In this document: piece after piece, positions 1-33,347 of the stretch
Layout: every line of letters begins with the position of its first letter
Position numbering within the stretch: the stretch's first letter is position 1
NCBI GenBank assembly: GCA_020725555.1
Contig: DYEU01000028.1
Coordinates: 1-33,347 of the forward strand
Direction: 5' to 3'
From: Desulfatibacillum sp.
Lineage (GTDB): Bacteria; Desulfobacterota; Desulfobacteria; Desulfobacterales; SpSt-501
Length of the DNA: 33,347 nucleotides
Made by a program: the position numbers and the translations under genes
Notes under the pieces: generated by a model
Told to the model about the DNA's origin: nothing
What the model saw: only the letters and a program-made list of their open reading frames with translations
Database searches by the model: none

Positions 1-2
1 AA

Positions 3-152
3 TGGCTCACCATGCGCCGATGGCTCGAGGCCAACCCGGACGACGAGTTGGCCGAAGAGGTCCGGGCTAAACTGAGCTCGGAGCCGGTGCGCTACGCCAC
101 CTACACGCGTGAATACCTGGGCTGGGGCGTGTTCGCTCTGATGGCGCGGTGA
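3..152 (+). CDS. 3' end of an unidentified protein (N-terminus outside window)
   Basis: An open frame enters from the left edge and ends at TGA 150-152, giving about 49 residues that finish in ...EYLGWGVFALMAR. The acidic, Leu/Ala/Arg-rich composition and the codon pattern fit real coding sequence. An internal ATG at 12 exists, but it has no Shine-Dalgarno sequence, so I read this as the tail of a longer gene. The closing YxREYLGWGVFxL pattern faintly recalls the last strand of class I SAM-dependent methyltransferases. That is only an impression and no function is claimed. Confidence 0.5.
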   Translation, partial: WLTMRRWLEANPDDELAEEVRAKLSSEPVRYATYTREYLGWGVFALMAR

Positions 153-512
153 TCAGTGATGCCATGCGGCCAAGATGGGGAAATGTGTCATATCGGCGCT
201 TTCGCCTTGCAGGAAACGGGCCGTGAGCCGTCTCGATATGCAGACGGCCTGGCACACCGGTCTCCAGCCGGGTTTCCTGGAAGTCGGGGATGATGGGTTT
301 GACCGCCTCTCTCCAATGGGTGGCCGGGGAAATTTCCGGACTCGGTATGGCCTTGGCGACCCGAACAGCCGCTTTCAAGCGGAGCCTCTCACGGAGGCGG
401 ATCCGGCCGAGCAGCCGGTGCTGCCCATCCATCCCCCCGTCGCCCAGGTGAGAAAGGGGGCGAGGGGCTGCGGCGTGCGGGCGCGCGCGGGGGGGGTGAG
501 GAGCCGCCGGAG
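153..512. other. Gene-free stretch upstream of nfo
   Basis: About 360 bases separate the partial gene from nfo. Open frames exist on both strands (minus 432-67 and plus 175-516). Neither has a Shine-Dalgarno sequence nor a recognisable domain, and the minus frame runs through the end of the upstream gene. The minus-strand frame has a somewhat protein-like middle (around 190-320), so a decayed gene is possible. The last 15 bases hold the GAGGAG ribosome site of nfo (498-503). Confidence 0.4.
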
Positions 513-1355
513 ATGAAATGCATCGGGGCCCATGTGAGCGCCGCGGGCGGGGTGCAGAACGCGCCGCTCAACGCGGGCCGGATCGGGGCGACCGCCTTCG
601 CCCTGTTCACCAAGAACCAGCGGCAATGGCGGGCCAAGGCGCTTGCCGCAGAGGAGATTCGGGCCTTCCAGGAAAACTGCCGCCGGCAGGGGTTTGGCCC
701 GCGGCAGATCCTCGCCCACGCAAGCTACCTCATCAACCTCGGCCACCCCGACCGGGAGGGGCTCGAGAAGTCGCGCGCAGCCTTGATCGACGAGATGCGA
801 CGTTGCCGCGAACTCGGGCTGCTCGCCCTCAACATCCACCCCGGAAGCCGCCTCGGCCGCATTACCGAGGAGGAATGCCTCTCCCGCATCGCCCGGTCGA
901 TCAGCCTCGCCCTGGAGGAGGTCCCCGAGGTGAGCGTCGTGATCGAAAACACGGCCGGGCAGGGCGGACACGTCGGCCATCGCTTCGAGCACCTCGCCGC
1001 CGTCCTCGAGCGCGTCGCCGATCGCTCGCGGGTTCGGGTCTGCCTCGACACCTGCCACGCCTTCGCCGCGGGATACGACCTGGCGAGCGCCGAGGGCTAT
1101 GCGGAGACGTTGGCCCGCTTCGAGGCGGTGGTGGGGTTTTCCTGTCTCGCGGGACTTCACCTCAACGACAGCCGAAACGCCCTGGGCAGCCGAGTCGACC
1201 GCCATGCCGGCATCGGGCAGGGGGCGCTCGGGCTCGAGGCCTTCCGCCGCATCATGAGGGACCCGCGTTTCGACGGCATCCCCCTCATCCTCGAGACGCC
1301 GGACCCGGACCGCTGGCCCGAGGAGATCCGCCTGCTCCGGGAATTGGCAAAATAG
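513..1355 (+). CDS. nfo: Endonuclease IV (deoxyribonuclease IV, AP endonuclease)
   Basis: This 280-residue protein has the length of the Nfo family (E. coli about 285). Endonuclease IV cuts 5' of abasic sites and clears 3' blocking groups in base-excision repair, using three zinc ions in a TIM barrel. All nine zinc ligands are present at the family positions: H69, H109, E145, D179, H182, H216, D229, H231 and E261, in the motifs NIHPGS, ENTAGQG, LDTCH, HLNDS, DRHAGIG and LETP. The ATG at 513 is supported by GAGGAG at 498-503. The TAG stop at 1353 is formed by the start of a dispersed repeat (1354-1377), so the last codons may have been trimmed by repeat insertion. The N-terminal AHVSAAGG signature is intact. 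The gene appears to stand alone, and identification is secure. Confidence 0.97.
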
Positions 1356-1377
1356 GGGACGTTGATTGTTTTATTGG
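1354..1377 (+). repeat. Dispersed GGGGACGT repeat, solo copy A
   Basis: A 24-base word starting AGGGGACGTTGATTG and ending TTTTATTGG overlaps the nfo stop codon: TAG is 1353-1355 and the repeat begins at 1354. It matches copy B (6405-6428) at 23 of 24 positions. It shares its first eight bases with the inverted-repeat copies at 8202 and 9871. No inverted partner is visible nearby. I infer a REP or MITE-like dispersed element. Confidence 0.7.
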
Positions 1378-1830
1378 CATGTCGCCTCGCCCGCGGCTTG
1401 CGGACGTGCGCGACTTGTGCGAAAAGACCACGATCCGGGCCGCTTCCGGCCAGGGCGCAGCCGAAGATCGGGGGCCTGAGCCCGGCCGGCCGGGTTGTTG
1501 CGATGAAAAGAAACCGCCCCCGGTGCGGCGCGCCGCCTCGCCCCGGGTTTGGCGCCGCAAGGGACCCCGCCTTCAGCGCGTCGGCCGGGGGAGGCCGTGC
1601 CGGCCGGACGTTCGGGCCGGCGGCGGAGGACTTGCGGCTTTCGGCTCTGCAGGCGGCGGGCGCAAGCAGGGGGCGGCTCGGGGACGACGATGGCCCTCAT
1701 GGCGGGGCAAGGCGTGGGCCAAGCCTTCCGGCGGCCTGCGCCTCTTGACCTCCGACACCGGGTGCAAACGGGGCGGCCGCGTGCCTTCGCTGCCAGCGGG
1801 GGGGGCCGCCGGAAGGCCTCAGGGGGGGAT
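1378..1830. other. Gene-free GC-rich stretch before the TRAP operon
   Basis: About 450 bases follow repeat copy A. Several overlapping open frames occur on both strands, but they are Arg/Pro/Ala/Gly-rich, lack Shine-Dalgarno sequences and carry no motif, which is typical of random GC-rich sequence. Only the last ten bases are clearly functional: AGGGGGGG at 1821-1828 serves the cupin gene. I see no convincing promoter for the downstream operon. Confidence 0.5.
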
Positions 1831-2196
1831 ATGGTCATCCAACGCGAAGAGATGAAGCTTGAGCGGCGCGAGCCCTTTGCCGGCGGCAGAGGGGGCGGGA
1901 CGCTCCGCCACGCCATCCCCCCGGGGGCCTCCATTCCCGGCAGCCGCTTCCGCCTGGTCAGCCAGGTGGCGCTCGACCCGGGGGCGGAGATCGGCGAGCA
2001 CGTCCACGCCGACAACGAGGAGATCTACTGGGTGCTCTCCGGCTCAGGGGTCTTCCGGGACGACGGCCGCGAGGTGCCCGCCCGCCCCGGGGATGTGATT
2101 CTCACCCGGCGGGGGCATGCACACGGGTTGCGGAATACGGGCGGCGAACCCCTGGTTTTCCTGGCCGTGGTCGCCGGCGAGCCCGCCCCCGAGTGA
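1831..2196 (+). CDS. Small single-domain cupin protein
   Basis: This 121-residue single-domain cupin covers both conserved motifs. Motif 1 is G-x5-HxH-x3,4-E, seen as GAEIGEHVHADNEE with H57, H59 and E63/E64. Motif 2 is PGDVILTRRGHAHGLRNTG with H98 as the last metal ligand. Small cupins of this kind bind a divalent metal and act as sugar isomerases, small-molecule dioxygenases or ligand sensors; the sequence does not say which. The chosen ATG (1831) has AGGGGGGG just upstream, and longer in-frame starts give low-complexity N-termini. It sits 32 bases before dctP in the same direction, so it may process or sense the solute imported by the TRAP transporter. That link is inference. Confidence 0.85.
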   Translation: MVIQREEMKLERREPFAGGRGGGTLRHAIPPGASIPGSRFRLVSQVALDPGAEIGEHVHADNEEIYWVLSGSGVFRDDGREVPARPGDVILTRRGHAHGLRNTGGEPLVFLAVVAGEPAPE

Positions 2197-2228
2197 ACGG
2201 CGACCCGCCGATCGAAAGGAGGCATGGC

Positions 2229-3206
2229 ATGAGGCGTTTTTCGGTTGTCGCAATGCTCGTTTTGTGGGGTTGTCTCGTTTCATTCCCCGCCGCGCAGGCG
2301 CAGACGGTGATCAAGATCGGCCATGTGCTCAATGCCGACCATGTCTGGCACACCTGCCTCACCGGATTTGCCGACGAGGTCGGAAAGGCCACCCAAGGCC
2401 GCGTCGCGGTCCGGATCTACCCGGGGAGCCAGCTCGGCAACGAAAAAGACATGATCGAAGGGATGACGCTTCAGACCGCGGACGGCGGCCTGATCGGCGG
2501 GGGCTCCTTCCAGTCGATCGAGCCCAAATTCGGGATCGAGGCCTTGCCCTACGCCTGGCCGACCCACGAGGCGGCCTACCGCGCCCTGGACGGCGAGCTC
2601 GGCGCCCTGCTGCTCAAGGCGCTCGCCAACAAGGGGATCGTCGGGCTCGCCTGGTGGGAGAACGGCTTCCGCCACATCACCAACAACAAGCGCCCCATCG
2701 TGAAGCCGGAGGACCTCAAGGGGTTGAAGATCCGGGTGACGCCCGACAAGATGCGGCTGGACACCTTCAAGACCCTCGGCGCCTCCCCCGTGCCGATCAA
2801 CTTCGGGGAGCTCTACACGGCGCTGCAGCAGGGGGTGGTGGACGGGCAGGAGAACCCCTTCGCCATCATCTACTCGAGCGCCTTCTACGAGGTGCAGAAG
2901 TACCTCTCCCTGAGCGGCCACATCTGGGGCTCCGCGCTGCTCTGCGTGAACGCCTCCGTGTGGAAGAAGGTTTCGCCCGAGGACCAGGCGACCGTCATGA
3001 AGCTTGCCGCCAAATGGCGCGACGAGGAGCGCCGCCTCACCGTGGCGCAGGAGAACGACTTTCTGGAGAAGCTCAAGCAGAAGGGCATGCAGGTCAACGA
3101 GACCGACAAGGCCGCCTTCAAGAACGCCGTGAAGAGCGTCTGGGCGGAATACGAGGGCGTTTTCGGAAAAGACCTGATGAACCTCGTCGAACGCTACGGG
3201 AAATAG
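2229..3206 (+). CDS. dctP: TRAP transporter solute-binding protein (DctP family)
   Basis: This 325-residue periplasmic binding protein belongs to a tripartite ATP-independent (TRAP) transporter. It captures a carboxylate-type solute and delivers it to the DctQ/DctM permease. Residues 1-25 form a Sec signal peptide (MRRF, hydrophobic core, AQA cleavage). The mature part begins with the family opening TVIKIGHVL. The DctP signature is clear: DLKGLKIRV, with the arginine that usually pairs with the ligand carboxylate, then PVPINFGELYTALQQGVVDG and QENP. ATG 2229 is preceded by AAAGGAGG (2215-2222), which decides against the longer frame starting at 2193. It lies between a cupin and dctQ in one operon. 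The substrate cannot be assigned from sequence alone; dicarboxylates, sialic acid, sugar acids or oxo acids are all possible. Confidence 0.95.
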   Translation: MRRFSVVAMLVLWGCLVSFPAAQAQTVIKIGHVLNADHVWHTCLTGFADEVGKATQGRVAVRIYPGSQLGNEKDMIEGMTLQTADGGLIGGGSFQSIEPKFGIEALPYAWPTHEAAYRALDGELGALLLKALANKGIVGLAWWENGFRHITNNKRPIVKPEDLKGLKIRVTPDKMRLDTFKTLGASPVPINFGELYTALQQGVVDGQENPFAIIYSSAFYEVQKYLSLSGHIWGSALLCVNASVWKKVSPEDQATVMKLAAKWRDEERRLTVAQENDFLEKLKQKGMQVNETDKAAFKNAVKSVWAEYEGVFGKDLMNLVERYGK

Positions 3207-3233
3207 AGACCGGTGGGCGGCGGCCGCGGCAAG

Positions 3234-3689
3234 ATGTTCGGGGCCCTCCTCCGGGCGGTCGACTTCCTGATCGCGGCCGCCGTCGTCTTGACCTGCATCG
3301 AGGTGTTGGTGGAGGTCGCGTTCCGGTACCTGTTTCACCTCCCCCTGCCCTGGGGGGCGGAGCTGTCCCAGACGCTTCTGGTCTGGGTCACCTTCGTCGG
3401 CGCGGCATCGGCGCTGGCGCGCGGCGAGCACATGGCGATCGGGCTCGCCGTCCAGAGGATCCCATCGCCGCGGCTGCGGGAAATCGTCCGGGTGACCGGC
3501 CGGCTCGCCGTTCTGGGGTTCCTCGGCCTGGGGGTCTGGGCCGGGGTCCTGGTGACCCGGAGGACCTGGGCGCTGCAGACGACGGCGCTCCAGATCCCGG
3601 CCGGCGTTCTTTACCTCGCCTTCCCCGTGGGCTGCCTGCTCATGTCGCTCATCGTTCTGCGGGAGCTTTCCCGGGGCGGAAAGGAGTGA
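3234..3689 (+). CDS. dctQ: TRAP transporter small permease (DctQ family)
   Basis: This protein of about 151 residues has four hydrophobic segments, the layout of the small membrane subunit of TRAP transporters. Typical family features are an N-terminal first helix, VEVAFRYLF, then PWGAELSQTLLVWVTFVGAA and ARGEHM in the middle. It partners DctM in the cytoplasmic membrane and is needed for sodium-driven uptake. I chose ATG 3234 because the family usually starts a few residues before the first helix. GTG 3213 would add seven glycine-rich residues, and neither start has a strong Shine-Dalgarno sequence. The gene follows dctP by 27 bases and precedes dctM by 9. Confidence 0.9.
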   Translation: MFGALLRAVDFLIAAAVVLTCIEVLVEVAFRYLFHLPLPWGAELSQTLLVWVTFVGAASALARGEHMAIGLAVQRIPSPRLREIVRVTGRLAVLGFLGLGVWAGVLVTRRTWALQTTALQIPAGVLYLAFPVGCLLMSLIVLRELSRGGKE

Positions 3690-3698
3690 CCCCCCCGC

Positions 3699-4973
3699 AT
3701 GGTCACGCTCTTGACCGTCATGGCCGTGACCCTCCTGATGGGGGTCCCGGTCGCCTTTTCGATTGCGATCTCGGGGGTGTTCTACCTCCTCGTCGAGTCC
3801 TCGGTGCCCGTGCTCGTCTTCGCCCAGCGCATGGTGGTCGGGGTCGACTCCTTCACCCTTCTGGCCATCCCCCTGTTTCTCCTGGCCGGGGCCCTCATGG
3901 CGGAAGGGGGGATCACGCCGCGCATCATGCGTCTTGCGGCGGCCTGCGTGGGGCACATCCCGGGCGGCCTGGCGGTGGTGATGGTCCTTTCGTGCATGCT
4001 CTTCGGCGCCATCTCCGGCTCCGGCGTGGCCGATGTGGCCGCCATCGGCTCGATCATGCTGCCGGCGATGAAAAGCCAGGGTTACCGGCCGGCCTTCTGC
4101 GCGGCGCTTCTCGGCTGTGCCGGATCCCTCGGCACCATCATCCCGCCGAGCATCGTGATGGTGGTGCTGGGGGTGAGCATGGGGGTTTCCATCGGCAAGC
4201 TCTTCCTGGGGGGGATCCTGCCCGGCATCCTGGCCGGCGGGGCCCTGATGGGGATCTCCTACGTTTTCTCCGTCCGCGAAAACTACCCGCGGCTCGAGCG
4301 GGCTTCGGGCAAGGAGATCCTCGAGGCCCTGCGGGGGGCGCTCCTTCCTCTTCTCACCCCGGCGATCATCATCGGCGGGATCGTCCAGGGCGTCTTCACG
4401 GCCACGGAGGCGGGGGCGGTGGCCGTTCTGTACGCCTTCCTCCTTGCGGTCTTCGTCTACCGCAAAGTCACCCTGCGGCGGTTTTTCGCGGTCTGCCTCG
4501 AGGTGGGGCGCACCAGCGCGGTCGTGCTGTTCATCATCGCCGCGGCGGGTCTCTTCGGGTGGATCCTGACGGCGGAGGACATCCCGCAGAAAGTGGCCAC
4601 CGTTTTGCTCTCCCTCTCCCGGGAGCCCTGGGCCCTGCTGATGCTCTTCAACCTGCTGCTCATCCTCTTGGGGATGTTCATGGAGACCATCGCCATCATT
4701 TTGATCGTGGTCCCGATCTTTTTCCCCATCCTGCAGCAGGTCGGCGTGGACCCGATCCATTTCGGGGTCATGGTTTGCGTGAACCTGGCGGTGGGGGCGA
4801 ACACGCCGCCTCTGGGCGTGGATTTGCTGGCCGCGTGCAAGATCGCCGGGATCCCCTACGAAGACTCGTTCCGCTACATCCTGCCTTTCGTCGGGGCCAT
4901 GGTCGTGGCGCTCGCCCTGATCGTCGCTTTCCCCCCCCTGGTGACGGGGATCCCGGACTGGGTCATGCGCTAG
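3699..4973 (+). CDS. dctM: TRAP transporter large permease (DctM family)
   Basis: This 424-residue integral membrane protein has about twelve hydrophobic segments. It is the transport subunit that moves the solute with sodium ions. Family hallmarks are visible: GVDSFTLLAIPLFLLAGALM near residues 50-70, ISGSGVADVAAIGSIMLPAM around 105-125, the inner repeat near ATEAGAVAVLY, and the C-terminal VNLAVGANTPPLGVDLL. The start at 3699 has AAGGAG at 3681-3686, overlapping the dctQ stop. With dctP and dctQ it makes a complete transporter. A secreted protein of unknown role follows 22 bases later and may share the transcript. Confidence 0.96.
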   Translation: MVTLLTVMAVTLLMGVPVAFSIAISGVFYLLVESSVPVLVFAQRMVVGVDSFTLLAIPLFLLAGALMAEGGITPRIMRLAAACVGHIPGGLAVVMVLSCMLFGAISGSGVADVAAIGSIMLPAMKSQGYRPAFCAALLGCAGSLGTIIPPSIVMVVLGVSMGVSIGKLFLGGILPGILAGGALMGISYVFSVRENYPRLERASGKEILEALRGALLPLLTPAIIIGGIVQGVFTATEAGAVAVLYAFLLAVFVYRKVTLRRFFAVCLEVGRTSAVVLFIIAAAGLFGWILTAEDIPQKVATVLLSLSREPWALLMLFNLLLILLGMFMETIAIILIVVPIFFPILQQVGVDPIHFGVMVCVNLAVGANTPPLGVDLLAACKIAGIPYEDSFRYILPFVGAMVVALALIVAFPPLVTGIPDWVMR

Positions 4974-4995
4974 CGCCTTTTAGGAGAGGTCGGGG

Positions 4996-6402
4996 ATGAA
5001 GGGGTCGGTCGGTCGATTCCGTGCGGCCGCGGGGGATCGCCGGAAGAGCCGATGGGTCCAAGCCGCGCTCGCCATGCTCTCCCCCGTCTTCTTTGCGGCA
5101 GGGCGCCCCCCGTCTTTGCATGCCGCAGAAGAGTGCTGGGCGGCCACCCTGCGCGTGACGGTCGAAGAAACCGCGGCGACCGAGGGGCGAAGCCGAGGGG
5201 AGGCCTACCGCAGCGACCATCGGGCGCGCGCCGCGGGTGAGGTCTCTTTCCTCACCGGCGCCGGCGAGACGGCCGTCGTGCACAAGAGCCTCCAGGGTGC
5301 CTGGGAGGGGACGAGCCACCGGGAGACCTCCTGCGTGGTCTACGAGGGGAAGACGACGGGGACCCTGACGGAAGGGGTGACCCGCGAGGGGAAAACTCAC
5401 ACCGCCTTCTGGGCCCTCACCCTGGAGGGCCGCTCGTCGGTCAAACCCCTGAAGGGGTGCATGCAGGAGCCCATCCCCCCCGTTGCGGGGTCGGAGGAAC
5501 GGGTCGACCCCCGCTTTCACGACATCGTTCACCCGAGCCTCGGCAGGATCGTTTCGCTTTGCAAGCAGGCCCGTTCGTCGCCGGCGCTCGGCGAATGCCG
5601 CACGGCCGAGGGGGAGATCTCGGGCCATCTCACGGAGAGCTCTTCCCGCGCCGGAGAGCGCCCCGAGAAGAAGCCCGGCGGGTCGAGCCACGAGTTCACG
5701 ACCCGCTACGAGTGGTCGGCGAAGCGGGTCCCTTGCGGCTGCGGGGCCGCCGTCGTCCATACCGAGGGAGAGGTGCGGCTGAACGGCCGGCCGGTGGCGG
5801 GCAAGGTCGAGTTCAACCTGAGCGGGGCGGTGCTCGAGACGATCGGCAGGAGCCGGGTCGTGATCGAGACCCCCGAGGGCCTGCAATTGAACCTCGGCCC
5901 CCGAACGCGGATGGATTTGAGCGGCATCTGCCGGGAGATCGAGGAGGAAAAGCAGAAGATCCTCCCCCGGCTCTTCAAGCACCTCAGCGGCAGCTTTTAC
6001 CTCGTCGTGAAAGGCCTGGCCGGAGGCCCCCCCTTCGGCTGGAACCTCAGCGCGGCTTCCGGCATCCGCGGGGAAATCCGGCGCGAGGGGGTTTTGCTGG
6101 CCGGCGCGGGGTGGTTTCCCGGGATGGTCTCGGCCCCCGTTCTGCGGCTTGGGCCGCGGGATGACGGCCAGGGCCCGTCCCTCGACGAGGCCGCGGCCCG
6201 GGAGGCGCAGGCGGTCGTCTTTTGCGACTACCGGCCGGAGGAGGGGGGGCTGCTGATCGAGGTGCTCCGCGGAAGCCTCCGGCTCACCGATTCCGCGGGA
6301 GCCGAGGCCCTCCTCCGGCAGGGGGAGGCGTGGCGCAAGCGCTGGTCGCCCCAGGCCGCCGCCGCGGACTTCAAGACGATCGCGGCCGTGGTGCAATGGT
6401 AA
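4996..6402 (+). CDS. Secreted FecR-like protein of unknown function
   Basis: This 468-residue protein has a long basic N-terminus and a signal-peptide-like segment ending near residue 43 (SLHA before AEECW), so it is probably exported. A central stretch (about 255-315) runs GEVRLNGRPV, ETIGRSRVVIETPEG and LNLGPRTRMDL. This has the repeating beta pattern of FecR-type domains, in which a value is set, tested for polarity and compared. Several cysteines (for example CGCG, and two near residues 110 and 150) may form disulfides. A second beta-rich segment near the end (VLRGSLRLTDSAG, LLRQGEAWRKRWS) repeats the FecR-like theme. The start has AGGAGAGG at 4982-4989. No matching sigma factor or receptor lies nearby, so a signalling role like that of E. 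coli FecR is not supported. Repeat copy B begins two bases after the stop. Confidence 0.75.
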   Translation: MKGSVGRFRAAAGDRRKSRWVQAALAMLSPVFFAAGRPPSLHAAEECWAATLRVTVEETAATEGRSRGEAYRSDHRARAAGEVSFLTGAGETAVVHKSLQGAWEGTSHRETSCVVYEGKTTGTLTEGVTREGKTHTAFWALTLEGRSSVKPLKGCMQEPIPPVAGSEERVDPRFHDIVHPSLGRIVSLCKQARSSPALGECRTAEGEISGHLTESSSRAGERPEKKPGGSSHEFTTRYEWSAKRVPCGCGAAVVHTEGEVRLNGRPVAGKVEFNLSGAVLETIGRSRVVIETPEGLQLNLGPRTRMDLSGICREIEEEKQKILPRLFKHLSGSFYLVVKGLAGGPPFGWNLSAASGIRGEIRREGVLLAGAGWFPGMVSAPVLRLGPRDDGQGPSLDEAAAREAQAVVFCDYRPEEGGLLIEVLRGSLRLTDSAGAEALLRQGEAWRKRWSPQAAAADFKTIAAVVQW

Positions 6403-6404
6403 AA

Positions 6405-6428
6405 AGGGGACGTTCATTGTTTTATTGG
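6405..6428 (+). repeat. Dispersed GGGGACGT repeat, solo copy B
   Basis: This second copy of the 24-base word differs from copy A by one base (GTTCATTG instead of GTTGATTG). It lies immediately after the TAA stop (6400-6402) of the upstream gene and 62 bases before rmuC. The flanks of copies A and B are unrelated, which is what a dispersed element would give. Confidence 0.7.
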
Positions 6429-6490
6429 TTCAGCGGCGCAGGCCCGTCTCCGGCGCCGCAAGGGGCGCGGCGGGTGCCGCGGGGGTGGCG

Positions 6491-8038
6491 ATGAGCTTCT
6501 CCGGGGTGGAACTTCTCCTGGCTGCCGGGCTGGCTGCGGCGATCCTCGGCGTTTTTCTGCTGATTTGGCTTGTTTTGCGCGGGAAAGGTCGCGACGCGGC
6601 AGCCTATGAGAGCGGATTGCGCGCGCTCGAGCAGCAACACGAGCGCCTCGAGCGCATCCTGCGCGAGGAGATGGCCCGGAACCGGGAGGAGGAGGCGGCG
6701 TCCGCTCTGCGGATGCGCCAGGAGTTCGCCGGTGCGATCCGGAATTTCGGGGATGGCCTGCAGCGGCAGCTTGAGCGCCTGGTCCGGGCCCTGGCGGAAA
6801 GGCACGATCTGCTCCGCGGCGTCGTCGAGGAGCGGCTGGCGCGGATGCACCAGGAGGCGGCCGGGGGGCTCGAGCGCCTGCAGGAGGCGTTCTCCGGCGC
6901 AAGCGGCCGCATGCGCGAGGAAACGGGGCTCGCCCTCAAATCCTTCAACGATTCGCTGCTCAAGGCGCTGGCGGCGATGGGCGAACTCCAGAAGGCGGAG
7001 TTTTCGGCGTTCGCAGCCGAGCTCGCCCGGGTTTCCGAGGCGGGCGCGCGGCGGGTCGAGGCCCTCCGGCAGGCGGTCGAGGAGCAGCTCGTCGCCATCC
7101 AGGGGGAAAACCGCAGCCGGCTCGAGGAGATGCGCCGCACCGTGGAGGAAAAACTCGAGGGGACCCTGGAGAAACGCCTGGGCGAGTCCTTCCGGCAGGT
7201 GAGCGAACGGCTGGAGCAAGTGCACCGCGGGCTGGGGGAGATGCACACGCTCGCCGCCGGTGTGGGGGACCTGAAGCGGATGCTCGCCAACGTGAAGACC
7301 CGCGGGACGTGGGGCGAGGTCCAGCTCGGGGCGATGCTGGCCGAGGTGCTTTCTCCGGAGCAGGTGGCCGAGAACGTCGCCACCCGGGAAGGGGGCGAGC
7401 GGGTGGAGTTCGCGGTCCGGCTGCCGGGGCGCGGGGAGGGGGAGAAGCCGGTGCTGCTGCCGATCGACGCGAAATTTCCCCTCGAAGACTACCTGCGATT
7501 GACGGACGCGCAGGAGCGCGCGGATCCCCCCGCGGTGGAGGAGGCCTCGCGCGGCTTGGAGGCGCGCATCCGGCAGTGTGCCGCCGACATCGCGCGCAAG
7601 TACCTGAACCCGCCGCGGACGACCGATTTTGCGATCCTTTTTTTGCCGACCGAGGGCCTCTTCGCCGAGGTCCTCCGCCGGCCCGGCCTTGCCGAGTCGA
7701 TCCAGAGGGCGAACCGGGTGGTCATCGCCGGCCCCACGACCCTCTGGTCCATTCTCACCAGCCTTCAGGTCGGGTTCCGCACGCTGGCCATCCAGAAACG
7801 CTCAAGCGAGGTTTGGAGGCTTCTGGCCGCGGTCAAGGCCGAGTGGGGTCGCTACGGGGAGATCCTGCAACGGGTGCAGAAGAAGCTGCACGAGGCCTCG
7901 AGCACGATCGAGCAGGCCGAGCGGCGAACCCGGGCGATCGGCAGCCGGCTGCGGGAAGTCGAGGAGCTGCCGGAGGCCGAGGCGCAGGGGCTGCTCGGGC
8001 TTGAAGCCCGTGATGCCCCGGATAATCACGAGCGGTAG
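6491..8038 (+). CDS. rmuC: RmuC family DNA recombination protein
   Basis: This 515-residue protein has the RmuC layout. Residues 6-29 form one membrane-spanning helix, about 35-255 is a long Glu/Arg/Leu-rich coiled coil, and the RmuC nuclease-like domain follows at about 255-480. Conserved stretches include GTWGEVQLGAMLAEVL, PIDAKFPLEDYLRL, FLPTEGLFAEVLRRP, GPTTLWSILTSLQVG and LAIQKRSSEVW. E. coli RmuC limits inversion of short inverted repeats, and the fold resembles restriction endonucleases. The start is placed at ATG 6491, right before the hydrophobic helix. A longer frame from 6425 runs into repeat copy B and adds a low-complexity leader. The Shine-Dalgarno sequence is weak (GGGGGTGG). 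The presence of a repeat-stability gene next to inverted repeats is noted but may be chance. Confidence 0.95.
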   Translation: MSFSGVELLLAAGLAAAILGVFLLIWLVLRGKGRDAAAYESGLRALEQQHERLERILREEMARNREEEAASALRMRQEFAGAIRNFGDGLQRQLERLVRALAERHDLLRGVVEERLARMHQEAAGGLERLQEAFSGASGRMREETGLALKSFNDSLLKALAAMGELQKAEFSAFAAELARVSEAGARRVEALRQAVEEQLVAIQGENRSRLEEMRRTVEEKLEGTLEKRLGESFRQVSERLEQVHRGLGEMHTLAAGVGDLKRMLANVKTRGTWGEVQLGAMLAEVLSPEQVAENVATREGGERVEFAVRLPGRGEGEKPVLLPIDAKFPLEDYLRLTDAQERADPPAVEEASRGLEARIRQCAADIARKYLNPPRTTDFAILFLPTEGLFAEVLRRPGLAESIQRANRVVIAGPTTLWSILTSLQVGFRTLAIQKRSSEVWRLLAAVKAEWGRYGEILQRVQKKLHEASSTIEQAERRTRAIGSRLREVEELPEAEAQGLLGLEARDAPDNHER

Positions 8039-8357
8039 CGGCTCCAGGACGAAACCCGCGCGGGGGGACGGGTTCGGCAAGCCCCCCCCATGATTCCTTC
8101 CGCCCGGTCGTCGACCCGGACGGCCACCCCCTGTTCGTCAGCCTCGGCTGCGCTGCGGAAACCCCGATGCTTGCGGCGAAGGACAATTAGGGGACGCAAT
8201 TAGGGGACGTCCATTTAGATATCATTTGATGCCGCATAATGATATGCAAATGGACGTCCCCTCCCCTGATTGGGGCTTGATCCGGGTGGCCGGCATCCGG
8301 TAAGCTGGTCCCGTCCACGCCGTCGTTCCCCTGCAACCTCCGGCCCGGAGGTGCGCC
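8039..8357. other. Gene-free stretch with repeat copy C and a short coding-like fragment
   Basis: About 320 bases lie between rmuC and the next gene. At 8089-8190 one frame reads like genuine protein (FRPVVDPDGHPLFVSLG, then a CAAETPMLAAKDN end). It stops at a TAG contributed by the repeat at 8184. It has no start codon or ribosome site, so it may be a gene relic. Repeat copy C fills 8184-8272. GGAG at 8347-8350 serves the downstream gene. Confidence 0.45.
8184..8272. repeat. Inverted repeat element, copy C (composite)
   Basis: The core is a 24-base left arm (8202-8225, AGGGGACGTCCATTTAGAT...) and a 24-base right arm (8239-8262, ...GCAAATGGACGTCCCCT) that are near-perfect inverted repeats around a 13-base spacer. 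The left side carries an exact tandem duplication of CAATTAGGGGACG (8184-8196 and 8197-8209). The right side continues into CCCCTGATTG (8263-8272), which matches the complement of the same word with one change. As RNA or cruciform it would make a long hairpin. It resembles REP/MITE elements; the mobilising enzyme is not in the window. Confidence 0.85.
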
Positions 8358-9869
8358 ATGACCCGCTTTTCCGGCACCCGCCGATATCTCCTTTCTTGTG
8401 TCTGGTTTCTCGCCGCCCTGGCCGCAGGCCCGGGAGAACCCTTCGCCCAGGCCCCGCCGCCCACAGGGGGCGCGCCGCCCCCCGGGATGCGCAAGGTCGT
8501 CACCGAGAAGGCCGGTTTCGTCGTCTATGTGCCGGAAGGGTGGAAGGCGGTCGAGGGCGCCGAGGAGGACGCCCGCTTCATCTCCGCCTCCGACCCCGCC
8601 GGCCGCCTGGAGGCGGTGCTCGTGATCGGCACCGCACCTTTTCGGGGCGATGCGGTCGGCGCGGCGCGGGTCGTCCTCGAGCGGGCCGGGCGCCGTTACC
8701 CCGATCTGCAGATCGCCAACGCCCGGGTCACCCCCGACCATCGCCGGGTGGTCTTCGACGGCGCCTACTCGCACCCCCAGAAGGGCCGCCGCGAATTCCG
8801 CTTCTGGGTCGGCGTGGACCAGGCCGTCGTGACCTGCTCGCGGGTTGAGACGCCGGCCGGTCGGCTGGACGCCGAAAAGGCGCTGCTCCTGACGGTTCTC
8901 GCCAACATCCGGGTGCTGAAAGGGGCTTTCGACGCCGGCGATGCCGCGCAGGCCCTGCCGCTCGTTTCCTACCGACTGCGTGACGGCTCGGCCTCCTTTC
9001 AGATGCCGCAGGGCTGGAAATGCCAGGACTTCGGCAAAGGCGCCTTCATCGCCAGCGACGCCGGGGACACGTCGAGCTTCTCGGTCGGCGGGGCCGAGGT
9101 CCTCTCCCCGCAGCTGGGGGTGCGGGTCCCGGGGGCGGTGGTGGCCCCCTACATGCCGCCCCACCAGGCCTGGCGGCTTTTGACCGAGCAGACCGGGCTG
9201 GTTTCACGCCTGCAGTTCGAGAAGGTCATCCCGCGGCAGGACATGGTTCAGGAGATGGCTCGCGGCGGCTATACGGCGGGGCCGGTCGCGGTGGAGGAGC
9301 TGATCTACACCTGCGATGTCAAGGGCAGGCGATGCAAGGGCTACACCCTCGGGTTTTCTTTCGGCAGCCGGCTCGGCCACAGCTGGACCTTTCGGCACCT
9401 CACGGTGGGGGCGCCGGTCGACCGCTTCGACCGGATGGTCCCCACCTTTACCGCCATGCTCCAATCCTTCCGCTTCAACGAACAGTGGATGGCGAACTAC
9501 ATCGCCCAGGGCACCCGTCGCCTGCGGGAGCTTCAGCAGCAAACGGCCTCCATGGTCAGCCGCAATGCCGAGGAGATCCGCCGCACGATGCAGGCCGCCT
9601 ACGACGAGCGGCAGCGCAGCATGGACTACATCGACTACCAGCGGACAAACACCATCCGCGGGCAGCAGGATTGGGTTTCCTCCATGGAAGGCGGGACCGT
9701 CTATCGGACCGACCGCTGGGGCACCCGGAACACCACCACCGGCGAATCCTGGGAGGGGCAGCCCTACGACTATGTCCATTTCAAGGGCAAAAACCCCAAA
9801 TACAATGAAGAGATGACCCCGATCGACAGCCGGGCCCTCTGGGAGCGCCACATCCGCAAGCCAAACTAG
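8358..9869 (+). CDS. Secreted protein with duplicated PsbP/DUF1795-like domain
   Basis: This 503-residue protein has a signal peptide (residues 1-31, cleavage near PFAQ) followed by a Pro-rich linker. Two similar modules follow. The first starts near residue 52 (GFVVYVPEGWK, then ARFISASDPAGRLEAV) and the second near 211 (SASFQMPQGWK, then GAFIASDAGDTSSF). That looks like an internal duplication of a small alpha/beta domain of the PsbP or DUF1795 kind. The C-terminal 120 residues are helical then turn-rich, with YRTDRWGTRNTTTGESWEG and FKGKNPKYNEEM. I know this tail only as a recurring segment of secreted bacterial proteins. GGAG at 8347-8350 supports ATG 8358. The TAG stop (9867-9869) overlaps the left end of repeat copy D. 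Function is unknown; the cell envelope or exterior is the likely site. Confidence 0.8.
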   Translation: MTRFSGTRRYLLSCVWFLAALAAGPGEPFAQAPPPTGGAPPPGMRKVVTEKAGFVVYVPEGWKAVEGAEEDARFISASDPAGRLEAVLVIGTAPFRGDAVGAARVVLERAGRRYPDLQIANARVTPDHRRVVFDGAYSHPQKGRREFRFWVGVDQAVVTCSRVETPAGRLDAEKALLLTVLANIRVLKGAFDAGDAAQALPLVSYRLRDGSASFQMPQGWKCQDFGKGAFIASDAGDTSSFSVGGAEVLSPQLGVRVPGAVVAPYMPPHQAWRLLTEQTGLVSRLQFEKVIPRQDMVQEMARGGYTAGPVAVEELIYTCDVKGRRCKGYTLGFSFGSRLGHSWTFRHLTVGAPVDRFDRMVPTFTAMLQSFRFNEQWMANYIAQGTRRLRELQQQTASMVSRNAEEIRRTMQAAYDERQRSMDYIDYQRTNTIRGQQDWVSSMEGGTVYRTDRWGTRNTTTGESWEGQPYDYVHFKGKNPKYNEEMTPIDSRALWERHIRKPN

Positions 9870-9992
9870 AGGGGACGTCCATTCAGATATTCGTTGGAGG
9901 CGCGATTTCGACCCTCCATACGGGCAGCGGCACGTTCTTGGCATGCCTGCAAGGGGGGGGCTATAATGATATAAGAATGGACGTCCCCTCTA
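9867..9992. repeat. Inverted repeat element, copy D, spanning two convergent stop codons
   Basis: The left arm (9867-9889, TAGAGGGGACGTCCATTC...) and right arm (about 9970-9992, complement TAGAGGGGACGTCCATTC...) are inverted repeats around a spacer of about 80 bases that has no gene. The first three bases of each arm are the TAG stop codons of the two convergent genes (9867-9869 plus, 9990-9992 minus). The element therefore fills the whole intergenic space and may also terminate transcription from both sides. Confidence 0.85.
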
Positions 9993-10427
9993 TGCGAGGG
10001 AGGAATTGAAGTAGCGCGGGTCGCCGGTCACTTCGGGGCCGAGCCAGGGGGGGCGGGGGAACTCCTCGTCCGGCCGGGAGAGCTCGATCTCGGCGAGGAC
10101 GAGGCCCGCGTGGCGGCCGTGGAACTCGTCGATCTCCCAGCGGAAGCCCCCGAAGAGGACCACGTGGCGGGTTTTTTCGAGGATCGTGCCCTCGCAGAGA
10201 CGCAGAAGCGCCTCGGCCTCCGCGGCCGGGATCTCGTATTCGAACTCGGCGCGGACCGCCCCGGTGGTGGGCCCCTTGACGGCGAGAAAGGCGCGCTCGC
10301 CGGCGAGGCGCACGCGCACGGTGCGCTCGGGGGCCCGGTTGAGGTAGCCCTGGCGCAGCCGCAGCCCTTCACCGGTGCGCCAGCCGTCCCCCGCCACCAG
10401 GAATTTGCGCTCGATTTCGGTCCCCAT
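9990..10427 (-). CDS. CYTH domain protein (short-chain triphosphatase-like)
   Basis: This 145-residue protein opens with the CYTH signature ExExK (MGTEIERKFL; E4, E6, K8). It continues with the alternating basic and acidic strands that line the triphosphate tunnel (LRLRQGYL, TVRVRL, FLAVKGP, EFEYEIP, WEIDEFHG, LVLAEIEL). Stand-alone bacterial CYTH proteins of this size usually hydrolyse inorganic triphosphate or bind nucleotides with a metal ion. The family end GDPRYFNSSLA is present and is followed directly by a TAG made from repeat copy D, so a few terminal residues may be missing. ATG 10427 is preceded by a GGGGGGAGAG-type site. It is 29 bases downstream of the thioesterase gene and is probably cotranscribed with it. 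Confidence 0.9.
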   Translation of the reverse strand: MGTEIERKFLVAGDGWRTGEGLRLRQGYLNRAPERTVRVRLAGERAFLAVKGPTTGAVRAEFEYEIPAAEAEALLRLCEGTILEKTRHVVLFGGFRWEIDEFHGRHAGLVLAEIELSRPDEEFPRPPWLGPEVTGDPRYFNSSLA

Positions 10428-10456
10428 GGCGGACTCTCCCCCCCTCGCCGCAGGAG

Positions 10457-10909
10457 CTACTCCGGGCGGCGCTTCTTGCCCCCGAGCAGCATGTAGGTCA
10501 CCTGGGCCACGGCGACGAGGGTTCCCGCGTCGTCGAAGAGCTCGACCGCCACCGGGCACAGGGTACGGCCGAACTTGATCACGTGCGCCCGGGCGGTCAC
10601 GTCGGTCAGGCAGGGGGCGAGGAAGCGGATGTTCATGTCGGTCGTCGTGAGCCGGGTGTCGGCGCCGGTGCGCGTGAGGATCGCAAAGCAGGCGATGCTG
10701 TCGGCCACGGTCATGAGAAGCCCCCCGTGGAAGGACTCGTAGATCCCGTCCCAGGCCCGTTTCCGCGGCACCCGGGCCTCACAGCAGCCGTCGGCGAAAT
10801 GAAGGATCTCCATCTGGAGCGTATCCACGATGGGGATGCGCCGGATCCGCTCCAGGAGCTGATCCGGCGGGACCTTCGCCGAAGGCGCCTGGCGGCATTT
10901 CCCTTCCAT
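10457..10909 (-). CDS. PaaI-type hotdog-fold thioesterase
   Basis: This 150-residue protein has the hotdog-fold thioesterase layout. The PaaI signature HGGLLMTVADSIACFA (H61-G62-G63 and the active-site acid D70) is followed by TTDMNIRFLAPCLTDVTARAHVIKFGRTL and a final strand VAVAQVTYMLL. Members hydrolyse acyl-CoA thioesters, often aromatic or medium-chain; the substrate here is unknown. GGGAGGGGG lies about eight bases before ATG 10909. It leads a two-gene unit with the CYTH protein. A TTGACA box at 11006-11011 (minus) offers a promoter about 65 bases upstream of the gene. Confidence 0.9.
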   Translation of the reverse strand: MEGKCRQAPSAKVPPDQLLERIRRIPIVDTLQMEILHFADGCCEARVPRKRAWDGIYESFHGGLLMTVADSIACFAILTRTGADTRLTTTDMNIRFLAPCLTDVTARAHVIKFGRTLCPVAVELFDDAGTLVAVAQVTYMLLGGKKRRPE

Positions 10910-10983
10910 GACCGGAACCCCCTCCCGTTTCGGCGCTCTTGCGCCTCCTTGGCGGGCGGCAACCCTCCCGCCCCGAGTCGGGA

Positions 10984-11011
10984 GCTAAAAGCCCCCTGAC
11001 CGCGATGTCAA
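10984..11011 (-). promoter_or_regulatory. Candidate sigma-70 promoter for thioesterase/CYTH unit
   Basis: A perfect TTGACA on the minus strand (11006-11011) is followed 16 bases later by TTTAGC (10984-10989), a weak -10. The distance to the gene start is about 70 bases. The -35 match is strong; the -10 is uncertain. Confidence 0.4.
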
Positions 11012-11164
11012 GCCTTTTTCCGAAATTGCGGTTTCAACCCCGTTCTTCGGGCAGCCCCTTTCCCGGGCCACGGCCCCGGTGGCCGGCGGCAGCACACATC
11101 ATAGATGCAGGGTCGTGATGCCTAACACGGCATGTATATTGCATTCTTTACAGGCGCCTCGGCC

Positions 11165-11193
11165 TTGACATGCCGGCCCGAGCGGGTTAGGAA
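11165..11193 (+). promoter_or_regulatory. Candidate sigma-70 promoter for the NlpC/P60 gene
   Basis: A perfect TTGACA (11165-11170), a 17-base spacer and TAGGAA (11188-11193, three of six consensus positions). Transcription from here would carry a leader of about 180 bases that includes the hairpin at 11211-11246. Confidence 0.4.
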
Positions 11194-11210
11194 GCGCGAC
11201 GGTTTGCCGC

Positions 11211-11246
11211 CATGCCGGTGCCTCGCGCCGCGGGGTGTGCGGCATG
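11211..11246 (+). other. GC-rich leader hairpin
   Basis: CATGCCG (11211-11217) pairs with CGGCATG (11240-11246). The inner CCTCGC pairs with GCGGGG, allowing one G-T pair, around a tiny loop. It lies in the presumed untranslated leader of the NlpC/P60 gene. No U-tract follows, so it is not an obvious terminator. Confidence 0.45.
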
Positions 11247-11380
11247 CGCCGGCAGCGCAAGCAGCAACACCAGCCCGCCGGAAGGCGGAATCGGCCCTTG
11301 CGGCGGTCGAGGGAAACTACCAAGGAGGGCGGGGCGCAGAAGGCAAGCGCCCGGTCGGTTCGCGACGAGAGGTTCGACCC

Positions 11381-12781
11381 GTGGTTTCACGACGAAACGC
11401 ATCGCCTGACGAACACGCTTCCATAGAAAGTCATCAACCAACCGGCGGCGGCCGTGCCGGGGTCTTCGCGGCGGCCGCCCTTTTCCTGCTGGGCTGGCTC
11501 TGCCCCGTCGCCCACGCGACCCCCTCGCCTCCGGGAAACGCCCCCGAGGCCGGGAAGGCCGCCCCTGCCGTCCAGAAAGCCAAGCCGCCGGCAGCGGCTC
11601 CGGCCAAGGCCGCCGCGGCTTCGCAGAAGCCCGCCGCCGGCAAGAACGGCGCCGGGAACGCCGCCGCCTCCAAGAAAAAGCCGCAACCCTCCCCCCTGGT
11701 ATCCACCAAAACCAAGGCCAAGGCCGAGACCCTGGCCGCAGAGCTCTCCCCCGAGCTGCCCACGAGCCTCGAGCAGGAGATCGGCAAGTTTTTCGGCCTG
11801 CGCTACCGCCTGGGGGGCGAGGGCCGCGAGGGCTTCGATTGCTCGGGGCTGGTCAAGCGGATCTACGAGGACGCCTTCGGCATCCGCATCCCGCGGAGTT
11901 CGATCGAGCTGAGCCGCTTCGACTCCCTGCAGCCGGTTCCGCCCGAGGAGCTCAAGCCCGGGGATCTCGTCTTCTTCGGGCCCAACCGCAAGCGCGTGAA
12001 TCACGTCGGCCTCTACCTCGCGGGCGGCCGCTTTCTCCATGCCGCCCGCTCCGAGGGGGTGACCATCTCCAGCCTCGACGACCAATACTGGAAATCGCGC
12101 TTCATGTTTTCGCGGCGCATGCGCGGGCTGGAGCTCGAGGAGGAGCGCGAGGATCAGGACACGCTCGCCTTCGAGCGGGAGTTGAAAAAGGACGCTTTCC
12201 TTGCGGGGCTGGGGCGGGATGAACTCGAGGTGAGGTTTCTCGAAGGCGGAATCGAGATCAACGACACCCTCGAGCTCCTCCTGAGCGGCTTTTTTTTGAA
12301 CGCCCTGGATGCGAAGGGCCTGCTCCCCGAGTCGGCCTTCGCCGCTGAAAGCGTGCCGCAGGACGGCCTGCGGGCGGGCGAGTCCGGCTTCCGCGTCGGC
12401 GCCTCCATTTCGCTCCTCGAGTGGCTCAAAATCATCCCCTCCATCTTCCAGATCGAAAACGCCCGGGACGACCAGAACCCGCGGCAGCAGCGGATGGGGC
12501 TGGAGACGTGGATGATTCTCCCGGAGTCCCGGGTGGCCGTCTTTCTCGCCGCCCACGCCCGCAATCAGGAGGACCTCCTGCAGCGGCCCCGGGAGATCAA
12601 CCCCGACATGCAGACGGCGGACGTCTCCCTCGGGCTGCACTACCATTTCTCGGACGCCCTGCGCTTTTCCCTGTGGGGGTCGCACGCCTACCGGCCCGAG
12701 CCGGACGAGACCCTCGACGGCGGACGCCGCTCCCCCACGGCGCTAGACGAGCTCTCCATCCAGTTCCGGCTGCAATTCTAG
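11381..12781 (+). CDS. Secreted NlpC/P60 hydrolase with beta-barrel-like C-terminal region
   Basis: With GTG 11381 as start the protein has 466 residues. It has a basic leader with a hydrophobic export segment (about 26-46, ending VAHA) and an Ala/Lys/Pro-rich linker (about 47-115). An NlpC/P60 domain (about 128-247) follows, with the catalytic Cys in FDCSGLVKRIY (C154) and histidines in NHVGLYLAGG (H208) and RFLHAARS (H220). Such enzymes cut gamma-D-glutamyl-diaminopimelate links in peptidoglycan stem peptides. The last 200 residues are unusual: acidic helices, then amphipathic strands (RVAVFLAAHARN, DVSLGLHYHF, LRFSLWGSHAY) ending ELSIQFRLQF. The terminal phenylalanine and alternating pattern resemble an outer-membrane barrel. 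GTG is preferred because GAGAGG sits eight bases before it and no ATG lies near the signal segment, but the start is uncertain. Confidence 0.85.
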   Translation: MVSRRNASPDEHASIESHQPTGGGRAGVFAAAALFLLGWLCPVAHATPSPPGNAPEAGKAAPAVQKAKPPAAAPAKAAAASQKPAAGKNGAGNAAASKKKPQPSPLVSTKTKAKAETLAAELSPELPTSLEQEIGKFFGLRYRLGGEGREGFDCSGLVKRIYEDAFGIRIPRSSIELSRFDSLQPVPPEELKPGDLVFFGPNRKRVNHVGLYLAGGRFLHAARSEGVTISSLDDQYWKSRFMFSRRMRGLELEEEREDQDTLAFERELKKDAFLAGLGRDELEVRFLEGGIEINDTLELLLSGFFLNALDAKGLLPESAFAAESVPQDGLRAGESGFRVGASISLLEWLKIIPSIFQIENARDDQNPRQQRMGLETWMILPESRVAVFLAAHARNQEDLLQRPREINPDMQTADVSLGLHYHFSDALRFSLWGSHAYRPEPDETLDGGRRSPTALDELSIQFRLQF

Positions 12782-12800
12782 CCGGCGCGCGTTGTGCGGC

Positions 12801-13145
12801 TCACCCCGGCGGGCGGGTGTCGCCGACGAGGAAGGGGGTCGAGCGCAGGCCGATGCTCCCCTTGCGCACCCACAGGCGGAACATGGGGATCGTCGCCCCG
12901 TCCATGTCCACCAGGCTGGGGAGCTCTTCCACGTAGGCGATGTCTTTCTTCTCGAACTCGTAGTAGACCGTGTTCGTGCTGTAGGGGTCGACGAGCAGGA
13001 TCACCCGCTCCGCGTCAAACGGGTGTTTGCGCGGGGTGCCGGAGAAGGAGACGCACTCGAGCCTCAGGCTGTGGAGGTCCCGCGGCCGGCGGTAGGTCTG
13101 AACGGGAAAGACATCGGCGGAGGCGAAGGAAGGGTTCTCGGACAT
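12801..13145 (-). CDS. Small conserved protein (sometimes labelled inorganic pyrophosphatase-like)
   Basis: This 114-residue protein has a compact, well-conserved look: RPRDLHSLRLECVSFSGTPRKHPFD, VILLVDPYSTNTVYYEFEKKDIAYVEELPSLV, then VWVRKGSIGLRSTPF-type strands. From memory, close relatives occur across Desulfobacterota and are often annotated as Ppa-type inorganic pyrophosphatase. I do not see the classical pyrophosphatase aspartate motif, so I keep the function open. ATG 13145 is preceded by GAGGAG five bases upstream, which settles the start over the longer frame from 13529. It converges with the NlpC/P60 gene, 19 bases away, and diverges from yhbY. Confidence 0.75.
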   Translation of the reverse strand: MSENPSFASADVFPVQTYRRPRDLHSLRLECVSFSGTPRKHPFDAERVILLVDPYSTNTVYYEFEKKDIAYVEELPSLVDMDGATIPMFRLWVRKGSIGLRSTPFLVGDTRPPG

Positions 13146-13259
13146 CGTCGGCTCCTCGAACGACCCCGGGGGGAATGCCCGTCCCGGGGGGATGCGGCAC
13201 GGACCCCAGGAACGCCGCGCCTCTTGCGGCGCCTGAATGTACACCCGCCGGAGAATCCC

Positions 13260-13568
13260 ATGCAAGCGCTGACCCCCGCGCAGGCCAAACGGCTGCGCGG
13301 TCTCGCCCACGGGCTGCGGCCGGTTCTCTGGATCGGCCGCCGGGGGGCGACCGCCGCCGTGCTTGCGGCCATGGAGGAGGCCCTCCTCGCCCACGAGTTG
13401 ATCAAGGTGCGCCTGCGCGATCTTCCCGACCGCGGCGCGCGGCGCGCCCTTCTTTCCGAGCTGGCGGACCGGACCGGAAGCGCGCTCGCCGGCGCGGTCG
13501 GGCACACCGCCGTCTTCTATCGCCCCCACCCCGACCCGCAGCGCCGCCGCATCGACCCTACGGGGTGA
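13260..13568 (+). CDS. yhbY: YhbY-type RNA-binding protein (CRM domain)
   Basis: This 102-residue single CRM (CRS1-YhbY) domain is the usual length for the family. Diagnostic features are LTPAQAKRLRGLAH, then PVLWIGRRGAT with the GxxG RNA-binding loop, then LLAHELIKVRL and a final strand VGHTAVFYR. E. coli YhbY associates with the precursor of the large ribosomal subunit. ATG 13260 has GGAG about eight bases upstream. Its last 11 bases overlap the 3' end of the convergent mltD-like gene, so the two messages can form a short duplex. Confidence 0.9.
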   Translation: MQALTPAQAKRLRGLAHGLRPVLWIGRRGATAAVLAAMEEALLAHELIKVRLRDLPDRGARRALLSELADRTGSALAGAVGHTAVFYRPHPDPQRRRIDPTG

Positions 13569-14694
13569 GCGCCTCTCCCGGATCGCCTGCGAGCTGCATT
13601 TTCAGCCGCATCCCCGGTCGGATCGGTCTTTTCGGGTCCAGCCGGTTCCAGGACGCGATCTCGGCGACCGAGACCCCGTGCCGCTCGGCGATCGCCGTGA
13701 GCGTGTCCCCCTCCTGCACGGTGTAGAGGACCTCGCGCGGCGCGGGCAGCCGCGCCGCCGCCTCGGCGAGGCGCCGCGCAAAGCCCGCCTCGGCCCCCGC
13801 GGGGAGGCGCAGCCGCTGCGGGCCCGGCGGGAGCTCGAAGCCCCGGATCTCGGGGTTGAGGTCCTTGACGGCCTTCACGTCCGTCCCGGCCGCCCGCGCG
13901 ACGAGCAGGATCGGAACGGCCCGCTTGAGCTCGAATTCGACCACGGCCGCACGCTCGGGGGGGTAGAGATCCTCGGGCTCCAGGCGGAACCCGTAGCGGG
14001 CGGGGTTCTCGAGGAGGATCTTCGCCGCAAGAATGCGGAAGACGTAGCGCTGGGTTTCGAGCGGCAGGTAGAGCCGGTAGAAGTCCCGGGTTTCCTGACG
14101 CGCGATCTCGGCCTGCAGGCCGTTTTCCCCCATGTTGTAGGCCGCGGCGGCAAGCGTCCAGGAATCGAAGAGCTCCCGCAGCTGCTGCAGGTAGGCGAGG
14201 GCCGCCTCGGTCGAACGCGTGAGGTTGCGGCGCTCGTCCTTGCGGCGGTCGACCTGCAGGCCGTAGCGTCTTCCGGTCGGCTCGATGAACTGCCAGAAGC
14301 CCATCGCGCCTTTCGGCGACCCGGCGTGCGGCCGGAGGGCGCTCTCCACGATCGGGATGTACTTGAGGTCGGCGGGAAGCCCGAAGGCGGCGATCGCCTC
14401 CTCGATCGGGGCGAGGTGGCGCGGCCCGCGCTTGATCCAGAGGATCACCTGGTGCGGCTCGGCGAGCATGGCGAGCAGCTCGCGCTCGAGCCGCTCGCGC
14501 GCCTCGGGGTCGTGAAGCGGGGCGGGCTCGCCGCAGAAGTCGACCGGGCCGCGGAAGCGGGCGGCGCGGATCAGTCCCGAAAAATCGAGCCCCGGCGGCT
14601 CCTCCGCCCCCCGCGCCGGAAGGGGGAGCGCCCCGGCCAGGGCGGCCAGGGCGGCGGCGGAGGCGAAGACCCGCAGGGCGACACCGAGCCTCAT
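13558..14694 (-). CDS. mltD: MltD-like lytic transglycosylase with LysM
   Basis: This 378-residue exported enzyme has a signal peptide (1-30). An SLT-type lysozyme domain (about 95-230) contains the catalytic glutamate E117 in KYIPIVESAL and the following PKGAMGFWQFIEPTGRRYGL and AAAAYNMGENGL blocks. One LysM repeat at the C-terminus (about 325-370, YTVQEGDTLTAIAERHGV) binds peptidoglycan. Family members cleave glycan strands to 1,6-anhydro-muropeptides. E. coli MltD has more LysM copies and a lipobox. Here I see only one LysM and no clear lipobox. It is the last gene of a probable five-gene minus-strand run, 14 bases after the GDT1-type gene. Confidence 0.93.
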   Translation of the reverse strand: MRLGVALRVFASAAALAALAGALPLPARGAEEPPGLDFSGLIRAARFRGPVDFCGEPAPLHDPEARERLERELLAMLAEPHQVILWIKRGPRHLAPIEEAIAAFGLPADLKYIPIVESALRPHAGSPKGAMGFWQFIEPTGRRYGLQVDRRKDERRNLTRSTEAALAYLQQLRELFDSWTLAAAAYNMGENGLQAEIARQETRDFYRLYLPLETQRYVFRILAAKILLENPARYGFRLEPEDLYPPERAAVVEFELKRAVPILLVARAAGTDVKAVKDLNPEIRGFELPPGPQRLRLPAGAEAGFARRLAEAAARLPAPREVLYTVQEGDTLTAIAERHGVSVAEIASWNRLDPKRPIRPGMRLKMQLAGDPGEALTP

Positions 14695-14708
14695 GGCCGT
14701 CGGATCCT

Positions 14709-14990
14709 TCAGGCGCGCAGGGCGCTGAACAGGGTCCAGCCGCCCACGGCGAGGAAAAAGACGCCGGCCGCGATCTTGATCGCGGCGGGCGAGACGAAAC
14801 GGCTCACCCCGGCGCCGAGCAGCACGGCGATCAGCGAGCTCAGGACCAGGGCCCCGGCGGCGCCGAGGAAGACCGAGAGCCGCGTGTCTTCGCAGTCGGC
14901 CGAGAAGCAGAAGGTGGCGAGCTGGGTCTTGTCCCCGAGCTCGGCGAGGAAAACGAAGCCGAAGGTGGTCAGCAGAATCTTGAGGTCCAT
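14709..14990 (-). CDS. Half-size TMEM165/GDT1 (UPF0016) family cation transporter
   Basis: This 93-residue membrane protein has three hydrophobic segments and one copy of the family motif E-L-G-D-K-T at E17-T22 (FLAELGDKTQL). Full-size GDT1 and MneA proteins carry two such halves. A single half implies it works as a homodimer or lacks a partner; no second half is adjacent. Known members move manganese or calcium, exchanging it for protons. GAGGAG five bases before ATG 14990 fixes the start, and the longer open frame to 15260 is only overlap with the radical SAM gene. It lies between the radical SAM and MltD genes on the same strand. Confidence 0.88.
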   Translation of the reverse strand: MDLKILLTTFGFVFLAELGDKTQLATFCFSADCEDTRLSVFLGAAGALVLSSLIAVLLGAGVSRFVSPAAIKIAAGVFFLAVGGWTLFSALRA

Positions 14991-15028
14991 GGGCTCCTCG
15001 ATTCGCGCCCCGGAACCGCGGGATGCGG

Positions 15029-15898
15029 TCACAGCGCGCGCAGGAATTCGGGCTTGAGGGGGAGTTCCCCCGCGAGCGCCCGGTCGATCAGGGCGAGCAC
15101 CGCCTCCCGGTCCCGCGGCAATCGGGCCTTGATCGGCAAATAGTTGGAAGCATGGTTCGCGTGGAAGAGCCCCTGCGTGAGGACGGTGGAGGCGATCATC
15201 TCCCGCAGCTCGCGCAGCATCTCCTCGGGCTCGATCAGGACGAACTCCCCCCGGAGCCACTCGTCGTAGAGGGGGGTGCCGGGGATGAGGATCAGGCTGA
15301 GCGCGCCGACGTACTCGGGGTCGATGGCCGAGAGCACGCGGCCGGTTTCCCGGGCGTGGAGCAGCGAGCGCTCACGGCCCGCGATCCCCAGGATCACGGT
15401 GAGCGAAAGCTTGATCCCGGCCTGACGGGCCTTCGAGGCCGCGGCGATCATCTTCGCCGCGTCCGCCCCCTTGCGAATGCGGGCGAGCGTCACGTCGTCG
15501 CCGCTCTCCAGGCCGACGTAGAGGATGCCCAGGCCGAGATCCCGCAGCTCGCGGAGCTGCTCCACGGTCTTCCAGGAAAGGCTCTTCGCATTGGCGTAGG
15601 CGCCCACGCGGGTCACCCAGGGGAGCCTTTCGCGGATCGCGCGCAGGATGCGCACCAGCCGCTCCTGGGGCAGGACGAGCGCGTCCCCGTCGCAGAGAAA
15701 GACGCGGCGCTGGCGCCGGAAGCGGGCCGCCGCGTAGTCGATGTCGGCCCGCACGACCTCCTCGGGCTTGATGCGGAAGCGCTCGCCCGCGTAGGTGCCG
15801 CAGAAGGTGCAGCGGTTGCGCGAGCAGCCGACCGTGACCTGGAGCAGGATGCTCCCCGCCTCGCTCGGCGGCCGGATGATGGTGCCTTCGTAGTGCAT
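15029..15898 (-). CDS. Radical SAM protein with CX4CX2C cluster motif
   Basis: This 289-residue radical SAM protein holds its iron-sulfur cluster motif as GCSRNRCTFCGTY: C25, C30 and C33, spaced CX4CX2C. That spacing is not the classical CX3CX2C, but I recall it in one uncharacterised subfamily related to COG1032. The following aromatic region, VFLCDGDALVLP, GAYANAKSL, ILYVGLESGDD and LSLTVILGIAGRE are the barrel strands that hold S-adenosylmethionine. The substrate is unknown. It lies 15 bases after the zinc-ribbon gene and 38 before the GDT1-type gene, suggesting cotranscription. The neighbouring zinc-ribbon protein could be a metal-binding partner, but this is only a guess. Confidence 0.9.
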   Translation of the reverse strand: MHYEGTIIRPPSEAGSILLQVTVGCSRNRCTFCGTYAGERFRIKPEEVVRADIDYAAARFRRQRRVFLCDGDALVLPQERLVRILRAIRERLPWVTRVGAYANAKSLSWKTVEQLRELRDLGLGILYVGLESGDDVTLARIRKGADAAKMIAAASKARQAGIKLSLTVILGIAGRERSLLHARETGRVLSAIDPEYVGALSLILIPGTPLYDEWLRGEFVLIEPEEMLRELREMIASTVLTQGLFHANHASNYLPIKARLPRDREAVLALIDRALAGELPLKPEFLRAL

Positions 15899-15913
15899 GG
15901 CCGGATCCGCGAC

Positions 15914-16138
15914 TTACTGGTTTCCCAGACCGTTCTGCTGGCCGCAGTCGGGGCACACCCAGGTGATCCCGTTGCAGGAGAGGGTCCAGAAGTTCTCGTG
16001 CATGCACGCCTGGCAGAGCCGGAACCCGCAGCGGCAGCTCCAGCAGAAGGGCACACGGCGACCGCAGAGCGGGCAGTCGGGCTCGCGCTCCCGGAGGTGA
16101 CGCCGCCGGTAACGGGGACTATCCGAGGAGCCGGGCAT
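15914..16138 (-). CDS. Small multi-zinc-ribbon protein
   Basis: This 74-residue protein is dominated by cysteines: CPLC (22, 25), CWSC (32, 35), C37, CQAC (42, 45), C55 and CPDC (62, 65). That is ten cysteines in 44 residues, with H47 as a possible extra ligand. The pattern predicts two or more zinc ribbons or a treble-clef pair. The conserved tail FWTLSCNGITWVCPDCG is too aromatic for chance. Its start lies 20 bases inside the end of the CoA-binding gene, so translation is probably coupled. No function can be assigned; zinc-binding adaptor or nucleic acid contact are both plausible. Confidence 0.75.
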   Translation of the reverse strand: MPGSSDSPRYRRRHLREREPDCPLCGRRVPFCWSCRCGFRLCQACMHENFWTLSCNGITWVCPDCGQQNGLGNQ

Positions 16139-16541
16139 GTTCCCGCATGATGCAGCGGTTCATCACGACGTCGATCCCGGCCGCGGTCAGCCGCTCGGCG
16201 GCCTCGCGGTGCTCGATGCCTTCCTGCATCCAGAAGGCGCGCGGCTTGAGGCGCAGCGCCTCCTCGGCGTGAGGCGGCACCTGCTCCGGCCGGCGGAAGA
16301 CATCCACGATGTCGATCGGGCCGCGGACGTCGTCCAACCGGGCGTACGCCTTCTCCCCCAGGATCTCCTCCTGCGCGGGCCGCACCGGGACGATGCGGTA
16401 GCCCTTGGCTTTCAGGTAGGCCGCCACGCGGTGCGAGTCGCGCTCGGGTTTCGGGCTGATCCCGATCACGGCGACGGTCTTCGCCGCGGCGAGCAGCGCG
16501 CGGATCTCCTCATCGGCGGTCAGGATGCGTCCCCTGTCCAT
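16119..16541 (-). CDS. CoA-binding domain protein (YccU-like)
   Basis: This 140-residue protein is a single CoA-binding Rossmann domain. It shows TVAVIGISPKPERDSHRVAAYLKAKGYRIVPVRP, then an EILGEKAYARLDDV turn and IDIVDVFRRPEQVP, and ends FWMQEGIEHREAAERLTAAGIDVVMNRCIMREH. This matches the YccU family, which resembles the CoA-binding subdomain of succinyl-CoA synthetase. Its biological role is not established. ATG 16541 is preceded by GGAGAGG. It is the first gene of the minus-strand run to mltD and overlaps the zinc-ribbon gene by 20 bases. It diverges from polA across 122 bases. Confidence 0.92.
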   Translation of the reverse strand: MDRGRILTADEEIRALLAAAKTVAVIGISPKPERDSHRVAAYLKAKGYRIVPVRPAQEEILGEKAYARLDDVRGPIDIVDVFRRPEQVPPHAEEALRLKPRAFWMQEGIEHREAAERLTAAGIDVVMNRCIMREHARLLG

Positions 16542-16555
16542 GGCCCTCTCCTCGC

Positions 16556-16585
16556 TTGCCGCTTGCGGCGTCCGGGTGGTATAGG
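16556..16585 (+). promoter_or_regulatory. Candidate sigma-70 promoter for polA
   Basis: TTGCCG (16556-16561), an 18-base spacer and TATAGG (16580-16585), about 80 bases before the polA start in the divergent gap. The -10 matches four of six consensus positions and the -35 four of six. Confidence 0.4.
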
Positions 16586-16663
16586 CACTGCTGAGAAGGC
16601 TAAACCAGCGGCCGCACGGTGTCAACCGGGCGCCCAGCGCCGCGGAAGGAAGGCCGGGGGGAC

Positions 16664-19342
16664 ATGGAGGCCAGGGATGCGATCTACCTGATCGACGGCA
16701 CCGCGTACATCCACCGCGCCTTTCATGCCATCCGCGGGCTTGCCAACTCGCGGGGGCTTCCCACCAACGCCGTCTTCGGCTTCACCCGCATGCTGCTCAA
16801 GCTGATCGAGGAGCACCGGCCGCGCCAGGCGGCGGTCTTCTTCGACGCCCGCGGGCCGACCTTCCGCCACGAGCTCTACCCCGCCTACAAGGCGAACCGG
16901 CCGCCCATGCCCGAGGAGATGGCGGTCCAGATCCCCTGGATCCGCCGCATCGTGGAGGCCTACCGGCTGCCGGTCTTCGAGCTGCCCGGCTTCGAGGCCG
17001 ACGACCTGATCGGAACGGCGGGCCGCCGGCTCGCCGCGGCCGGGCGCCCCGTCGTCGTGGTGACCGGGGACAAGGATTTCGTGCAGCTCGTGGACGAGCG
17101 CCTGCGCCTGTGGGACCCCATGAAGGACCGCGAAACCGACCTCGCGGCCGTGCGGCGCGAGCTCGGCATCGAGCCCGCCCAGGTGATCGAGGTGATGGGG
17201 CTCGCCGGCGACGCCACCGACAACATCCCCGGGGTCCCGGGGGTCGGGCCCAAGACGGCGCTCGAGCTCGTGCGCACCTTCGGGACGCTCGAGGGGGTCT
17301 ACGGGGGCCTCGAGAAGATCGCGCGGCCCAAGCTCCGGGAGGTGCTGCGCGCGCACCGCGAGCAGGCCTTTCTCAGCCGCGCCCTCGCCACGATCCGCAC
17401 CGATGCGCCCTTCGAGCCGCCCCCCGAGGCGCTCGCGCTCCCCGAGCCCGACGTGGCCGCGTTGGCCGCGCTCTTCCGCGAGCTCGAGTTCCGCCAGCTC
17501 CAGCACAGCCTGCCCGCGGTCCGCGCCCGGCCGGCGAAGGACTACCGCGCCGTCCTCTCCGAGGGGGACCTCGAGGCCCTGATCGCCCGGCTCGCCCAGG
17601 CCGGGCGCTTCGCCCTCGACACCGAGACCACCTCGCGGGACCCGATGCGCGCCGAGCTCGTGGGGCTCTCCTTCGCCGTGCGGCCCGACGAGGCCGTTTA
17701 CATCCCCTGCGGCCACCGCTACCTCGGGGCGCCGGTGCAGCTCCCCCGGGAGCGGGTCCTCGCGAGGCTTCGGCCCCTGCTCGAGGACCCCGGCTGCGGC
17801 AAGGTGGGGCAGCACGTCAAGTACGACACGATCGTGCTCGCCCGCCACGGGGTGCGTCTCCAGGGGGTCGTCTTCGACACGATGCTCGCCTCCTACCTCC
17901 TCGACCCCTCGCGGCGCGCCCACAGCCTGGACCAGATCGCGCTCGACGTTCTCGAGGTGAAGCCGACCGCCTTCGAGGAGCTCGTCGGCAGCCGCCGGGG
18001 GGTGGAGACCTTCGCCGAGGTGCCGCTCGAGCAGGCCGTGCCCTATGCCTGCGAGGACGCCGATCTCACCCTCCAGGCGGGGCGGGTGCTCGAGGCCCGC
18101 CTCGAGGAGGAAGGCCTGCGGCGGTTGCTCGACACGGTGGAGCTCCCCCTCGTCCCCGTGCTCGTGCGCATGGAGATGCGGGGGGTCGCCGTGGACCGCG
18201 AGCGGCTGCAGGCCCTCTCGCGGTACTTCGAACGCCAGCTCGAGAAGATCGAGGAGGAGATCTACGCGCTCGCCGGCGAGCGCTTCAACATCCACTCCAG
18301 CCAGCAGCTCGGCGCGGTCCTCTTCGAGAAATTGAAGCTCCCCGTCCAGAAGAAGACCCGCAAGAAGACCGCCTACTCGACCGACGTCGACGTCTTGAGC
18401 GCGCTCGCCGCCGAGCACCCGCTGCCGGCGCTTGTCCTGCGCCAGCGCACGCTCGCCAAGCTCAAGTCCACCTACGCCGACGCCCTGATCGCGCTCGTCC
18501 ACCCCGAGACCGGCCGCATCCACACCTCCTACCACCAGGCCGGCACGGCGACGGGCCGCCTGTCCAGCTCGGATCCGAACCTCCAGAACATCCCCATCCG
18601 CACCGAGGAAGGCCGCGAGATCCGCCGCGCCTTCGTCCCGCGGCCGGGCTGGCGCATGCTCTCGGCCGACTATTCGCAGATCGAGCTGCGCATCCTCGCC
18701 CACTGCTCCGAGGACGACACCCTGCTGGGCGCCTTCCGCCGAGGCGAGGACATCCACACGCGCACCGCCTGCGAGGTCTTCGAGGTCGCCCCCGCGGAGG
18801 TGACCCCGGAGCTTCGCCGGCAGGCCAAGACGATCAACTTCGGCATCCTCTACGGCATGAGCCCCTTCGGCCTCGCCCGCCAGCTCGAGATCAGCCAGAA
18901 GACGGCGAAGACCTACATCGAGCACTACTTCGCCCGCTACCCCGGGGTCCGCCGCTTCATCGACCGCACCGTCGAGGAGGCGCGGCAGAAGCGGCGGACG
19001 AGCACGCTGCTCGGCCGGATCCGACGGCTGCCCGACATCGCCAGCTCCAACCCCGTCGTGCGCCAGGCCGCCGAGCGCATGGCGATCAACACGCCGATCC
19101 AGGGCTCGGCCGCCGACCTGATCAAGCTTGCGATGATCCGCGTCGACGCCGAGCTCGCCGCCTCCGGGATGGAGGCGGCGATGCTGCTCACGGTGCACGA
19201 TGAGCTCGTCTTCGAGGCGCCGCCCGGGGAGATCGAGGAGCTCGCGCGGCGGGTGAAGGCGGTGATGGAGGGGATCTGGGAGCTGCGGGTGCCGCTCGTC
19301 GTGCGCACGGCGGTGGGGGAGACGTGGGCGGACGTGCAGTGA
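16664..19342 (+). CDS. polA: DNA polymerase I (three-domain, proofreading intact)
   Basis: This 892-residue polymerase has three domains. The 5'-3' exonuclease (1 to about 295) has YLIDGTAY, FEADDLIGT, TGDKDF and the helix-hairpin GDATDNIPGVPGVGPKTA. The 3'-5' exonuclease (about 300-490) has D319 and E321 in FALDTETTS, D388 in QHVKYD, and Y461 with D465 in YACEDADLT. The polymerase domain follows, with motif A DYSQIELRILAH (D669), the O-helix RRQAKTINFGILYG (F726, Y730) and motif C VHDELVFE (D846). All catalytic acids are present, so both exonucleases should be active, unlike Taq-type enzymes that lost proofreading. It fills Okazaki gaps and completes excision repair. ATG 16664 was chosen over GTG 16619 because the conserved N-terminus begins there. 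Confidence 0.98.
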   Translation: MEARDAIYLIDGTAYIHRAFHAIRGLANSRGLPTNAVFGFTRMLLKLIEEHRPRQAAVFFDARGPTFRHELYPAYKANRPPMPEEMAVQIPWIRRIVEAYRLPVFELPGFEADDLIGTAGRRLAAAGRPVVVVTGDKDFVQLVDERLRLWDPMKDRETDLAAVRRELGIEPAQVIEVMGLAGDATDNIPGVPGVGPKTALELVRTFGTLEGVYGGLEKIARPKLREVLRAHREQAFLSRALATIRTDAPFEPPPEALALPEPDVAALAALFRELEFRQLQHSLPAVRARPAKDYRAVLSEGDLEALIARLAQAGRFALDTETTSRDPMRAELVGLSFAVRPDEAVYIPCGHRYLGAPVQLPRERVLARLRPLLEDPGCGKVGQHVKYDTIVLARHGVRLQGVVFDTMLASYLLDPSRRAHSLDQIALDVLEVKPTAFEELVGSRRGVETFAEVPLEQAVPYACEDADLTLQAGRVLEARLEEEGLRRLLDTVELPLVPVLVRMEMRGVAVDRERLQALSRYFERQLEKIEEEIYALAGERFNIHSSQQLGAVLFEKLKLPVQKKTRKKTAYSTDVDVLSALAAEHPLPALVLRQRTLAKLKSTYADALIALVHPETGRIHTSYHQAGTATGRLSSSDPNLQNIPIRTEEGREIRRAFVPRPGWRMLSADYSQIELRILAHCSEDDTLLGAFRRGEDIHTRTACEVFEVAPAEVTPELRRQAKTINFGILYGMSPFGLARQLEISQKTAKTYIEHYFARYPGVRRFIDRTVEEARQKRRTSTLLGRIRRLPDIASSNPVVRQAAERMAINTPIQGSAADLIKLAMIRVDAELAASGMEAAMLLTVHDELVFEAPPGEIEELARRVKAVMEGIWELRVPLVVRTAVGETWADVQ

Positions 19343-19357
19343 CGGGGGCGGGGACCC

Positions 19358-19582
19358 TCAGGCGTTCCGGGAGCGCCCCCGGGGGGCGGGCTCCCGGGGC
19401 GGCTCCGGCGGCGGGGCCGCGGCCGGGGCGGCCGTCCGGCCGGACTTCACCGTTTCCTCGACCGTGCGGTAGATGTTCTGGAAGGCCTCGGCGAAGCCGC
19501 TCGGCGACAGGCGGCCGCACTCGATGAACTTGATGACGACTTCCTTGGCGGTTTTGAGGATCTGCTCGTCGATCGAGGCCAT
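19358..19582 (-). CDS. Small protein resembling the N-terminus of MucR regulators
   Basis: This 74-residue protein has a helical first half (IDEQILKTAKEVVIKFIECGRLSPSGFAEAFQNIYRTVEE). The pattern, a helix followed by a short turn at LSPSGFAEAF, recalls the N-terminal oligomerisation part of MucR/Ros proteins. The zinc-finger DNA-binding part is absent. The second half is a Pro/Ala/Arg tail. I do not assign a function. It converges with polA (gap 15) and diverges from a lipoprotein gene. TTGACA boxes exist for both directions in the gap. ATG 19582 has AAAGG about eleven bases upstream, a weak site. Confidence 0.65.
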   Translation of the reverse strand: MASIDEQILKTAKEVVIKFIECGRLSPSGFAEAFQNIYRTVEETVKSGRTAAPAAAPPPEPPREPAPRGRSRNA

Positions 19583-19626
19583 GGGCGAAAGGGACCTTTC
19601 CGGGCGGGGGGGGCCCGCCGCTCGCT

Positions 19627-19655
19627 CGGCTACCAGAAAGCCCCCCGCGTGTCAA
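19627..19655 (-). promoter_or_regulatory. Candidate promoter for the small MucR-N-like gene
   Basis: A perfect TTGACA on the minus strand (19650-19655), a 17-base spacer and TAGCCG (19627-19632). The -10 is poor, but the -35 sits back-to-back with the divergent TTGACA at 19674. Confidence 0.3.
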
Positions 19656-19673
19656 ACCGGCGGGGGAGGCGGT

Positions 19674-19702
19674 TTGACAGGCCCGGGGCCCTTCAGTATC
19701 GT
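19674..19702 (+). promoter_or_regulatory. Candidate sigma-70 promoter for the lipoprotein gene
   Basis: A perfect TTGACA (19674-19679), a 17-base spacer and TATCGT (19697-19702, four of six consensus). It is about 40 bases upstream of the ATG at 19743, a convincing position and spacing. Confidence 0.6.
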
Positions 19703-19742
19703 GCCGCCCTGGCCGAAACGGCGGAAAGGGGGAATCGGCGGG

Positions 19743-20720
19743 ATGGACATGCGGGCATCCCGGGGGGGCGCCGCCCGGGGGGTCGCGGTCGCCGCGGCGT
19801 TGGCGGCGTGTTTGGCCTTCGTCTCCGGCTGCACGGCGCTGCGCGACGCCGGCAAAGGGGTGGCGCGCGGGGTGAGCGACGCCGGCCGCAGCGTGGGGGA
19901 GGTCTTCTCCGGCGGTCGGCCGGGCGGCCTGCAGCTTGCGGTCGCGGTCTTCGGGCTCGAGGAGCCCGCCTCCGCCGGGGCGGCCGAGTTCGCCGCGCTC
20001 CTCCGGAGGCAGCTCGCGGAGCAGCTGGGCGCGCGCTGCGGCGGGCTGCTCGTCGACCGCGACTTCGCGCAGCTCCTGGGGACGCCCCCGCGGCTTGCCT
20101 CCGGGGCTGTGGACGGGCATGCGCTCGCGCTTCTCGCCCGGAGGCGCGGGGTGAACAACGTCGTGGTGGGGAGCCCGCTTGAGCCGCGGATCACGGAGGA
20201 GAAGACGGGGTTCTGGTTCTGGAAAGGAAGCCGCGTGCGGGTGAGCCTCGGCCTGCGGCTCGAGGTCTTCGACGCCGAAACCGGCGGCAAGAGCCTCGAC
20301 GAGCGCTTCTGGGAGGAGGCCGTGCTCGAGCTCGAGACGGAATACCCGGGCGCGGAGATCCCCCTCGAGACCATCCCCGCCGCGGTGACCGCGACCCTGC
20401 GCGAGCGGCTGCTCGCTCAGGCCGGCCGCGACGCCTGCCGCCATCTGGCGGAAACTCCCTGGCGCGGCTTCGTCGTTGCCGTGCAGGGGCGGGAGCTCAC
20501 CGTCTCCGCCGGCCGCGGCGTGGGGCTGCGCGAGGGGATGCGTCTTGAGGTCTTCGCCCCCGGACGCCCGCTCGCCAACCGCGACGGGCAGCGCTTCCTG
20601 TTGCCGGGGGTGCGGCTCGGCGAGGCCCGCCTGCGCGAGGTGGACGAGGCGCGCTCCGTCGCCGTGCTCGACGAGGCGGCCGCCGTCGAAGCCGGGGCGA
20701 CCGTGCGCCTGAAACCCTGA
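19743..20720 (+). CDS. Lipoprotein with CsgG/FlgT-like architecture
   Basis: This 325-residue protein begins with a signal peptide and a lipobox (FVSGC, C30), so it is probably anchored to a membrane. A CsgG-like alpha/beta region follows (about 60-215): LAVAVFGLEE, FAALLRRQLAEQL, then LVDRDFAQLLG and VNNVVVGSPLE. The C-terminal 75 residues (GRELTVSAGRGVGLREGMRLEVFAPG, ending ARLREVDEARSVAVL) resemble the last domain of FlgT, a flagellar basal-body protein. Such proteins often act in outer-membrane assembly, but no flagellar or curli gene is nearby. The start at 19743 has AAGGGGG about twelve bases upstream. A possible terminator hairpin lies just after the stop. Function is unassigned. Confidence 0.75.
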   Translation: MDMRASRGGAARGVAVAAALAACLAFVSGCTALRDAGKGVARGVSDAGRSVGEVFSGGRPGGLQLAVAVFGLEEPASAGAAEFAALLRRQLAEQLGARCGGLLVDRDFAQLLGTPPRLASGAVDGHALALLARRRGVNNVVVGSPLEPRITEEKTGFWFWKGSRVRVSLGLRLEVFDAETGGKSLDERFWEEAVLELETEYPGAEIPLETIPAAVTATLRERLLAQAGRDACRHLAETPWRGFVVAVQGRELTVSAGRGVGLREGMRLEVFAPGRPLANRDGQRFLLPGVRLGEARLREVDEARSVAVLDEAAAVEAGATVRLKP

Positions 20721-20721
20721 A

Positions 20722-20736
20722 GCCCCCCTCGGGGGC
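20722..20736 (+). terminator. Possible short hairpin after the lipoprotein gene
   Basis: GCCCCC (20722-20727) pairs with GGGGGC (20731-20736) around a three-base loop, beginning two bases after the stop codon. No U-tract follows, so it would act only as a weak terminator or stability hairpin. Confidence 0.35.
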
Positions 20737-20783
20737 GCCCCGCGGCGGGCCTTGGGCCTCCCCCGCGGGCTGCGGCAACGCCC

Positions 20784-21038
20784 ATGAAAGACGAACGAGG
20801 CCTCTACTACTACCCCTCGCCGGGCAACCCCCGCGTGCGCATGTACGTGAGGGAGGGGGAGGGGACGATCTGGTTCCGCCTCTGGAGCGCGGACGACCCC
20901 GAGCTGTGGCGGCAGCACGACTGGGTGCCCTACGGCGCCATCCTCAAGGCGGCCGAGATGTACACCGGCCGGGCTTTCGACCCCCGGCGCGCCTACGACA
21001 TCGAGGTCGCCCGCGCGCTCCTCGACGCGGGCGAATGA
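20784..21038 (+). CDS. Small conserved protein upstream of the helicase
   Basis: This 84-residue protein reads as real coding sequence: an aromatic N-terminus (GLYYYPSPGNPRVRMYVREG), then TIWFRLWSADDPELWRQHDWVPYGAILKAAEMY and a helical tail YDIEVARALLDAGE. I recall no named domain. There is no clear Shine-Dalgarno sequence before ATG 20784. It ends seven bases before the helicase start, so the two are probably translated together. It may be a partner or regulator of the helicase; this is inference from spacing only. Confidence 0.7.
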   Translation: MKDERGLYYYPSPGNPRVRMYVREGEGTIWFRLWSADDPELWRQHDWVPYGAILKAAEMYTGRAFDPRRAYDIEVARALLDAGE

Positions 21039-21045
21039 GCCGGGG

Positions 21046-22428
21046 ATGGGCGAGCTGCTGCTCCGCGTCGATCACCGGCTGCTGCTCCGGGACATCCCCG
21101 AGGCCCTGCACGGCTGGCTGACCTCCACGCTCGAGTTCCCCAACCCGCGCTACCTGGAAAACGAACGGCTCGGCCGCTGGAACCGCGGCGTCCCGCGCCT
21201 GCTCCGCTTCTACCGCAAGGCCGGCCCCGACGGGCTGGCCGTGCCGCGCGGGTTCCTGCGGCAGGTGCTGCTCGCCTGCCGCCGGCTGGGGGTCCCCTGG
21301 CGCCTCGAGGACCGGCGCCGCAGCCTGCCGCCCGTCGCGTTCGACTTCCGCGGGGAGCTCCGGCCCTTCCAGCAGGCGGCGGTCGAGCGCATGCTCGCGC
21401 GCGACTTCGGCACCCTCAGCTCCCCGACCGGCTCGGGCAAGACGGTGATGGCGCTCGCCATGGTCGCCGCACGGCGCCAGCCCGCGCTCGTCGTGGTGCA
21501 CACCCGCGAGCTCGCCGAGCAGTGGACGGAGCGGATCGCCGCGTTTCTGGGGATCCCCCCTCAGGCCTGCGGCCGCATCGCCGGCGGCAAGGTCCGCCTC
21601 GGCGAGGCGATCACGGTCGCCCTGGTGCAGTCGCTCTACCCTCGCGCGGAGGAGGTCGCCCGGCGGGTCGGCTTCCTCGTCGTGGACGAGTGCCACCGCT
21701 GCCCGAGCCGCACCTTCACCGAGGCGGTCACGGCCTTCGATTCCCGCTACATGCTCGGCCTCTCGGCGACCCCCTTCCGCCGCGACGGGCTGTCGCGGCT
21801 GATCTTTTGGCACTTGGGCGACCTGCACCACGAGATCGAGGAACGGGAGCTGCGGGCCAGCGGCGCCCGGTTGCCGGTCGAGGTGGTGCTCCGCGAAACG
21901 GGCTTTCACGCTTTCCACGACGCGGTGACGGAGTACAGCCGCATGCTCTCCGAGCTCACCGCGGACCCCGAGCGAAACCGGCTGATCGCCGCCGATGTCG
22001 CCCGGGAGGCCGAGGCCGGAAGCGGCACCTGCCTCGTCCTCTCCGACCGGCGGGCGCACTGCGAAACCCTGCGGGCGCTTTTGCACTTCGGCCACGGGGT
22101 CGAAAGCGACCTGCTCACCGGCGAGATGAGCCCCGAGGAGCGCGAGGCGGCGGTCGCGCGCGTGCGCGCCGGCGCGGTGCGGGTCGTCGTCGCCACCGGG
22201 CAGCTGATCGGCGAGGGCTTCGACTGCCCGAACCTCTCGACCCTCTTTCTCGCAACCCCCGTGCGCTTCAGCGGGAGGCTGATCCAGTACCTGGGGAGAA
22301 TCCTGCGGCCCGCCCCGGGGAAGGAAAAGGCGCGCGTCTTCGACTACGTAGACCCCCGCGTGGAGGCACTGCACAAAGCGGCGCTTGCGCGGCAGCGGCT
22401 CTACCGCCGGCTCTGGGCGGCCTCCTGA
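21046..22428 (+). CDS. DEAD/DEAH-box superfamily 2 helicase (XPB-like)
   Basis: This 460-residue ATP-dependent helicase or translocase of superfamily 2 has an N-terminal region (about 1-100) with FPNPRYLENERLGRW. Motif I is SSPTGSGKT (125-133), then VVHTRELAEQW (Ia), DECH (214-217) in place of DEAD, SATPFRRDG (III), and the helicase C-terminal domain with VATGQLIGEGFDCPNLSTL (V) and QYLGRILRPAPGK (VI). The DECH box and short length recall the XPB/RadD-like group, which remodels DNA in repair. It is preceded by a small conserved gene seven bases away. No nuclease or methyltransferase lies beside it, so a restriction system is not supported. Confidence 0.92.
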   Translation: MGELLLRVDHRLLLRDIPEALHGWLTSTLEFPNPRYLENERLGRWNRGVPRLLRFYRKAGPDGLAVPRGFLRQVLLACRRLGVPWRLEDRRRSLPPVAFDFRGELRPFQQAAVERMLARDFGTLSSPTGSGKTVMALAMVAARRQPALVVVHTRELAEQWTERIAAFLGIPPQACGRIAGGKVRLGEAITVALVQSLYPRAEEVARRVGFLVVDECHRCPSRTFTEAVTAFDSRYMLGLSATPFRRDGLSRLIFWHLGDLHHEIEERELRASGARLPVEVVLRETGFHAFHDAVTEYSRMLSELTADPERNRLIAADVAREAEAGSGTCLVLSDRRAHCETLRALLHFGHGVESDLLTGEMSPEEREAAVARVRAGAVRVVVATGQLIGEGFDCPNLSTLFLATPVRFSGRLIQYLGRILRPAPGKEKARVFDYVDPRVEALHKAALARQRLYRRLWAAS

Positions 22429-22504
22429 TATTGCATCCCGGCCTGCAAGCCGCGACCCCCGGCCCGTGCGGCGGCCCGCGCCCCCGGAAGCCCCCTTTTC
22501 CCGC

Positions 22505-22524
22505 ATTGTATTTTACGATACAAT
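22505..22524. promoter_or_regulatory. Perfect inverted repeat ATTGTAT-N6-ATACAAT, probable operator
   Basis: ATTGTAT (22505-22511) and ATACAAT (22518-22524) are an exact 7-base inverted repeat with a six-base spacer (TTTACG). It is an AT-rich island in very GC-rich DNA. The right arm ends in TACAAT, a five-of-six match to the -10 consensus, so a bound repressor would cover a promoter for the gene at 22633. Similar palindromes occur in promoters of HigB/RelE-type toxin-antitoxin modules, but no such genes lie here. Confidence 0.55.
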
Positions 22525-22632
22525 GAAGGTGAGCTCGCGGACGGCCGCGGCAACGCCGCGGCCGGCGGGCGGCCCCGGTCGGCAGGGAGGATCGCCTCCC
22601 CGGCCGGGACCCCCCACGGAGGGTTCCCGGGT

Positions 22633-23403
22633 ATGGAGTCCGGCAGGCAAAGCGGGGAGGGCGGCGCCCGCCAGGGGGCGCCGCAGGCGGCGCGCATGCT
22701 CGGGACCCTGCTCGAGGGCCCCGGGACGCGCCGGCTTTCCGAGCCCCAGGTGCGGATCATCCTCGACGCCCTGGCCGGGGCCCGGGACCCGGCGCTCGTC
22801 GCCCGCTTTCCGGCGGTGCTCGCCCTGTGCGGCCGGCGCGGCCTGCGGGTCGATTTCCAGAAACTCCTCGCCCGTCACTGGGAAACGAGCCCCCGGCGCC
22901 GCAACCTCGAGGACCTCCTCTGCGTGAGCGCGCTGCTCCTGCGCCGCCTGGGGGCGCAGGAGCCGGAGGGGCTGGCGCAGATCGTCTCCGCGCTCCGCGG
23001 GCGGGCCGCGGCCCTGGAGGGTCGCACCGCCCTGCGGCTGGCCGACGGGACGACGGTCGCCCTTGCCGATTTTGCGGCCGCCCTGCGCAAGGCGACGGCG
23101 GAACCGGCCGCCCCGGTTGCGCCCCGGCCCGCGGCGCCGCCCTCCCCGCGCGAGTCCGCCGTGCCCGACGGCCCGGGGCTCGCCGGACGCCTCGAGGCGC
23201 TCTTCCCAAAAAAACAGATCGAGCTCATCCTGAAGCGGCTTCGCGGCGAGCCGCTGACCAAGACCGAGCGGGAGTATTTCTCGCGCATCGTGCGCAAGAA
23301 GCTCGCCGCGATCGCCGACGCCGCCGTCCAGGAGGCGGCCGCCCGGCTTCTGGCCGGCAAGCGGCGCGGGAAAGCCCGGCGGGGAAGGCCGCGGGGGGTT
23401 TGA
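22633..23403 (+). CDS. Hypothetical protein with basic C-terminal helical domain
   Basis: This 256-residue protein is helical in the N-terminal two thirds (LSEPQVRIILDALAGARDP, FQKLLARHWETSPRRRN) with a Pro/Ala linker near 150-180. The end is a distinctive segment: LFPKKQIELILKRLRGEPLTKTEREYFSRIVRKKLAAIA, then a helix and a Lys/Arg tail (GKRRGKARRGRPRG). The LTKTEREYFSR block is, from memory, a recurring C-terminal motif of small Desulfobacterota proteins and looks like a helix-turn-helix. The strongly basic tail suggests nucleic acid binding. GGAGGG (22618-22623) fixes ATG 22633. The palindromic site at 22505 lies 110 bases upstream and may regulate it. Function is unknown. Confidence 0.7.
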   Translation: MESGRQSGEGGARQGAPQAARMLGTLLEGPGTRRLSEPQVRIILDALAGARDPALVARFPAVLALCGRRGLRVDFQKLLARHWETSPRRRNLEDLLCVSALLLRRLGAQEPEGLAQIVSALRGRAAALEGRTALRLADGTTVALADFAAALRKATAEPAAPVAPRPAAPPSPRESAVPDGPGLAGRLEALFPKKQIELILKRLRGEPLTKTEREYFSRIVRKKLAAIADAAVQEAAARLLAGKRRGKARRGRPRGV

Positions 23404-23442
23404 ACCCCGCCCGGGGCCGTGATAGGATGAAGAATCAAGGCC

Positions 23443-24054
23443 ATGAACCTTCTCTGTGAAATCGCCCTCCAGGCCGTCGAGGTGATGACGCTCGTCTTCG
23501 GCATCCTGGGGATGACGCTCGCGTTGCTCCTGCTGTTTGCGCCCCAGGCCGCGCGCAGCCTGAGCGAGCTCCTCAACCGCTCCGTCGACCTCGACCGCCG
23601 GCTCGAGGTGCTCGACCGGCCGATCGAAACCGAGCGCGCGGTCTACGGCCATCCCCTCCTGTTCGGCGCCCTGCTCACGGCCGGGTCCCTCTTCGCCCTC
23701 TTCTTTTTCCTCTTCCGCTTCGATGCCGCGGCCTTCGCCCGGGTCTTCTTCGGCGCCCACCACCACAGCCTTTCGGGCGAAGTCGTCTTCGCCGCGCTTG
23801 CCTGGATCGGCCGGGTCGGCTGCGTGGCGGGCGTGCTGGTCGGCGCGGGGCTGATGCTCGCGCCGCGGCGCGTGCGGGCGATCGACGAAAAGATGAAGTC
23901 CCCCGTCGAGACCCGCCATTGGTTCGAGAAGCTCGAGCGGCCCCGCGCCGGGATCGACGAGTGGTTTTTCCGGCACCCGGTGTCCTCGGGGCTCGCCGTC
24001 GGCGCGGTTTCGGGCGTGCTGATCGTTCTTGCGGTGATCAACCTGCTGCGCTGA
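23443..24054 (+). CDS. Four-helix membrane protein, unknown function
   Basis: This 203-residue integral membrane protein has four hydrophobic segments: residues 12-33, about 73-92, 115-140 and 180-200. A soluble stretch with AARSLSELLNRSVDLDRRLEVLDRPIE lies between the first two. The hydrophilic loop before the last helix contains ETRHWFEKLERPRAGIDEWFFRHP. I do not recognise a family. AAGG lies a few bases before ATG 23443, a weak ribosome site. It follows the helical protein by 39 bases and precedes a second membrane protein by 77, so the three may share a transcript. Confidence 0.7.
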   Translation: MNLLCEIALQAVEVMTLVFGILGMTLALLLLFAPQAARSLSELLNRSVDLDRRLEVLDRPIETERAVYGHPLLFGALLTAGSLFALFFFLFRFDAAAFARVFFGAHHHSLSGEVVFAALAWIGRVGCVAGVLVGAGLMLAPRRVRAIDEKMKSPVETRHWFEKLERPRAGIDEWFFRHPVSSGLAVGAVSGVLIVLAVINLLR

Positions 24055-24131
24055 CCCGCCCGCGCGGCGGGCCGGGCGGAGGGGATTTCCCGGTTCGGCC
24101 GCGGCGAGGGCGCCCACCGGAGGCTTTCGCG

Positions 24132-24587
24132 ATGCGGACCCGGTTTTTTCCCTCGGAACGGTTGGAGACCTCCTTCCCCTGGCCCCTGTGGGCCCTCGGG
24201 TGGCTTGCCGTGTTCCGGGCCTCGCTGTGGCTCGCCTGGGAGCCCGCCCTCGCCGAGCCGCTGGTGCGGCTGGTGGGCTGGAAGTACCTGCTCGGCGCGC
24301 TTCCCTTTCTCGCCTGCGCCGCGGGGCTGTGGCGGCGGGAGCGCTGGGCGGCCTGGGGGATGATCGCCCTGGCGGCGGCGGACCTTGCGTTGCTGGCCCT
24401 CTGGCCGCGGAGTTGTTTCGCCTACCTCGTCGACTCCGAGATCCTCCCCTTCGCGGTTCTCCTCTCGGGGGTGATGCTCGTCTGCGGCGGGCCGCTCGGC
24501 GACGCGGCCGTCCTTGCGCTTGCGCCCCGGCTGCTTCGCCTGACGGCGGCCCCGCGGGCCCCCCGGGCGGCGGGCCGGCAGGGCTGA
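24132..24587 (+). CDS. Small membrane protein, unknown function
   Basis: This 151-residue protein has about four hydrophobic segments: around 18-35, 48-63, 70-88 and 98-118. Short charged ends flank them (MRTRFFPSERLE and a basic tail). The start has GGAGG (24119-24123) eight bases upstream, which rules out the longer frame from 23919. The stop TGA (24585-24587) directly abuts the TCA of the convergent E1-beta gene, forming TGATCA with no gap. No domain is recognised. Confidence 0.65.
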   Translation: MRTRFFPSERLETSFPWPLWALGWLAVFRASLWLAWEPALAEPLVRLVGWKYLLGALPFLACAAGLWRRERWAAWGMIALAAADLALLALWPRSCFAYLVDSEILPFAVLLSGVMLVCGGPLGDAAVLALAPRLLRLTAAPRAPRAAGRQG

Positions 24588-25571
24588 TCAGCGGCCGATG
24601 GCGGCGAGCTCGGCGGCCGCGGCGGCGATCTCCTCGACCGTGGGGATGCAGACCTCTTCGATGCTGCGGCTGTAGGGGATGGGCGTGTTCCGCCCGGCCA
24701 GGCGGCGCACCGGCGCGGCGAGATCGCTCCAGGCCTCCTCCATGATCGTCGCCGCGAGATCCCCCCCGACCCCGCCGCGCCGCACCGCCTCGTGGACGAT
24801 GAGCACCCGGCCCGTGCGGCGGGCCGAGGCGAGGAGCGCCTCGCGGTCGAGGGGGACGAGGCTGCGCAGGTCGAGCACCTCGGCCTCGATGCCGCGGCGC
24901 TCGAGGAGCCCGGCCGCGGCCAGGCAGCGGTGGACCATGAACGACCAGGAAACGAGGGTCACGTCGTTGCCGCGGCGCTTGCAGTCGGCCTTGCCCAGGG
25001 GCAGGAGCGCCTCCTCCTCGGGCACCGGCCCGGAGAGCGCATAGAGCCGCTTGTGCTCGATGAAGACGACGGGGTGGTCGTCGCGGATGGCCGATTTGAG
25101 CAGGCCGTAGGCGTCGGCGGGGGTGGAGGGCATCACGACCTTGAGCCCCGGGATGTGGTAGAAGAGCGCCTCCAGGCTCTGGGAATGTTGCGCGGCCAGC
25201 CCCTCCCCGACCCCGCCCTGGGTGCGGATCACGAGCGGCAGCCGCCGGCGGCCGCCCGAGATGAACTTGATCTTCGCCGCCTGGTTGACGATCGGGTCCA
25301 TGGCCAGCAGGGCGAAATCGATGAAGAGCAGCTCGACCACCGGCCGGCAGCCGATCAGGGCCGCCCCTACGGCCATGCCGGTGAAGGAGGCCTCGGCGAT
25401 CGGCGTGTCGATCACGCGGCCCGGCCCGTAGCGGGCGAGCAGGCCCTCGGTTACCTTGAACGAGCCGCCGCGTTCGGCGATCGTCTCCCCCAGCAGAAAG
25501 ACGTGCGGGTCGCGCGCCATTTCCTCGTCGAGGGCGCGCCGCAGGGCTTCGCGGTAGAGCAATTCGGGCAT
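24588..25571 (-). CDS. 2-oxo acid dehydrogenase E1 component, beta subunit
   Basis: This 327-residue protein has the length and motifs of the transketolase-like beta subunit of pyruvate, acetoin or branched-chain 2-oxo acid dehydrogenases. The thiamin-contacting glutamate is E60 in RVIDTPIAEASFTGMAVGAA. TQGGVGEGLAAQHSQSLEALFYHIPGLKVVMPSTPADAYGLL and VFIEHKRLY are family blocks, and the C-terminal transketolase domain has VTLVSWSFMVHRCLAAA and EVLDLRSLVPLD. It pairs with the alpha subunit 14 bases upstream to bind thiamin diphosphate at the interface and decarboxylate a 2-oxo acid. GGAGG before ATG 25571 supports the start. No lipoyl E2 or E3 gene follows; the next genes are convergent. The substrate is not determined. 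Confidence 0.95.
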   Translation of the reverse strand: MPELLYREALRRALDEEMARDPHVFLLGETIAERGGSFKVTEGLLARYGPGRVIDTPIAEASFTGMAVGAALIGCRPVVELLFIDFALLAMDPIVNQAAKIKFISGGRRRLPLVIRTQGGVGEGLAAQHSQSLEALFYHIPGLKVVMPSTPADAYGLLKSAIRDDHPVVFIEHKRLYALSGPVPEEEALLPLGKADCKRRGNDVTLVSWSFMVHRCLAAAGLLERRGIEAEVLDLRSLVPLDREALLASARRTGRVLIVHEAVRRGGVGGDLAATIMEEAWSDLAAPVRRLAGRNTPIPYSRSIEEVCIPTVEEIAAAAAELAAIGR

Positions 25572-25585
25572 GCGGGGCCTCCGCC

Positions 25586-26560
25586 TCAGGAGTCGATTTC
25601 GGCGAGAAACGCCTCGACCGCGGGCTCGGGGCTGTTCAGCGCGAACTCGACGGCGGCCGCGAGTTCGGCCTCCACGCGGGACTCGACGGCGGCGACCGCG
25701 GCGGCGTCGCGGATCTCCCGGCCGAGCAGCGCGAGCGGGTCGCGGCCTTTCCAGTAGGCGAGCCGCTCGGGGTCCACGTACTGGCCGGGGTCGTTCGCGT
25801 GGTGCCCCCCCCAGCGGAAGGTGCGGGCCTCGATCAGCGTGGGGCCCTCGCCGCTCCGGGCGCGCCGGACGGCACGGCGGGTCTCGCGCCAGACGGCGAT
25901 CGCGTCGTTGCCGTCCACGCAGACCCCCGGCACCCCGTAGGCCGGCCCGCGGCCGGCGAGCTCGCAGCAGCCGGTCGAGCACTCGACGGGGGTGGAGACG
26001 GCGTAGAAGTTGTTTTCGAGCAGGAAGATCACCGGCAGCCGGAAGAGGCCCGCCAGGTTCAGCGACTCGGGGAAGACGCCGTTGTTGGAGGCGCCGTCGC
26101 TGAAAAAGCAGATCACGACCTGGTCGCCGCCCTGCACCCGGATGCCCAGGGCCGCCCCGGTCGCGAGCGGGATCCCGCCGCCGACGATGCCGTTGGCGCC
26201 CAGATGGTGCAGGTCGGCGCTCGCGATGTGCATCGACCCGCCGCGGCCGCGGCAGTAGCCGGTCTCGCGCCCCAGGATCTCGGCCATCATGAAGCGCAGG
26301 TCGGCCCCCTTGGCGATGCAATGGCCGTGGCCCCGGTGCGTGCTGGCGATCCAGTCGTCGGGCCGGAGGGCGGCGATCGCCCCCGCCGCGACGGCCTCCT
26401 GGCCGATGTAGGAGTGAAGGTAGCCGCGGATGAGCCCCCGGCGGAAGAAGTCAAGGCAGGTTTCCTCGAAGCGCCGGGTGGCGAGCATGTGGCGGTACAT
26501 CTCGAGGAGAAGCGCCCGGGGCGGCAGCTCCTCGTCGGCGTCGTGGGCGGTCGGTTCCAT
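25586..26560 (-). CDS. 2-oxo acid dehydrogenase E1 component, alpha subunit
   Basis: This 324-residue alpha subunit is of the PDH/acetoin dehydrogenase kind. Its thiamin diphosphate site shows SDGASNN (154-160), and upstream conserved blocks are RGYLHSYIGQEAVAAG, DDWIASTHRGHGHCIAKGAD, GRGGSMHIASADLHHLGANGIVGGGIPLATGAA and ENNFYAVSTPVE. The length and the RGRGGSMH motif resemble acetoin dehydrogenase alpha subunits as well as PdhA. With the beta subunit it forms an alpha2-beta2 enzyme. ATG 26560 is the first in-frame start before the conserved helices; a long upstream extension in the same frame is only shadow of the aldolase gene. It lies 89 bases after the aldolase gene. Confidence 0.95.
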   Translation of the reverse strand: MEPTAHDADEELPPRALLLEMYRHMLATRRFEETCLDFFRRGLIRGYLHSYIGQEAVAAGAIAALRPDDWIASTHRGHGHCIAKGADLRFMMAEILGRETGYCRGRGGSMHIASADLHHLGANGIVGGGIPLATGAALGIRVQGGDQVVICFFSDGASNNGVFPESLNLAGLFRLPVIFLLENNFYAVSTPVECSTGCCELAGRGPAYGVPGVCVDGNDAIAVWRETRRAVRRARSGEGPTLIEARTFRWGGHHANDPGQYVDPERLAYWKGRDPLALLGREIRDAAAVAAVESRVEAELAAAVEFALNSPEPAVEAFLAEIDS

Positions 26561-26649
26561 GGGCGGATTCCGGGTTTGGGGATCGGTTGCCGGGGCCCGG
26601 CCGGGCCGGGGACCGGAGGGGTCTGTTTTGGATGAAGCCGACGCCGAAG

Positions 26650-28023
26650 TCAACAGCCGCTTTCCCCCGGCGGGCGGCCCCCGCCCGGCGGCCCCCCCTC
26701 GAAACGCCCCGGCGGGGGCGTGCCCAGCAGGCGGTGGTTGAGGCCGATCTCGGCGCGCAGGCGGCAGACCCGCTCGGCCACGGAGACGGCCAGGGCGGCC
26801 TCGGCGAGGCGCTCCCGGCCGCAGCCGAGGATGCCCAGCCCCTCGAGGAGAAGGCACCCTCCCCCGTCCTGCAAGAGCCGCGGCAGCGGGGACGCCTCCG
26901 GCGCGGCGGACAGCGCCTCCGCGGCGACGACCGGCAGCCGGACCCCGGCGTGGCGGGCCTCGTCGTCGACGGGGAGGATCTCGCTTCCGGCGGCCCCCGC
27001 GGCCGCCGCGATCGCGTGCGGGGCCGGCGCGAGGATGCAGGCGCGATAGGGGGTCCGGGTGTGGACCGTGCGGTGCAGGGCCACATCCAGACCGGCCGGC
27101 TCCTCGTCGAGCCGGAGGCGGAGCAGCCGGAGCCCCCAGCCCCGGGGTGCGGCGGCCGCCGGGAGAAACGACATCTCCCCCTTGAGTCCCCGCACGGAGG
27201 CGGAGCCGGTGCCGAAGGCGCTCAGGCCGAGGAGGAAGAGGGCCTCGGCCCAGGCCGCAAACCGCCCGGCCGCAGGCGCCGGCGGCTCGGGCCGGGGAAG
27301 GCACCCTTCGGCCGCAAGCCCCCCGGGGAGCCCCCCGGGTGTCCGGGGCGTCGCGGGCCGCCCGGCGCGCGCCAGAAGCAGGGCCGTCCGGGCGCTCTGC
27401 TCGAAGACGCAAAGCAGGCGCAGGCACGCCGCGAGGCTCTCCCCCCGGCAAAACGGGCCGTGGCCGGCGACGAGCACGAGGGGGCTTTCGCCCAGGGCGC
27501 GGGAAAGCACGGCCACCATCTCCTCCGAGGAACACCAGCCCTCCTTCAGGGAGACGACCGGCACCGGTCCCAGAAGCCGCCGGCCCCAGAAGTCCGGCGG
27601 ATCGAAGCGCCGGGCGGCGGGGAGGTCCTCCCCCCCGCGGCCGGCGGGCCGGAGGAAAAGGGGCCTTGCGGGGTCCTCGTAGCCGAGAAGCGTTCCCGCG
27701 AGGCAATGCGCATGGGCGCAGGAGCGGGCGCCGGTTAGGCCCAGGACGGCGCGGTGGGTCGGGGTTTCCGAGGACGGGCGTCCCCCGGCCTCGACCCCGA
27801 GATCCGCAAGGCGCACACACACCAGGTCCGCGGCGCCCAGGCGGCCGAGGGGGGCGCCCGAGGCCGTAACCCAGAAGCGCGAGGGGTCCGCGGGGTCGAG
27901 CGCGGAGAGATTGCCGCTGTGGGTGTGGTTCAGCCCGGCCTGCAGCAAGGCCTGCCCCACGAGCCGGAAGCTGCGGCGGATCTCCCGCGGCGGGAGCGTC
28001 TTCGGCGGAAAGGGTCGGTTCAG
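26650..28023 (-). CDS. Tandem class II aldolase/adducin-domain protein with degenerate second domain
   Basis: Read from CTG 28023, this is about 457 residues with two class II aldolase (adducin-head) domains. The first (about 14-215) keeps the metal set: HTHSGNLSA, E86 in SSETPTHRAV, H104 and H106 in CAHAHCLAG, and H188 in VAGHGPF. The second (about 255-430) has the fold pattern, GTGSASVRG and DVALHRTVHTRTP. It lost the first histidine of HxH (PAPHA) and reads EGLGIL where GHG is expected, so it is probably non-catalytic. GTG 27960 lacks a ribosome site and would cut off REIRRSFRL, which belongs to the first domain's opening helix. CTG 28023 has a perfect GAGGAG (28032-28037) eight bases upstream. 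It lies ahead of E1-alpha and E1-beta on one strand, suggesting a sugar- or oxo-acid pathway. Confidence 0.8.
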   Translation of the reverse strand: MNRPFPPKTLPPREIRRSFRLVGQALLQAGLNHTHSGNLSALDPADPSRFWVTASGAPLGRLGAADLVCVRLADLGVEAGGRPSSETPTHRAVLGLTGARSCAHAHCLAGTLLGYEDPARPLFLRPAGRGGEDLPAARRFDPPDFWGRRLLGPVPVVSLKEGWCSSEEMVAVLSRALGESPLVLVAGHGPFCRGESLAACLRLLCVFEQSARTALLLARAGRPATPRTPGGLPGGLAAEGCLPRPEPPAPAAGRFAAWAEALFLLGLSAFGTGSASVRGLKGEMSFLPAAAAPRGWGLRLLRLRLDEEPAGLDVALHRTVHTRTPYRACILAPAPHAIAAAAGAAGSEILPVDDEARHAGVRLPVVAAEALSAAPEASPLPRLLQDGGGCLLLEGLGILGCGRERLAEAALAVSVAERVCRLRAEIGLNHRLLGTPPPGRFEGGPPGGGRPPGESGC

Positions 28024-28080
28024 GACCGCGGCTCCTCGACCGCCCGGGGCCCCCGGGCGCGGCCGGGGAGGATCCCGGGT

Positions 28081-28157
28081 TGGTCGGGGCGGGGAGATTT
28101 GAACTCCCGACTCCCTGCTCCCAAAGCAGGTGCGCTACCAGGCTGCGCTACGCCCCG
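28081..28157 (-). tRNA. tRNA-Pro, anticodon TGG
   Basis: This is a 77-base cloverleaf on the minus strand. The acceptor CGGGGCG (5' end at 28157) pairs with CGCCCCG, followed by A and an encoded CCA (28081-28083). The D-arm contains AGCGCAGCCTGGTAGCGC. The anticodon stem CCTGC/GCAGG encloses a loop with TGG, and the T-arm carries GTTCAAATC. It lies 57 bases upstream of the aldolase gene on the same strand and may be processed from a shared transcript. A plus-strand open frame over this tRNA is an artefact. Confidence 0.97.
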
Positions 28158-28167
28158 TGCGGAATTC

Positions 28168-28197
28168 TCTCTATCACGGCCTTTCGGCGACAGGCAA
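28168..28197 (-). promoter_or_regulatory. Candidate promoter for tRNA-Pro
   Basis: TTGCCT (28192-28197 minus), an 18-base spacer and TAGAGA (28168-28173), ending about ten bases before the tRNA 5' end. The match to consensus is modest. Confidence 0.35.
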
Positions 28198-28224
28198 GCC
28201 GGATGAGAAGCGGCGGCGAGGCGG

Positions 28225-28253
28225 TTGACACAGCGCGTCTTTGCCTCTATACT
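28225..28253 (+). promoter_or_regulatory. Strong sigma-70 promoter, distal, for tRNA-Leu/tig
   Basis: A perfect TTGACA (28225-28230), exactly 17 bases, then TATACT (28248-28253, five of six consensus). It is followed by an AT-rich stretch, unusual in this DNA. Transcription would start near 28260, about 110 bases before tRNA-Leu. This is the best promoter in the window. Confidence 0.8.
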
Positions 28254-28311
28254 TCTGAAAAGAAACCAAATATTTTTGATTCTCGCTGTGTTATCGACGC
28301 GTTAGGGGATT

Positions 28312-28338
28312 TTGACGGCGGGAGGGGATCCTTATATT
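28312..28338 (+). promoter_or_regulatory. Proximal sigma-70 promoter for tRNA-Leu/tig
   Basis: TTGACG (28312-28317) and TATATT (28333-28338) with a 15-base spacer (or 16 if the -35 is read one base earlier). It would start transcription near 28345, about 27 bases before the tRNA. With the distal promoter it makes a tandem pair. Confidence 0.6.
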
Positions 28339-28371
28339 CTTCAGGCCCCGGCGCCGTATGCCCCCGGCTCT

Positions 28372-28458
28372 GCGAGAGTGGCGGAACTGGTAGACGCACT
28401 GGACTTAGGATCCAGCTCTGGCGACAGAATGGGAGTTCAAATCTCCCCTCTCGCACCA
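28372..28458 (+). tRNA. tRNA-Leu, anticodon TAG
   Basis: This is an 87-base tRNA with a long variable arm, typical of leucine. The acceptor GCGAGAG (28372-28378) pairs with CTCTCGC (28448-28454), followed by A and an encoded CCA (28456-28458). The D-arm holds TGGCGGAACTGGTAGACGCA, the anticodon loop CTTAGGA contains TAG, and the T-arm has GTTCAAATC. It lies 80 bases before tig on the same strand, downstream of two promoters, an arrangement common in Deltaproteobacteria. Confidence 0.97.
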
Positions 28459-28538
28459 GAGGGAGGCATGCGCCCCGCCCGCTCCCCCGCGGGCCGGGCG
28501 GGAGGCCGGCCCGGCCGGCCGCGAGACGGATGGAGGAC

Positions 28539-29870
28539 ATGCAGGTCACGGTAGAAGACATCAGCACGGTCAAGAAGACCCTGCGCGTCGAGATCCCGCG
28601 CGAGGAGGTCGTGCGGGAAATCGATCGCGCCTACGACGAGGTGCGGCGCACGGCGCGGGTCAAGGGGTTTCGGCCTGGCAAGACCCCCCGCTCGGTCCTG
28701 GAGCGGATGTTCAAGAAGGAGATCCACGAAGACGTGACGGCGCGCTTGCTGGAGCGCTCCTTCATCGACGCGGTGCGCGAGCGGGACCTGCGGATCGTCG
28801 GCCGCCCCCGCTTCGATACGCCCGCGCTCGACCCCGGGGCGCCGCTCGTCTACGCGGCGACCGTGGAGGTGGCCCCACCCATCGGCGAGGTGCCCTTCCG
28901 GGGGCTCCGGCTCAAACGGACCCGCTACCGGGTGAGCGAGGCGGAGGTGGAGGCCCACCTGCGGGGCCTGCAGAAGCGGCTCGCGCGGCTCGAGCCGCTT
29001 CCCGCGCCGCGGCCGGCGGCCGAGGGCGACGTGCTGCGGATCGACTTCGAGGGGTTCCAGGACGGCCGCCCTTGCCCGGATGCGCCGCGGAACGAGAATT
29101 TCACCCTGAAGCTGGGCGGAGGGCGCGTGCTGCCCGCCTTCGAGGCGGGGCTGAAGGGGATGCAGGCCGGGGAGAGCCGCGAATTCCCGGTCGCCTTCCC
29201 GGCCGATTACGAAAACCGGCAACTCGCCGGCCGGGAGATCACCTTCCGCGTCACCCTGCGGGAGATCCGCAGCGAGATCCTGCCGCCGATCGACGACGAG
29301 CTCGCCCGCCGCGTCGGACCCTACGCGACGCTCGATGAGCTGCGCGCCAAGATCGTCGCCCAGCTCGAGGAAGGCTACCGCAAACGGATCGAACAGGAGC
29401 TCCAGGAGCAGGCCTTCCGCCAGCTCCTCGACCGGGTCCCCTTCGAGGTCCCGGAGGCGCTCGTGGAGGCCGAGCTCGAGGGGATCCTCGAGGAGGCCGA
29501 GCGCTCCTTCGAGGCCCGCAACACGACCCTCGAAGAGGCGGGCCTGAGCCGGGAGGCGATCGCCGCCACCTACCGCGAGACGGCGGTGCGGCAGGTCAAG
29601 CGGCACCTCCTGCTCGGCCGGATCATCGAACAAGAGAAGCTCGAGCTGCCGCCCGGGAAGCTCGAAGAGGCGATGCAGGAGATCGCCGGCCGCCTGCAGC
29701 AGCCGGTTTCCGTCGTTCAGACCTACTACCGGGAGAACCCCGAGAAGCTCGAGGCCCTGCGCCACGCGCTGCTCGAGAAAGAGGCCGCCGAGCGGATCAT
29801 CCAAAGCGGCGAGATCGAGGACGTGGACCCCCCCGCCGAGGCGGCCGCCGGCGGGCCGAGCGCGGCCTGA
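28539..29870 (+). CDS. tig: Trigger factor (ribosome-bound chaperone and prolyl isomerase)
   Basis: This 443-residue chaperone has the three trigger-factor domains. The ribosome-binding N-domain has [20 protein letters not shown] and the L23-docking loop [11 protein letters not shown]. The FKBP-type isomerase (about 150-245) has [14 protein letters not shown] and [16 protein letters not shown]. The long helical C-domain forms the substrate cradle and ends in a disordered Ala/Pro-rich tail. It shields nascent chains as they leave the ribosome. The family normally starts at the MQVTVED position. ATG 28539 has GGAGG only two bases upstream, and ATG 28530 would add three residues, so either is possible. 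It is followed by clpP, clpX and lon, so chaperone and proteases probably share transcription from the promoters before tRNA-Leu. Confidence 0.96.
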
Positions 29871-29914
29871 CCGCGCCCCCCCCATTGCCTGGCAAGGAAG
29901 GAGAGAAACGCACC

Positions 29915-30532
29915 GTGCCCCTGATTCCCATGGTGATCGAACAGAGCAGCCGCGGCGAGCGGGCCTACGACATCTACTCGCGCCTGCTCAAGGACCGCAT
30001 CATTTTCCTCGGGTCGGCGATGAACGACGAGATCGCCAACCTCCTGATCGCGCAGCTGCTGTTTCTCGAGTCGGAGGACCCCGACAAGGACATCAACTTC
30101 TACATCAACTCCCCCGGCGGCCTGGTGACGGCGGGGCTGGCCGTCTACGACACCATGCAGTACATCAAGCCCGACATCGCCACCGTCTGCATCGGGCAGG
30201 CGGCGAGCATGGGGGCGCTGCTGCTGACGGCCGGGACCAAGGGCAAGCGCTACTCCCTGCCCAACGCGCGGATCCTGATCCACCAGCCGATGGGCGGCTT
30301 CCAGGGGCAGGCCTCCGACATCGAAATCCAGGCCCGGGAGATCCTGCGCATGAAGGACACCCTGAACCAGATCCTCGTGCGCCACACGGGCAAGACCCTG
30401 GAGCAGATCCAGCGGGACACCGACCGCGACTACTTCATGAGCGCCGAGGAGGCCCGCGACTACGGCATCATCGACCATGTCATCGCCAACCGCGAGGACC
30501 TCGAGCGGCTGGACAACCCGGAGAAGAACTAG
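29915..30532 (+). CDS. clpP: ATP-dependent Clp protease proteolytic subunit
   Basis: This 205-residue serine peptidase of the ClpP family has its catalytic triad at S98 ([11 protein letters not shown]), H123 ([11 protein letters not shown]) and D172 ([12 protein letters not shown]). The N-terminal [25 protein letters not shown] is typical of mature bacterial ClpP without a long propeptide. Fourteen subunits form a barrel that degrades proteins fed by ClpX. I chose GTG 29915 because the family begins at MPLIP; AAGGAG at 29898-29903 lies 11 bases upstream. A TTG at 29885 is in frame but would add a ribosome-site-like leader. It starts 44 bases after tig and ends one base before clpX begins. Confidence 0.97.
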
Positions 30533-30533
30533 A

Positions 30534-31778
30534 ATGGCCAAGAAGAAAGACGAGGGCGACAACCTCTTCTGCTCGTTTTGCGGCAAGAACCAGTCCGAGG
30601 TGCGCAAGCTGATCGCGGGCCCGGCGGTTTACATCTGCGACGAGTGCATCCAGCTCTGCAGCGAGATCATCGAGGAGGAGACGGAGAAGGACCACAAGGA
30701 CGCGGCCCACATCCTCACCCCCAAGGAGATCAAGGAACGGCTGGACGGTTACGTGATCGAGCAGGAGCAGGCGAAGAAGATCCTCTCGGTCGCCGTCTAC
30801 AACCACTACAAGCGGCTGGAGAGCGCCTTCAACGCGGGCGATGTCGAGGTCCAAAAGAGCAACATCCTGCTCATCGGGCCCACCGGCTGCGGCAAGACCC
30901 TGCTCGCCCAGACGCTCGCCCGCTTCCTGAACGTGCCCTTCACGATCGCCGACGCGACCAGCCTCACCGAGGCGGGCTACGTGGGCGAGGACGTCGAAAA
31001 CATCATCCTCTCGCTGTTGCAGAACGCGGACTACGACGTCGAGCGCGCCAAGCGGGGGATCGTCTACATCGACGAGATCGACAAGATCGCCAGCAAGGCG
31101 GACAACCCCTCGATCACGCGCGACGTCTCCGGCGAGGGCGTGCAGCAGGCCCTCCTCAAGATCCTCGAGGGGACGCTGGCCAGTGTCCCGCCCAAGGGCG
31201 GCCGCAAGCACCCCCAGCAGGACTTCATCAAGGTGGACACGACCAACATCCTGTTCATCTGCGGGGGGACCTTCACCGGCCTGGAGAAGATCATCCAGCG
31301 CCGCCTCGGCCCCAAGGTGATGGGCTTCGGGGCGAAGATCCTGCAGGAGAAGGACCGCTCGGTGAGCGAGACGCTCAAGATGGTCCAGCCGGAGGACCTC
31401 ATCAAGTACGGCATGATCCCCGAGTTTCTCGGGCGCCTGCCGGTGATCGCCACGCTCCATGAGTTGAACGAGGAGAGCCTGATCCGCATTCTGCGCGAGC
31501 CCAAGAACGCACTCGTGCGGCAGTACCAGAAGCTCTTCGAGATGGAGGGCGTGAACCTCCGGTTCACCGACAGCGCGCTCTCGGCGATCGCCCGCGAGGC
31601 GATCAAGCGCAAGTCCGGGGCCCGCGGGCTGCGGGCGATCCTGGAGTCCTGCATGCTCGACATCATGTACGAGCTGCCCTCGCTGCAGAACGTCAAGGAG
31701 TGCGTCATCAGCGAGGACGTCGTCCTGAACCGCGAGGACCCGATCCTGCTCTTCGAGCAGACGAAGAAACAGGCCTGA
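30534..31778 (+). CDS. clpX: ATP-dependent Clp protease ATP-binding subunit ClpX
   Basis: This 414-residue unfoldase has an N-terminal C4 zinc finger (C13, C16, C35, C38 in FCSFCGKN and ICDECIQLC) that docks adaptors and substrates. Its AAA+ module has Walker A GPTGCGKT (115-122), the pore loop GYVG (148-151), Walker [10 protein letters not shown], the GGRKHPQQ pore-2 loop, and the C-terminal helix with [14 protein letters not shown]. It unfolds tagged proteins and threads them into ClpP. The ATG lies one base after the clpP stop, with GGAGAAG inside the end of clpP, so translation is coupled. Length is normal. A perfect hairpin separates it from lon. Confidence 0.98.
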
Positions 31779-31794
31779 ACCCGCATCTCCCCCG

Positions 31795-31830
31795 GTCCCC
31801 GCCCGCGGGCCGCCGCCCGCGGGCGGGGAC
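31795..31830 (+). terminator. Perfect 16-bp hairpin between clpX and lon
   Basis: GTCCCCGCCCGCGGGC (31795-31810) and GCCCGCGGGCGGGGAC (31815-31830) are exact inverted repeats with a four-base loop. It begins 16 bases after the clpX stop and ends 18 bases before the lon ATG. Only GTTT follows, not a clear U-tract. It may be a partial terminator or attenuator, or an RNA-stability element that sets lon expression below that of clpX. Confidence 0.6.
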
Positions 31831-31848
31831 GTTTCCGCAAGGGATTGG

Positions 31849-33347
<1,499 letters not shown>

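Follow-up and report, generated by a model that had tools for sequence, protein, structure and literature searches.

The described systems closest to the repeat analyzed here are TIRYT/TIRtron elements, GTAG REPs and REPINs. The TIRYT/TIRtron architecture was named by Di Nocera et al. 2013 (PMC3733652), and a later survey, in its treatment of these elements, places TIRYT mainly in Y1 subclass 2.1 (PMC6006769). As far as the relevant portion of the 2013 paper describes them, the motif GGGGWSAS is common to some, though not all, of the published TIRs and hence is not defining. Portions of the same paper describe how GTAG REPs, through their termini, often supply flanking ORFs with a TAG stop, and put forward the hypothesis that REPs protect RNA ends (PMC3733652). 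Against this background, we examined an inverted repeat that separates two convergent genes, one for a predicted secreted protein of 503 residues and one for a CYTH-domain protein. We consider it probable that this element is a dimer of TIR units matching the ends of a resident Y1 (HUH) transposase gene, that it is REPIN-like, non-autonomous and of the TIRYT/TIRtron kind, and that its insertion shortened the CYTH protein.

The repeat family and the associated transposase gene

Within the window, meaning the whole analyzed stretch of 33,347 nucleotides, the initial annotation had placed one inverted-repeat element at 9867-9992, supplying the TAG stop codons of both convergent genes. Such a repeat is real, with arms of 24 nt each at 9867-9890 and 9969-9992, 92% complementary and spaced 78 nt apart. 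Its core, AGGGGACGTCCATT, occurs in 42 copies in the 3.59-Mb genome to which the window belongs (G000) and in 36 copies in a genome of the same genus (G003), with 0 copies of the reversed control in both, and the element folds far better than shuffled sequences on both strands (z of -7.7 and -7.1). The two TAG codons are indeed the stops of the two genes; the family boundaries of the arms, set from the genome-wide comparison, are those given in Table 1. The string AGGGGACGTCC is found 46 times in the own genome as compared with 10 for its reversed control, and a listing of all 46 sites yields the unit as AGGGGACGTCCATT, three variable bases, and then ATATCA or [AT]TATTGG in most. The variable bases, arm positions 15-17, form a three-base stretch between two conserved blocks that differs freely among arms and also among orthologous arms. 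A link between this triplet and the flanking bases was considered, and none was seen by eye, which is not a statistical test. Immediately upstream of the unit C-A-A-[AT]-T is preferred, and the base next to AGGGG is T in 54 of 77 arms (42 of the 42 exact cores of G000 and 35 of the 36 of G003, one on contig 6 having been left out).

Table 1. Features of the window that bear on the repeat family
Feature	Position	Strand	Remark
Diverged single arm AGGGGACGTTGATT	1354..1379	+	T/AG junction (1353-1355) is the stop of an AP-endonuclease-2-domain gene, 513-1355
Diverged single arm AGGGGACGTTCATT	6405..6430	+	2 nt past the TAA stop of ORF 4996-6402 (no Pfam match)
Second copy, 61-bp dimer of the same arms	8202..8262		Downstream of rmuC; left arm follows a 13-bp tandem duplication, CAATTAGGGGACG
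503-aa predicted secreted protein	8358..9869	+	Secretion called by eye in the initial annotation; no Pfam or NCBIfam match
TAG stop of the 503-aa gene	9867..9869	+	Directly outside the left arm, outside the family consensus
Left arm	9870..9893	+	Core AGGGGACGTCCATT (9870-9883), variable triplet CAG, then ATATTCG
Spacer between the arms	9894..9965		
Right arm	9966..9989	-	Core AGGGGACGTCCATT (9989-9976 on the minus strand), variable triplet CTT, then ATATCAT
TAG stop of the CYTH gene	9990..9992	-	Directly outside the right arm
CYTH-domain protein, 145 aa from ATG	9990..10427	-	Pfam CYTH, 40.5 bits; C-terminus ...GDPRYFNSSLA, then stop

The exact core is present in five of 58 genomes, the own genome included; apart from G000 and G003, three genomes carry two or three copies. 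In G000 the units are dispersed singly and as dimers, for example at 8202/8262 and 9870/9989 of the window and at 49714/49774 of contig C30, the dimer at 9870/9989 spanning 120 bp and the others 61 bp. Dimers are predicted to fold as one hairpin (5 dimers folded in 8 runs gave z between -7.1 and -9.7). An Rfam family was sought as an identity for the repeat and rejected, since there were only two matches, one of the 8202 dimer to a miRNA model and one at 10366 to a CRISPR repeat model, and neither reached the gathering score. Among the papers listed by literature searches on such repeats, none was seen to describe this arm. On contig C15 of G000 (109000-124000), five single arms share the same orientation, and near several of them the alignment with G003 jumps to other contigs or distant places. 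A promoter-like TTGGCA-18-TATAAT (11/12) at 9938-9967, running from the spacer into the right arm, is directed into CYTH antisense; shuffles of the region gave a mean of 0.2 promoter-like matches.

Copies of the family also lie at the ends of a transposase gene. In G000 (locus L062), a 335-aa Y1 transposase ORF at 856-1863(-) is accompanied by an exact arm at 831(+) and, upstream of the ORF, by diverged arms at 2091(-) and 2144(-) with 3 and 2 mismatches, respectively. In G003 (L115), the orthologous ORF at 210-1217(+), 86% identical, is accompanied by exact arms at 99(+), 152(+) and 1242(-). The outer end of the downstream arm lies 25 nt after the Y1 stop in both genomes. The protein matches the Pfam profile Y1_Tnp at 35.6 bits; its match to REP_Tyr_transpos of NCBIfam (66.8 bits) is below the 80-bit cut-off, its match to Bac_DnaA_C is weak (20.7 bits, E of 4e-4, below the 31.5-bit cut-off), and solved structures, when searched by sequence, yielded no more than two matches, both weak and both to an electron transfer flavoprotein. 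Fourteen transposase loci from named genomes were compared, 13 titled as Desulfobacterales or other Deltaproteobacteria groups and one as Cellvibrionales: three carry this core or the TGGGGACGTCCATT form (L124, taken as G003, L128 and L135), three carry a related end, GGGGACGGGTATT (L125, L126 and L134), and in eight, several of them partial, neither was recognized. In L128 and L135 the Y1 gene is partial, lies at a contig end and adjoins TGGGGACGTCCATT.

Stop codons, folding and conservation at the arms

Coding frames were scored upstream of the 77 arms. Genes read towards 38 of these, while the best frame is antisense at 29 and weak at 10. Among the 38 genes reading in, 19 stop at the junction itself as T/AG, the flank contributing the T and the arm the AG, so that 19 of the 54 arms preceded by T make the stop of a gene; five more stop 2-5 nt before the arm, nine stop further upstream and five read through. 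With the same method and the same DNA, gene stops coincide with 46 of 1777 other TAGs and with 14 of 544 TAGG sites outside arms, and among 4000 random positions only 2 hit such a stop. When the 24 genes that are open up to the junction are considered, 19 are in the TAG frame against one third expected (P = 5e-6), and the excess recurs in G000 alone (8/10), in G003 alone (11/14) and after orthologues were merged by hand (14/18, P = 1e-4). It follows either that insertion favors stop codons or that insertions in a harmless frame are kept. The CYTH gene is outside the 38, because the codon score favored the antisense frame in both species.

Tandem duplications of 13-16 bp, comprising flank and first arm bases, precede eight of the 42 G000 arms, two of them with one mismatch (window 8188-8212, and also L040, L043, L046, L048 and L049); such duplications were found at 14 of 3000 random window positions and before 0 of 35 G003 arms. 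These may have been left by cutting or repair close to the arm. At another place, the G003 counterpart of the AP-endonuclease-2 gene (L107, ~2333-2342) ends with TAGGGGACG followed by unrelated sequence, and the window has at this point (1353-1361) a longer diverged arm. The idea that lone AGGGGACG stubs are common excision scars found no support, as TAGGGGACG has 66 copies compared with 115 for the reversed control. Of 30 among these 66 places that were examined, 13 are neither in nor directly before an arm, and all 13 are antisense to genes.

A further proposal of the initial annotation, that the element may serve as a bidirectional terminator, found no support as regards an intrinsic terminator. 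The hairpin is strong, but a simple consensus scan of 8000-10600 gave 0 terminator-like sites, with a loop limit of 3-8 nt that would miss a stem with this spacer, and no T run was seen by eye after the stem; because no T run follows the hairpin, we do not call it an intrinsic terminator. The hairpin may plausibly influence both transcripts at their 3' ends, and protection of RNA ends, by analogy with the role hypothesized for REPs, is possible.

The arms could also be a functional element kept by selection, such as a transcript end signal or a protein-binding site, in which case the stops would be a by-product of placement close to genes. In addition to the strong folding on both strands, this is suggested by 24 orthologous arm pairs of G000 and G003 (two G003 arms being used twice, and arms with up to 3 mismatches included), in which 330 of 336 core positions (98%) are identical as opposed to 28 of 72 in the triplet (39%) and 105 of 288 in the loop (36%), the flanks being ~83% identical. 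However, the conservation figures are biased upward, in that the search for arms relied on their resemblance to the consensus and exact matches guided the choice of many G003 stretches, and because the search favors conserved cores the core identity is suggestive only. The missing T-run terminator further detracts from selection as the main explanation, as do the copies flanking the transposase gene and the absence of at least one G000 arm from its aligned intergenic site in G003. A clean empty site was not found, the boundary of the one absent copy that was aligned (L046, 11299) being ill-defined. We regard selection for arm function as a possibility to be held tentatively.

The ends of the two flanking genes

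According to the initial annotation, the insertion had replaced the natural termini of both genes. The 503-aa gene argues otherwise. Its homologue in genome G165, 51% identical, ends ...SRELWERHAR followed by its own TAG, three residues earlier than the ...SRALWERHIRKPN that precedes TAG here, and the 4.4 kb around that homologue contain nothing of the core beyond a 10-mer that has one mismatch, lacks ATT and does not lie at the gene end. A homologue in G004, 30% identical, is also not longer and ends ~4 residues earlier. Because the G165 homologue is not longer than the 503-aa protein, and likewise ends with TAG, nothing appears to have been lost, and judging from these sequences the gene appears to keep a natural-looking end.

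In the syntenic G003 no relative of the 503-aa protein was found at the threshold used. Between the same rmuC and CYTH neighbors, G003 has instead an alpha-amylase-family gene with dimers of 63 and 61 bp on its sides. As the G003 interval holds an unrelated gene, the gene between the two dimers has been exchanged, and we infer that this exchange used the repeats. Elsewhere, a methyltransferase-domain gene (L043, 1276-2309) and a Rieske-domain gene (L046, 2464-3248) each lie beside a G000 arm and are missing at the aligned G003 sites. A more ambitious reading would make the transposase repeats gene-end modules, which settle on the stops of facing genes, have their core under selection across species and allow cassette-like swapping of the genes between dimers. 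If true, this would be a system for exchanging genes at conserved ends, although we consider it unlikely.

For the CYTH gene, by comparison, the early end and the replacement of the natural terminus are upheld. Seven orthologues with intact frames (from G027, G031, G022, G043, G042, G040 and G008, whose genomes gave no match to the exact core; G015, with an interrupted frame, and a second G040 entry were left out) continue for 7-11 residues past the C-terminus of the window protein, and six of the seven end in an NxNLxxxP/S[YF]xxW-type tail, one of these longer ends being ...NSNLVQNPYLKW. In G003, where an element occupies the same place, the CYTH protein ends ...YFNSTLQGTSILISLYSS, its last 12 residues being read from the element with the first codon across the junction, such that ...NSTL is followed by QGTSILISLYSS from its own element.

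The full form of the earlier proposal, in which both natural termini were replaced and the TAG stops belong to the element, is very improbable. It draws on the TAG that precedes both arms and on the shortened CYTH protein. However, the sequence shared by the family starts at AGGGG, and TAG is found right before the core in only two of the 42 exact arms, both in this element, which places the TAGs in the flanks and outside the family unit; the CYTH arm of G003 is without TAG and is read through; and the 503-aa homologue in G165 stops earlier with a TAG of its own. The TAG common to both arms at this locus may reflect a longer local repeat end (TAGAGGGG).

General truncation of proteins by arms was also considered, and found no support, as family models reach or come near their last position in four proteins that end at arms: a DctM protein and a PHA-depolymerase-like protein, whose matches do not reach the NCBIfam cut-off, as well as the AP-endonuclease-2 protein and an alpha/beta hydrolase. 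Possible shortening is seen in a protein ending at L118 2818, in which the NCBIfam model stops at 667 of 759. A second mild shortening concerns a histone-deacetylase-like protein of G003, which ends WALPQI at the arm. All six relatives exceed it by 1-8 residues; one of them is the G000 copy, which has no arm immediately next to it, and the other five come from genomes that lack the exact core.

Origin of the element and comparison with known systems

That the element is a MITE moved by a DDE transposase, the Y1 gene adjoining by coincidence, would suit the inverted-repeat architecture of 120 bp here and 61 bp elsewhere, with target duplication established neither way, but it is highly unlikely in view of the orthologous Y1 genes of G000 and G003 both lying between inverted arms with the same downstream spacing, and of the partial Y1 genes beside TGGGGACGTCCATT in L128 and L135. 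Under the preferred reading of a TIR-unit dimer linked to the Y1 gene, the transposase would move the units, and a dimer copy would have inserted where the CYTH gene ends, probably while the window species and G003 were still one lineage. The core, the triplet and the next four bases of the right arm are identical in the G003 counterpart, and a right arm shared down to its variable triplet suggests one ancestral insertion; the left arms and spacers of the two elements differ. This insertion would have replaced the last few CYTH residues, with TAG in the window lineage now coming to lie directly before the arm.

Taken as such, the locus provides a well-resolved case, with a close genome for comparison, of transposase-linked repeats that rest on stop codons and in some instances shorten proteins. 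Because the core has stayed constant and the triplet and loop have not, it can also serve as a natural test between tolerated debris and gene-end signals that are kept.

The family resembles TIRYT/TIRtron elements, as portrayed in parts of the two papers, in having a Y1 gene between inverted repeats with the repeats found elsewhere as single copies and dimers, and in the GGGGAC start (PMC3733652). The C-terminal helix-turn-helix (Bac_DnaA_C) domain of subclass 2.1 (PMC6006769) may have a counterpart here in the weak Bac_DnaA_C match below the cut-off. When the motif here, GGGGACGT, is set against the GGGGWSAS given for TIRYT in the portion of PMC3733652 that treats it, GGGGWS fits and the last two letters do not. 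Unlike in TIRYT/TIRtron, the host here is probably a member of the Desulfobacterota, the arm ends lie often on stop codons and many positions are common to two species. With REPINs, as outlined in part of PMC3116915, the element shares two inverted conserved 14-16-mers, a variable spacer, folding as one hairpin and the link to a RAYT gene. It differs from them in that a single arm has only the short GGACGTCC palindrome, and in copy number, with ~40 exact arms here as compared with the >1000 16-mers that the same part of that paper gives for its P. fluorescens genome (PMC3116915). GTAG REPs, in the account given in sections of PMC3733652, are similar in that the end of the repeat gives neighbors a TAG, that the repeats lie mostly downstream of genes and that dimers occur. 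However, the arm consensus here contains no GTAG and, by eye, a single arm has no palindrome beyond GGACGTCC; moreover, the stop is composed of a flanking T and the AG of the repeat, and in the present element TAG lies wholly outside the repeat. The supply of stops by repeat ends is thus already reported for GTAG REPs, and is here counted for a TIR family.
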